64,000 nt of DNA. Source: Streptacidiphilus pinicola. GTDB lineage: Bacteria > Actinomycetota > Actinomycetes > Streptomycetales > Streptomycetaceae. The translations under genes were made by a program, and so were the position numbers. Location: contig NZ_QKYN01000040.1 in the NCBI RefSeq assembly GCF_003258295.1, positions 62,001-126,000 on the forward strand, in the 5' to 3' direction. The notes under the pieces were generated by a model, which made no database searches, had not been told where the DNA came from, and saw only the letters and a list, made by a program, of their open reading frames with translations. The first letter of the stretch is position 1. Each line of letters opens with the position of its first letter. This document shows positions 1-64,000 of the stretch, one piece after another.

Positions 1-293
1 GCCTTGCGGCCGGAGGCCTCGTCGGCCGGCTGACCCTGCGTGAAACTCGGACCGATGACGGTTCCGTTGGTGGGCTCGTGCTCCGCCTCGACCTCGGCGT
101 AGGGCAGGCTCGCGCCGGTGCCGCCCGTGGCGGACGCGGCAGAGACGACCCTGGGCGTCACCGCGTGTGCCGCCGTCGCACCGAGCAACGCCGGCAGACC
201 GGCTGAAGCGGAGACGAAGGCGACAACCAGGGCAGCGAAACGCCGGGGACGATGGAGCGAGGTGGCTGGGAAGGGGGACCGCGGGGCGGTCAT
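1..293 (-). CDS. Secreted carbohydrate-associated protein, N-terminal part only
   Basis: The window edge cuts this gene, so only about 97 N-terminal residues are visible. They begin with a basic stretch (HRPRR), then a hydrophobic segment rich in Ala/Val/Leu ending near AHAV, which reads as a signal peptide. The mature start contains LPYAEVEAEHEPTNGTVIGP, followed by a Gln-rich turn and EASGRK. From family memory, this pattern opens many actinobacterial secreted glycosidases and carbohydrate-binding proteins (CBM6/35-like or beta-helix enzymes such as mycodextranases). The catalytic part lies outside the window, so the activity cannot be named. It is transcribed away from the LysR gene. The ATG at 293-291 is the only start that places the signal peptide correctly. 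Confidence 0.65.
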   Translation of the reverse strand, partial: MTAPRSPFPATSLHRPRRFAALVVAFVSASAGLPALLGATAAHAVTPRVVSAASATGGTGASLPYAEVEAEHEPTNGTVIGPSFTQGQPADEASGRK

Positions 294-319
294 GCATCCT
301 CCTCGGGCTCGGGTGGGTG

Positions 320-333
320 GTCCGGTATCGGAC
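320..333. promoter_or_regulatory. Inverted repeat GTCCG-gtat-CGGAC upstream of the truncated secreted gene
   Basis: Perfect 5-bp arms around a 4-nt spacer, 27-40 nt upstream of the ATG at 293. A second small repeat, GGGCA-N6-TGCCC, lies at 341-356. Position and symmetry fit an operator, but the arms are short and the regulator is unknown. Confidence 0.3.
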
Positions 334-449
334 GGTCGCAGGGCACATAGTTGCCCAGGCCACAGAGCAGAGCAAGATGCGGAACTGTCAATGAAAAATT
401 TGAGCACAGTACCGAAAGCACGTGATGAACTCTCGGCGGAAGCCGAGCG

Positions 450-1349
450 TCATGGCCGTGGAGCCGCGGAGACCCTGGCCGCAAGGAGATCCATCAGCAC
501 CCGGGCCGCCGGACTGGTCGCTTCCGGAACCGGCAGGAGCGCCGCGGCCTCGTAGGCCACACCGCCGTTGCCCTGCAGGGTCAGCGCAGCGAGGCGGGGG
601 CGCTTGGACGCGAAGTGTCGCGGCACGACGGCGACGCCGAGCCCTTCGTCCACCAGGTCGAGCAGGCCGTGGACGTCGTTGACCTCCAGGGCGACAGTTC
701 GCCGCATCCCCACGTCTGCGAAGACCGCGTCCGTGACGCGCCGCGGACCCCAGTCCGGATGGAAGTCGACGAACACCTCTCCGTCGAGGTCCGCGGGCAC
801 CGGATCCGTCCCCGCCTGCGCCAGCCGATGGTCGGGATGGCACAGCACGATCATCGGTTGGCTGCTCAGCGGTACCGCGCGCAGCTGGTCCGGTTCTCCT
901 TGGGTGCGGTAGCCGAGGGCCACGTCGAGGCGGCCCGCCGCCACCGCGGTCGTCAGCGCGGCCGAGCCGGACTGCCGCAGGCGTATCTCCACCTGCGGGC
1001 AGCGTTGCCGGAACCGCGCCAGCAGCCCCGCGAGGTGGATGCCGGGGATGCACTGTTCCGCGCCCAGCGTCAGGGTGCCGCGCAACACGCCCTGCACGGC
1101 GGCGACGGCCTCGCGCGCCGCGCGCTCCTGCGCGAGGATCCGCTCGGCCTCGACGAGCAGTGCCCGGCCGGCTTCGGTGAGTCGCACGCCCCTGGTCGAG
1201 CGCACGAACAGCGCGGCCTGCAGCTCGCGTTCCAGCGCGCGGATGGACGCCGAGAGCCCCGACTGGGAGATCGTGAGCCGCTCTGCCGCCCGCGTGAAAT
1301 GCCGTTCTTCGGCGACCGAAACGAAGTGATGAAGCTGGCGCATCTCCAT
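450..1349 (-). CDS. LysR-family transcriptional regulator
   Basis: A 299-residue protein of normal LysR length. Residues 1-60 form the winged helix-turn-helix (MRQLHHFVSVAEERHFTRAA, then QSGLSASIRALERELQ and LFVRSTRGVRLTEAG). Residues about 90-295 form the two-lobed substrate-binding domain. It is divergent from the aldo/keto reductase at 1471, the classic arrangement in which a LysR protein controls its neighbour from the shared intergenic region, so that operon is its likely target. The effector cannot be read from sequence. Confidence 0.9.
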   Translation of the reverse strand: MEMRQLHHFVSVAEERHFTRAAERLTISQSGLSASIRALERELQAALFVRSTRGVRLTEAGRALLVEAERILAQERAAREAVAAVQGVLRGTLTLGAEQCIPGIHLAGLLARFRQRCPQVEIRLRQSGSAALTTAVAAGRLDVALGYRTQGEPDQLRAVPLSSQPMIVLCHPDHRLAQAGTDPVPADLDGEVFVDFHPDWGPRRVTDAVFADVGMRRTVALEVNDVHGLLDLVDEGLGVAVVPRHFASKRPRLAALTLQGNGGVAYEAAALLPVPEATSPAARVLMDLLAARVSAAPRP

Positions 1350-1470
1350 GACCGAGAAGCGTAACTACTGAATCCGATCGCTTTCTCCTGTTGGACTAGA
1401 CCTCTCGCGATGCGACAGGGTGAGTGACCACCCCGGGAGCCCTGTCCGTCCACCCGTGCTTGGAGTCGCG

Positions 1471-2463
1471 TTGTACCTCGCCCACCCCGACCGCTACCAG
1501 GGCATGACCTACCGGCGTGTGGGACGCAGTGGCCTGCACCTGCCCGCCATCTCGCTCGGCCTGTGGCAGAACTTCGGCCCCAGCCGCCCGGCCGAGACGC
1601 AGCGGGCGATCCTGCGCCGCGCGTTCGACCTCGGCATCACCCACTTCGACCTCGCCGACAACTACGGGCCGCCCGGCGGGGCCGCCGAAACCGCGCTCGG
1701 CGAGGCGCTCAGGGCGGACTTCACGCACCACCGCGACGAACTGGTGATCTCCACGAAGGCCGGATACCGGATGTGGCCCGGCCCGTACGGGGAGTGGGGA
1801 TCGCGCAAGCACGTTCTGTCCTCGCTCGGCCAGTGCCTGGGCCGGCTGGGCGTGGACTACGTCGACATCTTCTACTCGCACCGCTACGACCCCGACACGC
1901 CGTTGGCGGAGACCATGGGCGCACTGCACAGCGCGGTGCAGCAGGGCAAGGCGCTGTACGTCGGCGTCTCCAACTACCCGCCGGAGCAGACCCGCGAAGC
2001 CGCTCGCATCCTCGACGAGCTGGGCACGCCGCTGCTGATCCACCAGCCCAAGTACTCGATGGTGGACCGCGGCCCGCAGGAGGGCGGCCTGCTCGACACC
2101 CTCGACGAGCTCGGGGTCGGGTCCATCGTCTTCTCCCCGCTGGAGCAGGGTCTGCTGACCGACCGCTACCTCGACGGTGTCCCGCACGGCTCCCGGGCCG
2201 CCGACCAGGGCTCGCCGCTGCACAGTGACCGGCTCACCGAGGAGCTGGTGTCGACGCTGCGCGACCTGAACGACATCGCCAAGTCGCGTGGTCAGAGCCT
2301 GGCCCAGATGGCACTCGCCTGGGTCCTGCGCGGCGGCCGGGTCACCTCCGCCCTGGTGGGCGCGAGCAGCCCGGAGCAGTTGGAGGACAACGTCGCCGCC
2401 GTCCGCAACCTCGACTTCGACCCGGACGAGCTGACCCGGATCGACGCCCTGATCCACGCCTGA
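1471..2463 (+). CDS. Aldo/keto reductase of the YghZ / L-glyceraldehyde-3-phosphate reductase type
   Basis: NADPH-dependent reductase of the AKR fold, about 330 residues. Visible are the tetrad surroundings FDLADNYGPP (Asp, Tyr), STKAGY (Lys) and FYSHRYD (His), and the C-terminal cofactor loop GASSPEQLEDN. The N-terminus YLAHPDRYQGMTYRRVGRSG matches the YghZ subgroup, whose members begin with a similar NPERY segment. A TTG at 1471 is chosen because GGAG lies at 1462-1465 with 5-nt spacing and the alignment starts there. GTG at 1456 and ATG at 1504 are alternatives. It is 39 nt upstream of the secreted GH gene, probably in the same operon, and divergent from the LysR gene. Confidence 0.88.
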   Translation: MYLAHPDRYQGMTYRRVGRSGLHLPAISLGLWQNFGPSRPAETQRAILRRAFDLGITHFDLADNYGPPGGAAETALGEALRADFTHHRDELVISTKAGYRMWPGPYGEWGSRKHVLSSLGQCLGRLGVDYVDIFYSHRYDPDTPLAETMGALHSAVQQGKALYVGVSNYPPEQTREAARILDELGTPLLIHQPKYSMVDRGPQEGGLLDTLDELGVGSIVFSPLEQGLLTDRYLDGVPHGSRAADQGSPLHSDRLTEELVSTLRDLNDIAKSRGQSLAQMALAWVLRGGRVTSALVGASSPEQLEDNVAAVRNLDFDPDELTRIDALIHA

Positions 2464-2502
2464 TCCAGCCTTCCCACCCCCACCCGAGAGAGGCCACGGA
2501 CC

Positions 2503-4716
2503 ATGTTCACGCGACCGAGAAGGGCCCGCGCGTCCGCGCCCCGGCACCGAGCGCGGAAGTTCCTGATACCGGTTCCGGCGGCACTGTTCGCCGGCCTCCT
2601 CGTGGTCGGGGCCGCACTCGCCGCCCCGCTCCTCGGGGCGAACGCCGCGACCACGACCCCCACCTCGACCCACGCGAACGCGACGACCGCGGCAAGCAGC
2701 ACGCTGTGGTCCACCCAGCTCAAGTGGGACGACAACGGCACCGCGTGGTCCGCGGCGAGCTTCGCCGCGCTCAAGGCCAAGGGGCTGACCCAGGCCGAGA
2801 TCGACATGTCCTGGAACACCGTCGAGCCCGCCCAGAACACCTTCAACTACACCGAGCTGGACCAGGAGATCGCCAACGCGAACGCCGCCGGCATCCACCT
2901 GGTCCTGATCTTCTGGTACTCCGGCTGGAACGGCAGCCCTGCCTCCTGGGTCACCAGCCACGAGACCACCGCCTCCGGCGCCCAGAGCGCCACCCCCGTC
3001 TGGTGGGACCCCACCGACGAACCCGCCTACCTCACCTACGTCACCGACACCGTCAAACACGTTGCCGGCGAGGCCGGATACGGCGGCAGCATCCTCGACT
3101 ACGGCCGACTCGACTCCGTCTGGGACAGCACCGTCAGCGGCCAGGTCGACGGCTGGGCCCAGGCCGACGTCAACGAGTTCCACAACGTCTACCTGCCCCA
3201 GACGTACACCAGCATCGGCGCGTTCAACAGCGCCAACAAGACCTCCTACACCACGTTCGCGCAGGTCCCCGCCGCCACACCCGGACAGCCGCTGGCGAGC
3301 GTCTACCAGCTCTTCCGTGAGTGGAGCGTCCAGCAGGTCTACGGGCAGCTGACCGCCGACGTGCGCGCGGTCTCCGCGTCGACGCCGCTCTACTACTACT
3401 TCGGCGGCCACGTCGGAAACTTCGCGAACTACGAGAACGTCCCCGAGGTGTTCTTCGCGCTCGCCAAGAAGTACGGCGTGACCGTCATCCAGGACTGCTC
3501 GGAGTCCACCGGCATCGACCTGCTCTTCGCCGCCCTCGGCCGCGCCTACGGCGTGAACGTCGCCACCGAGTGGACGGCGCCGAGCGACAGCACGCAGCTG
3601 GCCGCGCAGGCGGTGCAGTGGATCGGCAACTACCCGATGATGCTGCCCGAGGGCGGCGGCACCGACTTCTTCATCCACGACGGCACCCAGAAGGACACCG
3701 TCGCCTACCCCATCTACACCGCCTGGCTGGCGAACCTCAAGGGCCTGTCCGGGTCCTACCCGCAGCAGCCCGTCGCGGTCTACCTCGACGACTCCCTCGC
3801 CTACGGCAACACCTCCGGCGGTGCCCTGGGCGCGCCCGAGAACAGCATCGCCTCCCTCTGGGACGGCTACCAGGCCGGGTTCTCCGTCGTCACCAGCGAG
3901 GAGGTCGACACCGGCGTCGTCAAGCTCTCCCAGTACCAGGCGGTCCTGCCGATCAACGGCGTCGACGGAAACCTGACGGCGTACAAGAACGGCGGAGGCC
4001 ACCTGCTGACGGCCTCCTCGCAGCTGTCCGGCTACGCCCCGGCCTACGCCACGCTGGCGAGCAGCGGCGTCCTGCAGATCGTCCCGGTCGTCGACGCCGC
4101 GAAGACCGGCGCACAGCTGACGCTCGCGGACATCAGCTCCTCCACCGCCTACAGCGGCGCGGTCACCGTCCACCCGGCCGGTCTCGGGCTGGCCTCCGGC
4201 ACCTACCACCTCGTCGACGCGACCGGTAAGGCGATGGCTCAGGAGGCGGTCTCCGGCGGCATCTGCGCCTCGGCGAACGTGGCGGCGGCCTCGCTCGCCG
4301 AGTGGTCGGTGGTGGCCGGGGCCGCACCCGCGGGTACCCCCACGCCCGCGGGCTGCGGCACCGGCACCCCGCCCTCGTGCGGCGCGCTGACCGCGAACCA
4401 GCAGCTGGCCGCCGGTGCGTCGGTCGCCTCCTGCAACGGCACCTACCGCCTCACCCTGCAGAGCGACGGCAACCTGGTGCTGTACAAGAGCGGCACCGCG
4501 CTGTGGTCCTCGGGCACCACCAACTCCGGCGCGACCCACGCCACGATGCAGGGTGACGGCAACCTGGTGCTCGCCACGAGCGCGGGCACGGCCGTCTGGT
4601 CGACGAAGACCGCCGGGAACACCGGCGCCTACCTCGACGTGCAGAACGACGGCAACACCGTGCTCTACAGCGCGGCCGGGGCCTCGCTCTGGTCCACCGG
4701 CACCGCTGGGAAGTAA
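2503..4716 (+). CDS. Secreted GH42-like glycoside hydrolase with C-terminal B-lectin domain
   Basis: 737 residues. A basic N-terminus and hydrophobic segment (about residues 20-47) form the signal peptide. Residues about 65-400 resemble a clan GH-A barrel (EIDMSWNTVEPAQNTFNYTE, LVLIFWYSGWNGSP, YYYFGGH, and ATEWTAPSD with a conserved Glu at the expected nucleophile strand). A GH42-like central domain follows (PVAVYLDDSLAYGN, GFSVVTSEEV). The last roughly 110 residues carry repeated QSDGNLVLY/QGDGNLVL/QNDGNTVLY motifs, the mannose-binding signature of bulb-type lectins. A paralog lies at 11591 with a different tail. The substrate is unknown, a beta-galactoside-like glycan being plausible. The usual GH42 acid/base NEY is not evident; ILDYG stands there. 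Confidence 0.75.
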   Translation: MFTRPRRARASAPRHRARKFLIPVPAALFAGLLVVGAALAAPLLGANAATTTPTSTHANATTAASSTLWSTQLKWDDNGTAWSAASFAALKAKGLTQAEIDMSWNTVEPAQNTFNYTELDQEIANANAAGIHLVLIFWYSGWNGSPASWVTSHETTASGAQSATPVWWDPTDEPAYLTYVTDTVKHVAGEAGYGGSILDYGRLDSVWDSTVSGQVDGWAQADVNEFHNVYLPQTYTSIGAFNSANKTSYTTFAQVPAATPGQPLASVYQLFREWSVQQVYGQLTADVRAVSASTPLYYYFGGHVGNFANYENVPEVFFALAKKYGVTVIQDCSESTGIDLLFAALGRAYGVNVATEWTAPSDSTQLAAQAVQWIGNYPMMLPEGGGTDFFIHDGTQKDTVAYPIYTAWLANLKGLSGSYPQQPVAVYLDDSLAYGNTSGGALGAPENSIASLWDGYQAGFSVVTSEEVDTGVVKLSQYQAVLPINGVDGNLTAYKNGGGHLLTASSQLSGYAPAYATLASSGVLQIVPVVDAAKTGAQLTLADISSSTAYSGAVTVHPAGLGLASGTYHLVDATGKAMAQEAVSGGICASANVAAASLAEWSVVAGAAPAGTPTPAGCGTGTPPSCGALTANQQLAAGASVASCNGTYRLTLQSDGNLVLYKSGTALWSSGTTNSGATHATMQGDGNLVLATSAGTAVWSTKTAGNTGAYLDVQNDGNTVLYSAAGASLWSTGTAGK

Positions 4717-4717
4717 G

Positions 4718-4735
4718 GCCGGTCAGCGGACCGGC
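4718..4735. terminator. Hairpin terminator between convergent genes
   Basis: GCCGGT-cagcgg-ACCGGC fills nearly all of the 19-nt gap between the stop of the GH gene (4716) and the stop of the oppositely oriented permease (4736). It could terminate both transcripts. There is no T-run, which is common in high-GC actinomycetes. Confidence 0.45.
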
Positions 4736-5548
4736 TCAGCCCTTGACCGCGCCGGTCAGCCCGTTGACGAAGGAGCGCTGCAGGAAGACGAAGAGCAGCA
4801 CCACCGGGATCACGATGATCAGCGAGGCGGCCATCAGCGTGTTCTGCTGCGGGTTCGCCGAGGAGCTGAGGTCCTGCAGTCCGAGCGGCAGGGTGTAGGT
4901 GGCCGGGTCGCCGAGCGAGACCCGCGCCAGCACGAACTCGTTCCAGGTGGGGATCGCGGTCAGCAGGGCCAGGGTGACCAGGGCCGGGCGCACCGCGGGG
5001 AGGTACACCGAGACGAAGGTGCGCGCCTCCCCCGCTCCGTCCATCCGGGCGGCCTCGCGCAGTTCGCGCGGGACCGCCCGGAAGGCGTTGGTCAGCAGCA
5101 TCACGGCGAGCGGCGCGGTGGCGTTGATGCCGGGCAGGATCAGCCCGGTGCGGGTGCCCAGCAGGCCCAGCCTGTTCTGCAGGATCACCAGCGGCAGCAG
5201 CATGGTGATGCCGGGGACGAACAGCAGGGCCACGAAGCAGCCGTAGAGGAGCCGCCGCCCGGGGAAGCGCAGCGCGCCGAAGGAGTAGCCGGCCAGTGAG
5301 TAGACCGCCAGCGCGCCGACGGTGGTGGCCACGGTGACGGCCAGGCTGTTGCCGAAGTAGCGCAGGAAGTGCAGCTGCGTCCAGGTCTGCGCGAGCGTGC
5401 CCAGGGTGGGGTGGCGGGGTATCAGGTGGCCGCCGCCGAGCATCTCCTTGGTGCCCTGCAGGGCACCGGAGACCATCCACAGGAACGGGTACGCGCTGAC
5501 CAGCCCGTACAGTCCGAGCAGCAGATGCACCACGACGCGTCTGGTCAT
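4736..5548 (-). CDS. Carbohydrate ABC transporter permease (MalG-like, CUT1)
   Basis: 270 residues with six hydrophobic segments, starting MTRRVVVHLLLGLYGLVSAY. The cytoplasmic EAA loop is visible as EAARMDGAGE followed by YLPAVRP, the contact for the ATPase. Its ATG overlaps the stop of the upstream permease (ATGA), so the two are translationally coupled. It is the last gene of a binding protein-permease-permease operon. No ATP-binding subunit is encoded nearby; in streptomycetes such importers usually share the ATPase MsiK encoded elsewhere (family knowledge). The long upstream extension of the reading frame is rejected because it overlaps the partner gene. Confidence 0.9.
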   Translation of the reverse strand: MTRRVVVHLLLGLYGLVSAYPFLWMVSGALQGTKEMLGGGHLIPRHPTLGTLAQTWTQLHFLRYFGNSLAVTVATTVGALAVYSLAGYSFGALRFPGRRLLYGCFVALLFVPGITMLLPLVILQNRLGLLGTRTGLILPGINATAPLAVMLLTNAFRAVPRELREAARMDGAGEARTFVSVYLPAVRPALVTLALLTAIPTWNEFVLARVSLGDPATYTLPLGLQDLSSSANPQQNTLMAASLIIVIPVVLLFVFLQRSFVNGLTGAVKG

Positions 5549-6465
5549 GCGCGGCTGCGCAAGGCTCGGACGTTGACGGCGGACAGCAGCAAGGCGACGA
5601 CGAAGAGCAGCCATCCGAGCGCACTGGCAAGACCGAGCGTGGGCCGGAACTGGTTGGCGAAGGACAGGTCGTACGCCTCCAGACCGAGCACCGTGGTGTG
5701 CCCGCCCGGTCCGCCGTTCGTCATCACCAGGAAGAGCTGGAAGCCCTGCAGCGCGTCGCGCATGCCGAGCATCACCACGGCCGCGGTGATCGGCCGCAGC
5801 ATCGGCCACACCACGGCGGTCATCGTGCGCGCCCCGCCCGCGCCGTCGACGGCGGCGGCGTCCAGCACCGAGGTGTCCAGGGCCTGCAGCGCGGTCAGGT
5901 AGAGCAGGGTGGCCACCGGGACCGCCGACCAGGCCGTGACGACGATCAGGGTGGGCAGAGCGGTGGCGGGGTTGCCGAGGAAGCCCTGCGGTTGGGCGAG
6001 CGAGCCGAGCCCCAGGTGCCGCAGCAGGAAGTTGACGGAGCCGTCCGGCGCAAGGGCGTAGGTCCAGGCGTAGTAGACGGCGATGCCGGCAGTGACGTAC
6101 GGCAGGAAGAAGACCGTGCGGTAGAGGGCGCGCAGTCGGCCGATCCGGTTCAGCAGGACGGCGAGCGGGAGGCCCATGACGACGGCGAACGCGGGTGCGG
6201 CGACCATCACCACCCCGGTGCGCAACGCCGCCGACCGGACGGCGGGCGCGAGAACGGGGTCCCGGTAGAGCAGGTCGAGGTAGTTGCCGAGGCCGACCCA
6301 GGTCCAGTGGCGGCTGAAGCCGTTCCAGCGGGCGAAACTGAGCGTGAGTCCGTAGCCGATCGTGTAGACGCCCATCACCAGGAAGAGGGCGACAGCCGGC
6401 AGCACGAAGGCGTAGCCGGTCAGCGCCTCGCGGACGCGGCGGGCTGTCGGGGCGGGCAGGGCCAT
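5545..6465 (-). CDS. Carbohydrate ABC transporter permease (MalF-like, CUT1)
   Basis: 306 residues, N-terminal MALPAPTARRVREALTGYAF followed by about six membrane spans. The EAA-type loop reads DAAAVDGAGGARTMTAVVWP. It pairs with the MalG-like permease through a 4-nt ATGA overlap and lies 12 nt downstream of the binding-protein gene. It forms half of the membrane channel. The transported sugar is unknown; the surrounding glycosidases suggest oligosaccharides. Confidence 0.9.
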   Translation of the reverse strand: MALPAPTARRVREALTGYAFVLPAVALFLVMGVYTIGYGLTLSFARWNGFSRHWTWVGLGNYLDLLYRDPVLAPAVRSAALRTGVVMVAAPAFAVVMGLPLAVLLNRIGRLRALYRTVFFLPYVTAGIAVYYAWTYALAPDGSVNFLLRHLGLGSLAQPQGFLGNPATALPTLIVVTAWSAVPVATLLYLTALQALDTSVLDAAAVDGAGGARTMTAVVWPMLRPITAAVVMLGMRDALQGFQLFLVMTNGGPGGHTTVLGLEAYDLSFANQFRPTLGLASALGWLLFVVALLLSAVNVRALRSRA

Positions 6466-6477
6466 GGCACGGTCACC

Positions 6478-7866
6478 TCACTTCCAGTCGTCGGTGGTCA
6501 GCGTGCCGAGCTGCCGGGCGGCGGCCGCGGCGGTCGACTCCCGCAGCGGGGAGAGCCGCACCAGGACGTCGCCCAGCTGCTCGTCGTCCTCGGCCGGGGG
6601 CTTGAAGGTGGTGTCGTTCGGCGTGTAGGTGTCAGGGCCGGGTGGGCCGAAGGCCTGCTCCAACGCGGCGGCCTGGGGGCCGACCACGTTCGCGGTGGCG
6701 GCGCCCAGATCGGTGGCGGGCAGGTCGAGCGAGGCGCGGGCGAAGGCGGCGGCCTGCTGCGGGGACGTCAGGAAGCGGATCCAGGCCAGCGCGGCGGCCT
6801 TGTGCGGGCTGCTGGTGGTGACGGTGAGGCCCGTCAGCGCGATCGGCGCGAGCCTGAGGGTACGGGCCGCTCCGCCGGCGGGTGCCGGGACGGGGAAGGC
6901 CACGACCTGGTCCGCCCGCATGCCGTCCTGTCGCACGGAAGCGAGAGTGAAGGTGCCGCCGAGGTCGAAGGCGGCCTTGCCTTGGGCGAAAGCGCGGTCC
7001 GCGTCGTCGATGCCGAGCGACTGGGTGCCGGGCTGCCAGTAGGGGGTGATCTGGTCGTAGAGCCGAAGCACCGCCTGCCCGTCCGGTCCGGCCCAGTCGG
7101 TGTCCGGGTTCTTGCCGAAGAGCGCGTGGTAGCGCTGGGCGCCGAGGTCCGCGTAGGCGAGGGGCTCCAGCAGCCACTGGAATGCGGTGGAGCTGGTCCG
7201 CAGCCCGACCGTCAGTCCGCCGTGTCGTGGGTCGTGCCGGTGGACGGCGGCCAGCCAGGCGACGAACTGCTGCCAGGTGGTGGGCGGGTGGGCCGGGTCG
7301 AGCCCGGCGGCGGTCAGCTGCGCGCGGTCGGCGTAGACGATGCCGAAGGTGCCTGCGGTGAGCGGCACGCTGAAAAGCTGGCCGACGCGCACGCCGGGGT
7401 CGGTGGCCTGGGGCGCGAGGGAGGCCTGCTGAACAGCCGGGGTGATCCGGCCCGCCTCGGCGGTGCCGGGCAGGAAGGCGGCGAGCTGGGCGGAAGTGAA
7501 GTCCTTGGACAGGTCGTCGGCGATCTGCGCGCCGCCCAAGGTCCGGTCCTCGCCGCCCGCGTGCACCTCGATCACGTCGGCCAGCTGCCCGGTGGCGGCG
7601 GCACTCTCCAGTTTGCTGCTGAACGCGTCGTCCGGGGTGTACGCGGTGATCGTCACGGTGACGCCGGTCTGTCGCCTGAACGCGGCGGCGGCCTGTTCGA
7701 GCGCGGCCACATGGGTCTGCTTGAACGTCCACATGGTGAGGGTGTCCGCCGGCTCCACCCGGGTGCGTCCGGGGGCGAGCGAGCCCGTGCCGCAGCCCGT
7801 GGCGGCGAACGCGGTCGCGAGAGCGAGCGCGAGGGCCGCGAGCCGGGTCGGGCGGGGGCGGTGCAT
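6478..7866 (-). CDS. Sugar-binding lipoprotein of the first ABC importer
   Basis: 462 residues. Residues 1-25 form a lipoprotein signal with the lipobox ...AFAATGC. The mature part is a family 1 solute-binding protein (TLTMWTFKQTHVAALEQAAA, DVIEVHAGG, GTFGIVYADRAQL, DLGGTFTLASVRQDG). It captures sugar outside the membrane and delivers it to the two permeases encoded directly downstream. Start chosen at ATG 7866 with a GGAGA site about 10 nt upstream; the frame runs open further upstream but without a signal sequence. A promoter-like pair lies at 7921-7949. Confidence 0.9.
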   Translation of the reverse strand: MHRPRPTRLAALALALATAFAATGCGTGSLAPGRTRVEPADTLTMWTFKQTHVAALEQAAAAFRRQTGVTVTITAYTPDDAFSSKLESAAATGQLADVIEVHAGGEDRTLGGAQIADDLSKDFTSAQLAAFLPGTAEAGRITPAVQQASLAPQATDPGVRVGQLFSVPLTAGTFGIVYADRAQLTAAGLDPAHPPTTWQQFVAWLAAVHRHDPRHGGLTVGLRTSSTAFQWLLEPLAYADLGAQRYHALFGKNPDTDWAGPDGQAVLRLYDQITPYWQPGTQSLGIDDADRAFAQGKAAFDLGGTFTLASVRQDGMRADQVVAFPVPAPAGGAARTLRLAPIALTGLTVTTSSPHKAAALAWIRFLTSPQQAAAFARASLDLPATDLGAATANVVGPQAAALEQAFGPPGPDTYTPNDTTFKPPAEDDEQLGDVLVRLSPLRESTAAAAARQLGTLTTDDWK

Positions 7867-7920
7867 CCGGTCGGTTCTCCGCACATGGGTGAGCTGCTGC
7901 CGAGGCCAAGGTGATCGCGA

Positions 7921-7949
7921 CCCTAAGAGGCGAAGATTCAGCAGGTCAA
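7921..7949 (-). promoter_or_regulatory. Candidate promoter for the first sugar importer
   Basis: On the minus strand, TTGACC (7949-7944), a 17-nt spacer and TTAGGG (7926-7921) lie 55-83 nt upstream of the binding-protein ATG. This is close to the vegetative sigma-70 consensus at -35 and weaker at -10. Confidence 0.4.
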
Positions 7950-7985
7950 GGATGTGCGGACCGTGAGCGGGGGCTGTGGGAGAAC

Positions 7986-8019
7986 GATGAGGGCTGCCGA
8001 GTGCTCGGCAGCCCTCGTC
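7986..8019 (-). terminator. Strong hairpin terminator after the second importer operon
   Basis: A perfect 13-bp stem (7989-8001 with 8004-8016), extended by a wobble pair and two more pairs, with a minimal loop. It sits 27 nt past the permease stop at 8046 and before the promoter of the first importer, so it isolates the two transcription units. Confidence 0.7.
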
Positions 8020-8045
8020 CTCGTCCCAGCCGGTCGTCCCGGTCC

Positions 8046-8990
8046 CTACTCCTCCGCGGCCACCGCCGCGGCGGGCGCGTTGCCCACCCCGGCCGAGCCG
8101 GTCGCCGCGCCGCCGGCGACGCCCTCGACCAAGTGGCGCTGCAGGACGGCGAAGACGACCAGGATCGGTGCGGCGACGATCACCGTCGCCGCGGCGATCA
8201 GCGGCCACTGCGTGGTGTGCTCGCCGAAAAAGCCGTACAGACCCCGGGTGACCGGCCACAGGGTGGAGTCGCTGAGCATGATCAGCGGCAGGATCAGGTT
8301 GTTCCAGGAGGCCACGAAACCGAAGATGGCGAAGGTGGCCAGGGCCGGCTTCATCTGCGGCAGGATGATGGTGAAGACGAAGCGGAAGTAGCCACAGCCG
8401 TCCATCGCCGCCGCCTCGTCCAACTCCCGTGGGATGGTCTTGATGTAGCCCACGAAGAAGAAGAACCCGGCGCCGGTCAGCGAGGTCAGGATCAGGTAGC
8501 CGACCTGGTTGTCGTACAGCCCCAGCTTCTGCGCCTCACCGAACAGCGGGATCAGACCGGCGGGCAGGAACCCGGAGAAGACGAAGAAGCCGTAGAGCAG
8601 GTTGGAACGGCGGAACCAGCCCCGGGAGATGGGGAAGGCCAGGAACACGCCGAGGATCAGCGTGAGGACGTCCGGGACCACCGCGTAAAGCAGCGAGTTG
8701 ACCATCTCGGTGCCGAAGTCGCCCTGGCTCCACGCCGCGCTGAAGTTGCTCAGCGTCCACGGGTGCGGCAGTCCGGTCGGGTCCTTGAGGAACGACGGGT
8801 AGGTCTTGAACGCCTGCAGCAGCAGGTAGACCAGCGGCAGCGCGAACAGGCCCGCCGAGACGGCGAAGCAGAGCAACTGGACGCCGCTCAGCCGCAGCCC
8901 GCGGATCAACCACCGCCGCCGGGCTGCCCGTTGGGCATCGGTCCGCACGGGGGTGTCCCGTAGCAGTCGTGCGGTCTGCGTCGTGGTCAC
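8046..8990 (-). CDS. Carbohydrate ABC transporter permease (MalG-like) of the second importer
   Basis: 314 residues starting at GTG 8990 (VTTTQTARLL), which overlaps the stop of the upstream permease (GTGA). Six membrane spans follow a basic N-terminal tail. The EAA loop reads DEAAAMDGCGYFRFVFTIIL. The C-terminus has an Ala-rich tail ending VAAEE. It partners the MalF-like permease at 8987-9895 and the binding protein at 9904-11262. The importer lacks its own ATPase, as does the first one. Confidence 0.9.
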   Translation of the reverse strand: MTTTQTARLLRDTPVRTDAQRAARRRWLIRGLRLSGVQLLCFAVSAGLFALPLVYLLLQAFKTYPSFLKDPTGLPHPWTLSNFSAAWSQGDFGTEMVNSLLYAVVPDVLTLILGVFLAFPISRGWFRRSNLLYGFFVFSGFLPAGLIPLFGEAQKLGLYDNQVGYLILTSLTGAGFFFFVGYIKTIPRELDEAAAMDGCGYFRFVFTIILPQMKPALATFAIFGFVASWNNLILPLIMLSDSTLWPVTRGLYGFFGEHTTQWPLIAAATVIVAAPILVVFAVLQRHLVEGVAGGAATGSAGVGNAPAAAVAAEE

Positions 8991-9895
8991 AGCGACACCT
9001 CCCGTCGCCGCAGCGCCCACAGCAGCACGCCGCCGATCACCGCGGTCAGCACGAACTGGACCATCGCCAGCATGGAGCCGAGGCCGAGGTCGGGGTTGAC
9101 CCCGAAGGCCGTGTTGAACATGAACATCCCCAGCGTCTGGGTGTGGTACTGGCCCTGGGTGAGCACCAGGATCAGGGCATACTCGCCCAGGCTGCCCATC
9201 ACCGTCAGAAAGACGTTGACGGTGGTGGAGGGGGCCAGCAGCGGCCAGGTGATCTTCCAGAAGCGCCGGATCGCCCCGGCGCCGTCCAGCGAGGCGGCCT
9301 CGTAGACCTCCGGCGGGATGCGCCGCAGGCCGGCGATGTAGACCAGCATCGTGTAGCCGGAGAACATCCAGACGTTGACCAGGACGATCAGCCAGATCGC
9401 CAGGTTGGAGTCGCCGAGGAAGGAGCTGTAGCCGCCGATCACCGAGTGGTAGACGGCCTCGGCCGGGCCGCTGCTCGGGTCGAGCAGCAGCGAGAAGAGG
9501 ACGCCGACGATGGTGACCGAGAAGACCTGCGGCATGAAGATCAGCGCTCGGTACAGGCCGTAGCCGAAGCGCCGGCGCTGCAGCAGCAGCGCCAGGCCCA
9601 GCCCGAGGCCGATCTGCAGCACCGTCACCCCGCCCACGTACTCGAGCGTGGTGACGACGGCCTGGGAGAGCTGCGAGTAGTTGCTGGTGAACATGTCCCG
9701 GTAGTTGCACAGCCCGCAGAAGGTCATCGGCGTGCCGGGCAGCCCCGAGTAGGTGGTGAAGGAGTAGTAGACGGTGGCCAGCGAGGGGTAGAGCCCGAAG
9801 ACCAGCCAGCCGAGGCTGGGGACCGCGACGGAGAGCCAGGGGATCCAGCGCCTGGTCCGCCGGGTGCCGAAGGGGCAGGTGGTGGACGACGACAC
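8987..9895 (-). CDS. Carbohydrate ABC transporter permease (MalF-like) of the second importer
   Basis: 302 residues starting at GTG 9895 (VSSSTTCPFGTRRTRRWIPW), 8 nt after the stop of the binding-protein gene. Six hydrophobic segments are visible, with the EAA loop YEAASLDGAGAIRRFWKITW. The short periplasmic loop after helix 1 carries CGLCNY. It is translationally coupled to the downstream permease. A much longer open frame extends upstream, but it runs antiparallel through the binding-protein gene and is not real. Confidence 0.9.
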   Translation of the reverse strand: MSSSTTCPFGTRRTRRWIPWLSVAVPSLGWLVFGLYPSLATVYYSFTTYSGLPGTPMTFCGLCNYRDMFTSNYSQLSQAVVTTLEYVGGVTVLQIGLGLGLALLLQRRRFGYGLYRALIFMPQVFSVTIVGVLFSLLLDPSSGPAEAVYHSVIGGYSSFLGDSNLAIWLIVLVNVWMFSGYTMLVYIAGLRRIPPEVYEAASLDGAGAIRRFWKITWPLLAPSTTVNVFLTVMGSLGEYALILVLTQGQYHTQTLGMFMFNTAFGVNPDLGLGSMLAMVQFVLTAVIGGVLLWALRRREVSL

Positions 9896-9903
9896 AGATG
9901 CTC

Positions 9904-11262
9904 CTAACCCTTGACGGCGGCCGTGTAGGCGCTCGCCGACTTGTCGAGCGCGGCGGCCAGCGGCTCGGTGCCGAAGGGCAGGGTGTCGGTGAGCGTCGGC
10001 CCGCCCGCCGGGTTGCCGTTGCCGGCGGACGGCGGCAGCCAGGGCAGGGTGGTGCCGATGAAGCCCTGGGCGGCGTGGGTGGTCAGCCAGTCCGTCCACT
10101 TCAGGCTGGGGGTGGGCACGGCCGGCTCGGTGGAGACGGAGCCGGTGGCCTTGATCCAGGCGGCGTAGTTGCTCTGCTGGGTGAAGAAGTCCAGGTACTC
10201 CAGGGCCAGCTTCCGGTGCTTGGCCCAGGTGGGCACCGCCCAGGTCAGGTCCGGGGCCAGGTCGGCCCGGTTCCAGGCAGCGTTGTCTGCGCCGGGGACG
10301 GCGAAGAAGCCGAAGTTGAGCGAGGGGTTGGCCTGGGCGATGGTGTTGCCGTCGAAGGAGCCGTCCACGAAGAAGGGGAAGTCGTCGGCCTTGGTCGCCC
10401 ACACGCCGGAGGCGGTCGCGGCGGGGACGCCGCCCGCGTTGGGCTCGATGTACGACATCACCTCCTCGTAGCGCTTGGCGGCCTCCTGGTAGACCGGGCT
10501 GTTCCAGTTCTGCTGGCCGTTCCAGAACTGCTGGTCGCGCTGCATCCAGACGTTCACAGCCGAGGAGGCGGGCTGGTCCTGCATCAGCAGCTGGTTGTAG
10601 ATGCCGAACCAGATGATGGACTGGTAGCCGTCCTTGCCGGCCACGAAGACCGGGCTGACGCCCTTGGACTTGAGGGTCTTCAGGTCGCCGATGAACTCGT
10701 CGAAGGTGGTGGGTACCGCGAGGCCGTACTTGGCCAGCAGGTCCTTCTTGTAGAACAGGCCGGTGTTGTTGACGTACTCGGCGGTGGTCACGCCGTAGAC
10801 GCCACCCTGGTAGCCCATGGTGAACTTCTGCGTGGCCGGGTCGAAGCGCTGCATGAACGGCTGCGAACTGAGGTCCAGGAACTGCTTGTTGGCCACCAGG
10901 GCGGCCGTGCCGCTCGGCTGGATCTTCGTCGCGGCCGACGGGTACTTGGTCGGGCTCTGCGCGAACTGGGCCAGCACGTCCACGTCCTTGGAGGCCAGCA
11001 GCGAGCTCTGCAGCGCCGGCCAGGCGCCCGCGGTGGTGGGTGCGGTCTGCAGCTTGATCGTGACGCCGGGGTGGGCCTTCTCGAAAGCGGTGTCGATGGC
11101 CTGGGTCGCCTGGACGGCGGCGGGGTTCGTCCACATGGCGACCACAAGGGTGTCCGAGGACGAGCCCGCGCTGCCGCTCCCGCAGGCGGTGAGGCCGGCG
11201 GCAAGGGGAAGACAGGCTGCGACCGCCGCGAGCGGGCGGCGATGACGAAGGATTCTGGCCAT
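9904..11262 (-). CDS. Sugar-binding lipoprotein of the second ABC importer
   Basis: 452 residues. Signal peptide with lipobox AGLTACGSG at residues about 21-29, then a Ser/Gly linker and a family 1 binding domain (VVAMWTNPAAVQATQAIDTA, DVDVLAQFAQ, GGVYGVTTAEYVNNTGLFYK). Aromatic residues are plentiful (IIWFGIYNQ, WNGQQNWNSP), as expected for stacking on sugar rings. GAGGAG lies about 6 nt before the ATG. It is the first gene of the second importer operon and divergent from the GH42-like gene at 11591, which may provide its substrate. Confidence 0.9.
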   Translation of the reverse strand: MARILRHRRPLAAVAACLPLAAGLTACGSGSAGSSSDTLVVAMWTNPAAVQATQAIDTAFEKAHPGVTIKLQTAPTTAGAWPALQSSLLASKDVDVLAQFAQSPTKYPSAATKIQPSGTAALVANKQFLDLSSQPFMQRFDPATQKFTMGYQGGVYGVTTAEYVNNTGLFYKKDLLAKYGLAVPTTFDEFIGDLKTLKSKGVSPVFVAGKDGYQSIIWFGIYNQLLMQDQPASSAVNVWMQRDQQFWNGQQNWNSPVYQEAAKRYEEVMSYIEPNAGGVPAATASGVWATKADDFPFFVDGSFDGNTIAQANPSLNFGFFAVPGADNAAWNRADLAPDLTWAVPTWAKHRKLALEYLDFFTQQSNYAAWIKATGSVSTEPAVPTPSLKWTDWLTTHAAQGFIGTTLPWLPPSAGNGNPAGGPTLTDTLPFGTEPLAAALDKSASAYTAAVKG

Positions 11263-11590
11263 GACGGCTCCTCAGGCAGAAGGGGAGGTCACGGCCGACG
11301 GCGCGGCGCGATGGGCGTCGCCATCGCGGTCCTGGAGTGCCCGAAGTCTCCGTTCCACGTTGCGGGCAGGTCAACCCTTGATGACGGGCAAAGACTTCTC
11401 TGACAGCCAAGACCGTTAACCTGGCCCGACCGAACTTACGTCACCGCAGGTCGGCGCGGACCACACGCGGAATTCGGGGGCAGGTCTTGTCGAACGTAAC
11501 ACTCTTGGAGTTACGTACCCCTCACGCGCTGACGGCGCCCTGGAGAGCACGTCAACCAACCGCCCCTCGGACCCCGGGAAAGGGGAGACG
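11263..11590. other. Divergent regulatory region between the importer and the GH42-like gene
   Basis: 328 nt without a gene. It holds the leader of the leftward importer operon and the promoter/operator of the rightward GH-ROK operon. Besides the full inverted repeat at 11494-11516, related half-sites are visible: CTTACGT at 11435-11441 and the palindrome GTTAAC at 11415-11420. A weak minus-strand TTGACC (11374-11369) might serve the importer, but no good -10 follows. Confidence 0.5.
11487..11516 (+). promoter_or_regulatory. Candidate promoter with overlapping operator ACGTAAC-N9-GTTACGT
   Basis: TTGTCG (11487-11492), an 18-nt spacer and TTACGT (11511-11516) resemble a vegetative promoter about 75 nt ahead of the GH gene. 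A perfect 7-bp inverted repeat with a 9-nt spacer (11494-11516) covers the spacer and the -10 box, so a bound protein would block RNA polymerase. The natural candidate is the transposase-ROK fusion encoded by the second gene of this operon. Confidence 0.5.
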
Positions 11591-13873
11591 ATGCCGCGCA
11601 CGGTTCGACGCGGAGCGATACCACTGCTCTGCTGCGCCCTCGCCACCACCGTGTTCGCCACCACCACGGCGCACGCCAGCCCGACACCCGCACCGGACCC
11701 ACAGAGCAAGAAGCACGACGGCGGCAGCCCGTCGACCTACTGGGCCACCCAGTTCCAGTTCGACAACAACGGCACGCCCTGGACCACCGCGACCTTCGCG
11801 GAGCTCAAGGCCAAGGGCGTCGACCGCGCCGAGATCAACATGCCCTGGTCCAAGATCGAGCCCAGCCGCGGCACCTTCGACTTCTCCGAGCTGGACCAGG
11901 AGCTCGCCGCCGCGGCCGCCGAGGGCGTGAAGCTCGTCCCGATCTTCTGGTCCTCCGGCTGGCGCGGCAGCCCGGCGAGCTGGATCACCGACTTCGAGGT
12001 GACCAACACCGGCGCCAAGGGCGTCGCGCCCGCCTGGTGGGACCTGACCCAGCAGCAGGACTACTTCACCTACGTCACCACCACCCTGACGCACATCGCG
12101 CACAGCACGGGCTTCGGCGGCGCGTTCATGGACTACGGCCACACCGACGCGCAGTGGCTCGAGAGCTCGGGCTCGGGCGGCTGGGCGCCCGCCGACATCG
12201 CCTACTTCCGCGCGAGCTGGCTCCCGGCCACCTACGGCACGATCGCGGCGTTCAACGCCAAGAACGGCACGACGTACACCTCATTCGCGCAGGTGCCGGC
12301 CGCCGTCCCCGGCGCACCGCTGGCCGGCGTCTACCAGGCGTTCCGCGAGTGGAGCGTGCAGGACACCTACGACCGGCTCACCGCCGCCGCCCGCCGGATC
12401 ACCTCCGCGCCGCTCTACTACTACTTCGGCGGGCACATCTCCAACGCGCCCCAGCTGGGCAACCTCCCCGACGTCTTCTTCTCTCTGGCGCGCAAGTACG
12501 GCGTCACCGTGGTCGAGGACGCGGCCAACTCCAACGGCCTGAGCCTGCTCTTCGGCAGCCTGGGCCGTGCCTACCGCGTCCCGGTCGCCCAGGAGTGGAC
12601 GGTGACGGCCGACGACTCGCTGCTGCCGGCGGAGGCCTCGCTCTGGCTCTCCGACTACGCGATGACCCTGCCCACCGGCGGCGGTGAGGACTTCTTCATC
12701 CACGACGGCACCAGCAAGGACGTGGTCGGCTTCCCCATCTTCACCTCCTGGCTGCCGGTGCTCCAGAAGCTGTCCGGCTCCTACCCGACGCAGCCGGTGG
12801 CCGTGTACATCGACTACTCCCAGGCGCGCGGCAACACCGGCGGCGGCACCCTGAGCGGCGTGGAGAACAGCATCGGCGCGCTCTGGGCCGGCCACCAGGC
12901 CGGGTTCTCCGTGGTCACCAGCGAGGAGATCGCGAACCACGCGGACAGCCTGGCCCACTACCGCGCCGTGCTGCCGATGAACGGCGTCGACGCGAACCTG
13001 GCGGCCTACCAGAAGAACGGCGGGACGCTGCTGACCAGCCCCGCGCAGTTCGACCAGGCTGTGCCCGCCTACGCCGACCTGACCAGCCAGCACGCGCTGC
13101 AGGTCGTCCCCGCGACGGCCGCCGACCACCGCAGCGCCTCGCTCACCGTGGGCGAGGTCAACGCCTCCTTCGGCTACACCGGGTCGGTGACGCTCCATCC
13201 GAACGGGCTGAACCTCGCCCCCGGCAGCTACCACGTGGTCGACGCGCTCAGCGGCCAGGTGCCCGCGCAGGCGCTGCTCGCCGACGGCAGCGTCTGCGTG
13301 CCCGTCACCATGGGCCCGGCGCGGCTCGACCAGTGGTCGCTGCTGCCCGGCGCCGCACCGGCCGGCACCCCCGTCCCGGCCACCTGCCCGGTTACGGCGG
13401 GCGGCGCGACGAGCATCTCCGCCACGGCCGGTCAGACCGGCGGCGGCGTGAAGGTCCTCAGCGTCGGCTCCACCGGCCTGGGCGCCGACGGCAACCTCAC
13501 CCTGGTCACGCAGGGCGGCCGCGCCGCCTACCAGACCTGGACGAGCGCGCAGAGCGGCGTGGGCCCGGCCAACCTCTACCTGCAGCTCGACCCGTCCAGC
13601 CAGGTGGCGAAGGCCTCGACGGTGACGGTGGACGTCACCTACTGGTCGGTGGCCGGACAGGGCTTCCAGGTGCAGTACGACGCACCCGGCAACGCCTACC
13701 TCGGCGGACCGACCGTGGCCGGCAGCGGCACCGGCAGTTGGCAGACCGCGACCGTCACGCTGACGGGCGCGCAGTTCAACGAGCTGCAGAACCTCTCCGC
13801 CGACCTGCGGCTCTCCGTCACCGATCCCAGCCAACCGCTCTATGTCAGCAACGTGACCCTGTCCGCCGGCTGA
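11591..13873 (+). CDS. Secreted GH42-like glycoside hydrolase with C-terminal beta-sandwich module
   Basis: 760 residues, paralog of the enzyme at 2503. Signal peptide at residues 1-29 (ends TTAHAS). Barrel landmarks are EINMPWSKIEPSRGTFDFSE, LVPIFWSSGWRGSP, YYYFGGH, and AQEWTVTAD with the conserved Glu. GH42-like central motifs are PVAVYIDYSQARGN and GFSVVTSEEI. The last roughly 160 residues have no lectin repeats; instead they show a beta-rich unit (LSVGSTGLGADGNLTLVTQG to YVSNVTLSAG) that looks like a carbohydrate-binding or jelly-roll module. The position of the GH42 acid/base shows MDYG. It is followed after 48 nt by the fusion regulator. Confidence 0.75.
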   Translation: MPRTVRRGAIPLLCCALATTVFATTTAHASPTPAPDPQSKKHDGGSPSTYWATQFQFDNNGTPWTTATFAELKAKGVDRAEINMPWSKIEPSRGTFDFSELDQELAAAAAEGVKLVPIFWSSGWRGSPASWITDFEVTNTGAKGVAPAWWDLTQQQDYFTYVTTTLTHIAHSTGFGGAFMDYGHTDAQWLESSGSGGWAPADIAYFRASWLPATYGTIAAFNAKNGTTYTSFAQVPAAVPGAPLAGVYQAFREWSVQDTYDRLTAAARRITSAPLYYYFGGHISNAPQLGNLPDVFFSLARKYGVTVVEDAANSNGLSLLFGSLGRAYRVPVAQEWTVTADDSLLPAEASLWLSDYAMTLPTGGGEDFFIHDGTSKDVVGFPIFTSWLPVLQKLSGSYPTQPVAVYIDYSQARGNTGGGTLSGVENSIGALWAGHQAGFSVVTSEEIANHADSLAHYRAVLPMNGVDANLAAYQKNGGTLLTSPAQFDQAVPAYADLTSQHALQVVPATAADHRSASLTVGEVNASFGYTGSVTLHPNGLNLAPGSYHVVDALSGQVPAQALLADGSVCVPVTMGPARLDQWSLLPGAAPAGTPVPATCPVTAGGATSISATAGQTGGGVKVLSVGSTGLGADGNLTLVTQGGRAAYQTWTSAQSGVGPANLYLQLDPSSQVAKASTVTVDVTYWSVAGQGFQVQYDAPGNAYLGGPTVAGSGTGSWQTATVTLTGAQFNELQNLSADLRLSVTDPSQPLYVSNVTLSAG

Positions 13874-13921
13874 CCCAGGGCCACCCGCACCGCCACCACC
13901 GTTCGAAGGGACCGCCCCACC

Positions 13922-16087
13922 GTGCACCACCTCCACTCCGACGCCCCCGCCACCGGCACCGTGCCGCCCGCCGACGGACGCGAGACGCTGCGGCGGTGGG
14001 CCGAGGGGGGCGGTCCCCTGGCGATCCGCGCCTCGATCGTGCTGCTCGCCGCCCAGGGGCTCTCCCCCAGCGACATCTCCCGGCAGCTCGGTGTCTCGCG
14101 GCAGACGGTCACGACCTGGAGACAGCGGTACGCCGCCGAGGGCGTCGAGGGGCTGCGGGACCGGGCCCGCGCCGGGCGGCCGGTGGAGATCGACGAGGCG
14201 GAGATCGTCGTCGGCATCCTGACGGCCCCCGCCGACGACCGGAGCTCGCGGCTGCTGGCCCGTCGGCTCGGCTGCTCGCACACCGTCATCGCGGAGACCC
14301 GCCGCCGCTGGAACCTGACCGGCAGTCACCTGGGCCTGCCCGCGATCCCGCTGCACCCCGCCCTGCCGCCGGCCGACCTGTGGACGGTGGGCCTGCATCT
14401 CGATCCGCAGTGCACCCTGCTGGTGCTGGCCGGGCGCAGCGGCCCGCCGATGCCGCCCGCGCCAGGACGGCGGGCCGACTCCTACGCGCTGTCCACCGTC
14501 AGCTCCGCCATGACGGACGCGGTGACGGTCGCGGCGCAGCTCGTGGCGGAGGTGCCCGCGCAGGGCCCGGCGCCGGAGCGCGGCGGCGCCGCCGGGTTCC
14601 TGGACTCGGTGCGGCGCGTCCATCCGCATCCGGACCTGCACATCGTCGTCCTGCGTGCGGCGTCCGGCGCGGACGACGTCACCGAACTGGGCCGGGCGCG
14701 CGGCATCTCGGTGCACCACATCCCCCGACACACGACCGAGGTCTCGTTCCTGCGCGCCGTGCTCGCCCTCGACGCCACGCGGCACCCGGAGTCCTCGACG
14801 CGGGTCCTGCTCGACCTCGCGGCGGCCCTCGCCGGGTACACCGAGAGCGGCGGGCTCTCCCGGGTCCAGTGGGTGCGCGAGCCGCTGCCGACAACGGCCG
14901 ACACCCGGCTTCCGACGCCGCCCCCCGGAACGGGCCCCGCGGCCGGCGGCGGGGCCAACCACATCGACCTCGGCTCGTTCAACGAGTGCGTGGTGATCGA
15001 GACGGTCCGGCTGGCGGGCACGGTCACCCGCGGCGAGATCGCCGAACGCACCCGGCTGACCCAGCAGTCCGTCTCCCGGATCGCCCGCTCGCTGATCCAG
15101 CGCGGGCTGCTGGTCGAGGAGCGGCCACGCCACTCGTCGATCGGCAAGCCCAGCAGCCCCGTCCGGCTGCGCGACGGGGCGGCGCACGCGCTCGGCATCC
15201 ACATCGACCCGAACGTGCTGACGGCCGTACTGGTCGACCTCTCCGGCCGGATCGTGGCCCGCCACGCGGAGCCGATCACGGCCGATCCGCGCCCCGGCGT
15301 GGTCGTGGGCCAGATCGCCGCCCTGGGCGAGACGGTGCTCGCGCAGGCCGGGCCCGGGCGCTGGGAGGACGGCTTCCTCGGGATCGGCGTGGCGACTCCG
15401 GGCCCGGTGGACACCGTCTCCGGGACGGTGCTGGACCCGCCGCTGATGTCGGCCCTGCGCGACGTCCCGCTGCGCACCCTGCTGGAGCGGCGCTTCTCCT
15501 GTCCGATCGTGATCGAGAAGGACTGCTCCGCGGCGGCAGTCGGCGAGCGCTGGATCGGGCGGGAGAGCCGCGCCTGCGACTTCGTCTACCTCTACCTCGG
15601 GACGGGCGTCGGCTCCGGGCTGTTCCTGAACGGCGACCTCTACCGCGGACTGACCGCCAACGCCGGCGAGTTCGGCCAGCTCTGCGCGGTGACCCTGGGC
15701 CGCTTCGACCCCGACGGGCGGCCGGAGATCCTCCCGGAGTGCAACCCCGGGAGCTACTCCGGCCAGGAGCCCTCCCGTGTGGTGGGGCGCCAGCGGACGC
15801 GGCTGACGGTCCCCCAGGCGGCGCGGGCCATCGGCAAGGGCGTGCTGTCCGTGATCGACCTGCTCGACCTCGGCCTGGTCGTCATCGGCGGCCCGTTCTT
15901 CACCGGGGACGTGGCCGACGTCTACCTCAATGAGATCGAGCACGCGGTCAACGCCTACCCGACCGCGCGGCGGCTGCGCCGCGTCCGCGTCGAACGCTCC
16001 GTCAACAGCAGTGAGGCGGTGGCGGTCGGCGCCGCCTCGACCATCTTCCACTCGACCTTCACGCCGCGGCTCCGCCGCAACCCCTGA
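13922..16087 (+). CDS. ROK-family regulator fused to a catalytically dead IS630-type transposase
   Basis: 721 residues, about twice the usual ROK length; GTG start with GAAGGGA upstream. Residues about 15-75 read like the first IS630 helix-turn-helix (LAIRASIVLLAAQGLSPSDI, SRQLGVSRQTVTTWRQRY), followed by GLRDRARAGRP and a second HTH (SRLLARRLGCSHTVIAETRR). Residues about 150-310 follow the IS630 DDE fold (LWTVGLHLDPQCTLLVLA; LHIVVLRAAS; TEVSFLRAVLALD), but the three acidic positions are Gly/Arg-like, Arg and Leu. Residues about 350-415 are the ROK winged helix (RGEIAERTRLTQQSVSRI), then the sugar kinase fold with LYLGTGVGSGL. The zinc motif CxCGxxGC is absent. Probably a sugar-responsive regulator of the GH gene upstream. 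Confidence 0.8.
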   Translation: MHHLHSDAPATGTVPPADGRETLRRWAEGGGPLAIRASIVLLAAQGLSPSDISRQLGVSRQTVTTWRQRYAAEGVEGLRDRARAGRPVEIDEAEIVVGILTAPADDRSSRLLARRLGCSHTVIAETRRRWNLTGSHLGLPAIPLHPALPPADLWTVGLHLDPQCTLLVLAGRSGPPMPPAPGRRADSYALSTVSSAMTDAVTVAAQLVAEVPAQGPAPERGGAAGFLDSVRRVHPHPDLHIVVLRAASGADDVTELGRARGISVHHIPRHTTEVSFLRAVLALDATRHPESSTRVLLDLAAALAGYTESGGLSRVQWVREPLPTTADTRLPTPPPGTGPAAGGGANHIDLGSFNECVVIETVRLAGTVTRGEIAERTRLTQQSVSRIARSLIQRGLLVEERPRHSSIGKPSSPVRLRDGAAHALGIHIDPNVLTAVLVDLSGRIVARHAEPITADPRPGVVVGQIAALGETVLAQAGPGRWEDGFLGIGVATPGPVDTVSGTVLDPPLMSALRDVPLRTLLERRFSCPIVIEKDCSAAAVGERWIGRESRACDFVYLYLGTGVGSGLFLNGDLYRGLTANAGEFGQLCAVTLGRFDPDGRPEILPECNPGSYSGQEPSRVVGRQRTRLTVPQAARAIGKGVLSVIDLLDLGLVVIGGPFFTGDVADVYLNEIEHAVNAYPTARRLRRVRVERSVNSSEAVAVGAASTIFHSTFTPRLRRNP

Positions 16088-16106
16088 GCGGAGCGGGCTC
16101 GCGGGG

Positions 16107-17312
16107 CTACTTCAGCAGCAGCGCGCCCGGCTGCGCCGACAGGGCGCCGTCCAGCACCAGCGACGCGGCCCCGACCGCGGCGACGTTCTCTCCCAAGGTG
16201 GTCGAGACGACCGCGGTCGAGTGCGTCGCCTTGACGAAGGGGCTGCTCGCGACCATCGGCTCCACCGTACGCAGCACCCGCTCGCCCAGCACCTCCCAGA
16301 CGGGACCTCCGAAGACCACCGTGTCGACGTCCAGCAGCGTCGCCGCCGCGCACACGCCCCGGCCGATCCGGACCGACAGCCGCTCCAGGACGCCGTCGGC
16401 GGACGCGTCCCCCGAGGCGGACAGCTCCGCGAGGCGCCGCAGCCCGCGCTGCGCGTCCGCCGGGTTGACCACCGTGTACTCGGCGCCCAGCACGCCGAGG
16501 GCGACCGCCTCCTCCACCAGCGTCCGGGTGGAGCAGGCCGCGCCGAGGCCGCCGATCTCCCCCGCGTTGCCCGAAGTCCCGCGCAGCACTGTGTCGTCGA
16601 CCACCAGGCCCATGCCGGTGCCGGTGCCGAAGTAGAAGAAGAGCAGGTTCCGGCTGGCGGTCGCGGCGCCCGTCCAGCGTTCCGCCACCACCGCCGCCGT
16701 CACGTCCTTGTCCAGCACCGCCGGCAGGCCGGTGGCCTCGCTCAGCCGGTCACGCAGCGGGTAACGGCCCCAGCCGGGCAGCTCCGGGGGGTCCACCACC
16801 CAGCCGGCGGCGGCGTCGATCGGGCCGGGCGCGGCGATGCCCAGGCCCAACACCCGGTCGCGGTCGGCGACCGAGCCGTCCAGCAGCGCGGACACGGAGG
16901 CGGCCATGTCGGCGGCGATCTTGTCGGTGTCGCCGCCGCTCGGCGTGCTCTGGCTGCGCTGGGCCACGACCGTGCCCAACAGGTCCACCACGACGCAGGT
17001 GATGACAGCCGGATCGAGATGCACGCCGACGGCGTAGAGGGAGTCCGGCACGACCTCCAGCAGCGTGCGGGGCTTGCCGCTGCCACTGCTCTGCCGACCG
17101 GACTCGCGGATCAGGCCCTGGTCGAGCAGCCGACGGGTGATGTTGGAGACGGTCTGCGGCGACAGGCCGGTGGCCTTGGCCAGCTCCACCCGGCTCAGGC
17201 CGGACGGCTGGCGCCGGATCGCGTCCAGGACCACGGACTCGTTGAAGTCCCCCACCCGCGGCAGATTGGTCCCGCGCCGGATCGGCGACTGCGCGTCGGA
17301 ACCCGCCCTCAT
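16107..17312 (-). CDS. ROK-family transcriptional repressor
   Basis: 401 residues from ATG 17312 (MRAGSDAQSPIRRG); an ATG at 17366 is an alternative but would place the start inside a palindromic operator. Residues about 20-75 form the MarR-like HTH (RVELAKATGLSPQTVSNITR, GSGKPRTLLE). The rest is the ROK fold (YAVGVHLDPAVITCVVVDLL, GLGIAAPGPID, VLDKDVTAAVVAERW, FFYFGTGTGMGL). The zinc-binding CxCGxxGC of ROK kinases is replaced (GEIGGLGAACSTR), so it is more likely a sensor than an enzyme. It is convergent with the fusion regulator (19-nt gap) and lies just beyond the end of the GH38 operon, which it may control. Confidence 0.88.
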   Translation of the reverse strand: MRAGSDAQSPIRRGTNLPRVGDFNESVVLDAIRRQPSGLSRVELAKATGLSPQTVSNITRRLLDQGLIRESGRQSSGSGKPRTLLEVVPDSLYAVGVHLDPAVITCVVVDLLGTVVAQRSQSTPSGGDTDKIAADMAASVSALLDGSVADRDRVLGLGIAAPGPIDAAAGWVVDPPELPGWGRYPLRDRLSEATGLPAVLDKDVTAAVVAERWTGAATASRNLLFFYFGTGTGMGLVVDDTVLRGTSGNAGEIGGLGAACSTRTLVEEAVALGVLGAEYTVVNPADAQRGLRRLAELSASGDASADGVLERLSVRIGRGVCAAATLLDVDTVVFGGPVWEVLGERVLRTVEPMVASSPFVKATHSTAVVSTTLGENVAAVGAASLVLDGALSAQPGALLLK

Positions 17313-17360
17313 GCTCGTCAACCTGCGCCTCTTCGCCTCCGTGGACTGCCGTCCGCCCGC

Positions 17361-17375
17361 TGGCATGGTATGCCA
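17361..17375. promoter_or_regulatory. Palindromic operator TGGCAT-GGT-ATGCCA
   Basis: Perfect 6-bp arms with a 3-nt spacer, 49-63 nt upstream of the ROK repressor start and in the gap after the GH38 gene. A likely autoregulatory site for the ROK repressor. Confidence 0.45.
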
Positions 17376-17431
17376 CGGACCCGCGGCGGAAGACGGCGCG
17401 GACCCGTCCCCCGTACCAGAACGCGTCCGGC

Positions 17432-20400
17432 TCACCCCGGCTCGCCGCCGTCGGCGGCCTCCGCACCTTCGGGCTGCGCCGGGCGCAGGCGCAGCGTCAG
17501 GATCTGGAAGGGCCGCAGCCGCAGGCGGAGCGCGTCGGCGCCGTCCGGCAGGACGGCCGGGCGCGGTTCGGCCGCGCCGGGCGTGCCCGGCGCGGGCTGG
17601 GGCCACGGCTGCTCCAGCAGGTCGCAGTCCCAGGCGGCGGCGAGCGGGAAGCCGGCGGTCAGGCGGGCCAGGGCCGTGCCGCCGCCCGCCTCGTAGAGGC
17701 GCACCACCACGTCGCCGCTGCGGTCGTCGGCCAGCTTGACCGACTCCACCACGACCGCGTCGTTGTCGAGCGCGACCAGCGGAGCGGCCGCCACGGCGGC
17801 GGGGCGCAGCGGCAGGGACAGCGCGTAGCCACCGGCGACGGCCTGACCGACCCCGGCTCCCGGGGCGAAGGCGTAGCTGAACCGGTGATGGCCGCGGTCG
17901 GCCTGCGGGTCGGGGCTGTGCGGGGCGCGCAGCAGCGAGAGCCGCACGGTGGTCGTGGTGCCGCCGTCCGCACGGGTGTCGCGGCGCAGGTCGTGGCCGT
18001 AGGTGGAGTCGGTGAGCAGCACGGCTCCCCAGCCGTGTTCGCCGACGTGGATCCAGCGGTGGGCCCACAGTTCGAACCGGGCGGCGTCCCAGCTGGTGTT
18101 CTCGTGGGTGGGACGGCGCACGTGGCCGAACTGGATCTCGGCGCTCTCGTGCTCGGCGTGGACGTCGATCGGCCAGGCCGCCTTGAGCACGGTGTCGCGC
18201 TCCTGCCAGTCGACCTCGTTCCGGACCGTCAACCACCCACTCTCTGCCGCGAGTTCGAGGTGCTGGATGAGGCGGGAGGCGCCGTGGGCGCGCTCGACGC
18301 GAACGGAGGCCAGCAGCGGTCCCTCGTCGACGAGGGTGACGCTCTCGGCGTGGTCGAGGTCGCGGACGGTGTCGCGGTAGTAGGAGTCGAGGTTCCAGGC
18401 CGACCAGAGGTTCGGGTCGTCGGGGTGGATCTGGAGCAGGTTGCCCGCCGTGCCAGGTGCGACGGCCTCGCGGTCGGCGGCGTGGTCATAGGCGGAGGTC
18501 ACCAGGCCGCGGTGGTCGACGACGACGCGGAGCCTGCCGTTGTCCAGGACGTAGCCGCCGTCCTGCGCGCGGGCGGTGACCGGGCTCGCCGGAATCGAAG
18601 CGGTGCCGGAGCCGAGGGCGGGCGTCTCGGCCAGGACGGCGGTCCTGCCGTCCGCGAGCAGTTGGCCGCCGGCCACCGCCTGGCCCGGATGGAGGAAGGC
18701 GACCTCGCGGCGTGGCAGCGGCCCGCTGTTCAGGAACCCCGGACCGCCCGGCAGCTGCGCCACCGCGTCGGCGACGATCTCCTCCAGCTCCCCGTGGATC
18801 TCCCCGTACTCGCGCTCGGCCTGCTGGTGCACCCAGGCGATGGACGAGCCGGGCAGGATGTCGTGGAACTGGTTGAGCAGCACCCGCTGCCACAGGCGTT
18901 CAAGCCGCTCGTAGGGGTAGGCGGCGCCGGCACGGACGGCCGCGGTCGCGGCCCACAGCTCAGCCTCGCGCAGCAGCGCCTCGGCGCGGCGGTTGCCGCG
19001 CTTGGTGCGGGCCTGGCTGGTGTAGGTGCCGCGGTGGTTCTCCAGGTACAGCTCCCCCCGCCAGACCGGGAGCCGCTCGTGCTCGGCCGCCGCCGCGGCG
19101 AAGAAGGCGTCCGGCGACTCGACCACCACGCGGGGCGAGCCCTCCAGGTCCCGCAGACGGCGGGCCTTCTCCAGCATCGAGGGGGTGGGCCCGCCACCGC
19201 CGTCACCGTGGCCGAACGGCGCGAGCGACCGCGAGGCCACCCCCTTCTCGGCGAAGTTACGTTCGGCGTGGGCGAGTTCGGCGCCGGTCAGTTCTGCGTT
19301 GTAGCTGTCGACGGGCGGGAAGTGGGTGAAGACGCGGGAGCCGTCGATGCCCTCCCAGGCGAAGGTGTGGTGCGGCAGCCGGTTGGTCTCGTTCCAGGAG
19401 AGCTTCTGGGTGAGGAACCAGCGTGCCCCGGCGAGTCTGGCCAGTTGCGGGTAGGCGGCGGTGTAGCCGAAGGAGTCGGGCAGCCAGACGCCGGGCTGGT
19501 CGATACCGAACTCCTCGGTGAAGAAGCGGCGGCCATACACCAGTTGGCGGGCCAACGCCTCCCCGCCCGGCAGGTTGCCGTCGGCCTCGACCCACATGCC
19601 GCCGACGGGCGCCCAGGTGCCCGCGGCGACGGCCTTGCGGATGCGCGCGAAGACCTCCGGGTGCTGCTCTTTCATCCACGCGTACTGCTGCGCCGAGGAA
19701 CAGGCGAAGACGAGTTCCGGATACTCCTGGGCGAGGGTGGTGATGTTGGTGAAGGTGCGGGCGCACTTGCGCACGGTCTCGCGCACCGGCCACAGCCAGG
19801 CGGAGTCGATGTGGGCGTGCCCGACCGCCGCGACGGTGTGCGCGGAGGCGTGCGCGGGCTGGGCGAGCACTTGCGCCAGCCGGGCGCGGGCGGCCGCGGC
19901 GGTGCCGGGGACGTCGCCAGGATCGACGGCGTCGGCGGCGCGGCGCAGCGCGTGCAGGATCTCGTGGCGCCGGGTGGAGTGCTCGGGCAGTTCGTGCATC
20001 AGCTCGTCGAGCACCTCGACGTCGTGGATCAGCTGCCAGACCTCCTCCTCCCGCACGGCGATCTCGGCCTGGCCGAGGCGGTAGAGGTGCTCGGTGCCGG
20101 CCGTCTCGCGCGAGCCGTAGTGGGTGTTGCGGCCGGCGCTGCCCACGATCCAGGGGTTGGCGGCGAGTTCCACCAGCAGCTCGACGTCCTCGCCCGCGGT
20201 GGCGGAGCAGCTGAGCAGCACGCTGCGGTGGTAGGGGTGCAGGCCCTGCATCGGTGAGCCGTTGGCGTCGTGGATCAGGCCCTCGGCCTGGCCGCCGGGG
20301 CCGCGGCTGAGGTCGAAGCCGAGGTCGAAGACGGCCTCGACACGGCGGCCCGCCCACTCCTCGGGGATCCGCGCCCGCGCCCGCAGCCAGGTCGTCGACC

Positions 20401-20596
20401 AGGGGCCGCCCCAGCTGGAGCCGAGCGCGAAGGGCTGGTAGTCGGCCGTCAACGCCTCGGCGACGGGCACGGGTTCCCCCTCGACCTGCCAGGCGCTCAG
20501 CGTCAGCGGGCGGGGGTGGCTGTGGAGGGCGGGGCGGATCACCCGGTCCAGCAGCTTGCGGATCCGGGTCTCGATGATCCGGCGGTCGTCATGCAC
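17432..20596 (-). CDS. GH38 alpha-mannosidase, distal copy
   Basis: 1054 residues, typical GH38 length, no signal peptide, so cytoplasmic. GTG start at 20596 (VHDDRRIIETRIRKLL). A beta-sandwich N-terminal domain comes first. The catalytic domain has VGHAHIDSAWLWP near residue 262 (metal ligands His, Asp) and WLPDSFGYTAAYPQL near 370, whose Asp is the expected nucleophile. Then follow QFHDILPGSSIAWVH (further metal ligand) and long beta-sheet domains. It is last in the operon and its start overlaps the end of the DUF2264 gene by 8 nt. It probably removes alpha-mannosyl units from imported oligosaccharides. A paralog is encoded two genes upstream. Confidence 0.93.
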   Translation of the reverse strand: MHDDRRIIETRIRKLLDRVIRPALHSHPRPLTLSAWQVEGEPVPVAEALTADYQPFALGSSWGGPWSTTWLRARARIPEEWAGRRVEAVFDLGFDLSRGPGGQAEGLIHDANGSPMQGLHPYHRSVLLSCSATAGEDVELLVELAANPWIVGSAGRNTHYGSRETAGTEHLYRLGQAEIAVREEEVWQLIHDVEVLDELMHELPEHSTRRHEILHALRRAADAVDPGDVPGTAAAARARLAQVLAQPAHASAHTVAAVGHAHIDSAWLWPVRETVRKCARTFTNITTLAQEYPELVFACSSAQQYAWMKEQHPEVFARIRKAVAAGTWAPVGGMWVEADGNLPGGEALARQLVYGRRFFTEEFGIDQPGVWLPDSFGYTAAYPQLARLAGARWFLTQKLSWNETNRLPHHTFAWEGIDGSRVFTHFPPVDSYNAELTGAELAHAERNFAEKGVASRSLAPFGHGDGGGGPTPSMLEKARRLRDLEGSPRVVVESPDAFFAAAAAEHERLPVWRGELYLENHRGTYTSQARTKRGNRRAEALLREAELWAATAAVRAGAAYPYERLERLWQRVLLNQFHDILPGSSIAWVHQQAEREYGEIHGELEEIVADAVAQLPGGPGFLNSGPLPRREVAFLHPGQAVAGGQLLADGRTAVLAETPALGSGTASIPASPVTARAQDGGYVLDNGRLRVVVDHRGLVTSAYDHAADREAVAPGTAGNLLQIHPDDPNLWSAWNLDSYYRDTVRDLDHAESVTLVDEGPLLASVRVERAHGASRLIQHLELAAESGWLTVRNEVDWQERDTVLKAAWPIDVHAEHESAEIQFGHVRRPTHENTSWDAARFELWAHRWIHVGEHGWGAVLLTDSTYGHDLRRDTRADGGTTTTVRLSLLRAPHSPDPQADRGHHRFSYAFAPGAGVGQAVAGGYALSLPLRPAAVAAAPLVALDNDAVVVESVKLADDRSGDVVVRLYEAGGGTALARLTAGFPLAAAWDCDLLEQPWPQPAPGTPGAAEPRPAVLPDGADALRLRLRPFQILTLRLRPAQPEGAEAADGGEPG

Positions 20597-22583
20597 GGGG
20601 GAGGTCCTTCCAGGGGTCCTGCGCGGGGGCCGGATCGGCGTCGGGGGCGGGCAGACGGAAGCCGTCGCGCGTGCCGTCGGGCCAGAGGACGTCCACCAGC
20701 AGGTCGGCGCCCTCGGCTCGGGTGGCGACCTCGGGCAGGGCGGCGGGGTCGGTTCCGCCGAGGTGGACGAGGGCGACGTAGGCGGTGCCGTGGGCGACAC
20801 GGCCCTCGGTCGCCACGACGGGCGTCGCGGAGGAGGCACCCATCGCGTTGCTGTCCCGGCCGGGCACGACGGCGGCGCGCGGCAGTCCGTGGACGCCGGT
20901 GACGAGCGAGACGAGTTCACCGGTCGCGACGCGCGCGGTGGCCCTGCCTGCCACGCAGGTCAACGCGTCGGGCGCGTCCCCGGCCAGGGCCCAGCCGCCG
21001 ATCCGGAGCGGACAGCCTGCTGATCCCCCGTCACCGGCCGGGTCCACCCGCACGGCCCGCACCTCGACGGAGCCGCGCAGCGCGGAGCCGACGGTGATCC
21101 ACGGCCCGAGGCGGTACTCGGTGTCTGGGCCGCCGAAGACGTCCCAGGAGGCGTCGTCGGGCCAGTGCGCGCGGGAGCGGGAGACGGCGGTGGCGCCGTC
21201 GACCGACAGCCGGGTGGACGGACGCCGGTGGGAGGCGCGGCCGTCGGCGTCGAGCAGGACCACGGCGTTGTCGAGTGGATCGGCGTCCGGGCAGGAGCCG
21301 GGGCCCGGGCTGGCGTCGCCGGGGGTCTCCGGGGCGGTGTGGGTGGAGTAGGCGAAGCGGGCGTAGCAGGGGTCGTCGGAGTGGAGCCGGGCCGGGTCGG
21401 CGTGGTCGCCGCCGTGGTGGACGACGCGCACCACGCCGTCGGCGGCGGTCCCGGAGACCAGCCAGCCGGGCGCGGTCAGCGCGCGGGTGAAGTCGGCCTG
21501 CTCGACGGGGAGTCGGGTGGCCTCCTCGGTCCAGACCGGGTGGTCCGGCGGCAGCGCGAGGCCGATGAAGCCCTTGCTGGCCCAGTAGGGCGAGGCGGGC
21601 CCGGAGTAGCCCTGCAGGACGCCCCGGTAGGGGCGGTGCCAGCCCAGGGTGAGCAGGCCGTGCTCGTCGGTGGCGCCGTGGCGGGTGAAGTGGTCGAGCA
21701 TGCGGCTCGCGATCGCCCGGGTCTCCCCCGGGGCCAGTGGGGTGGCGTCGAAGAGCGCGCCGGTCCACAGCGGGGCCAGCGCGGCGTGCCGGTAGGTGAG
21801 TGAGCGCCCCTGGACCAGCGGCGAGCCGTTGGCGCCGACCAGCAGCTGCTGGTCCGCCAGGAAGCGGCGCAGTCTGGCCCGGTAGCGGTCGAGCAGCCCG
21901 GCGGGGGCGGCGTCGCCGAGGATGCGGCAGAACCACAGCGGGTACAGGTGCATGGCCCAGCCGTTGTAGTGGTCGAAGTTGCGGCGCTCCGCTCCGGTCA
22001 GCCCGTCGGAGTACCAGCCCTCCCCCGCGTACCAGCCATCGGTGAGCGCGATCGTGCGGTCCAGGTCCTGCTGGAGCCACTCGCCTCCGGCGGTGCGGGC
22101 GAACGCCTCGGTGACGCCCTGGAACCAGATCCAGTTGTTGCCCGGCATCAGGGTCCCGACCATCGGCGCGAGCCAGTCCAGCACCTGCCGGCGGACCTTG
22201 TCGTCGAGCCGGTCCCAGATGAAGGGCCGGGTCTCGTGCAGGGCGAGCGCGATAGAGGCGGCCTCGACCTTCGCCTGGTTGGCCTCGGCGAAGGTCGGCC
22301 AGCGCTCGGGGCTCGCCGGGTCGGTGCCGACGGCCAGCCCGGCCGCGTACCAGCCGGCCAGGTCGTGCGGGTCGGCCCCGCCCGTGCCCGCCAGCCGGAA
22401 CGCGGCCAGCAGGAAGGTGCGGGCGAAGCCTTCCAGGCCGTCGCTGTGCGCGCCGTTGAGGCTCGGCACGCCGGGCAGCCCGATCAGGGCGTGCCCGGCG
22501 GTCGCGTACGGTCGCACGGCCAACAGCATCCGGTCCGCGGTCCGCTCCCAGTGGGCGCGGTCCTCGGCGGGCGTGCGGCTCAT
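20589..22583 (-). CDS. DUF2264 domain protein
   Basis: 664 residues, no signal peptide. ATG at 22583 with GGAGGA about 7 nt upstream. Aromatic-rich segments (GNNWIWFQGVTEAF, NFDHYNGWAMHLYPLWFC, YSGPASPYWASKGFIGLALP) mark an alpha-helical barrel like those of glycosidases and lyases, followed by a beta-rich C-terminal domain. DUF2264 proteins are found in polysaccharide-use loci and are suspected glycoside hydrolases or lyases, but I know no settled activity. Its position between two GH38 genes, with an 8-nt overlap to the second, argues for a role in the same glycan pathway. Confidence 0.85.
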   Translation of the reverse strand: MSRTPAEDRAHWERTADRMLLAVRPYATAGHALIGLPGVPSLNGAHSDGLEGFARTFLLAAFRLAGTGGADPHDLAGWYAAGLAVGTDPASPERWPTFAEANQAKVEAASIALALHETRPFIWDRLDDKVRRQVLDWLAPMVGTLMPGNNWIWFQGVTEAFARTAGGEWLQQDLDRTIALTDGWYAGEGWYSDGLTGAERRNFDHYNGWAMHLYPLWFCRILGDAAPAGLLDRYRARLRRFLADQQLLVGANGSPLVQGRSLTYRHAALAPLWTGALFDATPLAPGETRAIASRMLDHFTRHGATDEHGLLTLGWHRPYRGVLQGYSGPASPYWASKGFIGLALPPDHPVWTEEATRLPVEQADFTRALTAPGWLVSGTAADGVVRVVHHGGDHADPARLHSDDPCYARFAYSTHTAPETPGDASPGPGSCPDADPLDNAVVLLDADGRASHRRPSTRLSVDGATAVSRSRAHWPDDASWDVFGGPDTEYRLGPWITVGSALRGSVEVRAVRVDPAGDGGSAGCPLRIGGWALAGDAPDALTCVAGRATARVATGELVSLVTGVHGLPRAAVVPGRDSNAMGASSATPVVATEGRVAHGTAYVALVHLGGTDPAALPEVATRAEGADLLVDVLWPDGTRDGFRLPAPDADPAPAQDPWKDLPRA

Positions 22584-22621
22584 GGTGGGTCCTCCGATCG
22601 GGGGTGGCCGGTGTCGGGGTG

Positions 22622-25600
22622 TCAGGCCCGCGGCAGGCGCAGGGTCACCAACTGGAAGGGGCGCAGGTCGAGCGAGACGCTCCCCTGCCCGGCCGCCTGC
22701 GGCCCGGCGTCGGCGAGCTGCCGCTCCAACAGGTCCGTCAGGACGGCGCGGTCGGCGGCGAAGGCGTCGGCCACGGCGAGGGTGGCGCGGGCCCGTCCGC
22801 CGTGGGCCTCGTAGAGCCGGACCACGAGGTCGCCGCTGCGGTCGTCGGCCAGCTTGACCGCGCTGACGACCACCGCGTCCCCGTCCACCGTCACTAGCGG
22901 CGCCACCTCGCTCGCGGCGCCGGTGACCCGTCGCTCGGGCAGGTTGGCCCGGTAGCCCTCGCGGACCGCGTCGGCGATCGCTCCCGGCACCAGCGCGTGC
23001 CGGAAGCGGTGGACGCCCTGGTCGGTCTCCGGGTCGGGGTAGCGCGGGGCGCGCAGCAGCGAGGCCCGGACAGTCGTGGTGGTGCCGCCGTCGGCGGCGC
23101 GCACCGTGCGGGTGACGTCGTGGCCGTAGGTCGCGTCGTTGACGACGGCCACGCCCCAGCCCGGCTCGTCGACGTGCACGAAGCGGTGGTTGCAGGCCTC
23201 GAACTTGGCCCACTCCCAGCTGGTGTTCTGGTGGGTGGGCCGGTAGGCGTGCCCGAACTGGGTTTCCGAGGCGTAGCGGTCGGCCTTCACGTCGAGGGGG
23301 AAGGCCAGCTTCAGGAAGCGCTCACGCTCGTGCCAGTCCACCTCGGTGTCGATGTCGAGCCGCTTCACGCCGTGCGGCACCGACAGGAGTTGGACGACCC
23401 TCGACGCGCCGAAGTCCCGCTCGACGCGGACCGAGGCACCCTCGACGCCGAGAGCGGCGACCTCGACCAGGTCGCGGCCGGTGTTGCGGTAGAACGCGTC
23501 GACGTCCCAGGCGTCCCACTGGTTGGGGAAGTCGGGGTGCAGCTGGAGCAGGTTGGCGGCCTGCCCCGGAGCGACCGACTCCCGCCCGGCGGCGAAGTCG
23601 TAGGCGGAGACCACCAGCCCGCGCGCGTCGATCTCGACCCGCAGCAGGCCGTTGTCCAGCACGTACCCGCCGCCCTCGCGCGGCCGGGGCACCACCGCCC
23701 CGGCCGCCCCGGCTTCGGGCGCGGCACCGCCCGCGGGCACCCCACCGCGCGCGTGGGGCGCGCCGTTGAAGACCAGCTCGACCGAACCCTCACCGGCCAG
23801 CGCCCGCTGGGCGGTCGCGATGATCCCCTCCAACTCCTCCCCCACCCGGGCGTAGGTCTCCCGGGCCTCGCGGTGCACCCAGGCGATGGAGGAGCCGGGC
23901 AGGATGTCGTGGAACTGGTGCAGCAGCACCGTCTTCCAGATCCGGTCCAACTCCTGGTACGGGTACGGCACTCCGGCGCGCACCGCCGCCGTCGCGGCCC
24001 ACAGCTCGGCCTCCGTCAGCAGTGATTCGCTGCGCCGGTTTCCGCGCTTGGTCTGCGCCTGGCTGGTCAGCGTGGCGCGGTGCAGTTCGAGGTAGAGCTC
24101 GCCGACCCAGACGGGCGGGTTCGGGTACTCGGCCTCGGCCCTGTCGAAGAACTCGGCGGGGGCCTCCCAGCGCACGGTGGCGGAGCCCTCCAGGTTCCGC
24201 AGGCGCGCCGCCTTGGCAACCATCTCGCGCGTCGTGCCGCCGCCCCCGTCGCCGTAGCCGGTCGGCGCGAGCGAGCGGGTGGCGACGCCCTTCTCCTTGA
24301 AGTTGTTCGCCGCGTGCGCGATCTGACGGCCGCGCATCTCGCAGTTGTAGGAGTCCACGGGCGGGAAGTGGGTGAAGATCCGGCTGCCGTCGATGCCCTC
24401 CCACAGGAAGGTGTGGTGCGGGAAGCGGTTGGTCCGGCTCCAGGAGATCTTCTGGGTCAGCAGCCGGCGTGCCCCGGCCGCCTTGATGATCTGCGGCAGC
24501 CCGGCGGCGAAGCCGAAGGTGTCCGGCAGCCACGCCTCCTCGCTCTCGATGCCGAACTCCTCCAGGAAGAAGCGCTTGCCGTGCACGAACTGACGGGCCA
24601 TCGCCTCCGAGCCCGGCATGTTGGTGTCGGACTCCACCCACATACCGCCGACGGGCACGAAACGCCCGTCCGCCACGGCCTTCTTGACCCGGGCGAAGAC
24701 CTCCGGCCGGTGCTCCTTGATCCAGGCGAACTGCTGGGCCTGGGACATGGCGAAGACGAACTCCGGCTCCTCCTCCATCAGCGCGGTCATGTTGGAGGTC
24801 GTCCGGGCGACCTTGCGCACCGTCAAGCGCAGTGGCCACAGCCAGGCGGAGTCGATGTGGGCGTGACCGACCGCGCTGATCCGGTGCGCGGCCGGGACGG
24901 CGGGGGCGGCAAGCACCCCGGCCAGCTCGTCCCTGGCCGCCTGGGCGGTGGCGTTCACGTCCTGCAGGTCCACGGCGTCCAGGGCGCGGCTGACCGCGCG
25001 CAGGATCTCCCAGCGGCGGGCGCTCTCCAGCGGCAGCTCGGCCATCAGCTCGCCGAGCACCTCCAGGTCCATGACGAGGTCCCACACCGTCTCGTCGAAG
25101 ACCGCCAGCCGCATCGGGCCGAGCACGTACTGGGGCGCGTCGCCGGCCGTGGCCCGGTCGCCCAGCGGCGTCGGCTGGAACGGCACGCCGGCCGAGTCCA
25201 GGTCCGGATTGGAGGCCGCCTCGATCCGCCAGTGCACCTGCTCGCCGCCGGTCACCGGGGATCCCACCCGCACATAGGAGTTGCGCGGATGCAGGCCCTT
25301 CACCGGGGAGCCGTCGGGGAGGTGGACCAGGCCCTCGCACTGGAAGCCGGGGGTGCGCGGGGTGAAGCCGAGGTCGAGCACGGCCTCGACGGTCCGCCCG
25401 GCCCACTCGGCGGGGACCGTCCCGGTGACCTTGAACCAGCTGGTCCCCCAGGGCGCACCCCACGGCGTGCCCTCGGCGATCGGGCGGGTCGGCGCGGTCA
25501 GCCCCTCGGCCACGGGCACGGGCTCACCCGGGGTGGACCAGATCTCGACGTCCAGGGGGGCCGTCAGCGGGTACAGGGCCGGACGGATGCGCTCCCGCAG

Positions 25601-25645
25601 GACGCGCTCCAGTCGTGCTTCGACCAGTTGCCGGTCGTCGTGCAT
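22622..25645 (-). CDS. GH38 alpha-mannosidase, proximal copy
   Basis: 1007 residues starting at ATG 25645 (MHDDRQLVEARLERVLRERI). Catalytic motifs are intact: VGHAHIDSAWLWP near residue 258, WLPDTFGFAAGLPQI near 373 (nucleophile Asp) and QFHDILPGSSIAWVH near 590. Clearly homologous over its full length to the GH38 at 17432, yet diverged enough that different substrate linkages are plausible (for example alpha-1,2/1,3 versus alpha-1,6). Cytoplasmic. It lies 63 nt downstream of the oxidoreductase gene and 38 nt before the DUF2264 gene. Confidence 0.93.
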   Translation of the reverse strand: MHDDRQLVEARLERVLRERIRPALYPLTAPLDVEIWSTPGEPVPVAEGLTAPTRPIAEGTPWGAPWGTSWFKVTGTVPAEWAGRTVEAVLDLGFTPRTPGFQCEGLVHLPDGSPVKGLHPRNSYVRVGSPVTGGEQVHWRIEAASNPDLDSAGVPFQPTPLGDRATAGDAPQYVLGPMRLAVFDETVWDLVMDLEVLGELMAELPLESARRWEILRAVSRALDAVDLQDVNATAQAARDELAGVLAAPAVPAAHRISAVGHAHIDSAWLWPLRLTVRKVARTTSNMTALMEEEPEFVFAMSQAQQFAWIKEHRPEVFARVKKAVADGRFVPVGGMWVESDTNMPGSEAMARQFVHGKRFFLEEFGIESEEAWLPDTFGFAAGLPQIIKAAGARRLLTQKISWSRTNRFPHHTFLWEGIDGSRIFTHFPPVDSYNCEMRGRQIAHAANNFKEKGVATRSLAPTGYGDGGGGTTREMVAKAARLRNLEGSATVRWEAPAEFFDRAEAEYPNPPVWVGELYLELHRATLTSQAQTKRGNRRSESLLTEAELWAATAAVRAGVPYPYQELDRIWKTVLLHQFHDILPGSSIAWVHREARETYARVGEELEGIIATAQRALAGEGSVELVFNGAPHARGGVPAGGAAPEAGAAGAVVPRPREGGGYVLDNGLLRVEIDARGLVVSAYDFAAGRESVAPGQAANLLQLHPDFPNQWDAWDVDAFYRNTGRDLVEVAALGVEGASVRVERDFGASRVVQLLSVPHGVKRLDIDTEVDWHERERFLKLAFPLDVKADRYASETQFGHAYRPTHQNTSWEWAKFEACNHRFVHVDEPGWGVAVVNDATYGHDVTRTVRAADGGTTTTVRASLLRAPRYPDPETDQGVHRFRHALVPGAIADAVREGYRANLPERRVTGAASEVAPLVTVDGDAVVVSAVKLADDRSGDLVVRLYEAHGGRARATLAVADAFAADRAVLTDLLERQLADAGPQAAGQGSVSLDLRPFQLVTLRLPRA

Positions 25646-25708
25646 GGGATGGGATCTCCTGTTGCTACGAACGTACGGGGTGCGGATCAGGGGACGGTGT
25701 GCGCTTGC

Positions 25709-26800
25709 TCAGGCCACCGGGGCAGGGCGCTCACAGGTGCTGACGACCGGGAGGGCGCGGCCCTGTCCGGCGGACTCCGTCAGGGTGAGCATGACGTCCA
25801 GGACGTGGGCGGCGAGTTCGGCCGAGGCACGGTGCGGTCGCCCCGCCGCCAGTGCCTCGGCGAGGTCGGCGAGGCCCGTGCCGCGCCCGGCATCCCGGTA
25901 GCCGGCGCTCGGCTCCAGGGCCTGCCAGCCGTCGCCGCGGTTGATCTCGACGGGCCCGTCGAAGTTGTTGGGGTCGGGCACCGACAGCGAGGCCTCGGTG
26001 CCGTGGACCTCGATCCGCGGCAGGCGCGCGGCCTTGACGTCGAAGCTCATCACCAGGGTGCTCAGCGCGCCGTCGGCGTGCTCCAGGATGCCGGTGATGT
26101 GCGTGTCCACCTCCACCGGGAAGCTCTGCCCGGCGCGGGGGCCGCTGCCGATGGTCCGCTCGGACCTCGGACGCGAGGAGGCCCCCGTCACCTTGACCAC
26201 GGGACCCAGCAGATGGACCAGCGCGGAGAGGTAGTAGGGGCCCATGTCGAGCAGCGGGCCGCCGCCGGGACGGTAGTAGAACTCCGGGTCCGGGTGCCAC
26301 TTCTCGTGCCCGGAGCCGGTCATGAACGCGGTGGCGGAGACGGGCCTACCGATCAGGCCGTCGTCGACGGCCCTGCGGGCGGTCTGGGTCCCGGTGCCGA
26401 GGACGGTGTCGGGCGCGCAGGCGACCCGCCGTCCGGCGGCGCGGGCCGCCGCAAGGACGGCCTCGGCCTCCTTGCGGTCGACGGCGAGCGGCTTCTCGCC
26501 GTAGACGTGCTTGCCCGCGCCGAGCGCGGCCAGGGCCACCTCGGCGTGCGCGGCGGGGATGGTCAGGTTGAGCACGGCGTCCACGTCGTCCCGGGCGACC
26601 AGCTCGGCGACGGACCCGACGACCGCGACCCCGTTGCCCCCCGCCCCGGTCGACGCGTCCCGGGCGAGGGCCTCGGCACGCTCACGGTCCAGGTCGGTCG
26701 CGGCGGTGGGCCGGACCGACGTCAGGCGGGCCAGCGTGTCGAGATACGCGCCGCTGATCTTGCCCGCGCCCACGATGCCGATCCTCAGCGGCTCGCCCAC
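25709..26800 (-). CDS. Gfo/Idh/MocA-family sugar oxidoreductase
   Basis: 363 residues from GTG 26800 with GAGAGGGGA just upstream. The N-terminal Rossmann fold shows RIGIVGAGKISGAYLDTLAR; the family motif GEKPLAVDRKEAE carries the catalytic Lys. The C-terminal substrate domain has GGGPLLDMGPYYLSAL with the usual Asp and Tyr. It oxidises or reduces a sugar or cyclitol hydroxyl with NAD(P). Its start overlaps the end of the ThuA-like gene by 16 nt. A ThuA-type protein plus a Gfo-type dehydrogenase recalls the thuAB pair that makes 3-ketosugars, so 3-keto-glycoside chemistry is a reasonable inference. Confidence 0.9.
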   Translation of the reverse strand: MGEPLRIGIVGAGKISGAYLDTLARLTSVRPTAATDLDRERAEALARDASTGAGGNGVAVVGSVAELVARDDVDAVLNLTIPAAHAEVALAALGAGKHVYGEKPLAVDRKEAEAVLAAARAAGRRVACAPDTVLGTGTQTARRAVDDGLIGRPVSATAFMTGSGHEKWHPDPEFYYRPGGGPLLDMGPYYLSALVHLLGPVVKVTGASSRPRSERTIGSGPRAGQSFPVEVDTHITGILEHADGALSTLVMSFDVKAARLPRIEVHGTEASLSVPDPNNFDGPVEINRGDGWQALEPSAGYRDAGRGTGLADLAEALAAGRPHRASAELAAHVLDVMLTLTESAGQGRALPVVSTCERPAPVA

Positions 26801-27447
26801 AGCAGTCCCCTCTCGGTCAACGTGCGGACCTCCGGCACGTCGAAGTCGTCGGGCTTGTGCCCGATGGTCGATACGAAGACCCGCCCGGCGCCCCAGGTGC
26901 GGGTCCAGACCGCCGGCGTGACCGCGGGCCGGTCGCGCAGCTCGTCGGGCGGGAAGGTGGTGGTGGCCAGCACCTCGATGTGCGGGTCGGTGAGCATCCA
27001 GTACTGCTCGGTGTGCACCTGGAAGTCCGTGAGCCCGGCGAGGACAGGGTGCTCCGCGTGCTCGGGCAGCAGGTGCACGGTGTGGTCGTGGAACCCGGGC
27101 GGGTGCATCACGAACCGGCCGCCGGTCAGCAGGTGGTAGCCGTGGTCGAGGAACGAGTCGACGATGCCGCCGTGCCAGCCGGCCAGTCCGCTGCCGCCGC
27201 GCACGGCCGCGGCGAGGTTGTCGCACTGCTCGCGGGTGATCGTGCCCATGGTCCAGCACTGCACGATCAGGTCGGTGGCGGCCAGGCGCTCCGCGTCCTC
27301 GTAGACGGCGAGGCTCTCCGAGGTCTCGACGGCGAACCCGTGCTCCTTCAGGAAGGGGACGAAGCTGTCGCTGATCGCCACGGGCTGGTGTCCGTCCCAG
27401 CCGCCGCGGACGACCAGGGCCCGCCGGGTGGCGTTGTCAGAGGTCAA
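26785..27447 (-). CDS. ThuA-like domain protein (leftward operon)
   Basis: 220 residues. The start is probably TTG 27447 (TTG ACC TCT GAC), as no ATG gives a complete fold. A class-I glutamine-amidotransferase-like fold: ALVVRGGWDGHQPV, GSGLAGWHGGIVDSF, then GGRFVMHPPGFHDHTV and VSTIGHKPDDFDVPEV. ThuA-like proteins are linked to trehalose and other sugar-derivative catabolism together with Gfo/Idh/MocA dehydrogenases; the exact chemistry is uncertain. It is the first gene of the leftward operon, downstream of the promoter at 27519-27548. Confidence 0.85.
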   Translation of the reverse strand: MTSDNATRRALVVRGGWDGHQPVAISDSFVPFLKEHGFAVETSESLAVYEDAERLAATDLIVQCWTMGTITREQCDNLAAAVRGGSGLAGWHGGIVDSFLDHGYHLLTGGRFVMHPPGFHDHTVHLLPEHAEHPVLAGLTDFQVHTEQYWMLTDPHIEVLATTTFPPDELRDRPAVTPAVWTRTWGAGRVFVSTIGHKPDDFDVPEVRTLTERGLLWASR

Positions 27448-27518
27448 GGTGGTGGCACGCTCCCCTCGGCACCGCGCGCCGAGGCGCCCGGAGTTGGGTG
27501 GTAGTCGCTTGCCCGGCG

Positions 27519-27548
27519 AACCTACGAATCAGCGTCCGAGTTTGTCAA
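27519..27548 (-). promoter_or_regulatory. Vegetative-type promoter for the GH38 operon
   Basis: Minus strand TTGACA (27548-27543), 18-nt spacer, TAGGTT (27524-27519). The -35 is perfect and the -10 good, about 72 nt ahead of the ThuA-like start. This is the best match to a sigma-70 promoter in the first half of the window. Confidence 0.55.
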
Positions 27549-27623
27549 TACGTTGGATGAACTCTGATGCACAGAACTCGGCTGCCGCCATGGTGGGCGC
27601 CGCATCGATGCCCTGACGGGCCA

Positions 27624-27651
27624 TTGACTTAGCCCAGTCGATGGATTTACT
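27624..27651 (+). promoter_or_regulatory. Candidate promoter for the dehydrogenase-kinase operon
   Basis: TTGACT (27624-27629), 16-nt spacer, TTTACT (27646-27651), about 70 nt ahead of the GTG at 27722. It is divergent from the GH38 promoter, with about 75 nt between the two -35 boxes, so one regulator could control both. Confidence 0.4.
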
Positions 27652-27721
27652 GTCCGGTGGCCGCTCAGGCCGCGGCCCCGCTCCCCTCCCCTGTCAGCGC
27701 CCGAGATCCAGGAGGATCACC

Positions 27722-28735
27722 GTGGCCGATCGACCCACGGCGGCGTTCGCCATGGATCCCGTCAACGTCAGTCGACTGTTCCCGCCCGTTCTCATGGATC
27801 GGCTCGCCTCCCTGCTCGACCTGGGCGAGCCCGGAGCGCCCCGTGTGATCTCCGGCCTCGCGACCGACGCGCAGCGCGCCGCCCTCGCCGAGGTCGAGGT
27901 ACTGGTCACCGGGTGGGGGTGCCCGCCGCTGGACGAGCGGGCCGTGGCAGCCGCTCCGCGCCTGCGCGTCGTGCTCCACTCAGCGGGCACAGTAAGGGAG
28001 TTGGTCAGTGACGCCTGCTGGGAGCGGGGTGTCGTCGTCTCCACCGCCGCCGAGGCCAACGCCCGGCCCGTGGCCGAGTACACGCTGGCCGCGATCCTGC
28101 TCGCGGGCAAGGACGCGTTCCGCCTCAGCCGCACCTCCGCCCAGGAGGGCCGACAGCGGCCCGGCGCGGGCGCCGAGGTGGGCAACTACCGGCGACGGGT
28201 CGGCGTCATCGGCGCCTCCCGGGTCGGCCGCGCCCTGCTCGACCTGCTGCGGCCCTTCCACTTCGTGGTCTCCCTCAGCGACCCGTACGTCGACGAGGCG
28301 GAGGCCGCCCGGCTCGGCGTGACCCTGCTCCCCCTCGACGACCTGCTGCGCGGCAGCGACGTCGTCACCCTGCACGCACCCGACAACCCGCAGACCTACC
28401 GGCTGCTGGACCGCCGCAAGCTGGCGCTGATCCCCGACGGCGCGACGTTGGTCAACACCTCACGCGGCGCGCTGGTCGCGCCGGACGCGCTGGAGGCAGA
28501 GCTCGTCTCCGGCCGCATCAACGCGGTCCTGGACGTCACCGAGCCGGAGCCGCTCCCGCGCTGGTCGCCGCTGCACGGCCTGCCCAACGTCGTGCTCACC
28601 CCGCACATCGCCGGCTCGCTCGGCAACGAGCTGGAGCTGCTGGGCCGTTCGGTGGTCGAGGAGGCGGAGCGCCTGGCGGCCGGGGTGCCACTCCGCCACG
28701 AGGTGCGCCGGACCGACCTGCCCCGGATGGCGTGA
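27722..28735 (+). CDS. D-isomer-specific 2-hydroxyacid dehydrogenase
   Basis: 337 residues from GTG 27722; GGAGGA at 27711-27716 fixes this start against the longer open frame. The NAD-binding motif GVIGASRVGRALLDLLRPF is followed by the catalytic set: Arg in NTSRGALVAPD, Glu in VTEPEPLPRWSPL and His in LTPHIAGSLGNE. It reduces 2-keto acids or oxidises 2-hydroxy acids, perhaps clearing an acid product of sugar oxidation made by the divergent operon. The ROK kinase gene follows after 3 nt, so the two are surely co-transcribed. Confidence 0.9.
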   Translation: MADRPTAAFAMDPVNVSRLFPPVLMDRLASLLDLGEPGAPRVISGLATDAQRAALAEVEVLVTGWGCPPLDERAVAAAPRLRVVLHSAGTVRELVSDACWERGVVVSTAAEANARPVAEYTLAAILLAGKDAFRLSRTSAQEGRQRPGAGAEVGNYRRRVGVIGASRVGRALLDLLRPFHFVVSLSDPYVDEAEAARLGVTLLPLDDLLRGSDVVTLHAPDNPQTYRLLDRRKLALIPDGATLVNTSRGALVAPDALEAELVSGRINAVLDVTEPEPLPRWSPLHGLPNVVLTPHIAGSLGNELELLGRSVVEEAERLAAGVPLRHEVRRTDLPRMA

Positions 28736-28738
28736 AGC

Positions 28739-29743
28739 GTGACGGGACATCCGGGCATGAGAAGTGACGCGCTGGTCGCGGCCCTGGACATCGGCGGCAC
28801 GAAGATCGCGGGCGGGCTGGTGGACCGGGCGGGGACGCTGTTGCACGAGGTCCAGGTCCCGACCCCGGCCAAGGCGGAGGCCGCGCAGGTCCTCGGCGCG
28901 GTCCGCGCCGTGCTCGACCTCCTCGTCGCGCACGAGGGTTGGCGCGCGGTGGACCGGGTCGGCGTCGGCAGCGCCGGACCGGTGGACACGGTGGCGGGCA
29001 CGGTCAGCCCGGTGAACATCCCCGCCTGGCGCGACTATCCGCTCGTCGCCCGGATGGCCGCGCACCCGGCCGTGGCCGTCGGGCGGCTCCGGGTGGTGCT
29101 GGGCGGGGACGCGGTCGCCATGACCGCCGCGGAGCACTGGGCGGGCGCCGCCCGTGGCTTCTCCCACGCGCTGTGCCTGGTGGTCTCCACGGGCGTCGGC
29201 GCGGGGCTGGTCCTGCACGGTGAGGTCCACGCGGGAGCGACCGGCAACGCCGGACATCTGGGCCACATCACCGTCGACCTCGACGGCGACCCCTGCCCCT
29301 GCGGCTCGCGCGGCTGCCTGGAGCGCGTGGCGAGCGGCACCGCCATCGCGGCGTGGGCCTCCGGCCACGGCTGGCGCCCGGAGGGTGACGACACGTCGGC
29401 CGCGGCGGTCGCGGCCTCCGCCCGCGCGGGCGACCCGGTGGCACTCGCCGCCTTCGACCGCGCGGGCCGGGCGCTGGCCGCGGGCATCGCCGCGACAGCG
29501 ACCCTGGTGGAGCTGGAGGCGGCGATCCTCGGCGGCGGCGTCCTGCGCGCGGGCGAGCTGCTCCTCGACCCCCTCCGCCGCCACCTGCGCACCTACGCGG
29601 CGCTGCCCTTCACCCGCGGCATCCAGATCCTGCCCGCCGCGCTGGGCACCCGCGCCGGCCTGGTCGGCGCCGCCGCGTTGGCCCTGCGGCCGATCCCGGC
29701 CGGCGAGCCGGAGCTGACACCCCTCCGAAGGGACGTCCCGTGA
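28739..29743 (+). CDS. ROK-family sugar kinase (glucokinase-like)
   Basis: 334 residues from GTG 28739, or 328 from ATG 28757. ATP-binding ALDIGGTKIAGGLVD, phosphate-binding VVSTGVGAGLVLHG, and a complete zinc site GHLGHITV plus CPCGSRGCLE. There is no N-terminal HTH, so it is an enzyme rather than a repressor, unlike the two other ROK proteins here. It likely phosphorylates glucose, mannose or a similar hexose. It is coupled to the next gene (GTGA overlap) and follows the dehydrogenase by 3 nt. Confidence 0.9.
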   Translation: MTGHPGMRSDALVAALDIGGTKIAGGLVDRAGTLLHEVQVPTPAKAEAAQVLGAVRAVLDLLVAHEGWRAVDRVGVGSAGPVDTVAGTVSPVNIPAWRDYPLVARMAAHPAVAVGRLRVVLGGDAVAMTAAEHWAGAARGFSHALCLVVSTGVGAGLVLHGEVHAGATGNAGHLGHITVDLDGDPCPCGSRGCLERVASGTAIAAWASGHGWRPEGDDTSAAAVAASARAGDPVALAAFDRAGRALAAGIAATATLVELEAAILGGGVLRAGELLLDPLRRHLRTYAALPFTRGIQILPAALGTRAGLVGAAALALRPIPAGEPELTPLRRDVP

Positions 29744-30414
29744 CCACTAGCCCTCCGGTGATCGCCGTCTTCACCCGCACCACCGGCTACCGCCACGACT
29801 CCATCCCGGCGGCCGTCGCCGCGTTCGAGGAGCTGGGCGCGGCGAACGGTCTCACCGTCCTGCACACCGAGGACCCCGTGGTCCTCACCCGCGCGCTGGA
29901 GAACGGCGGCTGCGCGGTCGCCGTGTTCGCCTCCACCAGCGGCGACGTCCTGGACGACGACGCCCGCCGGGCGCTGGAGCGTCAGGTGCGTGGCGGCGGA
30001 GGCTTCCTGGCCCTGCACTCCGCCGCCGGAACGGAACCCGGCTGGCCCTTCTACGCCGAACTCCTGGGCGGCGTCCGCTTCGACGGGCACCCCGAACTCC
30101 AGCCCGCCACCGTGACGGTGGAGGACCACGCCCACCCCGCCACCGCCCACCTGCCCGCGCGGTGGACGTGGACCGACGAGTGGTACGACTTCACCGCGAA
30201 CCCACGACCCGGCGTCCGCGTCCTCGCGAGCGTCGACGAACTCGGCTACCACGGTGGCCGGATGGGCGCGGACCACCCGCTGGTCTGGTGCCACACGCTG
30301 GACGCGGGCCGCTGCCTGGTCACCGCCCTCGGCCACACCGGCGACGCCTACCAGGACCCCGCCTTCCGCGCCCACCTGCTCGGCGCCCTCTCCTGGGCCG
30401 GTCGCCTCCGCTAG
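29740..30414 (+). CDS. ThuA-like domain protein (rightward operon)
   Basis: 224 residues. GTG start overlaps the kinase stop. Motifs: VIAVFTRTTGYRHDSIPAAV, GGGGFLALHSAAGTEP (nucleophile-elbow equivalent) and WTDEWYDFT, ending CLVTALGHTGDAYQDPAF. A second ThuA-like protein, only distantly similar to the one at 26785; this one keeps the shorter form with a WTDEWY loop, the other has MHPPGFHDH. Their placement at the head of one operon and the tail of the divergent one suggests both act on the same class of sugar derivative. Confidence 0.87.
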   Translation: MTTSPPVIAVFTRTTGYRHDSIPAAVAAFEELGAANGLTVLHTEDPVVLTRALENGGCAVAVFASTSGDVLDDDARRALERQVRGGGGFLALHSAAGTEPGWPFYAELLGGVRFDGHPELQPATVTVEDHAHPATAHLPARWTWTDEWYDFTANPRPGVRVLASVDELGYHGGRMGADHPLVWCHTLDAGRCLVTALGHTGDAYQDPAFRAHLLGALSWAGRLR

Positions 30415-30524
30415 CCTCACGGGGTTTACGGGCTTCTCAGGGAACGTCCAGAGCCGCCTCATGGCCGCGCGGAAGTCTGGGTTCCAGGCAGCTCGCCACC
30501 CCAACGCAGCGGGAGGACGCGGTC

Positions 30525-31229
30525 ATGAACAGCAACGAACCGGCAGCACACCCTCGGCCCGGCGACGAATGGCCCGGGAGCAGGAGGAAGAAGGGTGTCG
30601 TCGTGGCCGCGGTGATCGCGGCGGCAACCCTCCTGGTCGGCGGCGCCGCGGCGGTGCCCGCCTCGGCGCAGGGAGCCTCCGGCTCCAACGCGCGCTCCGG
30701 CCCGGCCGAGGGAGGAACGACCGGCACGGTCTCGGCCGTGTCGGGCTCCGGCTTCACCGTGACGACGGCGACCGGCGAGACGGCGACCGTCACCGAGACG
30801 CCCACGACGAGTTACGCAGAAGGCAGCGCGTCCGCGTCCTCGTCGGCGGTAACGGCAGGCGCGCCCGTCCTGGTCCTCGGCACGGTGAACAGCACCGCCG
30901 TCACCGCCTCGCAGGTGATCGTGCAGCCACCCGGCAGCGGGTCGACAAGCTCGACGGCGTCCCAGGTCGTCCCGTTCCAGAGCGGAGCGCCGAGCGTGTC
31001 CAAGCAGGTCGGCCAGGTCCCCGCCAACTACACGGAGGGCTCGGGCACGATCGTCGGCGGAACGAGCGCGGACAAGGCGACCGAGGCGGCCCTGGCGGCC
31101 TACCCGGGCGGCGTCGTGGACCGGGTCGTCCAGCTCGGTAACGGCGAGTACGAGGTGCACTTCATCGGCGTCGACTGGCCCCACCATGTCTTCGTGACGT
31201 CGGCCTTCACGGTCGCCGGAGCCGACTGA
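30525..31229 (+). CDS. Secreted or anchored protein with DUF5666-like and PepSY-like regions
   Basis: 234 residues from ATG 30525, GGGAGG at 30511-30516. A cytoplasmic RRKK is followed by one hydrophobic segment (VVVAAVIAAATLLVGGAAAV) that acts as signal or anchor. Residues about 65-130 repeat Thr/Val-rich strands (TGTVSAVSGSGFTVTTATGE) like DUF5666. The C-terminal part (EAALAAYPGGVVDRVVQLGN, then EVHFIGVDW) is shaped like a PepSY unit. It is likely extracytoplasmic; the function is unknown. It stands alone, converging on the HTH-NB-ARC gene. Confidence 0.75.
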   Translation: MNSNEPAAHPRPGDEWPGSRRKKGVVVAAVIAAATLLVGGAAAVPASAQGASGSNARSGPAEGGTTGTVSAVSGSGFTVTTATGETATVTETPTTSYAEGSASASSSAVTAGAPVLVLGTVNSTAVTASQVIVQPPGSGSTSSTASQVVPFQSGAPSVSKQVGQVPANYTEGSGTIVGGTSADKATEAALAAYPGGVVDRVVQLGNGEYEVHFIGVDWPHHVFVTSAFTVAGAD

Positions 31230-31247
31230 CCGCGTCGCGTCGGTCGG
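31226..31247. terminator. Hairpin terminator between convergent genes
   Basis: CTGACCG-cgtcgcgt-CGGTCGG, seven pairs with one G-T wobble, overlaps the stop of the PepSY-like gene and fills the 19-nt gap before the stop of the HTH-NB-ARC-TPR gene. Probably bidirectional. Confidence 0.4.
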
Positions 31248-31248
31248 C

Positions 31249-33867
31249 CTACGAGCTGGCGTCCAGGCTCGCTCGGACACGCGCGGCCTCGGTCTTCAGG
31301 CCGAGGTTCCGGAACATGTCGAGGGCCTGGTCGAGGTGTCCGCCACTGTCCTCGACACGTCCGAGTTGCCGGTAGCACTCGCCGATACCCGCGTGGGCGG
31401 CGGCTTCGACGGCGGTCATGTGGGTCCGGCGGGCCAGGTCCAGGACGTCGCGGTAGAGCCGCAGGGCGCGGGCGTGGTCGCCGGTCGCGGCGACGGTCCC
31501 GGCGTAGAGGTCCAGGGCCCAGGCCTCGTTCCCCCGGGCGCCGATGCGGCGGAAGATGTCGAGGGCGTCCTGGAGATCCGGGAGCCCGTCCTCGGGGTCA
31601 CCGGCGAGGCGCTTGAAGTAGCCGAGGTTGCCCAGCGCGTTGCCTTGGCCGTTGGGGTCGGCCAGCTCGCGGAAGAGTTCGAGCGCCTGCCGTGCCGCGT
31701 CGATGGCGGCGAAGTGGTCGCCGGCGTGGGCGTAGGCCTGGCCGAGCCCCAGGAATGCCCTGGCCTGGCCGATCCGGTTGCCGGCCTGGCGGTGCAGGTG
31801 CAGGGCTTGTTGCTGGTAGCGGGTGGCGGTGGGGTAGTCGCCGGTGGTCTCGTGGACCACGCCGAGGTTCGACAGGGCGGTGGCCTGCCCCTCCTGGTGG
31901 CCGAGCGCCTCGTAGCCGGCGAGGGCGGCGTGGAGGTCGCGCTCGGCGGCCGGGTAGTCGCCGTTGAGCCGGTACACCGTTCCTCGCTGGGTGTGGGCGT
32001 TGGCCAGTCCGAGGCGCTCGTCCAGTCGCGCGTACCGCACGATCGCGTGGTGAAGGTGCCGCTCTGCCAGCGCGCGCTCGCCGGTGAACGCGCTGATCTG
32101 CGCGAGTAGCGTCAACGCGTTGGCGTGCCCGAGGTGCGCGCCCGCCCGTTCGCAGTGGTCCAGTGCGACGTCCAGGTCGGCGGCGGCGCCGGTGAAGTCT
32201 CCCGTCAGGGCTCGCACATAGGCGAGGTCGGTCAGCGTGGTGCCCAGGACGGCAGGCAGGCGCAGTCCCTCGGCCAGGCCGGCGGCGGTGGTGTGCACGG
32301 TGATCGCCTCGTCCCACGGGCCGTCGGTCGCCAGCAGGGAGGCTGTCGCGCCCGCGAGCCGCACGGCCCGGAGCGGGTCGTCGGTAGCGGCGCGGCCGAA
32401 CGCGGCCAGCAGGTTGGCTCGTTCGGTGCGCAGCCAGGCCCAGGCCGCGGTGCGGTCCGCCAACGTGGGAGCGACCCTCGGCGCGGGACCCTCGACCGGG
32501 AGCCGTGGCGTCGAGGTCACCAGAGCCTGCGCGCACCGGGCGGTGTGCTGGTAGTAGTCCAGCAGCCGGGCAGTGGCGGGGCCCGCCGCGCCGGGTGCCT
32601 CCTGTCCGGCCAGCGTGCGGGCGTAGGCGCGGACGAGGTCGTGCAGGCGGTAGCGTCCGGCCTGGTGCTGCAGCAGCAGGTTGTGGTCGAGCAGGGACTC
32701 CAGCAGCTCCTCGGCCGTGCGCAGGTCGCCCAGATCGGCCAGATTGGCTGCGGCGCAGGCGTCGATGTCGTCGCCGGGGAGCAGACCGAGCAGGCGGAAC
32801 AGGCGCCGCTCTGCCTCGGGCAGCCGGGCGTAGGAGGTGGCGAAGACCGCGGTCACGTCGCGCTCGGTGTCGCGCAGGTGGACCAGGCGGTCGGTCGCGT
32901 CCCGCAGTTGGGCGACCAGGTCCGCCACGCGCAGGGCCGGACGGTGGCGCAGTCGCGCTCCGGCGATCCGCAGCGCCAACGGGAGCCGGCCGCACAGCTC
33001 CGCCAGTTCGGCGAGGGCGTCCGTCTCGTCGTCGGCAGCCCGGTGCGGCCCGGCGACCTGACGCAGCAACGTCGTGGCCTGATGGGTGTCGAGCACGTCC
33101 AGGGTCAGCGTGTGCGCGTCGTCCAACCCGGTCAGGCGGGTCCGGGAGGTGATCAGGACCAGGCAGCCGGCTTCACCCGGCAACAGCGGTCGGATCTGGG
33201 CGGCGTCGAGGGCATTGTCGAGCAGGACCAGGGTGCGGGTGCCGGCCAGCCGGGACCGGTACAGGGCGGCCCGCGCCTCCACCCCCGGCGGGATCGCCCG
33301 CGCGGGCACCTCCAAGGACCGCAGCAGCGTCTCCAGGGCATCGGCCGCCGACATCGGCTCCCGCCCGGCCGAGTGGGCATGCAGATCCACGAAGAGCTGG
33401 CCGTCGCCGTAGCGGTCCTTCAGTTGGTGCGCCGCGTGGATCGCCAGCGCGCTCTTGCCGATCCCGGCCATCCCGTCCACCGCGGCGATCACCAGCCAGC
33501 CGACGGACTCCGACGCGGTGGCCGCCGCGGTCAACGCGGCCGTCTCCCGCGAGCGGCCGGCGAACAGCCGTGTCGCGGCGGGCAACTGACATCGCGCGTC
33601 AGTGGCGTACGCTGCCGCTGAACCGTCGTCGCCGGGGCCGGACGCCGCACCGGCGGCTGGGGTGCCCTGAGCCTGCGTCAACTGCAGGACGCCCAGGACC
33701 CCGGAGATGCGACGCATCGTGCTGGGATGCGGTCGTCGGGTCCGGCCGCGCTCGATCTCACTGATCGCGCGCACGCTCACCCCCGCGCGCGTCGCCAACT
33801 CCTCGATGGACAGGCCCTTGCTCCGGCGGAGGGCGCGAAGGTCACCGCCCAGAAGCTCCGGCGTCAT
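31249..33867 (-). CDS. HTH-XRE / NB-ARC / TPR regulator (AfsR-like architecture without SARP domain)
   Basis: 872 residues from ATG 33867 with GGAGGG 7 nt upstream. Residues 5-65: XRE helix-turn-helix (LRALRRSKGLSIEELATRAG, VSVRAISEIERGRTRRP). Residues about 120-400: STAND ATPase with Walker A VDGMAGIGKSALAIHAA and Walker B TRTLVLLDNALD, then LITSRTRLTGLDD. Residues about 530-870: tandem tetratricopeptide repeats (for example ALSNLGVVHETTGDYPTATR). Such proteins are signal-integrating transcription regulators activated by nucleotide-dependent assembly. It is divergent from the secreted pair at 34080-37400, its plausible target. The longer upstream frame lacks a ribosome site. Confidence 0.88.
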   Translation of the reverse strand: MTPELLGGDLRALRRSKGLSIEELATRAGVSVRAISEIERGRTRRPHPSTMRRISGVLGVLQLTQAQGTPAAGAASGPGDDGSAAAYATDARCQLPAATRLFAGRSRETAALTAAATASESVGWLVIAAVDGMAGIGKSALAIHAAHQLKDRYGDGQLFVDLHAHSAGREPMSAADALETLLRSLEVPARAIPPGVEARAALYRSRLAGTRTLVLLDNALDAAQIRPLLPGEAGCLVLITSRTRLTGLDDAHTLTLDVLDTHQATTLLRQVAGPHRAADDETDALAELAELCGRLPLALRIAGARLRHRPALRVADLVAQLRDATDRLVHLRDTERDVTAVFATSYARLPEAERRLFRLLGLLPGDDIDACAAANLADLGDLRTAEELLESLLDHNLLLQHQAGRYRLHDLVRAYARTLAGQEAPGAAGPATARLLDYYQHTARCAQALVTSTPRLPVEGPAPRVAPTLADRTAAWAWLRTERANLLAAFGRAATDDPLRAVRLAGATASLLATDGPWDEAITVHTTAAGLAEGLRLPAVLGTTLTDLAYVRALTGDFTGAAADLDVALDHCERAGAHLGHANALTLLAQISAFTGERALAERHLHHAIVRYARLDERLGLANAHTQRGTVYRLNGDYPAAERDLHAALAGYEALGHQEGQATALSNLGVVHETTGDYPTATRYQQQALHLHRQAGNRIGQARAFLGLGQAYAHAGDHFAAIDAARQALELFRELADPNGQGNALGNLGYFKRLAGDPEDGLPDLQDALDIFRRIGARGNEAWALDLYAGTVAATGDHARALRLYRDVLDLARRTHMTAVEAAAHAGIGECYRQLGRVEDSGGHLDQALDMFRNLGLKTEAARVRASLDASS

Positions 33868-34079
33868 CGTCGTCCCTCCGCTCGTGGCGCGCCCCAGGCG
33901 ATCGGTCCGACCACGGAAACTGCCTGGCATTCCGCCGGAAACCATCATCCGAATCGTCATGGTCGGCGGCAAGAGCGCGTTCATAGCCTGACAGCGGGCG
34001 AACCACAGGTGTTCTGCCGACGAACAGGAACGCTTCGGCAATCCCTGCGCGGTTCACACATTCTCAGGAGGTCCTGCTG

Positions 34080-36128
34080 GTGAGAGCACTACCGTCAACG
34101 TCGACCCGACGACTCCGAACACGTGGCGGCGGCAAGGCCTGCCTCGCGCTGGCCTGCGCGGCCGGATTCGTGCTGGCTCCCGTGGCCGGCAGCGCGTCGG
34201 CCTACGCGACGCCGTCGGCGAGCCCCTCGCCGCCGCCCGGAGTACCACTCCCGGGCGGTGACCGCGTCGTGTATCAGGGGGCGAGTGGACACCGGACGTA
34301 CAACGTGGTCGGGCGCGACGGCAGGACCGTGCCGTTCCTGAAGTTCGATCCGGGCAACGGGCACAGCTACGTCATCCCGGCCTCCGCGTTGTCCGACGTC
34401 GCGTCACTCGACACCGCGCAGTACGACGTGCCGCAACTGTCGCATTCCGCAGCCCCGCTCGCCACGACGCTGGCGCGGCAGGCGTCGTCCGGCTATCCGC
34501 TGCACATCGTCCAGATCAACGCGAAGGACCTGGCCTCGGGGCCGGCACAGAACGCCCTGAGCTTTGTGATGAACGTCGACTCCGCCGGCAAGTTCGCCGC
34601 GGTGATCCCGGACATCGGCGGGGTGGCCCGCGTGGCCGTGCCGGTGGGGAACTACGCCATCTACACCGGGTTCGCCGAGTACGACGCGAGTGGCAATCCC
34701 ACGGGCCTGCGTCTGGTGCTGCAGGACAACCTGGCGGTGCCGCACACCACCGGCGTCTCCGTGGTCACCGCCGACGAACGCGCCGCCACCGCCCAGGTCA
34801 CCGCGGCCACGCCGCGGCCCGCGACGTCGGACAACGTGACGTTGGACGTGACCCGGACCGACGCCGTCGGCAACGCGATTCCGGTCCAGGCCGTCGCGTC
34901 AGGCAACGTCTTCGTCTCCCCGCAGGGCGCGCCGACGATCGGGAAGCTGAGCTCGCAGGCGATGTGGGACGGGGTGAGCCCGGCGGGTACCCGCTCGCCG
35001 TACCGCTACGACGTCCTGCTCCCGCAGACCGACGGTGTTCCCGCGAACGAGACCTACCCGGTGTCGGCGAGCGGGTTGGCCTCGCTCCACTACACCTTCG
35101 ACACCGACGCGGCCAACACCGCCCACACCGGCCTGTACCAGATCGGCGTGCGCAGCCAGCAGTTGGGCGGCCTGGTCGGCACCTACCCGGTGACGGTGCC
35201 CATGAGCCTCACCGACTACGTCACCGCACCGCTGCCCACCGGATTCGCGTGGCTCCAGAGCTACTACGCGGAGCTGGGCAAGGCACCGGACGAGGGGTTC
35301 GCGGGCCTGCAGCCGGGCGACCTGCCGAGCTTCACCGGCGGGCAACAGGTGTGGCGCACCTGGGGGCACGGGCCGTTGGCCCCGCAGGTCGGCCGGTTCA
35401 ACGGCCCCAACCTCTGTTTCGCCTGCGTGGCCGGAACGTCGATGGGCATCGGCTTCAACGGCGACTTCACCGACAGTGAACCCGAGACGTCCGGCTACTA
35501 CGAAGTCCCCTTCGGGTACCCCAACCCGACCGTCGAGAACTTCACGGTCTACCGGGACGGCCAACAGATCGCCCAGCAGCCAGGCGTGGGCGCGTGGTTG
35601 TCCGACGTCCCACAGCACGTCGACACCTACCGCGCGGTGTTCGACGTCGACGCGAGCGGGATCAGCTCGGTGTCACAGGCCACGAAGACCCACACGGACC
35701 TGACGTTCGTCTACAACCCCGCCGACGACCCGCACTTGACGCTGCCCCCGGGCGACTCCTGCTACGAGGGGTTCAGCGATCCCGCGTCGTGTCGGATCCT
35801 CCCCATGCTGAACCTGAACTACCGGCTGAACACCGACGGGAGCAACACCGGCCACGCCGTGTCGGTCCTGAGCCTGACGGTGGGTCACGAGAGCTACGAC
35901 GGCCAGGGTTCGCAGGCCGCGGCCACGTCGGCGAAGGTCGAGGTCTCCTTCGACGGGGGCGCCACCTGGACCTCGGCGGCCACTGTCCCGACCGGCCGGG
36001 ACCACTACCTGGCCATCTGGCCCGACACCGGGGCCAAGGGCAGCATGCCGTCCCTGCGGGTCACCGCGACCGATTCGATCGGCGGCTCCATCACCCAGAC
36101 CATCACCAACGCCTACACCATCGGCTGA
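34080..36128 (+). CDS. Secreted beta-rich protein resembling the flanking regions of S8 proteases
   Basis: 682 residues, GTG start with AGGAGG at 34066-34071. Signal peptide about residues 1-40. The next 200 residues (GDRVVYQGASGHRTYNVVGR, GHSYVIPASALSDVAS, LDTAQYDVPQLSH) follow the pattern seen before the catalytic domain of large actinobacterial S8 peptidases. The C-terminal half has the beta-sandwich segments seen after it. No Asp-His-Ser protease motifs (such as GTSMASPH) are present; SFTGGQQVWRTWGHGP is not a protease site. It contains three short Cys-containing segments. It is followed after 12 nt by an S53 peptidase. Role unknown, perhaps an inhibitor, chaperone or adhesin partner. Confidence 0.65.
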   Translation: MRALPSTSTRRLRTRGGGKACLALACAAGFVLAPVAGSASAYATPSASPSPPPGVPLPGGDRVVYQGASGHRTYNVVGRDGRTVPFLKFDPGNGHSYVIPASALSDVASLDTAQYDVPQLSHSAAPLATTLARQASSGYPLHIVQINAKDLASGPAQNALSFVMNVDSAGKFAAVIPDIGGVARVAVPVGNYAIYTGFAEYDASGNPTGLRLVLQDNLAVPHTTGVSVVTADERAATAQVTAATPRPATSDNVTLDVTRTDAVGNAIPVQAVASGNVFVSPQGAPTIGKLSSQAMWDGVSPAGTRSPYRYDVLLPQTDGVPANETYPVSASGLASLHYTFDTDAANTAHTGLYQIGVRSQQLGGLVGTYPVTVPMSLTDYVTAPLPTGFAWLQSYYAELGKAPDEGFAGLQPGDLPSFTGGQQVWRTWGHGPLAPQVGRFNGPNLCFACVAGTSMGIGFNGDFTDSEPETSGYYEVPFGYPNPTVENFTVYRDGQQIAQQPGVGAWLSDVPQHVDTYRAVFDVDASGISSVSQATKTHTDLTFVYNPADDPHLTLPPGDSCYEGFSDPASCRILPMLNLNYRLNTDGSNTGHAVSVLSLTVGHESYDGQGSQAAATSAKVEVSFDGGATWTSAATVPTGRDHYLAIWPDTGAKGSMPSLRVTATDSIGGSITQTITNAYTIG

Positions 36129-36140
36129 CGGGACGTCATC

Positions 36141-37400
36141 ATGAGGCTGATATCCGGATCCCGATTCCGCCTCGGGGCGGCCGCAGTGGGCGTGGCGGCC
36201 CTGACGGCGACCGTCTCGACGGCGGCCCTGTCCACCACGGCGTACGCCGGACCGGCCGCGTCCGCGCACACCACCTCCCCCACCGTGCGTGACGTGTGCG
36301 GTACGGCGAAGGCCGGGTACGACCGCTGTCTGGCCGAGGTCCGCACGGACGTGCACGAGGGCCTGGGCGTGCGCGGCAAGGCGGCCGCGGCCGTCACCGG
36401 GCATGCGGCGGCGCTTCCGGCCGGCTTCGGCCCGGCCGACCTGCAGGCCGCCTACAAGCTGCCGAGTACCGGCGGCGCGAACCAGACCGTGGCGATCGTC
36501 GACGCCGGCGACGACGCGACCGCCGAGGCTGACCTCGCCGTCTACCGCTCCACCTACGGCCTGCCGGCCTGCACCACGGCCAACGGCTGCTTCAGGAAGG
36601 TGAACCAGACGGGCGCCTCCGCTCCGCTGCCGAAGGACCAGGGCTGGGGCATCGAGATCGCCCTGGACGTGGACATGGTGTCCGCGGCCTGCCCGCAGTG
36701 CCACATCCTGCTGGTGGAGTCCGACGACGCCTACTCGCAGAACCTGGCCGCCTCCGTCGACACCGCGGTGCGGCTCGGGGCGACCGAGGTGTCCAACAGC
36801 TACGGCGCCACCGAGGGCAACGGCATCCAGGCCGACGCCCGGGACTACGCCCACCCCGGAGTGGCGATCTTCGCCTCCTCCGGCGACAGCGGCTACGGCA
36901 TCCCGATCGTGCCGGCCGCCTACAGCTCCGTGATCGCCGTGGGCGGTACCTCGCTGACCAAGGACTCCAGCGCGCGCGGCTGGAGCGAGACGGCGTGGTA
37001 CGGGGCGGGTGCCGGTTGCTCGGCCTGGATCGACAAGCCGGCGTGGCAGACCGACCAGGACTGTCCGGGACGCATGACCGCCGACGTGTCGGCCGACGCC
37101 GACCCGTACACCGGTCCCGCGGTGTATGCGACCACCGATGTCGGCCCGTCGGGCGGCTGGACCGTCGTCGGCGGAACCAGCGCCTCCTCCCCGTTCCTCG
37201 CCGGGGTGGTCGCGCAGGCCGGAAACCCGGCGAAGTTCCCCAACGCCTCAGCGTTCTACGCGCCGTCGGCCGCCGCCGGCCTGAACGACGTGGTGGGAGG
37301 GTCCGACGGATCCTGTGCCGGGGACTACCTCTGTACCGCCGTACCGGGGTACGACGGTCCGACCGGTCTCGGGACGCCGAACGGCCTGTCGGCTTTCTGA
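36141..37400 (+). CDS. Secreted S53-family (sedolisin-like) serine peptidase
   Basis: 419 residues from ATG 36141. Signal peptide ends near TTAYAGPA (residue about 38). A very short pro-region follows (CGTAKAGYDRCLAEVRTDVH). Catalytic elements: GWGIEIALDVDMVSAACPQC provides the Glu and Asp of the sedolisin triad, the oxyanion Asp lies in IFASSGDSGYG, and the Ser is in VVGGTSASSPFLAGVV. The canonical long prodomain of S53 enzymes is missing. It ends CAGDYLCTAVPGYDGPTGLG, typical of actinobacterial members. It is in one operon with the S8-flank-like protein. Confidence 0.88.
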   Translation: MRLISGSRFRLGAAAVGVAALTATVSTAALSTTAYAGPAASAHTTSPTVRDVCGTAKAGYDRCLAEVRTDVHEGLGVRGKAAAAVTGHAAALPAGFGPADLQAAYKLPSTGGANQTVAIVDAGDDATAEADLAVYRSTYGLPACTTANGCFRKVNQTGASAPLPKDQGWGIEIALDVDMVSAACPQCHILLVESDDAYSQNLAASVDTAVRLGATEVSNSYGATEGNGIQADARDYAHPGVAIFASSGDSGYGIPIVPAAYSSVIAVGGTSLTKDSSARGWSETAWYGAGAGCSAWIDKPAWQTDQDCPGRMTADVSADADPYTGPAVYATTDVGPSGGWTVVGGTSASSPFLAGVVAQAGNPAKFPNASAFYAPSAAAGLNDVVGGSDGSCAGDYLCTAVPGYDGPTGLGTPNGLSAF

Positions 37401-37407
37401 GGACGCC

Positions 37408-38385
37408 TCACGCCCCACCAAGGCGCCTGCGGTCGGCACGCTGCTGCGCGTGCCGACCGCTGTGCGCGGAGGCGCGGCGCATCAGGGCGCCGGTCGGCTT
37501 CTGGGATCGGGCGTACTCACTCGGTGTGCTGCCGTAGTGCTTCTTGAAGGTGCGGATGAAGTGGCTGCTGTCCGAGAACTGCCAGTGCGCTGCGAGTTCC
37601 GAGATGCTGAGTCGGCGGGACGGCGCGGCGAGCGCGAGCCTGGCTTCTTCCAGCCGCCGCCGGCGGATGTAGGAGATCACTGACTCGCCGGTCGCGGCGA
37701 ACGCCCGCTGCAGGGTGCGGACGGACACGTTCAAATCCCGTGCCAGTACCGCTGCGGACAACCCCGGGTCAGTCAGGCGGCCGTCGGCGAGCTCCCTGGC
37801 CGCCCGGGCCAGCTCGATCAGGGTGCTGTGCGCGGCCTGCGCACCGGCCGGGCCCAGGTCGTGCATCGTCTGGTAGAGCATGTTCGTGTGCGCTGTCAGC
37901 AGGCGCACTTCCGCCGTACCCGCCGCGCCCGTGACGGCGCGGTTCCCCAACAGCGGTGTGAGCATGGGCGCCGGCAGCACCAGGACCTTCGCCGTCGTGT
38001 CGGCGACGGTTGCGAAGTGCTGCGGCCTTCCGATGTGCTTCAGCAGGAACTGACCGGCCGACACGGTGCGCTCGGTACCGTCGTGCCCGCCCCCCAATGT
38101 CCAGGCGCCACGCTTGACGACGTACAGCCGCACCACGTCCTCCGGCCCGCCCAGCGGGCCCTCGGTCCGGATGACAGACGCGCCGCGCAGGTCGGTGACC
38201 GCCACGTCGTCCACCCGGACCGCGCGGCTCCTGACCCGGAAGTCGCCCCTCGTGGCCGGGCTGACCGCCGGCAGCGGGGCGGTGGTGCCGAACTCCGCCT
38301 CCCACCCGCGCCTGAGCTCAGCCGCCCGTTCTACCGCGACGCCCTGGCCGAGCACCTCTACGCCGGCCGCACCGAAGATAGTCAT
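37408..38385 (-). CDS. AraC-family transcriptional regulator
   Basis: 325 residues. Residues about 10-190 form the AraC-binding-2 type sensor domain (FRVRSRAVRVDDVAVTDLRG, FLLKHIGRPQHF). Residues about 215-310 hold two helix-turn-helix units (AAVLARDLNVSVRTLQRAFA, then LSISELAAHWQFSDSSHFIR and FKKHYGSTPSEYARSQ). It is divergent from the cupin-hydrolase operon; the operator pair lies between them. It is tightly convergent with the S53 gene (7-nt gap), and the S53 terminator hairpin is embedded in its last codons. Confidence 0.92.
   Translation of the reverse strand: MTIFGAAGVEVLGQGVAVERAAELRRGWEAEFGTTAPLPAVSPATRGDFRVRSRAVRVDDVAVTDLRGASVIRTEGPLGGPEDVVRLYVVKRGAWTLGGGHDGTERTVSAGQFLLKHIGRPQHFATVADTTAKVLVLPAPMLTPLLGNRAVTGAAGTAEVRLLTAHTNMLYQTMHDLGPAGAQAAHSTLIELARAARELADGRLTDPGLSAAVLARDLNVSVRTLQRAFAATGESVISYIRRRRLEEARLALAAPSRRLSISELAAHWQFSDSSHFIRTFKKHYGSTPSEYARSQKPTGALMRRASAHSGRHAQQRADRRRLGGA
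37429..37460. terminator. 12-bp hairpin inside the 3' end of the AraC gene
   Basis: GCGGTCGGCACG (37429-37440), 8-nt loop, CGTGCCGACCGC (37449-37460), a perfect stem. It begins 28 nt after the S53 stop codon and lies within the last codons of the convergent AraC gene (Arg-Ala-Asp-Arg region). It probably terminates the S53 transcript. Confidence 0.5.
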
Positions 38386-38386
38386 A

Positions 38387-38400
38387 TCTCATCATGAGAG
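38387..38400. promoter_or_regulatory. Operator 1, TCTCA-N3/4-TGAGAG
   Basis: A near-palindrome sharing TCATGAGAG with operator 2 exactly 45 bp away, immediately in front of the AraC start codon (ATG at 38385). Likely blocks transcription or translation of that gene when bound. Confidence 0.45.
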
Positions 38401-38433
38401 TGCACTTGCATGAATCGCATAGAGCAGCGCATA

Positions 38434-38445
38434 CTCTCATGAGAG
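38434..38445. promoter_or_regulatory. Operator 2, palindrome CTCTCATGAGAG
   Basis: Perfect 12-bp palindrome 45 nt upstream of the cupin start. A half-site CTCTCA follows at 38450-38455. The same TCATGAGA core appears in front of the TetR gene at 40662-40669. Confidence 0.55.
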
Positions 38446-38489
38446 CCAACTCTCACAACGTTGGCAAGCTCTCTTCCCTGGAGGTTCAG

Positions 38490-38948
38490 ATGGCAGACGT
38501 CTCCGTGGTCGGCCCCGAGGCCGGCGAGTCGATCCAACTCGGTCCGACCGTGATGCGGATCCTGGAGGACGGCAGCACCACCGGGCACCGCCTGGGCGTC
38601 GGCGAGATCACGCTCGCCCCGCACACCGAAGGACCGCCGCAGCACCGCCACGCCCGCCACGACGAGGGCTTCTACGTCGTGTCCGGCGCAGCTCGGTTCA
38701 CCGTCGGCGAGACCGTCTACGACGCGCCCGCCGGAACGCTGGTCATGATCCCGCCCGGCGCCCCGCACACCTTCGCCAACCCCACTGACGAAACCACCGT
38801 CTTGTTGAACACCTTCACGCCGGATCTGTACGTCGACTACTTCCGGGACCTGCGCGACATGATCGCCGGCGGCCGCCCGCTCACCCCCGAGTCCACCGTC
38901 GAGGTCATGAGCCGCTACGCCACCGAACCGGCCACCGACTTCGCCTGA
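38490..38948 (+). CDS. Cupin-domain protein
   Basis: 152 residues from ATG 38490; GGAGG at 38480-38484 fixes the start. One cupin barrel: GPPQHRHARHDEGFYVVSGA holds the His-His-Glu metal ligands of motif 1 and IPPGAPHTFANP the His of motif 2. Mononuclear metal enzyme or binding protein; the substrate is unknown, perhaps the same organic compound handled by the hydrolase 71 nt downstream. Controlled by the palindromes in its upstream region. Confidence 0.85.
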   Translation: MADVSVVGPEAGESIQLGPTVMRILEDGSTTGHRLGVGEITLAPHTEGPPQHRHARHDEGFYVVSGAARFTVGETVYDAPAGTLVMIPPGAPHTFANPTDETTVLLNTFTPDLYVDYFRDLRDMIAGGRPLTPESTVEVMSRYATEPATDFA

Positions 38949-39019
38949 CCACCCGCAGCGACAAGAACCCGCAGCGCTACCAGGACGCCTCCCGCCTTCC
39001 CCCCGAAAGGCCACACACC

Positions 39020-39847
39020 ATGACCGTCCCCGCTTCCACCTCCACGACCCGCACCATCGACCTGCCGGGCGGCCTCGCCGTCACCATGCAGGAGTTCGGC
39101 GCCAACGCCGCGGGCACGGGCGTGCTCGTACTGCACGGCGGCGCCGGACCGCGGTCGATGACCGGCTTCGCAGCCGGCCTGTCGCAGCACGCCTACGTCG
39201 TCGTGCCGACCCACCCCGGGTTCGACGGCACGCCCCGGCCCGAGACCACCGACACCGTCGCCGACCTGGCCACCGCCTACCTCGACCTGCTCGACGCGCT
39301 CGACCTACGCAGCGTCATGGTGGCCGGCAGCTCGGTGGGCGGCTGGATTGCCGCGGAGATGGCGCTGCGCGACAACGCCGCCCGGATCTCCTGCCTGACG
39401 CTGCTGGCCTCGACCGGCATCGCCCCCGAACCGCCGGCGCGGATCGCCGACCCGGCCGACCTCGGCCCGGTGAAGACCAGCGAACTCGCCTTCCACAACC
39501 CGCAGTTCCGCCTGGACCCGGCCGCTCTCGGCCCCGAACAGCTCGCCGCGATGGCCGCCAACCAGCGCACTCTGGCCGTGTACGCGGGCGACCCGTTCTG
39601 CTACGACCCCAAGCTCCAGGGCCGCCTGCACCGGGTCACCGTCCCGGTCCTCGTACTCGCCGGCGAACAGGACGGCATCGCGCCGCTGGCGTACGAGCGC
39701 ACCCTGGCCGACTCCTTCCCGCACGCCACCTTCCGCCCCGTCGCCGAGGCCGGCCACTTCCCCCACATCGAGCAGCCCGCCGCCGTCTTCGCCGCGATCG
39801 GCGACTTCGTCGACACCCAGGTCAAGCCCGGCAGTGAGCCGGCGTGA
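39020..39847 (+). CDS. Alpha/beta-fold hydrolase
   Basis: 275 residues. Oxyanion motif VLHGGAGPRSM, nucleophile elbow GSSVGGWIAAE (Ser), acid Asp in LAGEQDGIAPLAY and His in EAGHFPHIEQP. All catalytic residues are present. No signal peptide. In an operon with the cupin protein. The substrate cannot be assigned. Confidence 0.88.
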   Translation: MTVPASTSTTRTIDLPGGLAVTMQEFGANAAGTGVLVLHGGAGPRSMTGFAAGLSQHAYVVVPTHPGFDGTPRPETTDTVADLATAYLDLLDALDLRSVMVAGSSVGGWIAAEMALRDNAARISCLTLLASTGIAPEPPARIADPADLGPVKTSELAFHNPQFRLDPAALGPEQLAAMAANQRTLAVYAGDPFCYDPKLQGRLHRVTVPVLVLAGEQDGIAPLAYERTLADSFPHATFRPVAEAGHFPHIEQPAAVFAAIGDFVDTQVKPGSEPA

Positions 39848-39859
39848 CGACGCCCACGC

Positions 39860-40004
39860 CCCACCACAGCCGTGAACGTGGCCCTGCCCGCCGTCGGCCG
39901 CGATCTGCACGCTCCAGTGAGCGGACCACCGGGTTGAGCATGCTGGCGCCCAGGCCCTGTGCGGCAAGCAGGCATCCCTGACGGCGCAGCGGCATGACGC
40001 CTCA
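39860..40004 (+). pseudogene. Remnant of an MFS transporter N-terminus
   Basis: A short readable stretch TTAVNVALPAVGRDLHAPVS (39863-39922) matches the helix-1 motif of drug/H+ antiporters of the major facilitator family, then hits a stop after GPPG. No upstream methionine or downstream membrane segments remain. Downstream codons in another frame (AGAQALCG) may be a second scrap. It lies between the hydrolase and the TetR gene, suggesting a deleted efflux gene. Confidence 0.5.
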
Positions 40005-40634
40005 TCAGCGCGACGCGGCGGCGTCCAAGGCGGCCCGGGTCAAGGTGCTCGCAGTCCGGACGACACTGGCGACGGCCTGCTCGGGGTCCAGGTGCGCCAG
40101 GTCGGTCAGGGCGAACAGCGCCTCGGCGCTGACGACGACGGCGAGGTCGTTCTTGAGCTGCCGCAGCGCGGCCGGGTCGGTGGCCGCGAGGGTGTCGTCC
40201 AGCGGGGCGAGGGCGAGGTCGATCAGCCCGAAGCGCATGGCCGGCCGAGCGCCGGCCGACTCGGGGCGGGTGATCGTGCCCGCGATCATCGCGCGCGTCG
40301 CCCCCTGGTAGGTCAGCACCGTCCGCAGCAGGTGCTCGGTCGCGACCGCGACGCGTTCCACCGGGTCGCGGGAATCCGCGACCGACGCGAGCGCCTCGGC
40401 CGGGGACGGCATCTGCCCCGCCATGGCCTCCTGGAGCAGGCTCACCAGGTCCGGGAAGTGCCGGTAGGCCGTCGCCTCGGACACCAACGCGGCCTTGGCC
40501 ACCTCGGGCATCGCCACCTCGCGCCCGCTGCGCATCAACTCCACCGCGGCCTGCACGATCGCCCGGCGCGTGCGCAGCTTCTGGTTCACACGGCCCGTCG
40601 AGGCCTGCGGGGTCGTCGGTTCACTGGTGTCCAT
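40005..40634 (-). CDS. TetR-family transcriptional regulator (first)
   Basis: 209 residues from ATG 40634. The N-terminal HTH is RRAIVQAAVELMRSGREVAM and EVAKAALVSEATAYRHFPDL. The ligand domain is alpha-helical with no recognisable cofactor site. It sits between an MFS scrap and an FAD-monooxygenase scrap, the usual partners of such repressors. The site TCATGAGAC at 40662-40670 in its promoter shares its core with the two operators at 38.4 kb, so this protein or AraC may act at all three. Confidence 0.9.
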   Translation of the reverse strand: MDTSEPTTPQASTGRVNQKLRTRRAIVQAAVELMRSGREVAMPEVAKAALVSEATAYRHFPDLVSLLQEAMAGQMPSPAEALASVADSRDPVERVAVATEHLLRTVLTYQGATRAMIAGTITRPESAGARPAMRFGLIDLALAPLDDTLAATDPAALRQLKNDLAVVVSAEALFALTDLAHLDPEQAVASVVRTASTLTRAALDAAASR

Positions 40635-40661
40635 GGACCAAGCCTAGCAAGTTGACTCCAA

Positions 40662-40670
40662 TCATGAGAC
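40662..40670. promoter_or_regulatory. Operator-like site TCATGAGAC upstream of the TetR gene
   Basis: Shares eight of nine bases with the sites at 38392-38400 and 38437-38445, and lies 28 nt before the TetR start codon. The symmetrical half is only partly present. Confidence 0.4.
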
Positions 40671-40679
40671 TCAGCTCGC

Positions 40680-40961
40680 ATCAAGCGCTGCCGGATCGGG
40701 ACCCTGGTCGGCGACGCCGCCCATCCCAGGGCGCCCAACGGCGAAGGGGCGAATCTGGCCATGCAGGACGCCGCCCAACTCGGCCGGGCCCTCGCCGCCT
40801 ACCCCGACGACATGGAGGCCGCACTGACCGCCTTCGGGCAGGACTTGTTCGCCCGCGCCGTGGCCGTCGAAGCAGACGACGGAATGTACTCACTCATGAT
40901 CGACGGCCAGGCTCCCCACAGCACGCTCGCCCTGATGACCCACGCCGGAGCAGTCCGCTGA
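40680..40961 (+). pseudogene. C-terminal remnant of an FAD-dependent monooxygenase
   Basis: The frame reads TLVGDAAHPRAPNGEGANLA then MQDAAQLGRALAAYPDDMEA to the stop at 40961. GDAAHP plus GxGxN is the FAD ribityl-binding motif of aromatic-ring and TetX-like hydroxylases, normally near residue 290-310. Everything N-terminal, including the GxGxxG dinucleotide fold, is missing; the fragment begins directly after the TetR promoter. A 66-residue ATG-started piece (40761-40961) could be translated, but it would lack the cofactor and substrate domains. Probably a deletion product. Confidence 0.7.
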
Positions 40962-41017
40962 CAGCCCGCGACCACAAAGACCCCATGAGGGAAGGCCGCC
41001 GACGGCCCCCACGTTGG

Positions 41018-41701
41018 TCAGGCCGCGTTCCCGGTGGAGTAGCCGCGAAGGACGGCGGTGAGGATGTCGGCGAGGCGCGGTGCGACGTCGACGACAGCGT
41101 GGGCGAGTTCGGGGGTGTCCTCGTAGAAGCGGCGCAGTTCGGTGCCGGGTGCGGCCATCTGCCACAGCGCGCCGGCCATGCCGGTGGCGGTCGCGACGGC
41201 ATTGCCGGCCTGAGCGGGGGTGAGCGGGAGGACCGCGCACAGCGCCGAGCCGACGGCTGCGGCCTCGGTGAGGGCGAGGGTCTTGAAGATGCGGACGGCG
41301 TCGAGGGAAACTCCGCGTTCGAGGTTGAGCGGGGTGTGGGCGAGCAAATCGCAGAACAGCGGCCGGGCCGTGAGCGTCCGCGCCAGGACGTCGGCGACCG
41401 CGGCGGGTCCGGTCTCCGTGTCAGCAGCGCCTTTGCCCGCCGGCGGGCAAAGGCGGTCGCGGACGTCCTGCGACCATTCCCGCCATCCGTCCGCCGCCAA
41501 CCGCAGGAAGATCTCCTCCCGGGTCTCGAAGTACCGCAGCATCGCCGACTTGTGCATGCCCACGGCCGAGGCGATGTCGGTGAGGGTCACCGCGCGGACA
41601 CCGTGCTCGGTGGCCAGGCGCTCGGCCGCCTGGAGGATCGCGGTCTCACGGATCAGCTTGGCCTCGGGGCTGCGGGCGCGCTCGAACTTCGGCTGGTTCA
41701 C
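41018..41701 (-). CDS. TetR-family transcriptional regulator (second)
   Basis: 227 residues. The HTH is AILQAAERLATEHGVRAVTL and DIASAVGMHKSAMLRYFETR. The C-terminal domain has HTPLNLERGVSLDAV, seen in a subgroup that controls short-chain dehydrogenases. It is divergent from the SDR gene at 41813, with two strong inverted repeats in the 111-nt gap, so it almost certainly represses the SDR gene and itself. Confidence 0.9.
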   Translation of the reverse strand: MNQPKFERARSPEAKLIRETAILQAAERLATEHGVRAVTLTDIASAVGMHKSAMLRYFETREEIFLRLAADGWREWSQDVRDRLCPPAGKGAADTETGPAAVADVLARTLTARPLFCDLLAHTPLNLERGVSLDAVRIFKTLALTEAAAVGSALCAVLPLTPAQAGNAVATATGMAGALWQMAAPGTELRRFYEDTPELAHAVVDVAPRLADILTAVLRGYSTGNAA

Positions 41702-41715
41702 CCGATCATGCTAGC

Positions 41716-41728
41716 GCAACCGGGTTGC
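41716..41728. promoter_or_regulatory. Operator GCAAC-CGG-GTTGC
   Basis: Perfect 5-bp arms with a 3-nt spacer, just 15 nt from the TetR start codon. Same geometry as its neighbour at 41738-41750; the centres are 22 bp apart, two helical turns. Confidence 0.5.
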
Positions 41729-41737
41729 ACTATTAAC

Positions 41738-41750
41738 GAAACAGCGTTTC
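41738..41750. promoter_or_regulatory. Operator GAAAC-AGC-GTTTC
   Basis: Perfect 5-bp arms with a 3-nt spacer, 63 nt before the SDR start. Together with the site at 41716 it forms a paired TetR-type operator on one face of the helix. Confidence 0.5.
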
Positions 41751-41812
41751 ACTAGGAGTGCGCCCCTGGCGCGACCCCCTCAGCTCCCAGTGCAAGTGAA
41801 AGCAGGCACGCC

Positions 41813-42673
41813 ATGCCAGCCAAGACGGTCGTCATCACCGGCACCAGCAGCGGCTTCGGTCATCTCGCCGTACGACGTTTCGCCGACGCCGGATGGAACA
41901 TCGTCGCCACCGTGCGCAAGAAGGCGGACCTCGACGTCCACTCCGGCCTGGACAACGTCAAGACGCTCCTGCTGGACGTCGACGACGAGCAGGCCGACCT
42001 TGCGTTCGCTGACCTCGCCCTGTCCCAGTTCGGCAACGTGGACGCCCTGATCAACAACGCCGGCTACTTCCAAGGTGGACCCCTGGAGGCATCGACGATG
42101 GACCAGGTGCACCGCCAGTTCCAGACCAACGTCTTCGGGCTGATCGCGCTGAACAAGGCGTTCATCCCGCTCTTCCGCAAGCAGCGGTCCGGCGTGATCG
42201 TCAACGTCAGCTCGATCAGCGCCGACGGCGGCTACCCCTACACCTCCGTCTACCAGGCGTCCAAGGCCGCCGTCGCGTCCCTCACGGAGGGCCTGCACGC
42301 CGAGCTCGCGGAGTTCGGCGTGATCGTGAAGGCCTTGCACCCCGGCAGCCACGAGACGAAGATCTTCAGCAAGGTCGACCGCGCCGAGGACGTGCCCGCC
42401 GACTACGACGCCGGCTGGGCGGCCTTCGCCTCGCTCAACCTCGTCCGCTCGGACCCCGCCGGAACGGCCGAGGTCATGTTCCGCATGGTCACCGACGGCG
42501 ACCGCAAGAAGGTCCACTACTACTCGGGCCCGGACGGCGAGGCGATCCCGCGCGTGAAGCAACTCCTCGGCCAAGACTGGTACTTCGAGGAGCTCAGCGC
42601 CCGCAACCGCGGCCAGGCCAGCCCCCTGTGGACCGCCGTGATGCCGACGCCTGTAGCCGCGCCCGCCGAGTAG
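41813..42673 (+). CDS. Short-chain dehydrogenase/reductase
   Basis: 286 residues. NAD(P)-binding VVITGTSSGFGHLAVRRFAD, NNAG motif INNAGYFQGG, catalytic Ser in VNVSSISADGGYPYTSVYQASK with the YxxxK pair, so the enzyme is complete. The C-terminal region is longer than in the minimal SDR. It converts an unknown alcohol/ketone. It is under the divergent TetR repressor at 41018, with two operators between them. Confidence 0.92.
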   Translation: MPAKTVVITGTSSGFGHLAVRRFADAGWNIVATVRKKADLDVHSGLDNVKTLLLDVDDEQADLAFADLALSQFGNVDALINNAGYFQGGPLEASTMDQVHRQFQTNVFGLIALNKAFIPLFRKQRSGVIVNVSSISADGGYPYTSVYQASKAAVASLTEGLHAELAEFGVIVKALHPGSHETKIFSKVDRAEDVPADYDAGWAAFASLNLVRSDPAGTAEVMFRMVTDGDRKKVHYYSGPDGEAIPRVKQLLGQDWYFEELSARNRGQASPLWTAVMPTPVAAPAE

Positions 42674-42684
42674 CGGGAGCAAGT

Positions 42685-42699
42685 CCGGACCATGTCCGG
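42685..42699. terminator. Small hairpin after the SDR gene
   Basis: CCGGAC-cat-GTCCGG, six pairs, 12 nt past the SDR stop. Short but well placed in the 96-nt gap before the convergent CBS gene. Confidence 0.35.
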
Positions 42700-42769
42700 C
42701 GCGAGCGTGCCCGGTCAGAAGAGCGCATCATGCTGGGGCGCCTCGAGCGACGGGGCGGTCGTGCCGCCC

Positions 42770-43195
42770 TCAGGACGGCTGCAGGACGGGTGACAGGGCA
42801 TTGACCCGACGCGTGGTCAGGACACCCAGGAGAAGGCCGTCGTAGTCGACGACGGGCCACGCCCGCAGGCGCTTGAGCCGCATGGCCTCTGCGGCGAACT
42901 CGAGTTTCATGGCCGGTCGGGCGAAGGGGCCGCGCTGGTGGGTGACGTCGCGGATGAAGGTGTGCTGGGTGTACCACGAACGGGCCAGGAAGACGAGCAG
43001 CGCTGACCTGGTGACCAGGCCCTCGCAGCGTCCGGCGGCGTCGCGCACGAGCAGGTAGGGAATGCCGGGGTTGTCGTCGAAGAGGTCGTTGGCCTGGTCG
43101 ATGGTGGTGTCGTCGGCGATCTGGTGCTCGTACGGTTCCATGGCGTCGGCCACGGTCAGGCGGGGGCCCGGGGGGGCGAGAGGTTGGCTGGCCAC
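42770..43195 (-). CDS. CBS-domain pair protein
   Basis: 141 residues from GTG 43195 (VASQPLAPPGPRLTVADAME), AGGTG about 8 nt upstream. Two CBS motifs: residues 15-60 (TTIDQANDLFDDNPGIPYLL, GRCEGLVTRSALLVF) and about 90-140 (KLEFAAEAMRLKRLRAWPVV, GLLLGVLTTRRVNAL). CBS pairs bind adenine nucleotides and act as energy or stress sensors. It is divergent from a DUF5994 gene; both carry the CGGAGTA motif upstream. Confidence 0.85.
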   Translation of the reverse strand: MASQPLAPPGPRLTVADAMEPYEHQIADDTTIDQANDLFDDNPGIPYLLVRDAAGRCEGLVTRSALLVFLARSWYTQHTFIRDVTHQRGPFARPAMKLEFAAEAMRLKRLRAWPVVDYDGLLLGVLTTRRVNALSPVLQPS

Positions 43196-43303
43196 GATGG
43201 CACCTGCGCCTGTCTCCGGGCGGCCTTGGACGGCCCGGCGGTGTTGTGAGCCCAGGACGATACCGGACGTGTACCGGATACGGGGTGCCCTGGACGCTTC
43301 GAG

Positions 43304-43312
43304 CCTACTCCG
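43304..43312 (-). promoter_or_regulatory. CGGAGTAGG motif upstream of the CBS gene
   Basis: On the minus strand, 109 nt before the CBS start. One of four copies in the window, each oriented toward a gene whose start is about 100-120 nt away. Likely part of a shared promoter or activator site; I cannot assign it to a known sigma factor. Confidence 0.45.
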
Positions 43313-43343
43313 CCGGGGAACAACCGCGGCGGCGACCCGCCGC

Positions 43344-43352
43344 CGGAGTACG
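43344..43352 (+). promoter_or_regulatory. CGGAGTACG motif upstream of a DUF5994 gene
   Basis: 98 nt before the start at 43450, in the shared upstream region with the CBS gene. The bases after it (GTGGAGGGAACCGAGG) also resemble those after the copy at 51216. Confidence 0.45.
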
Positions 43353-43449
43353 GTGGAGGGAACCGAGGAAGCGCATTCCCACCAACACCCGCGCTGGTGC
43401 CGCCCTGGGTCATGACAGGTCCGCTCGCGGACCGGACGGGCGACCTCAC

Positions 43450-43935
43450 ATGGCGCCGATGAACCTTTCCTCCTACCCCCCGCCTTTGCGCGTGGACGCG
43501 CTCGGCACTCCGCTCCTGCCCCGGCTGCTGCTGGAAGCGACGTTGTCGCGAACCGGAATGTTCGACGGCGCCTGGTGGCCGCGCTCACGCCATGTCCAGG
43601 CCGAGCTGCCCGACCTGGTCACCGCGCTGACCGCCCACCTGGGCAGCGTTCTACGGGTCGGACTCGACAGCGTGGCCTGGGACGGGGTCCCCCGCGCGGT
43701 CACCGTGAACGGCCGCCTGATCCGGATCAGCTGGTTCCCCGGCTGCGACTGGACCATCAGCCTCACCCGCGGCTTCCAGGACCACTTCCTGCTCCTGGTC
43801 ATCCCACCGGCCACGGACGCGGACACGGCGTCGGCCGCGATGGCCGGCGCTTCCAGGCGCGGAAATCACAAGACCTCCGCCCAACTGCTCGCTCCGACGT
43901 ATGCGGCCGACGGCCTTGTTTCCCTCCAGGATTGA
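43450..43935 (+). CDS. DUF5994 family protein (copy 1)
   Basis: 161 residues from ATG 43450. The family core is clear: FDGAWWPRSRHVQAELPDLV, then VGLDSVAWDGVPR, RLIRISWFPGCDWT and FLLLVIPPATDADTASAAMA. Four members occur in this window (also at 50507, 51330 and 52207). Their function is not known to me; the proteins are small, cytoplasmic, and have an invariant GAWWPxSR signature. It is convergent with a PP2C phosphatase gene and divergent from the CBS gene. Confidence 0.82.
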   Translation: MAPMNLSSYPPPLRVDALGTPLLPRLLLEATLSRTGMFDGAWWPRSRHVQAELPDLVTALTAHLGSVLRVGLDSVAWDGVPRAVTVNGRLIRISWFPGCDWTISLTRGFQDHFLLLVIPPATDADTASAAMAGASRRGNHKTSAQLLAPTYAADGLVSLQD

Positions 43936-43967
43936 CAGCCGATCAGGCCGTTGCCCGCCTGACTGTC
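43934..43967. terminator. Bidirectional terminator overlapping two stop codons
   Basis: TCAGGC-cgttgccc-GCCTGA with an outer stem GACAG/CTGTC, overlapping the stop of the DUF5994 gene (43935) and of the convergent phosphatase (43966). Confidence 0.5.
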
Positions 43968-45195
43968 ACAGACGCAGGACGACCAGGGCCGTGTCGTCGG
44001 TGGCCCCCGGGGTGGGGAGGAGATCGAGCAGGAGTGCGTCGGCGATGTGGTCCGGTGGCAGGGTGCGGTGCGCCGCGAGGGAGCGGGCGAGGCGGTCGAG
44101 GCCGGTCCCGATGTCCTCGTGGCGGCGTTCGATCAGTCCGTCGGTGTAGAGGACGAGCGTGTCCCCGCTGGTGAAGGCATGGCCGGCCTGGGGGCGGGGC
44201 ACGTGCTCGGGACGGGCGCCGAGCGGCGGGTCGGTGGCCTGGTCGAGGAAGACCACGGTTCCGTCCGCGCGCGCCAGGGCGGGCGGGAGGTGCCCGGCGC
44301 TGCTGTAGGCCAGGGTGTGGCTGGTCCAGTCGATGTGGACGGACGCGGCCGTGGTGGACTCGGCGCCGTCGACCGCGCGGGCGTACAGACCGAGCACGTC
44401 CAGGGCCTGGGCCGGTCCGGCCGCCACCCGGGAGGCGGCGCTGAGCGCGCTGCGCAGCTGTCCCATCACGCACGCGGCGGCCAGTCCGTGCCCGACCACG
44501 TCGCCGACCGCCACCGCCATGCGGTCACCCGGCAGCTCGACCAGGTCGTACCAGTCCCCGCACACGTTCAGCGCGCCGACGGCAGGCCGGTAGCGCACCG
44601 CGGCCTGGTGGTGGTCGGCCAGGTGCGGGACCGGCAGCATCGCCTCCTGCAGCGCGAGCGCGATCTCCCGCTCGCGGGCGTGGGCCAGCCGCAGCCGCTC
44701 GTTGACGTCCTGCAGTTCCCGGGAGCGGGTGTACAGCTCCGCCTCCATCACCTGCGACCGGCCGCCGGCTGCCGCCCGGCCGCGGGCGTGGATGAGCTCG
44801 GTGACGTCCTCCACCCGGTGCACCAGCAGGACGACGTGGCCCTCGGCGTCCAGAATCGGCGCGTTGATCGGGCTCCAGTAACGCTCCTCCCACTCACCGG
44901 GGCGCTGCGACGACTGCACGTCGTACCGCTGCAGGGCCATCGTGTCCCGCTCCCCGGTCGCGAGCACCCGGCGCAGCGACGCCTCCAGGTTCCGCACCCC
45001 GGTGGCCGTGCGGTCGTTCGGGTTGTCGGGGAACACATCGAACAGGTAGCGGCCGATCAGCTCCTCCCGGCTGCGGCCGGAGTTGCCCACGAAGTCCTCG
45101 TTCGCGTCCGCGTACACCAGATCCGGCGTCAGCAGCGCCACCATCCCCGGAAGCGCCAGAAACACCGCCTGGTAGTCGATGCCTCCTTGGCTCAC
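43966..45195 (-). CDS. SpoIIE/PP2C-type serine phosphatase with PAS domain
   Basis: 409 residues from GTG 45195. Residues about 8-130: PAS sensor (ALLTPDLVYADANEDFVGNS, RSREELIGRYLFDVFPDNP). Residues 150-185: coiled-coil linker (LQDVNERLRLAHAREREIAL). Residues about 190-405: PP2C/SpoIIE domain with GDWYDLVELPGDRMAVAVGD, VGHGLAAACVMGQLR and LVLYTDGLIERR, metal-binding Asp residues present. Such phosphatases dephosphorylate anti-sigma-factor antagonists in partner-switching stress systems. A second, larger one is at 53244. It lies 46 nt downstream of a small gene of unknown function. Confidence 0.9.
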   Translation of the reverse strand: MSQGGIDYQAVFLALPGMVALLTPDLVYADANEDFVGNSGRSREELIGRYLFDVFPDNPNDRTATGVRNLEASLRRVLATGERDTMALQRYDVQSSQRPGEWEERYWSPINAPILDAEGHVVLLVHRVEDVTELIHARGRAAAGGRSQVMEAELYTRSRELQDVNERLRLAHAREREIALALQEAMLPVPHLADHHQAAVRYRPAVGALNVCGDWYDLVELPGDRMAVAVGDVVGHGLAAACVMGQLRSALSAASRVAAGPAQALDVLGLYARAVDGAESTTAASVHIDWTSHTLAYSSAGHLPPALARADGTVVFLDQATDPPLGARPEHVPRPQAGHAFTSGDTLVLYTDGLIERRHEDIGTGLDRLARSLAAHRTLPPDHIADALLLDLLPTPGATDDTALVVLRL

Positions 45196-45241
45196 CTCAC
45201 GCCCCGTTCACCCGACCGGCCGCGCACACGTTCCGCGCGGA

Positions 45242-45616
45242 TCAACGACGGTCGGTCTCGCGCAGGACCACCAGGCGCACGGTGCCGTGGGCGGAGGCGC
45301 GTTCGCTGTCCGGCGACGTCTCGTACACGGTGCCGACGTGCTTGCGGATCACGTCGAGCAGCGCCAGGTCCTGGGAGACGAGTTCGATCCGGGCGATGCC
45401 GTCCGAGGACGGCAGCGGCCGGGTCTGCTCGCCTTCCCGGGGCACGGCGAGGTCCCCGCCGAGCAGGCCCGGGGCGCAGGCCTCCCGGACCAGGTCGGCG
45501 ATCCGTCCGGCAGTCCCGGCATCCGCGGTGATCCGGACGTCCAGGACCGTGCCGGCCACCGGACTGTTCTCCCGAACCGAGAGCCGTGTCTCCACCTGGT
45601 CGGCGTTCGTACCCAT
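45242..45616 (-). CDS. Small protein of unknown function upstream of the PAS-PP2C gene
   Basis: 124 residues. ATG at 45616 is preferred because AGGAG lies 5 nt upstream; an ATG at 45631 would place that site inside the gene. Predicted alpha/beta fold (VLDVRITADAGTAGRIADLV, IELVSQDLALLDVIRKHVGT) without a signal peptide, membrane segment or recognisable motif. I do not recognise the family. The gene order suggests a link to the phosphatase signalling pathway. It is preceded by the 40-nt repeated element. Confidence 0.55.
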   Translation of the reverse strand: MGTNADQVETRLSVRENSPVAGTVLDVRITADAGTAGRIADLVREACAPGLLGGDLAVPREGEQTRPLPSSDGIARIELVSQDLALLDVIRKHVGTVYETSPDSERASAHGTVRLVVLRETDRR

Positions 45617-45721
45617 CCGGTCTCCTGTCATGGCGTCCCCGGTCCAGGGTGCCGCCGGGCGCGGCCGGTCGCATCCGGGGAAATATGGCTGGGCCGGTCA
45701 CCCTCGCCGGGGGTGAGCCAA

Positions 45722-45761
45722 TTCCATCCTGCACCCGAAGCAGCATCGAGGCGGCAGGGCA
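45722..45761 (-). repeat. 40-nt repeated upstream element, copy A
   Basis: 34 of 40 positions match copy B at 50385-50424. Both lie upstream of minus-strand genes. On that strand the conserved core reads TTCGGGTGCAnGATGGAA, and TGCCCTGCCG opens the element. The spacing inside is kept without gaps, as expected for a promoter bound by the same sigma factor or activator. Confidence 0.5.
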
Positions 45762-45883
45762 CGCGCGTTCTTCCTGCGCGCGGGCCCAGCAGGCCGCCCG
45801 AGCGCTCGTCACCGACGGTCCCGCAGGCCCCTTGGCGGCGGCACCTCGCCATCACCTCCACGTTCGGACCCGGCACACGCCTA

Positions 45884-45899
45884 CCACCGGTGCCGGTGG
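45884..45899. terminator. Possible terminator after the helicase
   Basis: CCACCGG-tg-CCGGTGG about 72 nt past the helicase stop. The short loop makes it equally a palindromic protein site. Confidence 0.3.
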
Positions 45900-45970
45900 C
45901 TGAGCGTCCTCTCTCGTGCGGCTCTCCCTGGCAACCGCGACCACGCGCCCGAGGCCGTGCTTGTCGTGTG

Positions 45971-47269
45971 TCACCCGGTTGCCGACTGCGAACTGTCCGG
46001 GGGCTGGTGCAGCGGGGTGCGTGAACGGGCTGCCGGGCAGAGGGCGTCGCTCAGCTCTCCTGCTCCGACGCGGGCCTGGACGGCGTGCGGGCTGATGCCG
46101 GCCCGTGCCATCAACTGGGCGACGGCGCGACGCTGGTGGGGCAGGACCAGGGTGACGACCGTGCCCGATCCGCCGGCGCGCGCGGTGCGTCCTCCGCGGT
46201 GGAGGTAGTCCTTGTGGTTGCCGGGTGGGTCGACACAGACGACCAGGCCGAGGTTGTCGACATGGATGCCGCGGGCGGCGACGTTGGTGGCCACCAGCGC
46301 GGTGATCTGTCCCGCCTTGAAGAGTTCCAGCGTGCGCGAGCGCTGGGCCTGTGACTTGCCGCCGTGCAGGGCGTCGGCACGTATTCCGCCGTCCAGGAGC
46401 CGCTCGGTGAGCTGGTCGACCGCGAGACGGGTCTCCACGAACAGCAGCACCCGCTCCTCGCGGGCTGCGATCTCGACGACGACGGCCTGCTTGTCCGTCA
46501 GGGTGATCTCGAGGACGTGATGCTCCGTCGCGGCGAGCACGTCGGCCGACGGGTCCACCACATGCACGACCGGATCCGTCAGGTAGCGGTCCACCAACTG
46601 GTCGACGTCGCTGTCCAAGGTGGCGGAGAACAGCAGGTGCTGGCTCCCGGACGGAACCTGGTCGAGCAAGGCGGTGATCTGCGGCAGGAAGCCCAGGTTG
46701 GCCATCTGGTCCGCTTCGTCGAGCACCGTGACGGCGACCCGGTCCAGAACGCAGTCGCCGCGCTCGACGAGATCCGCCAGCCGGCCCGCGGTGGCGACCA
46801 CGACCTCGGCGCCGCCGCGCAGGATGCGAGCCTGGCTGCCGATCGACCGGCCGCCCACCACGGTCGCCACCGTGAGCCGCAGCGACCGGGCATAGGGGGC
46901 GAGCGCCTCAGCCACCTGCTGGGCCAGCTCCCTGGTGGGTACCAGGATCAGGGCACGAGGCCGCCGGGAAACGCCGCGCTGCCCGGCGGTCCGGGCCAGC
47001 ACGGAGAGCCCGAACGCGAGCGTCTTTCCGGACCCGGTGCGCCCACGCGCGAGCATGTCGCGCCCGGCGAGGCTGTCGGGGAGCGTGGCCACCTGGATCG
47101 CGAACGGCGCGGACATCCGCTGACGGGCCAGTTCCCTCACCAGGGCCGGCGGCAAGCCCAGATCCGCGAAGGACGTGGCGACAATCGCCGGAGTGGCCGG
47201 GGCCGGACTCGCGGAGTCGTCCGGCCCGGCGAGCGGCGTTTCGTTGTTCAAACTGTGTGTACGGTGCAT
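45971..47269 (-). CDS. DEAD-box ATP-dependent RNA helicase
   Basis: 432 residues from ATG 47269, AAGGAT 6 nt upstream. Motifs in order: Q motif (FADLGLPPALVRELARQRMS), ARGRTGSGKTLAF (I), PTRELAQQ (Ia), TAGRL (Ib), VLDEADQM (II), FSATL (III), ATNVAARGIHVDN (V) and HRGGRTARAG (VI). The C-terminal tail is short and basic/Ser-rich. It unwinds structured RNA; its position 335 nt downstream of a cold-shock gene in the same direction suggests a cold-adaptation role like CsdA/DeaD. Confidence 0.93.
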   Translation of the reverse strand: MHRTHSLNNETPLAGPDDSASPAPATPAIVATSFADLGLPPALVRELARQRMSAPFAIQVATLPDSLAGRDMLARGRTGSGKTLAFGLSVLARTAGQRGVSRRPRALILVPTRELAQQVAEALAPYARSLRLTVATVVGGRSIGSQARILRGGAEVVVATAGRLADLVERGDCVLDRVAVTVLDEADQMANLGFLPQITALLDQVPSGSQHLLFSATLDSDVDQLVDRYLTDPVVHVVDPSADVLAATEHHVLEITLTDKQAVVVEIAAREERVLLFVETRLAVDQLTERLLDGGIRADALHGGKSQAQRSRTLELFKAGQITALVATNVAARGIHVDNLGLVVCVDPPGNHKDYLHRGGRTARAGGSGTVVTLVLPHQRRAVAQLMARAGISPHAVQARVGAGELSDALCPAARSRTPLHQPPDSSQSATG

Positions 47270-47378
47270 GCAGATCCTTCCTCGGGCAGGCGCTTCGAGG
47301 AATTCACGGCCGCCGACTGCGGTGCGAATTGCAGCAACGAACGGAACAACGGAAACGACGCCAAAAGCGACGGTTTCT

Positions 47379-47390
47379 CTTCACGTGAAG
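47379..47390. promoter_or_regulatory. Palindrome CTTCACGTGAAG upstream of the helicase
   Basis: Perfect 12-bp palindrome 110 nt before the helicase start codon. Operator-like; no regulator can be named. Confidence 0.35.
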
Positions 47391-47543
47391 TGGAGCCTTG
47401 CGCACAGGACGACGAGAACGTCTCCGGCGCTCGACGGCGGGGCCAGACGGCGCTCCAAAAAAGCGGAGCGCAGGTTCGAGGGGTTCACCCGGCGGCCGAA
47501 TCCGGGCGTCTCGGGCGGGTACATCGCCCACCGGCGAAAAGCC

Positions 47544-47591
47544 GACGCGGCCGGGGCCCGCACCCCCGTGGATGCGGGCCCCGGCCGCGTC
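47544..47591 (-). terminator. Intrinsic terminator of the cold-shock gene
   Basis: 19-bp perfect stem (47544-47562 with 47573-47591) and a 10-nt loop, 13 nt after the stop codon, followed on the minus strand by GGCTTTTCG. The strongest intrinsic terminator in the window. Confidence 0.85.
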
Positions 47592-47604
47592 TGACGCGTC
47601 AGTG

Positions 47605-47808
47605 TCAGGCCGGGATGATGTTCTCCGCCTGCGGACCCTTCGGGCCCTGGGTGACGTCGAAGTTCACCTTCTGGCCCTCCTGGAGCTCACGGAAGCCCTG
47701 GGTGGCGATGTTCGAGTAGTGGGCGAAGACGTCGGGACCGCCGCCCTCCTGCTCGATGAAGCCGAAGCCCTTTTCCGCGTTGAACCACTTGACCGTACCG
47801 GATGCCAT
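47605..47808 (-). CDS. cspA: Cold-shock domain protein
   Basis: 67 residues: [20 protein letters not shown] holds RNP1 (KGFGFI) and DVFAHYSNI holds RNP2 (VFAHY), with the conserved Trp and Phe side chains for stacking on RNA. It ends [10 protein letters not shown]. It binds single-stranded RNA and DNA and acts as an RNA chaperone. SD AAGGAGAT directly before ATG 47808. A tightly folded leader precedes the SD. Symbol given for the family; streptomycetes carry several copies. Confidence 0.96.
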
Positions 47809-47823
47809 CTTGAATCTCCTTCA

Positions 47824-47880
47824 GGGGCAATACCCGGGAACCGCACTGTGCGGACCCGCGGTCGCCGCGATGATTGCCCC
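47824..47880 (-). promoter_or_regulatory. Structured mRNA leader (predicted three-way junction) of the cold-shock gene
   Basis: On the transcript, GGGGCAAT (47880-47873) pairs with ATTGCCCC (47831-47824), enclosing two 5-bp hairpins with 3-nt loops: CGCGG-cga-CCGCG and CCGCA-cag-TGCGG. The closing stem ends one or two bases before the SD (AAGGAG). All three helices are perfect. This is consistent with a cis-acting RNA switch that changes SD access with temperature or on binding of the protein. Seen by inspection, not folded by computer. Confidence 0.6.
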
Positions 47881-48166
47881 GTCCGGATGCACCGGAAATA
47901 CAGAAAGCGCGCCGCTCGGCCCTGAAGCGGACCGGGCGGGGACTTGAAGTTTTTGGGAACCACAACTGCAACTGATATCGACAGTAGCACGGAATAGCTT
48001 CCAACCGTCGGTCATCCGAAGAGGACGTCACCGGGCCACCACCGGACGGCCCTAGTCAGACACCCCCTCCGTGCGCCAAGCTGCTTCCGAAGGCCCACGG
48101 CAAGCACGCGCCATGCAGCGCTCGCGTTCTCGTCAGGACGGCTCCCGCCGACGCTCGAACGAGAAG
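47881..48166. other. Distal leader and divergent upstream region
   Basis: 286 nt between the folded cold-shock leader and the next rightward gene. It should hold the promoters of both. I find no convincing -35/-10 pair; a GACGGT-N17-TACTGT arrangement is possible on the minus strand. No protein-like frame. Confidence 0.35.
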
Positions 48167-48580
48167 GTGCCCCATGTCCCACATTCCACGCAGTCCCGGC
48201 CGGGTACGCGCGCCTCGCACCACCCCGCCCCCGGCTGCGCTCCGGTGACCTCCGACGGCGAAGCGCAACTCCGGGCCGATCGGCTGCTGGTAGCGGAGGC
48301 TCACGACGTCGCCGAGGGCTGGCACTTCCTCACGGTGGAGAATCTCGCTCCCAACGGCCGCGCCGACGCCTTGCTGTACGAAGAGGCTCTCGACGCCTTC
48401 GACCGCGCCGTCGGCACCCGTGAGTGCCGGCACCGCGGCCGCGTGCACGGCCTGACCTTCGGCATCCGCGGCGACCATGCCGAACAGCGCATCGCCTGGC
48501 TCCGCAGACGTCTGGAGGCCCTCAGGCCACCGGCCCTGCCGGGCTTCGGCACCTGGGACATCCGCGACGGAGCACGCTGA
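48167..48580 (+). CDS. Conserved-looking hypothetical protein
   Basis: About 137 residues from GTG 48167, or 111 from GTG 48245 (VTSDGEAQLRADRLLVAEAH). The start is unsure. The C-terminal part is helical and charged (YEEALDAFDRAVGTRECRHR, EQRIAWLRRRLEALRPPALP) with two Trp-rich patches (GWHFLTVENL, FGTWDIRD). No signal peptide or known motif. Not recognised. It is the first of two small rightward genes between the cold-shock and SPFH loci. Confidence 0.5.
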   Translation: MPHVPHSTQSRPGTRASHHPAPGCAPVTSDGEAQLRADRLLVAEAHDVAEGWHFLTVENLAPNGRADALLYEEALDAFDRAVGTRECRHRGRVHGLTFGIRGDHAEQRIAWLRRRLEALRPPALPGFGTWDIRDGAR

Positions 48581-48713
48581 CGTCGGGACGGACGCGCCCG
48601 TCCGACGCGCCGCACCGGAGCATGACCGCACCATTCGCACGACCGACCCCGCCCAGCCGGGCGGGAACCCGACATCGGCCACCGCCAAAGCGGTCCGTGA
48701 GAGAAGGCCACGC

Positions 48714-48986
48714 ATGCGGGACCCCTACGACTCAGGCGAGTTCGACATCTACACCATGCAGGACCACCAGACCCGTCAGCAGGCCCGCCTACTGGTGGCC
48801 TCCCGAGCGCAGGGCGCGAAGGACTGTCACGATCTCCTCCGCGCCCTGGACCTGATCGATCCCCACGCCACAGGCATCATCCGCCAGTGCCCCCGCTGCG
48901 GCACCCCGCACCAACGCTGGGGCAACAGTGCGCGCAGCCGCTTCTGCTCCGCCGGCTGCGCCGACACGCCACCGGACGGCGCGTAG
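48714..48986 (+). CDS. Small zinc-ribbon protein
   Basis: 90 residues from ATG 48714, GAGAAGG 6 nt upstream. N-terminal DPYDSGEFDIYTMQDHQTRQ is acidic and polar. The C-terminal CPRCGTPHQR...FCSAGC makes a four-cysteine zinc site of FCS/zinc-ribbon type. Possibly an RNA- or protein-binding adaptor; not otherwise recognised. Confidence 0.6.
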   Translation: MRDPYDSGEFDIYTMQDHQTRQQARLLVASRAQGAKDCHDLLRALDLIDPHATGIIRQCPRCGTPHQRWGNSARSRFCSAGCADTPPDGA

Positions 48987-49063
48987 CACGACAGTCCTGA
49001 TCCCCTCAGCCGGTCCTGCGCCGCAGCCCAGCCAGACAGGCGGCCTCCGGATCTGCTGGAGTG

Positions 49064-50203
49064 TCAGTCCACCGGCCCGAGGTGCCGTGCGCGCGCTGCT
49101 CCCTCGCCGTCCGGGAGGGAGCGGGAGGTACCGAGATTCTGCCGGACCGAGTCCAGGATCGTCAGGCCCTGTCCGACCAGCCCCGCCGCGATCTCACCGA
49201 GGCCGTCCGCACCGTTCAGCACGTTCACGTTGGCGCCGGCCAGACCGCCCGCCGCCTCCTTGACGATCAGCGGCAGCTGGTCGATCAACATCCGGTCCAG
49301 CGCGACGCGGTCGTTGGACGCCGCCGCCTCCGCCTGGATCTTCATCCGCTCGGCCTCGGCCAACGCCAGCACCCGGATCCGCTCCGCCTCCGCCTCCGCA
49401 GGCCGCACGACCTCGGCCACCAACTGCTGCTGACGCAGTTCCGCGGCGCGCTGGGCCAGCTCGGTCTGCGCCGTCAGCACCTCCTGCTGCGCATGCGCCG
49501 CGGCCAGCGGACCCGCCTGCGCGGCCTGCGCCTGGGCCCGGTCGACCTGGGCGGTGTACTCGGCCTTCACCACCGCCGTCTGGCGGGCGTACTCGGCCTG
49601 GTTCCGGGCAGCCGCCTGCTCCGCCTCGGCCGAGGCCTGGGCGGCCTGGGCCTGGGCGATCTTCGCCTGCCGCTGGATCGCGGCCTGGTGCGGAGCCGCC
49701 ATCGCCGCGATGTAGCCGGTCTTCCCGTCGTCGATCGACTGGATCTGCAACGAGTCGACGATCAGGCCGATCTTGGCCATCTCCGCCTTCGAGGTCTCCA
49801 GCACCTCCGTCGCCAGCTTCTGGCGCTCCGTCACGATCTCCTCGACCGTCATCGACCCGATGATCGAACGCAGGTGACCGGCAAAGATCCTCCCCGTCAG
49901 CACCGACATCTGATCCTGGTCGGACAGGAACCGCTGGCCCGCGTTGACGATGCTCTCCTTGTCGTTGCCCACCTTGAACGCGATCACCGCCCGCACCGTC
50001 AACGCGATGCCCTGGTGGGTGACGCAGTTCTCGTCGACCTCCGCCTCGCACATCGCCAGTGTCAGGAACCGGGTCTTGCGGAAGACCGGCGACACGAACG
50101 CGCCGTGGCCGGTGACGACGCGGAACGGCGCCGTCCCCATCCCCCGCCGGCCCCCGGAGATCAGCATCGCCTGGTCCGGAGCGGGAACTCGATAACCGAA
50201 CAT
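49064..50203 (-). CDS. SPFH/flotillin-like membrane-associated protein
   Basis: 379 residues from ATG 50203, chosen because GAGGAG sits 6 nt upstream; the ATG at 50209 would leave no spacing. N-terminal MFGYRVPAPDQAMLISGG is typical of actinobacterial flotillins. The SPFH/band-7 domain spans residues 10-190 (VTHQGIALTVRAVIAFKVGN, HLRSIIGSMTVEEIVTERQK). A long Ala/Glu/Gln coiled coil follows (about 200-310). It organises membrane microdomains. Copy B of the 40-nt element lies 182 nt upstream. Confidence 0.88.
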   Translation of the reverse strand: MFGYRVPAPDQAMLISGGRRGMGTAPFRVVTGHGAFVSPVFRKTRFLTLAMCEAEVDENCVTHQGIALTVRAVIAFKVGNDKESIVNAGQRFLSDQDQMSVLTGRIFAGHLRSIIGSMTVEEIVTERQKLATEVLETSKAEMAKIGLIVDSLQIQSIDDGKTGYIAAMAAPHQAAIQRQAKIAQAQAAQASAEAEQAAARNQAEYARQTAVVKAEYTAQVDRAQAQAAQAGPLAAAHAQQEVLTAQTELAQRAAELRQQQLVAEVVRPAEAEAERIRVLALAEAERMKIQAEAAASNDRVALDRMLIDQLPLIVKEAAGGLAGANVNVLNGADGLGEIAAGLVGQGLTILDSVRQNLGTSRSLPDGEGAARARHLGPVD

Positions 50204-50506
50204 GGTCATCTCCTCTGGCGACATCACCCCCGCAGGATCCGATCGGGCCGCCAGGTGGCGATCCGCTCCTCCGGGCGACGCTCGCCTCGAGGTCCACGAT
50301 CGAACCTCGGCGCCACGTCGCCCCGGGCCGAAGGGGAATCCACCCTGCGCGGGCATGCCGATTCGGAGATCAGAGGTGTGTCCCTTCCATCGTGCACCCG
50401 AACGAGCACCGATACGGCAGGGCAGCGGCACATACTTTGCCTGAACAACACATGCGGCCACGGGCACCCGACGACCGTCGGCTGCGAGCGTCCGGCGGTC
50501 CGCGGG
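50204..50506. other. Upstream region of the SPFH gene
   Basis: 303 nt without a gene; holds copy B of the 40-nt element (50385-50424) and presumably the SPFH promoter. The adjacent DUF5994 gene ends at 50507 in the same direction. Confidence 0.45.
50385..50424 (-). repeat. 40-nt repeated upstream element, copy B
   Basis: Matches copy A (45722-45761) at 34 of 40 positions, same orientation relative to the downstream minus-strand gene. The conserved core is TTCGGGTGCAnGATGGAA. Confidence 0.5.
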
Positions 50507-50986
50507 TCACGCCGCGGATGTGATGCCGGTCTTGACGAAGATCTGCCGGGCCGAGTCCGATGCCCCCGCCAGCACCGCCGCAGCCATGGCGGCCTGGGCA
50601 GCCGCGGGGTCCGTGTCGGGAGGGACGACCAGGAGCAGGAAGTGGTCGTGGTCGCCTCGGGTGAGGATCACTGTGTCGTCGCCGACCGGGAACCAGTCGA
50701 TGTGGACGACGCGGTCGTCCACGATCATCCGCCCCGGCACCTCGTCCCATGCGGCGGCGTCCAGGCCCACCCGCTGGATCGGCCCCACGGACTCCGCCAC
50801 CGCCGTGATCAGCGCCGGAAGCTCCGCGGCCAGGTGGCGCGAGCGCGGCCACCAGGCACCGTCGTGAGCCCCCAGCCGGGAGGCGGTCGTCTCCAGCCGC
50901 AACACCACCGCGCCGGGCGCGTGCGGCCAGTCGTTCGTGTCCGGCAGCAACCTTCCGGCTGCCGGTGTCGAAGGATCGACATTCAT
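50507..50986 (-). CDS. DUF5994 family protein (copy 2)
   Basis: 159 residues from ATG 50986. Core: GAHDGAWWPRSRHLAAELPA, VGLDAAAWDEVPGRM, RVVHIDWFPVGDDT, FLLLVVPPDTDPAAA. It groups with copy 1 by the IDWFP/ISWFP variant and the shared Asp-rich strand. It is divergent from copy 3. Confidence 0.82.
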   Translation of the reverse strand: MNVDPSTPAAGRLLPDTNDWPHAPGAVVLRLETTASRLGAHDGAWWPRSRHLAAELPALITAVAESVGPIQRVGLDAAAWDEVPGRMIVDDRVVHIDWFPVGDDTVILTRGDHDHFLLLVVPPDTDPAAAQAAMAAAVLAGASDSARQIFVKTGITSAA

Positions 50987-51103
50987 GGAACACCGCCTGT
51001 TCGCCGCGGACCACCGCGCCCGAGGGCCGACGCCTGTCGGCCGACCGGCAGGCATGGCGGCCGGGAGGCCGACCCGCCGAGCCGCTGCGGGGCCCGCTTC
51101 CAC

Positions 51104-51112
51104 GCTACTCCG
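51104..51112 (-). promoter_or_regulatory. CGGAGTAGC motif upstream of DUF5994 copy 2
   Basis: Minus strand, 118 nt before the start at 50986. One of the four CGGAGTA copies. Confidence 0.45.
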
Positions 51113-51215
51113 CCGCGGGCGGAGCAGGGTGCCGCTGTCGGGCTGCGCCGGGCCCAGGCCAGGAAGCCGTCCTCCCCCGGCTCCCGCGTCCTGGTCGGTC
51201 CTTTCCGGCCCGGCG

Positions 51216-51224
51216 CGGAGTAGG
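51216..51224 (+). promoter_or_regulatory. CGGAGTAGG motif upstream of DUF5994 copy 3
   Basis: 106 nt before the start at 51330. It is followed by CTGAGGGTACCGAGG, close to the bases after the copy at 43344. Confidence 0.45.
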
Positions 51225-51329
51225 CTGAGGGTACCGAGGGTCTTCCGAACACCGGCTGCAGTGCCCCTGTCGTTCTCGGCGAACGCCGACACCGGGCCTG
51301 CGCGCAGGCCCGGGGACAGGACACGCACG

Positions 51330-51923
51330 ATGACCGTGTCGCTCCTTCGACCGCCCTCCTCCCTCGTCCCCCCACCCCGGACGGAATCTCCCCCGCTGCG
51401 CCTCGCCCTGCGGCACGCCGCAGGCAGCGGCCCCTCCGTCGGCGCCCTGGACGGCGCCTGGTGGCCCCGCTCCGACGACCTCCTGCGTGAACTGCCCTCC
51501 CTCGTTGCCGTGTTGGACCGAGAGTGGGGACGCATCACGAGGGTCGACGTCAACCCGACCACATGGCAGCCCCTGCCGCGCGAGGTCCCGGCCCAGGCAC
51601 ACCTGGTCAAGGTCGGCCGGTTCGCCGAGCAGGACCCGCACAAACTCCTGCTCGTGTCCTACCGCACCGGCCGCTGGGACCTGCTCGTCATCCCACCGCA
51701 CACCGGCCAGGCGTCCGCCGGCCGGCTGATGGCCGCCGCCTCCGACCCGGCCGGCGCACCCTCCGCCAGCGCTCTGATCGCCGCCGAGGGGAGCCGTTTG
51801 GACGGCAACCCCCCGTCCCGCGACACCGGCGCAGAAGCCGCGTGGGAGTCCGAGGGCGGCGCACCCCTGCCGGTACCGCTGTCCATGCCGATCGGCCGGG
51901 TCCACGTGTCCCGGGGGCGGTGA
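51330..51923 (+). CDS. DUF5994 family protein (copy 3)
   Basis: 197 residues from ATG 51330. Core: GALDGAWWPRSDDLLRELPS, WGRITRVDVNPTTWQPLPRE, VGRFAEQDPHKLLLVSY and WDLLVIPPHTGQASAGRLMA. This is the best match to the common family form (EQDPHKLLLLSY). It has a longer Pro/Gly-rich C-terminal tail than the others. A tiny membrane protein overlaps its stop codon. Confidence 0.85.
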   Translation: MTVSLLRPPSSLVPPPRTESPPLRLALRHAAGSGPSVGALDGAWWPRSDDLLRELPSLVAVLDREWGRITRVDVNPTTWQPLPREVPAQAHLVKVGRFAEQDPHKLLLVSYRTGRWDLLVIPPHTGQASAGRLMAAASDPAGAPSASALIAAEGSRLDGNPPSRDTGAEAAWESEGGAPLPVPLSMPIGRVHVSRGR

Positions 51924-52027
51924 GAACGGTGGCAACGCTCTTCACCATCCTCGTACTCGCCGCCATGATCAGCGCCTGCGTGCTGTTGATCCAGCTGGCC
52001 AACGCCAGGACAAAGCACCGTCCCTGA
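51920..52027 (+). CDS. 35-residue single-pass membrane peptide
   Basis: GTG start overlaps the stop of the DUF5994 gene (GTGA), so translation is coupled. Sequence VRTVATLFTILVLAAMISAC continues LLIQLANARTKHRP: one hydrophobic helix of about 20 residues followed by a basic tail, giving cytoplasmic C-terminal topology. Small but protein-like in composition. No family recognised. Confidence 0.45.
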   Translation: MRTVATLFTILVLAAMISACVLLIQLANARTKHRP

Positions 52028-52206
52028 CGACCGGCCGCCGAACGAACGCATCGCCCGGCGAACGCACAGCCCGACCGGGGCCCAACAGCGCCTGCGCAGG
52101 AGACGCCGCCCACCCACGGTCGCCGTCTCGATCCGGCCCCCACAGACCCCGGACCCGAAACCAGACCCCGGCCCCGAAACCGAGAACCGACAAGGCGGTC
52201 AGCATC

Positions 52207-52737
52207 ATGAGTACGTACACCCGCGCAGCACTCTCAGCCGCGCCGCAGGCCCGGCCTTCGCTGCGGCTGGCCCTGACCCCCGACGGTCCGCGGTCCCGAC
52301 TCAGTGGCGCCTGGTGGCCGCACTCACGCAACCTCAGTGAGCAACTCCCCGAGCTGATCGCGGAGTTGGACGGCGTCTGGGGCCGCATCACCCGGGCCGC
52401 CATCCAGGACACTGCCTGGACCCAGCTGAGCCACAGCGTCCCGGCCGGAACCCACGACGTACGAGTGAACTGGTACGACCACTCCCAGGATCCCGACGCG
52501 ATCACCCTCTTCTCGTACCGCATCGGGGAGTGGGAACTGCTCGTGGTGCCGCCGGAGAGCTCCCCTTGGCGAGCGAAGCAGCTCATGACCGCCGCAGCGC
52601 GCCCGAACAACCAGCGGAGCGCCCGGGCGCTCCTCGCCGACGGCTCCACACCCCCCGCTGCCACCGTGCCACGCGATCACCTGCACATCCGCACCCGCCG
52701 TGCCCGCAACGCGGAACCCGCTGCTTCTGAGGGCTGA
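52207..52737 (+). CDS. DUF5994 family protein (copy 4)
   Basis: 176 residues. Core: RLSGAWWPHSRNLSEQLPEL, WGRITRAAIQDTAWTQLSHS, VNWYDHSQDPDAITLFSYRI and WELLVVPPESSPWRAKQLMT. The usual GAWWPRSR has His for Arg (GAWWPHSR). The C-terminal tail is basic (HLHIRTRRARN). No CGGAGTA motif precedes it, unlike the other three copies. Same direction as copy 3, 179 nt downstream of the membrane peptide. Confidence 0.82.
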   Translation: MSTYTRAALSAAPQARPSLRLALTPDGPRSRLSGAWWPHSRNLSEQLPELIAELDGVWGRITRAAIQDTAWTQLSHSVPAGTHDVRVNWYDHSQDPDAITLFSYRIGEWELLVVPPESSPWRAKQLMTAAARPNNQRSARALLADGSTPPAATVPRDHLHIRTRRARNAEPAASEG

Positions 52738-52808
52738 GTGCCACCGCTCGCGCTCCGGCGCACCACGACTCTCTGACCTCAGGCAACAACGACGAGGAGC
52801 ACCCCACC

Positions 52809-52997
52809 ATGCCAACCCCGGCAGTCGTCATCACCACCTTGACGAGCGACACCTACCACGCCGGTGAGGACTGCAAGATCTTCCTTGCGGACCGGGACAT
52901 CGCACGCACCGACGAGGGCAGCGCCCCCGACGTCATCCTGGTTCCGCTCGGCGAGGCCCTGGCCCACCGCCATCCGTGCCTCGGATGCCTGCGCTGA
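52809..52997 (+). CDS. Mini-protein with YHxxxDC...HPCxxC zinc-like site
   Basis: 62 residues. YHAGEDC near the start and HRHPCLGC at the end match the spacing of small metal sites of the YHxxxC...CxxC type. Otherwise polar, no signal peptide. Possibly a metal-binding or nucleic-acid-binding adaptor. Followed after 12 nt by another small gene. Confidence 0.55.
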   Translation: MPTPAVVITTLTSDTYHAGEDCKIFLADRDIARTDEGSAPDVILVPLGEALAHRHPCLGCLR

Positions 52998-53009
52998 GAG
53001 CGAGTCCCC

Positions 53010-53213
53010 ATGAAACCGCAGGTTGACCCCTATCGGCCCGCCATCGTGCGCTTCGCCGGCGAGGTGGAGGTGGACGGGCGGAAGTTCAGCGACAACATGC
53101 GCCTGGCCGTCTGGATCCAGGACGCGTGGATCCATGTCCGCGTCCCCGACGAGGAGTCCCCGCACTACTCCCTGCCTGTACATGCGGTGGCAGGCGTGCA
53201 CTGGGAGGACTGA
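53010..53213 (+). CDS. 67-residue protein of unknown function
   Basis: MKPQVDPYRPAIVRFAGEVE then VDGRKFSDNMRLAVWIQDAW and a C-terminal VAGVHWED. Beta-rich by appearance, no signal or membrane segment. In tandem with the mini-protein gene; not recognised. Confidence 0.45.
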   Translation: MKPQVDPYRPAIVRFAGEVEVDGRKFSDNMRLAVWIQDAWIHVRVPDEESPHYSLPVHAVAGVHWED

Positions 53214-53243
53214 CGCTCCGGCAGATGACCGGTCAACGCCACC

Positions 53244-55349
53244 TCACCACTGCTGAACCTGGTGCGGTCCCTGCCGCGGCTCTGCCTCGGCGACAAGGAG
53301 AGCCACGTCGTCATCCCCCTTCCTGCCGGGCAGGACGGCCAGGAGCTTGTCGCAGACCTCGTCGAGAGGCAGCCAGGGGCCGGTGAGCTGGTCCAGGAGC
53401 GCGTTCAGGCCCACGTCGATGGCCTGCTCGCGTTGCTCGACCAGACCGTCGGTGTAGAGGAACAGCCGGGCTCCGGCGGGCAGGTCGACGCCGGTGGTGG
53501 TCAGCGGGACGTGGGCGGCGGCGCCAAGGGGGGCGCCCGGGGGCAGGTCGAGCAGGATCGCCGGCCTGTCCGGCCGGTGGAGGACCGGCGGCGGATGCCC
53601 GGCCAGGGCGATGCGACACCGCCCGCTGACGGGCTCGTGCAGTACGCACACACAGGTGGCGATCGTCTCCTCCAACTCTTCGGTGAGTTGGTCGAGCTGA
53701 CGCAGGATCTCGGCCGGCTCCAGACCGAGACGGGCCATGGTGCGGCCGGCGGTGCGTAGTTGGCCCATGGTCGCGGCGGCGTTGATGTCGTGGCCCATGA
53801 CGTCGCCGACGACCAGGGCGGTGGCGCCGGCTCCGAGCGGGATGACGTCGAACCAGTCGCCGCCGGCGTGGCCGGGAGCCCCCGCGGGCTGGTAGCGGGA
53901 GGCGAGGTTCAGGCCTGGCACGTGCGGTGGGATCTGCGGGAGCAGGTGGCGTTGCAGGGCGGTGGCGGCATCGCGCTGGGTCTGGTACCAGCGGGCGTTG
54001 TCGATGCAGACGGCGGCGCGGGCGGCGAGTTCCTCGGCGAGTAGGACGTCGTCGGCGTCGAACGGCACCGGGTTGCGGGCCCGGACCATGTCGAGGACGC
54101 CCAGGACCTCGCCGCGGGCGGTGAGGGGCACGGCCAGGTAGGAGTGGACGCCGGCGCGGGCGAGGGCGGCTGCGGCCTGTTCGTCGCGTGCGATGCGCGC
54201 AAGGTCTCCGGGTCGCACGTGCGGGATGTGCACGGGCCTGCCGGTGGTCGCGCTGCGGGTGACCAGCCGGTCGGCCGCGTACCGGCTGATCTCACCCACC
54301 GGGTCGGCTGCGCCCGCCGCTTCGGTGGGGTAGGCGGCCTTGACGGCCAGCGCGCGGAAGTCCGCCGGGCCAGTGGGGGTCAGGTGGGCGCTACGCGCCT
54401 GCAGGACCGCGTCGAGGATGTCGATGGCGGTCATGTCCGCGAGGTCGGGCACGACGGTGTCGGCCAGCTCTCGGGCGGTCCGGCCCAGGTCGAGGGTGGT
54501 GCCGATGCGGGCGGACGCCCGGGCGATCAGCGCGAGTCGGCGGCGGGCCTGGGCGGCCCGCTGGTCGGCGCGGTGCTGCTCGGTGACGTCCACGATGGAC
54601 AGGGCGACGCCGATCACTCGGCCGCCGGCTGCGTCGAGCCGGTAGTACGAGACCAGCCAGGCGTGCTCCGCGCCCGGGTCGGCCGGGGTACTGCCGGTGG
54701 TGAACTGCTCCAGCAGCGGTGTTCCCGTGGACAGGACCTCGCGCATCACGGCCTGGATCGCCTCGGCGTCCAGGAACGGCAGCACCTCGGCGACGGTGCG
54801 ACCGAGATGCAGGCGGGCGGGGATGCCGTTGATGTGCTCCAGCGCCGGGTTGACCAGTACGTACCGCAGGTCGGTGTCGAGCACGGCCAGCCCGATCGGC
54901 GACTGGGTGACGAGCCGGGCGGACAGGGCGAGGTCGCGTTCCACTCCGCGCACGACGGACTCGTCGGCGGCGATACCGAGCGCGTACCGGGCTCCGTCCT
55001 TGTCCCGCAACCGCATGTTGCGGAACTCCACCAGCCGTGTCGAGCCGTCCTTGTGCCGGATCGGGAAGACACCCGCCCAGCTGTCCCCGCTGGCCATGAC
55101 CTTGGCGAACAGCTCCAGGATGAGCGGAACGTTCTCCTCGGCGACCAGCAGCTTCGCCGCGTACCTGCCCAGGGCCTCGTCGGCGCTCCAGCCGAACAGC
55201 TCACGGGCTTGCGGACTCCACAGCACGATCCGGCCTTCGCCGTCGAGGAGAGCGGCTGCGACGCCCAGCAGGTCGAGCAGCCCGCCCGGCAGCGACGGGC
55301 CGATGGGCTCCGGGTCTCGTCCGGACAGGTCGGCGTCCGAGGCACTCAT
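53244..55349 (-). CDS. PAS-PAS-GAF SpoIIE/PP2C serine phosphatase
   Basis: 701 residues from ATG 55349, GGAGG 6 nt upstream. Residues about 20-135: PAS (GVAALLDGEGRIVLW-like segment, then WSADEALGRYAAKLLVAEEN). About 150-280: second PAS (PIGLAVLDTDLRYVLVNPAL). About 300-480: GAF (HSYLAVPLTARGEVLGVLDM). About 500-690: PP2C with GGDWFDVIPLGAGATALVVG, GHDINAAATMGQLR and LFLYTDGLVEQR. A multi-input sensor that controls partner-switching regulators of stress sigma factors; domain roles are family knowledge. It is the larger counterpart of the enzyme at 43966. Confidence 0.92.
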   Translation of the reverse strand: MSASDADLSGRDPEPIGPSLPGGLLDLLGVAAALLDGEGRIVLWSPQARELFGWSADEALGRYAAKLLVAEENVPLILELFAKVMASGDSWAGVFPIRHKDGSTRLVEFRNMRLRDKDGARYALGIAADESVVRGVERDLALSARLVTQSPIGLAVLDTDLRYVLVNPALEHINGIPARLHLGRTVAEVLPFLDAEAIQAVMREVLSTGTPLLEQFTTGSTPADPGAEHAWLVSYYRLDAAGGRVIGVALSIVDVTEQHRADQRAAQARRRLALIARASARIGTTLDLGRTARELADTVVPDLADMTAIDILDAVLQARSAHLTPTGPADFRALAVKAAYPTEAAGAADPVGEISRYAADRLVTRSATTGRPVHIPHVRPGDLARIARDEQAAAALARAGVHSYLAVPLTARGEVLGVLDMVRARNPVPFDADDVLLAEELAARAAVCIDNARWYQTQRDAATALQRHLLPQIPPHVPGLNLASRYQPAGAPGHAGGDWFDVIPLGAGATALVVGDVMGHDINAAATMGQLRTAGRTMARLGLEPAEILRQLDQLTEELEETIATCVCVLHEPVSGRCRIALAGHPPPVLHRPDRPAILLDLPPGAPLGAAAHVPLTTTGVDLPAGARLFLYTDGLVEQREQAIDVGLNALLDQLTGPWLPLDEVCDKLLAVLPGRKGDDDVALLVAEAEPRQGPHQVQQW

Positions 55350-55524
55350 CCCTGCCCTCCCTCCACTTGAGCCCGCTCGCGGAAGAGGCCGACGGATCCG
55401 TGCCCCCGATCGGTTGGTCGAGGGCACCGACCAGATCCTCTCCATCGTCACCCGTCACCGCCCACCCGGCAGGTCGGACAGCGTCCGGCACGGTTGCGGG
55501 CGCCGCGCCGGTCCGGTCGGACGG

Positions 55525-58329
55525 TCAGGGTAGGTGCCACTGCTGGTTGGCGGAGGCCGAGCAGTCCCAGATGATCAGCTGAGTGCCGGCCGGGCCGGCC
55601 CCGGAGTCGTCCAGACACCTGCCGGACTGCGGGTTCTTCAGTGTCCCGTCGGCCTGGGCCTGCCAGACCTGGTTCGCGCCGCCGTTACAGTCCCACAGCT
55701 CGATCTTGGTGCCGTTGGCCTTCCCGCCGCCGGTGATGTCCATGCACTTGCCCAGCGTGCGCAGGGTCCCGTCGGTGCCGACGGTCCACTGCTGGTTCGC
55801 CGCGCCGGAGCAGCCCCAGACCACGATCGGGTTGCCGTTGCTGGTACTCGCGCCGGAGTCGTCGACGCACAGGCCGTTGATGCCGGTGATCGGGCCGGCG
55901 GGCCCGGTCCTGTCGATGCCGATCCGGACCGTGCCGAGGTGGCTGACGGTCGTCGCGGGGACCCCGGTGAGCTGGGCGAAGGTCATGCCGGACACCGGCG
56001 CGGCCACCGGCTGGACGAGGTAGGAGTTGCCGGCCGTGGTCGGGATCGAGAACTGGGACGCGGTCGTCGGGGCGACCACGACGGTGGACTCGTCGGTGCC
56101 GTCGACGACCTCGACGCTCTGTCCCGGCCAGGGGTTGCGCATGGTGACGATACCGGTGGAGCCGGCGTGGATGCCGACGGTGCCGATCACGCCGCCGTGG
56201 ACCTGGACCGAGACGGTGCTGCCGCCGTGGATGTACTCGGTGCCGTCCGCGTCCCAGCCCGGGGGCAGGGCGGGTGCGATCCGCAGCAGGCCGTCGTAGT
56301 CCTGGACCAGTGACTCGTTGACGGCGAGCGCGACGTTGGCGGCCTGCTCGATGTAGGGCTCCGTCTCGTTGGTCTTCCCCCAGAGGTCGCCCATGCCGTC
56401 GGGGTAGGCCTGGTAGGCCTGGGTCAGCGCGGAAAGGTCGGCGTCGACCGACGAGCCGAGGCCCAGGCGGGCGGCGTCGACGGCGTCGAAGCTCCAGTCG
56501 TTGGCGTGGACGTTGACCCGGTTGGTGTAGGTGCGCTGGGCCAGGGAGGTCAGCGAGGAGTTGTCGCCCACCAGGCCGTAGGGCCAGACGGCTTCGAGGT
56601 CGTCGTTCTCCGAGTTGTTGACGGCGGCGGTGGGCTGGGAGGACTGGCCGAGCACGTCGGTGCCGGAGGCGTCGGCGGAGGCGGTCAGGTTCTGCTGGTG
56701 GGTCGCGGCATCGGTGCGCGGGTAGTCGGGGATCTGCCCGACCGCCGTCTGGAGTTGGGAGACGAGCGACGCGTCGGTGTTCAGGGTCTGTGCGGCGGCG
56801 ACGGTGGCGGGGAACAGCGCCTTCATCGCGTCGATCATGTTGACCGGGTCCTGGACGTTCCACTGGTTCTCGTGGACGTTGGCCACCGCGTGGCGCTTGC
56901 CGTCGGCTCCGACGGTGGTGTACGCGAGCAGAAACTCACTGGCCTGCTGCATCAGGGGGTAGTTGGCGGCCAGGAAGTTCCGGTCGCCGGTGGTGAGGTA
57001 CTGCTGCCAGACCCACAGGCCGATCTCGGCGCCGGAGGAGACGGTCCGGCCGTTCCAGGTGCTCAGGGCCTGGTCGCAGGAGGCGTCACTGAAGGGGCTG
57101 CTGTCGTCCTGGAAGCCGTTGCCGTTGAAGCGCATCGTCTCCGGCACACAGATGCCGGGGAGGCTGCTGCCCATGTACGTCTTGGTCCACGCCTGGATGT
57201 TGGCCAGGTTCGAGGTGTAGAGGTTGAACAGACCGGCATTGAGTGCGGACGCACCGGCGCCGATGTTGGCGGCGACCTGGCCGCGCAGGTTCCAGAACCA
57301 GTAGGCGGCCGGGTACCAGTTCTGGGTGTCCTGCGAGAAGTTGAACAGGTCGCCGACCCCCGCCTGCGAACCCGGCAGGGGTCCGCGGGACTCCTCGGCG
57401 GTGGTGAAGTAGTACAGGGTGCGCAGCTTCTCCATGTAGTTGGCCGTGCCGTCGGCGGAGGAGAGCTTCACCAGCCCGAGGTTGGCCCAGTAGCTGTGCC
57501 ACCAGGCCAGGTGGCCCGCCTCCAGCGAGGCCGAGGTGGCCGAGGCGTCGGTGCCGAGCAGGGTCGACGCCGTGGCGGCCGCGTCTCCCCCGGTCCACTG
57601 CGGGCTGCCGACGATCACGCGGAAGCTGCCGTCGGAGTTGGGGGTGAAGCTCACCTTCACCGTCTGGGAGTCGGCCACGGACGCGCTGACGTTGCGTCCG
57701 CCGGCGGTGAGCGCCGCGAGGGTCCCGAAGGTCTTCCCGGACCCGGTGGTGGCGTTGTTGTCCGCCCAGGTCTCGGCGAGCGTGGCGACGCTGCCGGAGG
57801 CGGCGGCGGTGGGCGTGCGCCCCGACCAGAGGTTGACCGTCGCGGACTGGGCGGCGTTCGGGTTGGCGCCGGTCACGTCCACGACGAGTTCGTCCTTGTC
57901 GGCGCGGACGTAGACGGTGGCCGTCATACCGCCGCCGGACTCGCGCAGCACGCCGTCGTAGGGGTCCACGACACCGGAGAAGTCCGAGGCGCCGGTGATC
58001 TGCGACAGTCCGGGGATCTGCACCCAGCCGGGCGACTTGCGGCCGGGGAAGGTGTCGGCCCGGTTGAGCTGGGCGGTGAAGCCGTTCGCCGCCCACACGG
58101 CCGCCCCGAGGGTGCCGTTCCCGAGCGGCATCGACTGCTGCGCGGCCGTGTTGGGTCCGGCGAGCACGATGTCGGCCTCGCGGACCAGGTTCGCGGCGTC
58201 GACCGAGAACGCTCCGTTGGTCCAGGCGGTGGAGGTCGACGCCGCAGCGGCACTCCCGGGCGACCAGACTCCCATCGGCACGCACAGTGCCAGGGCGGCG
58301 AGCGCCCCCGTGACCGTTCTCTTCCGCAC
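55525..58329 (-). CDS. Secreted GH95-like glycosidase with ricin-type lectin tail
   Basis: 934 residues. Signal peptide residues 1-30 (ends AAAAST). N-terminal beta-sandwich begins at about residue 60 (MPLGNGTLGAAVWAANGFTA, NRADTFPGRKSPGW), the GH95 pattern. The (alpha/alpha)6 barrel covers about 260-640, with VHENQWNVQDPVNMIDAM holding the expected Asn region. The last about 130 residues carry three QxW repeats (ANQQWTV, ANQVWQA, ANQQWHL), a beta-trefoil sugar-binding domain. GH95 members cleave alpha-L-fucosides or alpha-L-galactosides; the exact substrate is not decided here. Downstream in the same direction as the GH59-like gene, 57 nt apart. Confidence 0.82.
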   Translation of the reverse strand: MRKRTVTGALAALALCVPMGVWSPGSAAAASTSTAWTNGAFSVDAANLVREADIVLAGPNTAAQQSMPLGNGTLGAAVWAANGFTAQLNRADTFPGRKSPGWVQIPGLSQITGASDFSGVVDPYDGVLRESGGGMTATVYVRADKDELVVDVTGANPNAAQSATVNLWSGRTPTAAASGSVATLAETWADNNATTGSGKTFGTLAALTAGGRNVSASVADSQTVKVSFTPNSDGSFRVIVGSPQWTGGDAAATASTLLGTDASATSASLEAGHLAWWHSYWANLGLVKLSSADGTANYMEKLRTLYYFTTAEESRGPLPGSQAGVGDLFNFSQDTQNWYPAAYWFWNLRGQVAANIGAGASALNAGLFNLYTSNLANIQAWTKTYMGSSLPGICVPETMRFNGNGFQDDSSPFSDASCDQALSTWNGRTVSSGAEIGLWVWQQYLTTGDRNFLAANYPLMQQASEFLLAYTTVGADGKRHAVANVHENQWNVQDPVNMIDAMKALFPATVAAAQTLNTDASLVSQLQTAVGQIPDYPRTDAATHQQNLTASADASGTDVLGQSSQPTAAVNNSENDDLEAVWPYGLVGDNSSLTSLAQRTYTNRVNVHANDWSFDAVDAARLGLGSSVDADLSALTQAYQAYPDGMGDLWGKTNETEPYIEQAANVALAVNESLVQDYDGLLRIAPALPPGWDADGTEYIHGGSTVSVQVHGGVIGTVGIHAGSTGIVTMRNPWPGQSVEVVDGTDESTVVVAPTTASQFSIPTTAGNSYLVQPVAAPVSGMTFAQLTGVPATTVSHLGTVRIGIDRTGPAGPITGINGLCVDDSGASTSNGNPIVVWGCSGAANQQWTVGTDGTLRTLGKCMDITGGGKANGTKIELWDCNGGANQVWQAQADGTLKNPQSGRCLDDSGAGPAGTQLIIWDCSASANQQWHLP

Positions 58330-58386
58330 GAGCGGATCCTTTCCTGGGGTCGAGGCGGTGGCAGTGGCAATTTCTCCGGGGAGCCG

Positions 58387-60786
58387 TCAGGGCAGCTTCC
58401 ACTGCTGGTTGGCGCCGCCGTTGCAGTCCCAGATCTCCAGCCGGGTCCCGTTGGTGACGCCGGCGGCGGGGTCGTCGAGACAGAGCCCCGACTGGGTGCC
58501 CTTGAGGGTGCCGTCCGGCTGGGGCGTCCACTGCTGATTCGGGCCGCCGTTGCAGTCCCACAGCTCGACCAGCGTGCCGCCGGTGGTGCCCTGGCCGGTG
58601 ACGTCGAGGCACTTGCCGTCGTGCGTGAGGGTGCCGTTGGACCAGGTCCACACCTGCGAGGCGGCGCCGTCACAGTCCCAGAGCTGCACCGCCGTGCCGT
58701 CGACGGCGGAGTCGCCCGCGTCGTCGACGCACTTGCCGGGCAGGGCGGAGGTGATGGGGCCGACATGCGGCGGGGCCGGAGTGCCGGGGGTGAGCTTGAA
58801 GTTGTCGAACTCGTCCGTCTGGTATCCGGTCACGCCGAGCCCGGCCTGGCCGTTGGTGAAGCTGCCGTCGGTGGCGCTGCCCACGACACGGCCGTCGATC
58901 TCGGCGGTGAGGGTGGTGTCCTGCATCGTGAGCGAGACGGTGTGCCAGCGACCGGTACCGAGCGCGGTGGCGGTGCCGCTTGCGAGCGTGGTGAAGTTCC
59001 AGTCGGTGTCGCTCTTGTCGAGGGACCAGGCGCCGGTGTCGCTGACGCGCAGGTGGTAGGCGTTCAGGCCGTTGTTGTTGCGGCCCTGCTGGTTGACCCG
59101 GCCCAGGAGTTCGATTGTGCTCGACTGCTCGAAGAGCGTGTCGGCGGAGACGGTGTAGTTGGTCCAGTCACCGTCTCCCATGATCGTGTAGGGCGCGTCG
59201 TAGGGCTCGTCGGTCCAGCGGATCGGCGTGCTCGCCGCCATCTGCCGCAGGCAGGTCCCGGCCCGGCCCCCGCCACAACGGACGGTCTGGAAGGCGCCGT
59301 TCATGTCGGTGAAGTACTTCGGGGACGTCGTGGTGGCGGGCTTCTGGAAGGTGTCCGCGTAGGGCAGCCCGAGCGGTGCGGAAGCCGGGGAGGTGGCGGT
59401 GCCCTTGCCCTGGCCGGGCGTCGTGGTGACGGTGTAGACGTAACCGGGCTTCAGCGTGAGTGCGTAGTGACCGTGGCTCGGGGTGATGTCCTGAGTGTGG
59501 ACGAACCAGTCCGCGGAGCGGTTCGAGCCCAGGTTCGTGGCCCAGACGTGGACCTTGCCGGTGGACAGGCCGCCGGTGACGGTGAGGCGCGCGGTCTGCG
59601 CGGCGGTGGCGTCCACGGTCTCGATGACGGTGCTGTAGTCGTGCTTGTCCGGGGACTTCAGCGTGACGTAGCTGCCGTTGGCGCGGTCGCCGCCGAGGTA
59701 ACCGGAGGCGGCGTCGATGTAGTGCCAGCCGGGCCGGGCGAACTGGGTGGTCTGCGCGGTGACCCAGGTGGTCGAGCCGATGCTGTAGTGGCCGGACCAG
59801 GGCTGGTTCGCGATCGACATGCCGTCGGAGGAGAAGGACAGGTTGGGGTAGAGCGCGGCGATGACGGGCCAGTTGATGTAGGAGGTCATCCTGCCGTCGA
59901 TGTAGTCGCGGTTGATCGCGCGGGCCACCGCCGGGGCGCCGGCGTTCGCGTCCTCGGAACCGTTCTCGCTCGCCCAGAGCGGCTTGCCGAGCGTCTGGGC
60001 GTTCGCGGTGCTGGGGCAGGCGGTGAACGCGCTGTTGTATCCGCAGGGGTAGTGGACGCCGACGATGTCGACGGCCTTCTTGAACGCGGGGTCGGCGGCC
60101 ATGGCGTCGGCGACCGACCAGTCGCTGTCCGCGGCGACGATCTCGGTGGCGGCGTAGCCGTGGGAGACCAGGGCGGCCTTGAGGTGCTCGTACCAGGTCT
60201 TGTCGTAGCCGCGCTCGTTCCAGCCGCCGAGGTAGCTGACCGTCAGGTGGTGCTTGGCGGCACAGCCCATCCAGGACATCAGGTAGTCGATGGTGTCCTG
60301 CGACCAGAAGTTCCCTGACCCGCCGTCGATCCAGCCGGGCGCGCCCCAGGCGAGGCCGTAGAACCTGATGTGCGGGTTGCGGGCCTTGGCCTGTTCCGCG
60401 AGCCACCACTCGTAGCCGTTGTCGCAGTCGACGACGCCCTTGGTGTGCTCGATGCTGGGCTCGGCGCCGTCAGTGGAGTTGGTGTCGCCGCCGATCTCCA
60501 GTTTCAGCGTCTGCAACGAGGCGCCGTAGCCGGGCTTGAACAGGTAGTCCAGCAGCTGGTTACGCTGTCGAGGCGGATAGTCGGCCAGCAGGCGGGAGTT
60601 GCCGCCACCCCCGGAGATCGCACCGACGCCGTCGAACGCCAGTCCCGGCTTGGTGCCGTCGACGGTGATGGTGGGGGAGGTCGGGGCTGCGGCTTGGACG
60701 CCGGGCGCGGCCCCCAGGGCGCCGGCGACGGCGAGGGCCGCGCTGAGCGCGACGCGACAGAAGAAGGGCAGGCTTCGGTGACCCAT
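58387..60786 (-). CDS. Secreted GH59-like beta-galactosidase (galactocerebrosidase type) with ricin-type lectin tail
   Basis: 799 residues from ATG 60786, GGGAG 8 nt upstream. Signal peptide about 1-32. Catalytic domain opens FDGVGAISGGGGNSRLLADY and KLEIGGDTNSTDGAEPS, both very close to the GH59 pattern. The acid/base lies in YLGGWNERGYDKTWY and the nucleophile in PLWASENGSED. A beta-sandwich with concanavalin-like motifs (about 520-660) follows, then three QxW ricin repeats. It hydrolyses beta-galactosides. Likely in an operon with the GH95-like enzyme. Promoter at 60899-60927. Confidence 0.88.
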   Translation of the reverse strand: MGHRSLPFFCRVALSAALAVAGALGAAPGVQAAAPTSPTITVDGTKPGLAFDGVGAISGGGGNSRLLADYPPRQRNQLLDYLFKPGYGASLQTLKLEIGGDTNSTDGAEPSIEHTKGVVDCDNGYEWWLAEQAKARNPHIRFYGLAWGAPGWIDGGSGNFWSQDTIDYLMSWMGCAAKHHLTVSYLGGWNERGYDKTWYEHLKAALVSHGYAATEIVAADSDWSVADAMAADPAFKKAVDIVGVHYPCGYNSAFTACPSTANAQTLGKPLWASENGSEDANAGAPAVARAINRDYIDGRMTSYINWPVIAALYPNLSFSSDGMSIANQPWSGHYSIGSTTWVTAQTTQFARPGWHYIDAASGYLGGDRANGSYVTLKSPDKHDYSTVIETVDATAAQTARLTVTGGLSTGKVHVWATNLGSNRSADWFVHTQDITPSHGHYALTLKPGYVYTVTTTPGQGKGTATSPASAPLGLPYADTFQKPATTTSPKYFTDMNGAFQTVRCGGGRAGTCLRQMAASTPIRWTDEPYDAPYTIMGDGDWTNYTVSADTLFEQSSTIELLGRVNQQGRNNNGLNAYHLRVSDTGAWSLDKSDTDWNFTTLASGTATALGTGRWHTVSLTMQDTTLTAEIDGRVVGSATDGSFTNGQAGLGVTGYQTDEFDNFKLTPGTPAPPHVGPITSALPGKCVDDAGDSAVDGTAVQLWDCDGAASQVWTWSNGTLTHDGKCLDVTGQGTTGGTLVELWDCNGGPNQQWTPQPDGTLKGTQSGLCLDDPAAGVTNGTRLEIWDCNGGANQQWKLP

Positions 60787-60898
60787 GGGTTGGTCTCCCG
60801 GGTGAGGAGGACGGTCGGGGGCCCGCGCACGGGCGCGGTGGTGCCTGGTGCACACGTCGTCTTACGGGTCGGGCTGGCATCCGCGTTCAGTTCTGCTC

Positions 60899-60927
60899 AA
60901 TATGGTTGGCTTCTGAGCATGCGTCAA
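60899..60927 (-). promoter_or_regulatory. Promoter for the GH59-GH95 operon with overlapping inverted repeat
   Basis: Minus strand TTGACG (60927-60922), 17-nt spacer, CATATT (60904-60899), about 113 nt before the GH59 start. The inverted repeat GCTCA-N14-TGAGC (60895-60918) covers the -10 and spacer, as for a repressor. Confidence 0.5.
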
Positions 60928-61011
60928 CACAATCCACCAAATCTGCGCAGCGCCGGTGACCCTCCAGGTCACCCCCCGGCCCGCCCGTGGGCCTCGTAGG
61001 ATCTCCTGATC

Positions 61012-61683
61012 GTGGACGTCTTTACGGGGAAAGAGCTGGTCGCCATCCCGCCGGGAACGGTGACGCTGTCGGACCGGAGGACGCAGCGCAGTTGGCCGGT
61101 CGAGCTCGCGGCCTACCAACTCGGGGCGTTCCCGGTCACGCAGGCGTTGTATGCACGGATCACCGGCGAGCGCCCGAGTACCGCACACGGGGACCGGCTC
61201 CCCGTCGAGTGCGTCTCCTGGTGGGACGCGGCGCGGTTCTGCAACGCCCTGTCCCTGGCCGACGGGCTCGTGCCCGCGTACACCTTCGACGCCGGGGGCG
61301 AGGGTGTCGAGTGGGACATGTCCGCCGACGGGTACCGCCTGCCGACCGAGGCCGAGTGGGAGCACGCCTGCCGTGCGGGTACGGCAGGACCGCGTTACGG
61401 GGACCTGGACGAGATCGCGTGGCATCGCGGAAACGCGCACGAGCGCGTCCACGACGTGGGTGGCAAGCGCCCTAACGCGTGGGGTCTTCACGACATGCTC
61501 GGCAATGTCTGGGACTGGTGCTGGGACGTCTACGACGCCGAGGTCTATGGCACCTACCGGGTACTGCGTGGCGGCGGTTGGTTCGACGAGCACTGGAGCT
61601 GCCGGGCGTCGGCACGACGCCGGAGCCACCCGACCTTCCGAGTCGACGATGTCGGATTCCGCATCGCGCGGTCCCTTGTGTGA
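61012..61683 (+). CDS. SUMF1-fold protein (formylglycine-generating-enzyme-like)
   Basis: 223 residues from GTG 61012. Family landmarks: VAIPPGTVTLSDRR, PVTQALYARITG, PVECVSWWDAARFCNALS, YRLPTEAEWEHACRAG, GLHDMLGNVWDWCWD and VLRGGGWFDEHWSCRASARR, all in order. True FGE has two Cys five residues apart in the last motif (GGSxxCxxxxC); here the first is Asp and only the second remains, so copper-dependent sulfatase activation is unlikely. No sulfatase is encoded nearby. It may act as a binding or ergothioneine-like enzyme; unknown. Confidence 0.85.
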   Translation: MDVFTGKELVAIPPGTVTLSDRRTQRSWPVELAAYQLGAFPVTQALYARITGERPSTAHGDRLPVECVSWWDAARFCNALSLADGLVPAYTFDAGGEGVEWDMSADGYRLPTEAEWEHACRAGTAGPRYGDLDEIAWHRGNAHERVHDVGGKRPNAWGLHDMLGNVWDWCWDVYDAEVYGTYRVLRGGGWFDEHWSCRASARRRSHPTFRVDDVGFRIARSLV

Positions 61684-61889
61684 CGCCCTCTGCATCAGTC
61701 CTGGAGGCGAACTCACCCGTTTGGACGTAACAGATCGGCATGCCCTGCTGGACCCCGCGGGGCGGACCGGGCTACGGGGGCTGTCCAAGCAGTCGGACGG
61801 ACCCGAACGCGGGGGCGAGCGCGGCGCGAGAGGCGGAGGCGTGGGACGCGTCAGATAGTGAAGAGGGGATTCCCTTCGATTGGACGCTC

Positions 61890-63713
61890 ATGGACCGCTA
61901 CCCTCCGATTGCCGAGCACGGGCTGGTGGGCGACCTGCAGACTGCCGCCCTGGTTTCCTCGCAGGGAGTCGTCGACTGGTTCTCCGCTCCCCGGTTCGAC
62001 TCCCCGAGCATCTTCGCCGCCCTGCTCGACCACGACAAAGGCGGCTACTTCCGTATCTCGCCGGACACGGGGCACGAGTCCCGCAAGCAGCTGTACTACC
62101 CGGACACGGCCGTCCTGGTCACCCGGTTCATGTCGCCGGACGGCGTCGGAGAGGTCCTCGACTGCATGGATCCGGCGGGTTCCGAAACCGTCACCGACCG
62201 GCACACCCTCCTGCGCGCGATCCGCTCGGTCCGGGGCACGGTCCGGTTCACCATGGAGTGCCGTCCGCGCTTCGACTACGGCCGTGCCACCCACGACCTG
62301 GACCTCACACCTGACGGAGTGGTGTTCCGGGCCCCTGAGATCACCGCCCACCTCCAGGCCACCTTCCCCGTCGAGCGCGACACCAACGACGCCGTCGGCA
62401 CCGTGACCCTCCACCAGGGCGAGACCGCGGTCGTCCTCCTCACCGTGTGCAGCCCCGTCGGGCCCCCGCCGCCCCCCGTGACCACGGCCGAGGCGGAGGA
62501 GAGGCTCTGGGGGATCGTCGACCACTGGCAGCGCTGGACGCGCGGATCCCGCTACCGCGGCCGCTGGCCGGACATGGTCAACCGGTCCGCCATCACCCTG
62601 AAACTGCTCACCTACGCACCCACCGGCGCCCCGATCGCCGCGGCGACGATGGGCCTGCCCGAACAGGTCGGCGGGGAACGCAACTGGGACTACCGGTACA
62701 CCTGGATCCGCGACGGCTCCCTGTCGATCCGGGCCCTGCTCGACCTCGGGTTCACCGAGGAGGCGACCGCGTTCACCCACTGGATCCGCAACCGGCTCAT
62801 GACCGAACGGGAGCAGGGCAGCAAGGAAGCCCTCAAGATCATGTACCGGGTCGACGGGGAGCCCATTCTGACCGAGGAGATCCTCGAGCACTTCGAGGGA
62901 TACCGCGGCTCCTACCCGGTGCGGGTCGGAAACGCGGCCGCGGACCAGCTCCAACTCGACATCTACGGCGAGGCGCTCTACGGCCTCTCCGAGGGCCGGA
63001 CGGTCGCCATGCAGGCCGACTACCGCGGCTGGAGGGCCCTCGCCGACGCGCTCGACTGGCTGGCCGACTCCTGGGACCGGCCCGACGAGGGCATCTGGGA
63101 GACCCGCGGCGGACGCAAGGACTTCACCTACAGCCGGGTGATGTGCTGGGCCGCCTTCGACCGCGGACTGCGCATGGCCACCCAGTTCAGCCGGCCCGCC
63201 GACACCGAACGCTGGACCAAGGCCCGGGACACCATCCTGGAGCAGGTCATGTCCCGCGGCTGGAGCGAGACGGACAAGGCCTTCGTCCAGCACTACGGCG
63301 CGGACGCCGTCCTGGACGCCTCACTGCTGCTGATGCCCCGGGTGGGCTTCGTGGCGCCCCGGGATCCCACGTGGCTGTCCACCCTGGACGCGATGGACCG
63401 CACGTTGGTCTCGGACAGCCTCGTCTACCGCTACGACCCAGCTGCCTCCCCCGACGGTCTGCGCGGTTCCGAGGGCACCTTCAGTCTGTGCACCTTCCTC
63501 TACGTGGACGCGCTCGCCCGTTCCGGCCGCCTGCGCCAAGCCCGCTACACCTTCGAGAAGATGCAGACCTACGCCAACCACGTCGGCCTGTTCGCCGAAG
63601 AGGTCGGCCCCAGCGGCGAGCAACTGGGCAACTTCCCGCAGGCGTTCACCCACCTCTCGCTCATCACCGCCGCCACCACCCTGGACGAGGCCCTCGACAG
63701 CATGACGGGGTGA
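61890..63713 (+). CDS. GH15 glycoside hydrolase (glucoamylase / trehalase type)
   Basis: 607 residues from ATG 61890; no signal peptide. Starts MDRYPPIAEHGLVGDLQTAA, the usual N-terminus of bacterial GH15 proteins. N-terminal beta-sandwich (about 1-230) includes WFSAPRFDSPSIFAALLD. The (alpha/alpha)6 barrel (about 260-600) has GERNWDYRYTWIRDGSLSIR, LDIYGEALYGLSEGRT, and FAEEVGPSGEQLGNFPQAFTH containing a catalytic Glu. Mycobacterial and streptomycete homologs include trehalases and glucoamylases, so trehalose or maltooligosaccharides are likely substrates. A strong hairpin terminates the gene. Confidence 0.9.
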   Translation: MDRYPPIAEHGLVGDLQTAALVSSQGVVDWFSAPRFDSPSIFAALLDHDKGGYFRISPDTGHESRKQLYYPDTAVLVTRFMSPDGVGEVLDCMDPAGSETVTDRHTLLRAIRSVRGTVRFTMECRPRFDYGRATHDLDLTPDGVVFRAPEITAHLQATFPVERDTNDAVGTVTLHQGETAVVLLTVCSPVGPPPPPVTTAEAEERLWGIVDHWQRWTRGSRYRGRWPDMVNRSAITLKLLTYAPTGAPIAAATMGLPEQVGGERNWDYRYTWIRDGSLSIRALLDLGFTEEATAFTHWIRNRLMTEREQGSKEALKIMYRVDGEPILTEEILEHFEGYRGSYPVRVGNAAADQLQLDIYGEALYGLSEGRTVAMQADYRGWRALADALDWLADSWDRPDEGIWETRGGRKDFTYSRVMCWAAFDRGLRMATQFSRPADTERWTKARDTILEQVMSRGWSETDKAFVQHYGADAVLDASLLLMPRVGFVAPRDPTWLSTLDAMDRTLVSDSLVYRYDPAASPDGLRGSEGTFSLCTFLYVDALARSGRLRQARYTFEKMQTYANHVGLFAEEVGPSGEQLGNFPQAFTHLSLITAATTLDEALDSMTG

Positions 63714-63744
63714 CGCCCTGGGGCGGGTGTCCGCATCCCCGCTG

Positions 63745-63775
63745 ATCCGCCCGGCCGGGCACCGGCCGGGCGGAT
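63745..63775 (+). terminator. 14-bp hairpin terminator after the GH15 gene
   Basis: Perfect arms (63745-63758 and 63762-63775) with a 3-nt loop, 32 nt past the stop codon. No T-run follows, as usual here. Confidence 0.7.
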
Positions 63776-63966
63776 GCCTGTGTCCAGCCACTCGAATGGC
63801 ACAGTCGATGCACACGACCGGCTACGGGGCAGAGCCCTGTCCGGCGTGTCGCCCTCAGGCTCGACGGACAGTCACTAACGTTCCGGGCAAGCCGGACAGA
63901 CGGCTGCCCAGCACCACCGTGCCCCCCGTGCGCTCGACCGGTGCAGGGCCGCGCACGAGGAGAACC

Positions 63967-64000
63967 ATGCAGGCCGCAGAGCCCACCGTCGTGACCGACG
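63967..64000 (+). CDS. Start of a gene cut by the window edge
   Basis: ATG 63967 preceded by GAGGAGA (63957-63963); the readable N-terminus is MQAAEPTVVTD. Too short to identify. The 191 nt before it, after the GH15 terminator, hold no gene and should contain its promoter. Confidence 0.6.
   Translation, partial: MQAAEPTVVTD

Follow-up and report, generated by a model that had tools for sequence, protein, structure and literature searches.

Our analyses indicate that a gene in the 64,000-nucleotide stretch of the Streptacidiphilus pinicola genome analysed here (the window) probably encodes a local repressor of glycoside-use genes that was made by the capture of an inactivated transposase. According to this proposal, a ROK regulator in an ancestor of these actinobacteria would have acquired an inactivated IS630-family transposase as an in-frame N-terminal extension, and the fused protein would locally repress a glycoside-utilisation locus. 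This locus includes GH38, a glycosidase resembling GH42, genes for ABC sugar uptake and, in most cases, the operon of the regulator itself. The protein would sit on one operator in the -35/-10 spacer and shut the promoter, which would open when a sugar released by the enzymes of the locus binds the ROK domain. The captured helix-turn-helix units (HTHs) would have been retained as extra DNA-binding units, and the DDE-like part would be a decaying remnant.

The open reading frame and its phase are as the first-pass annotation had given them (Table 1), and the two IS630-type HTH units that it described ahead of a ROK winged helix and sugar-binding fold are recovered, like the latter, by family profiles, the IS630-type HTH families covering residues 34-120. 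Pfam HTH_29 matches residues 36-95 (E 1.8e-19) and HTH_32 residues 62-120, HTH_50 falling below its cut-off at residues 107-131. An IS630 profile match does lie in the first 350 residues, the half that had been read as a transposase: the NCBIfam model NF033545 aligns best over residues 36-94 with E 3.6e-18, its 66 bits against a curated 100 placing the fusion protein under the NCBIfam curated score. A MarR-like winged helix (Pfam MarR_2, residues 358-403) immediately precedes the ROK domain, which PF00480 matches with E 5.3e-27 and a best stretch over residues 425-588. Three DNA-binding units had been claimed for the protein, a count that holds as far as these family hits and structure prediction carry it. 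The zinc cysteine motif CxCGxxGC is typical of many ROK proteins and is not taken here as required. Unlike in such typical proteins, it is not visible by eye after AGEFGQLCA in the fusion translation, and judged by this motif the fusion would carry a divergent ROK domain; by eye, the same motif is not visible in either ROK domain of the window (15182-16087 and 16107-17342). By domain content, we would class the fusion as a ROK regulator and not as a working IS630 transposase. It is present in a single copy in its own genome.

Table 1. Coordinates of the fusion gene, its parts and its neighbours in the window
Feature	Position	Strand	Basis
IS630-ROK fusion gene	13922..16087	+	single ORF, 721 aa, GTG start; full-length relatives in other genera
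Captured HTH1, about residues 32-80	14015..14161	+	Pfam HTH_29/23/28, NCBIfam IS630, AF2 helices
Captured HTH2, about residues 92-131	14195..14314	+	Pfam HTH_32 62-120, sub-threshold HTH_50 107-131, AF2 helices 92-101, 109-116, 120-130
Catalytically dead DDE-like region, about residues 150-322	14369..14887	+	hmmsearch/hhalign to IS630 DDE domains, triad lost, AF2
Variable linker, residues 323-345	14888..14956	+	20-61 aa in 33 rows; pLDDT <50 at 327-353
ROK winged helix-turn-helix, residues 346-420	14957..15181	+	Pfam MarR_2 358-403; dN/dS 0-0.31 (12 pairs)
ROK domain, residues 421-721, and stop	15182..16087	+	PF00480; dN/dS 0.05-0.17 (12 pairs)
GH42-like glycosidase, first gene after putative operator	11591..13873	+	PF02449 E 7.3e-7
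Putative operator ACGTAAC-N9-GTTACGT, divergent promoter region	11494..11516		footprint over 8 loci, matrix, alignment, genome pattern searches
ABC sugar-binding protein, divergent from putative operator	9904..11262	-	PF01547 E 7.8e-20
Two ABC permease genes	8046..9898	-	PF00528 in both
Second ROK regulator, no N-terminal fusion, convergent	16107..17342	-	PF00480 E 4.9e-34 over 411 aa
GH38 alpha-mannosidase, start not fixed	17432..20500	-	PF01074 E 3.8e-93

The DDE-like middle region, for which an in-frame query returns no Pfam match, was compared with transposases through a profile built from 31 rows of alignment A4, the HTHs being excluded. Against 176 ORFs of at least 250 aa, this profile reaches E 9.7e-10 at best (hmmsearch) and all 12 matches with E ≤0.01 are IS630 transposases; the same ORFs reversed give nothing under E 0.28. 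Residue-by-residue alignments run collinearly through the DDE domain in the seven best transposases. The eight best matches were chosen for similarity, since they had been fetched by N-half searches, and for transposases retrieved through PF13358, independently of the N half, E is no better than 0.005-0.01. With hhalign, the DDE-like region and IS630 DDE domains score 88.6% (E 2.6e-6) against at most 0.5% for 20 column shuffles, and more weakly, 19.6-59.1%, when query and template are exchanged. A reverse search of the fusions with a transposase profile brought no fusion above threshold. In the 297 family genomes, the N half finds IS630-length ORFs aligned over residues 17-276 together with full-length fusions. 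By profile, we regard the middle region as homologous to IS630 DDE domains.

The AF2 model of the N half (31 rows; mean pLDDT 87.1, pTM 0.74) displays two HTH bundles followed by strands at residues 152-160, 164-172, 238-246 and 263-266 (model number + 18) and helices. A helix without strands occupies the place where the transposase segment TTLFAALDVATG and the residues after it align, and the DDE-like sheet therefore seems reduced. Foldseek with this model returned no match at E ≤0.001: the Mos1 transposase comes first (E 1.7e-3, TM 0.16), IstA, CAST/TnsB and Pax proteins also being among the top rows, and with Pax5/Pax6 the pairing involves the HTH portion of the model. VIA-align matches, all with Z <8, are mainly to HTHs and thus uninformative on the DDE fold; IstA has Z 6.2 but an rmsd of 15.2. 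The full-length AF2 model is poor in ROK (pLDDT 67.8). The two RNase-H-like folds announced by the first-pass annotation are therefore retained only in part: a confident alpha/beta core is predicted in the N half, but with the strands missing at the TTLFAALDVATG alignment and the Foldseek result just given. These same observations, namely the missing Pfam and Foldseek matches and the weak reverse profile scores, together with test ORFs partly picked by N-half similarity, could suggest an HTH module followed by an unrelated middle domain whose resemblance to DDE domains arose by chance. We consider this very improbable in view of the collinear alignments with seven transposases, the clean reversed and shuffled controls and the pairwise matches of IS630-length ORFs over residues 17-276.

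Homology to the DDE domain is accompanied by loss of its catalytic residues, which had been suspected from the window protein. The catalytic columns were scored on two alignments with 14 transposases, all 14 of which carry D, D and E. Among 33 fusion rows, the first D column holds R in 30, G in two and E in one, the second D column L in 32 and W in one, and the E column R in 27-28 and other residues in 5-6. In five further rows, from a second subfamily (B), the first column shows E once and D once, and the other two columns are free of acids. A complete D/D/E triad occurs in none of the 38 fusions, window protein included: the second D and the E are lost in all 38, and the first D column is acidic (E or D) in three. 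As a side observation, the DDE-like part of L044 seems, from alignment A4, to contain two frame shifts that compensate each other.

The same fusion recurs well beyond the window, beside sugar genes. Scanning an 84,980-species collection with the N-half alignment A1 yielded at least 38 fusion loci in Streptomyces, Streptacidiphilus, Actinacidiphila, Catenulispora, Actinospica and Nonomuraea, a lower bound because the scan rests on two peptide patterns. The main fusion form is present in 21 of 297 drawn family genomes (rows read by eye). Subfamily B is present in Streptomyces and in other members of the family, with GH38 in the DNA examined at five of the six loci read (not at L159). The shortest variant, L164 (genome G010), has a 444-aa frame, divergent from GH38, that lacks HTH2 and the DDE part, so that HTH1 is joined to ROK. 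A phylum search with A1 gave 10 of 396 genomes passing E 1e-25, the listed frames outside the S. pinicola genome being, at 145-436 aa, too short for the fusion. No fusion was found among 72,556 plasmid records, the one match, which covers 25% of the query, being an IS630 transposase. L167 has a frame of 660 aa whose N-half match is weak and in which ROK is not matched, and G066 carries three fusion copies, two with equal score and identity.

ROK lies in the same frame at the fusion loci except L062, where the frame breaks; in addition, the fusion frame is split in G108, the fusion of L036 runs into masked bases and that of L051 is cut at its end. Such splits, in G108 and L062, might hint at a sequencing error joining two genes, an artefact to which we assign a practically negligible probability: full-length fusion frames in many independent assemblies, including the single-contig genomes G066, G084, G099, G120 and G126, exclude it. 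The fusions form one clade, supported at 100/99 for 31 rows and at 98/91 when the divergent row L023 is included, with a long-branch warning from the program (alignment A4 was made without L059 and L061, alignment A3 without L036, L051, L062, L066, L068 and L069). The best ROK matches among ordinary-looking ROK genes are 33-43% identical. The profile homology of the DDE region, the triad loss in 38 of 38 fusions, the single clade and the conservation across six genera together support the idea, first put forward for the window, that a ROK regulator captured a dead IS630-type transposase.

The fusion gene lies directly behind the glycosidase gene, as first noticed, 48 bases from its end, and the gene order of the window continues after GH38 with a DUF2264 gene (-). 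Gene context was counted over 35 loci (L032-L065 and L067), setting apart L066, L068 and L069, whose contigs start inside or just before the gene. In 28 of them, GH38 is the same-strand gene immediately upstream; in L035, L042 and L050, it lies downstream, in the gene order of the window. At L058, it appeared about 10 kb downstream (L166) once more DNA was read. The DNA examined at L037, L054 and L063 contains no GH38; other glycosidase-like or sugar-oxidoreductase-like genes were seen nearby by eye. Close relatives of the second ROK regulator (79-91% identical) were found within the examined DNA of L035, L041, L042 and L050 only, with another (94.6% identical) 10 kb away in the L058 genome. 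In the Nonomuraea locus (L041), this second ROK is 79% identical and the fusion N half 41%, a difference that points to a mosaic or horizontally inherited locus.

The divergent promoter region contains the candidate operator, one compact dyad of about 17-23 bp. The inverted repeat that the first-pass annotation had suggested as a target is present as ACGTAAC-N9-GTTACGT, and alignment and matrix place it within a conserved site. An alignment of the eight promoter regions that precede the GH42-like gene revealed the block TAACACTCTTGG, followed by TTA in most, which in the window lies at 11497, inside the repeat. Allowing one mismatch at most, 15 of 48 scanned sequences contain it once each and the other 33 lack it. 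A 22-column matrix built from these 15 sites gives 20 held-out loci scores of 22.6-34.0, second-best scores being ≤5.7. In total, the site is found in 35 of 36 loci (34 of 35 plus the window), with one high score per locus and 20 of the sites held out from the matrix. Most often it precedes the glycosidase gene, and in L037, L054 and L063, the three loci without GH38, it stands directly before the fusion gene. The matrix finds no site at L044, whose contig begins 2 kb before the gene, nor at L066, L068 and L069, and its scores are at background for subfamily B and L164, where spacer-placed sequences with a related core were picked by eye. Of the two fusion loci of G066 that were fetched (L192, L193), one has a site scoring 29.3 and the other, at -5.3, no proper site.

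In its own genome, the pattern of the site has one match at ≤2 mismatches, which is exact, against two for the reversed control pattern. Among the family genomes it matches 23 of 297 (reversed control, 4 of 297): 20 of the 21 with the fusion, at one match each and with G066 as the exception, and three of the 276 without it. The former count is partly by construction, since the pattern was written from the sites of these same loci; the informative figures on specificity are the three of 276 and the held-out matrix scores. One of these three, G075, is a short contig holding the start of the same locus, with GH38 and a binding protein, and the matches in G249 and G269 look like chance. TTGAC, a -35-like box, precedes the site in register at 27 of 35 aligned sites and TTACAT follows most of these, so that the site would fill the spacer of a promoter-like pair, as read by eye. 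This position, together with the ROK domain and the sugar genes, makes repression relieved by sugar the most likely mode of action. Alternatively, another regulator might read the conserved site and the fusion merely be carried along with the locus: site and locus are inherited together, their co-occurrence by itself does not identify the binder, and a second ROK gene lies at 16107 in the window. We find this improbable, as close relatives of that gene accompany, in the DNA examined, only the five loci named above, one of them at a distance of 10 kb, against a site in 34 of 35 loci, and as the site directly precedes the fusion gene itself at the three loci lacking GH38.

Other candidate operators were discarded. 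Counting dyads before GH38 revealed G+C-rich repeats above a simple null, in related sequences. The CGACGG..CCTGGAG blocks, found twice around the divergent promoter (11285-11560), make too loose a pattern, with many matches. An operator derived from IS ends was also considered, and the nearest multicopy IS630 terminal repeats (L196-L201) share only CTTGGA with the window operator, not above chance at an estimated probability of roughly 0.2. A further element, GACTTCTCTGAC, is conserved at 11393.

Binding of the putative operator by the fusion protein could involve its captured HTHs, its ROK winged helix or both, and selection on the parts bears on this choice. In 12 close pairs, dN/dS has a median of 0.11 for HTH1+2 (range 0.01-0.26), 0.32 for the DDE-like part (0.14-0.77) and 0.09 for the ROK core (0.05-0.17), and among the DNA-binding units it is the ROK winged helix that shows the strongest conservation in the majority of pairs. 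The DDE-like part spans 158-331 aa against 109-112 for the HTHs (33 rows), and SRQT in HTH1 is invariant (31 rows). This part appears relaxed yet mostly under constraint; being the least constrained apart from the linker and missing from one relative (L164), it is a weaker candidate for the ligand or dimer interface that had been guessed. Given that the captured HTHs are conserved and that L164 keeps HTH1, we infer that they take part in DNA reading. It is possible, and we propose it tentatively, that a DDE transposase was turned stepwise into the DNA-reading half of a one-promoter, metabolite-sensing repressor whose captured HTHs read the operator, the steps being ROK capture, loss of the catalytic acids, decay of the DDE part and, in one lineage, a deletion leaving HTH1-ROK. 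Reading of the operator by the ROK winged helix alone, with a transposase half that serves as an oligomerisation or anchoring appendage and has ceased to read sequence, seems rather unlikely. A single compact dyad would suffice for a ROK dimer, and the winged helix is indeed the best conserved unit in most pairs, but the purifying selection on HTH1+2, the invariant SRQT and the HTH1 retained by the minimal relative L164 argue for captured HTHs that read DNA. For the ROK regulator RokB of Streptomyces coelicolor, binding to a 28-bp sequence has been reported at novH, where an inverted repeat spans the start codon, and its two sites upstream of rokB are described as having no perfect inverted repeat (PMC4856308).

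The fusion resembles ROK regulators (NagC and Mlc, as NCBIfam models, and Streptomyces RokB) in its winged helix, its ROK domain and its place beside sugar genes, and its locus, like novH for RokB as reported, has a dyad-like site near a promoter (PMC4856308). It differs from them by some 345 extra N-terminal residues of transposase origin with two more HTHs. With IS630/Tc1-mariner transposases (NF033545) it shares the paired HTHs and a collinear DDE-like region; unlike them, it has no triad, is joined to ROK and is single copy in its own genome. That transcription factors can arise from captured transposases is well documented for animals and plants and, to our knowledge and from the literature matches listed, far less so for bacteria. 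The Pax paired domain is transposase-derived, and TldR proteins descended from TnpB. Reports from eukaryotes describe the capture of a Tc1/mariner HTH by F-box genes (PMC12062965) and transposon-derived transcription factors of metazoans (PMC10027918); these proteins and Pax likewise join a transposase HTH to a host domain, whereas our fusion is bacterial and has a sugar sensor as partner, one local operon and a candidate site. TldR, reported as RNA-guided transcription factors (PMC13418256), are also transposon-derived proteins turned bacterial regulators, putatively so in our case; unlike them, the fusion carries the HTHs of a DDE transposase protein and a ROK domain. No transposase-ROK fusion was among the matches listed in open-licence PMC literature. 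The fusion looks like a mobile element turned host control protein and is a candidate regulator for alpha-mannosidase loci in actinobacteria. With the fusion, its decay series, likely targets and a candidate operator in hand, one protein and one probe suffice to test how the DNA-binding module of a mobile element is rewired to a promoter of its host.

Four stand-alone IS630-like ORFs of Streptomycetaceae (L026, L027, L028 and L029) also have decayed catalytic regions, with no ROK in frame. We read them as possible further domesticated transposases or pseudogenes, and L026 groups weakly with the fusions as their sister (86/85).
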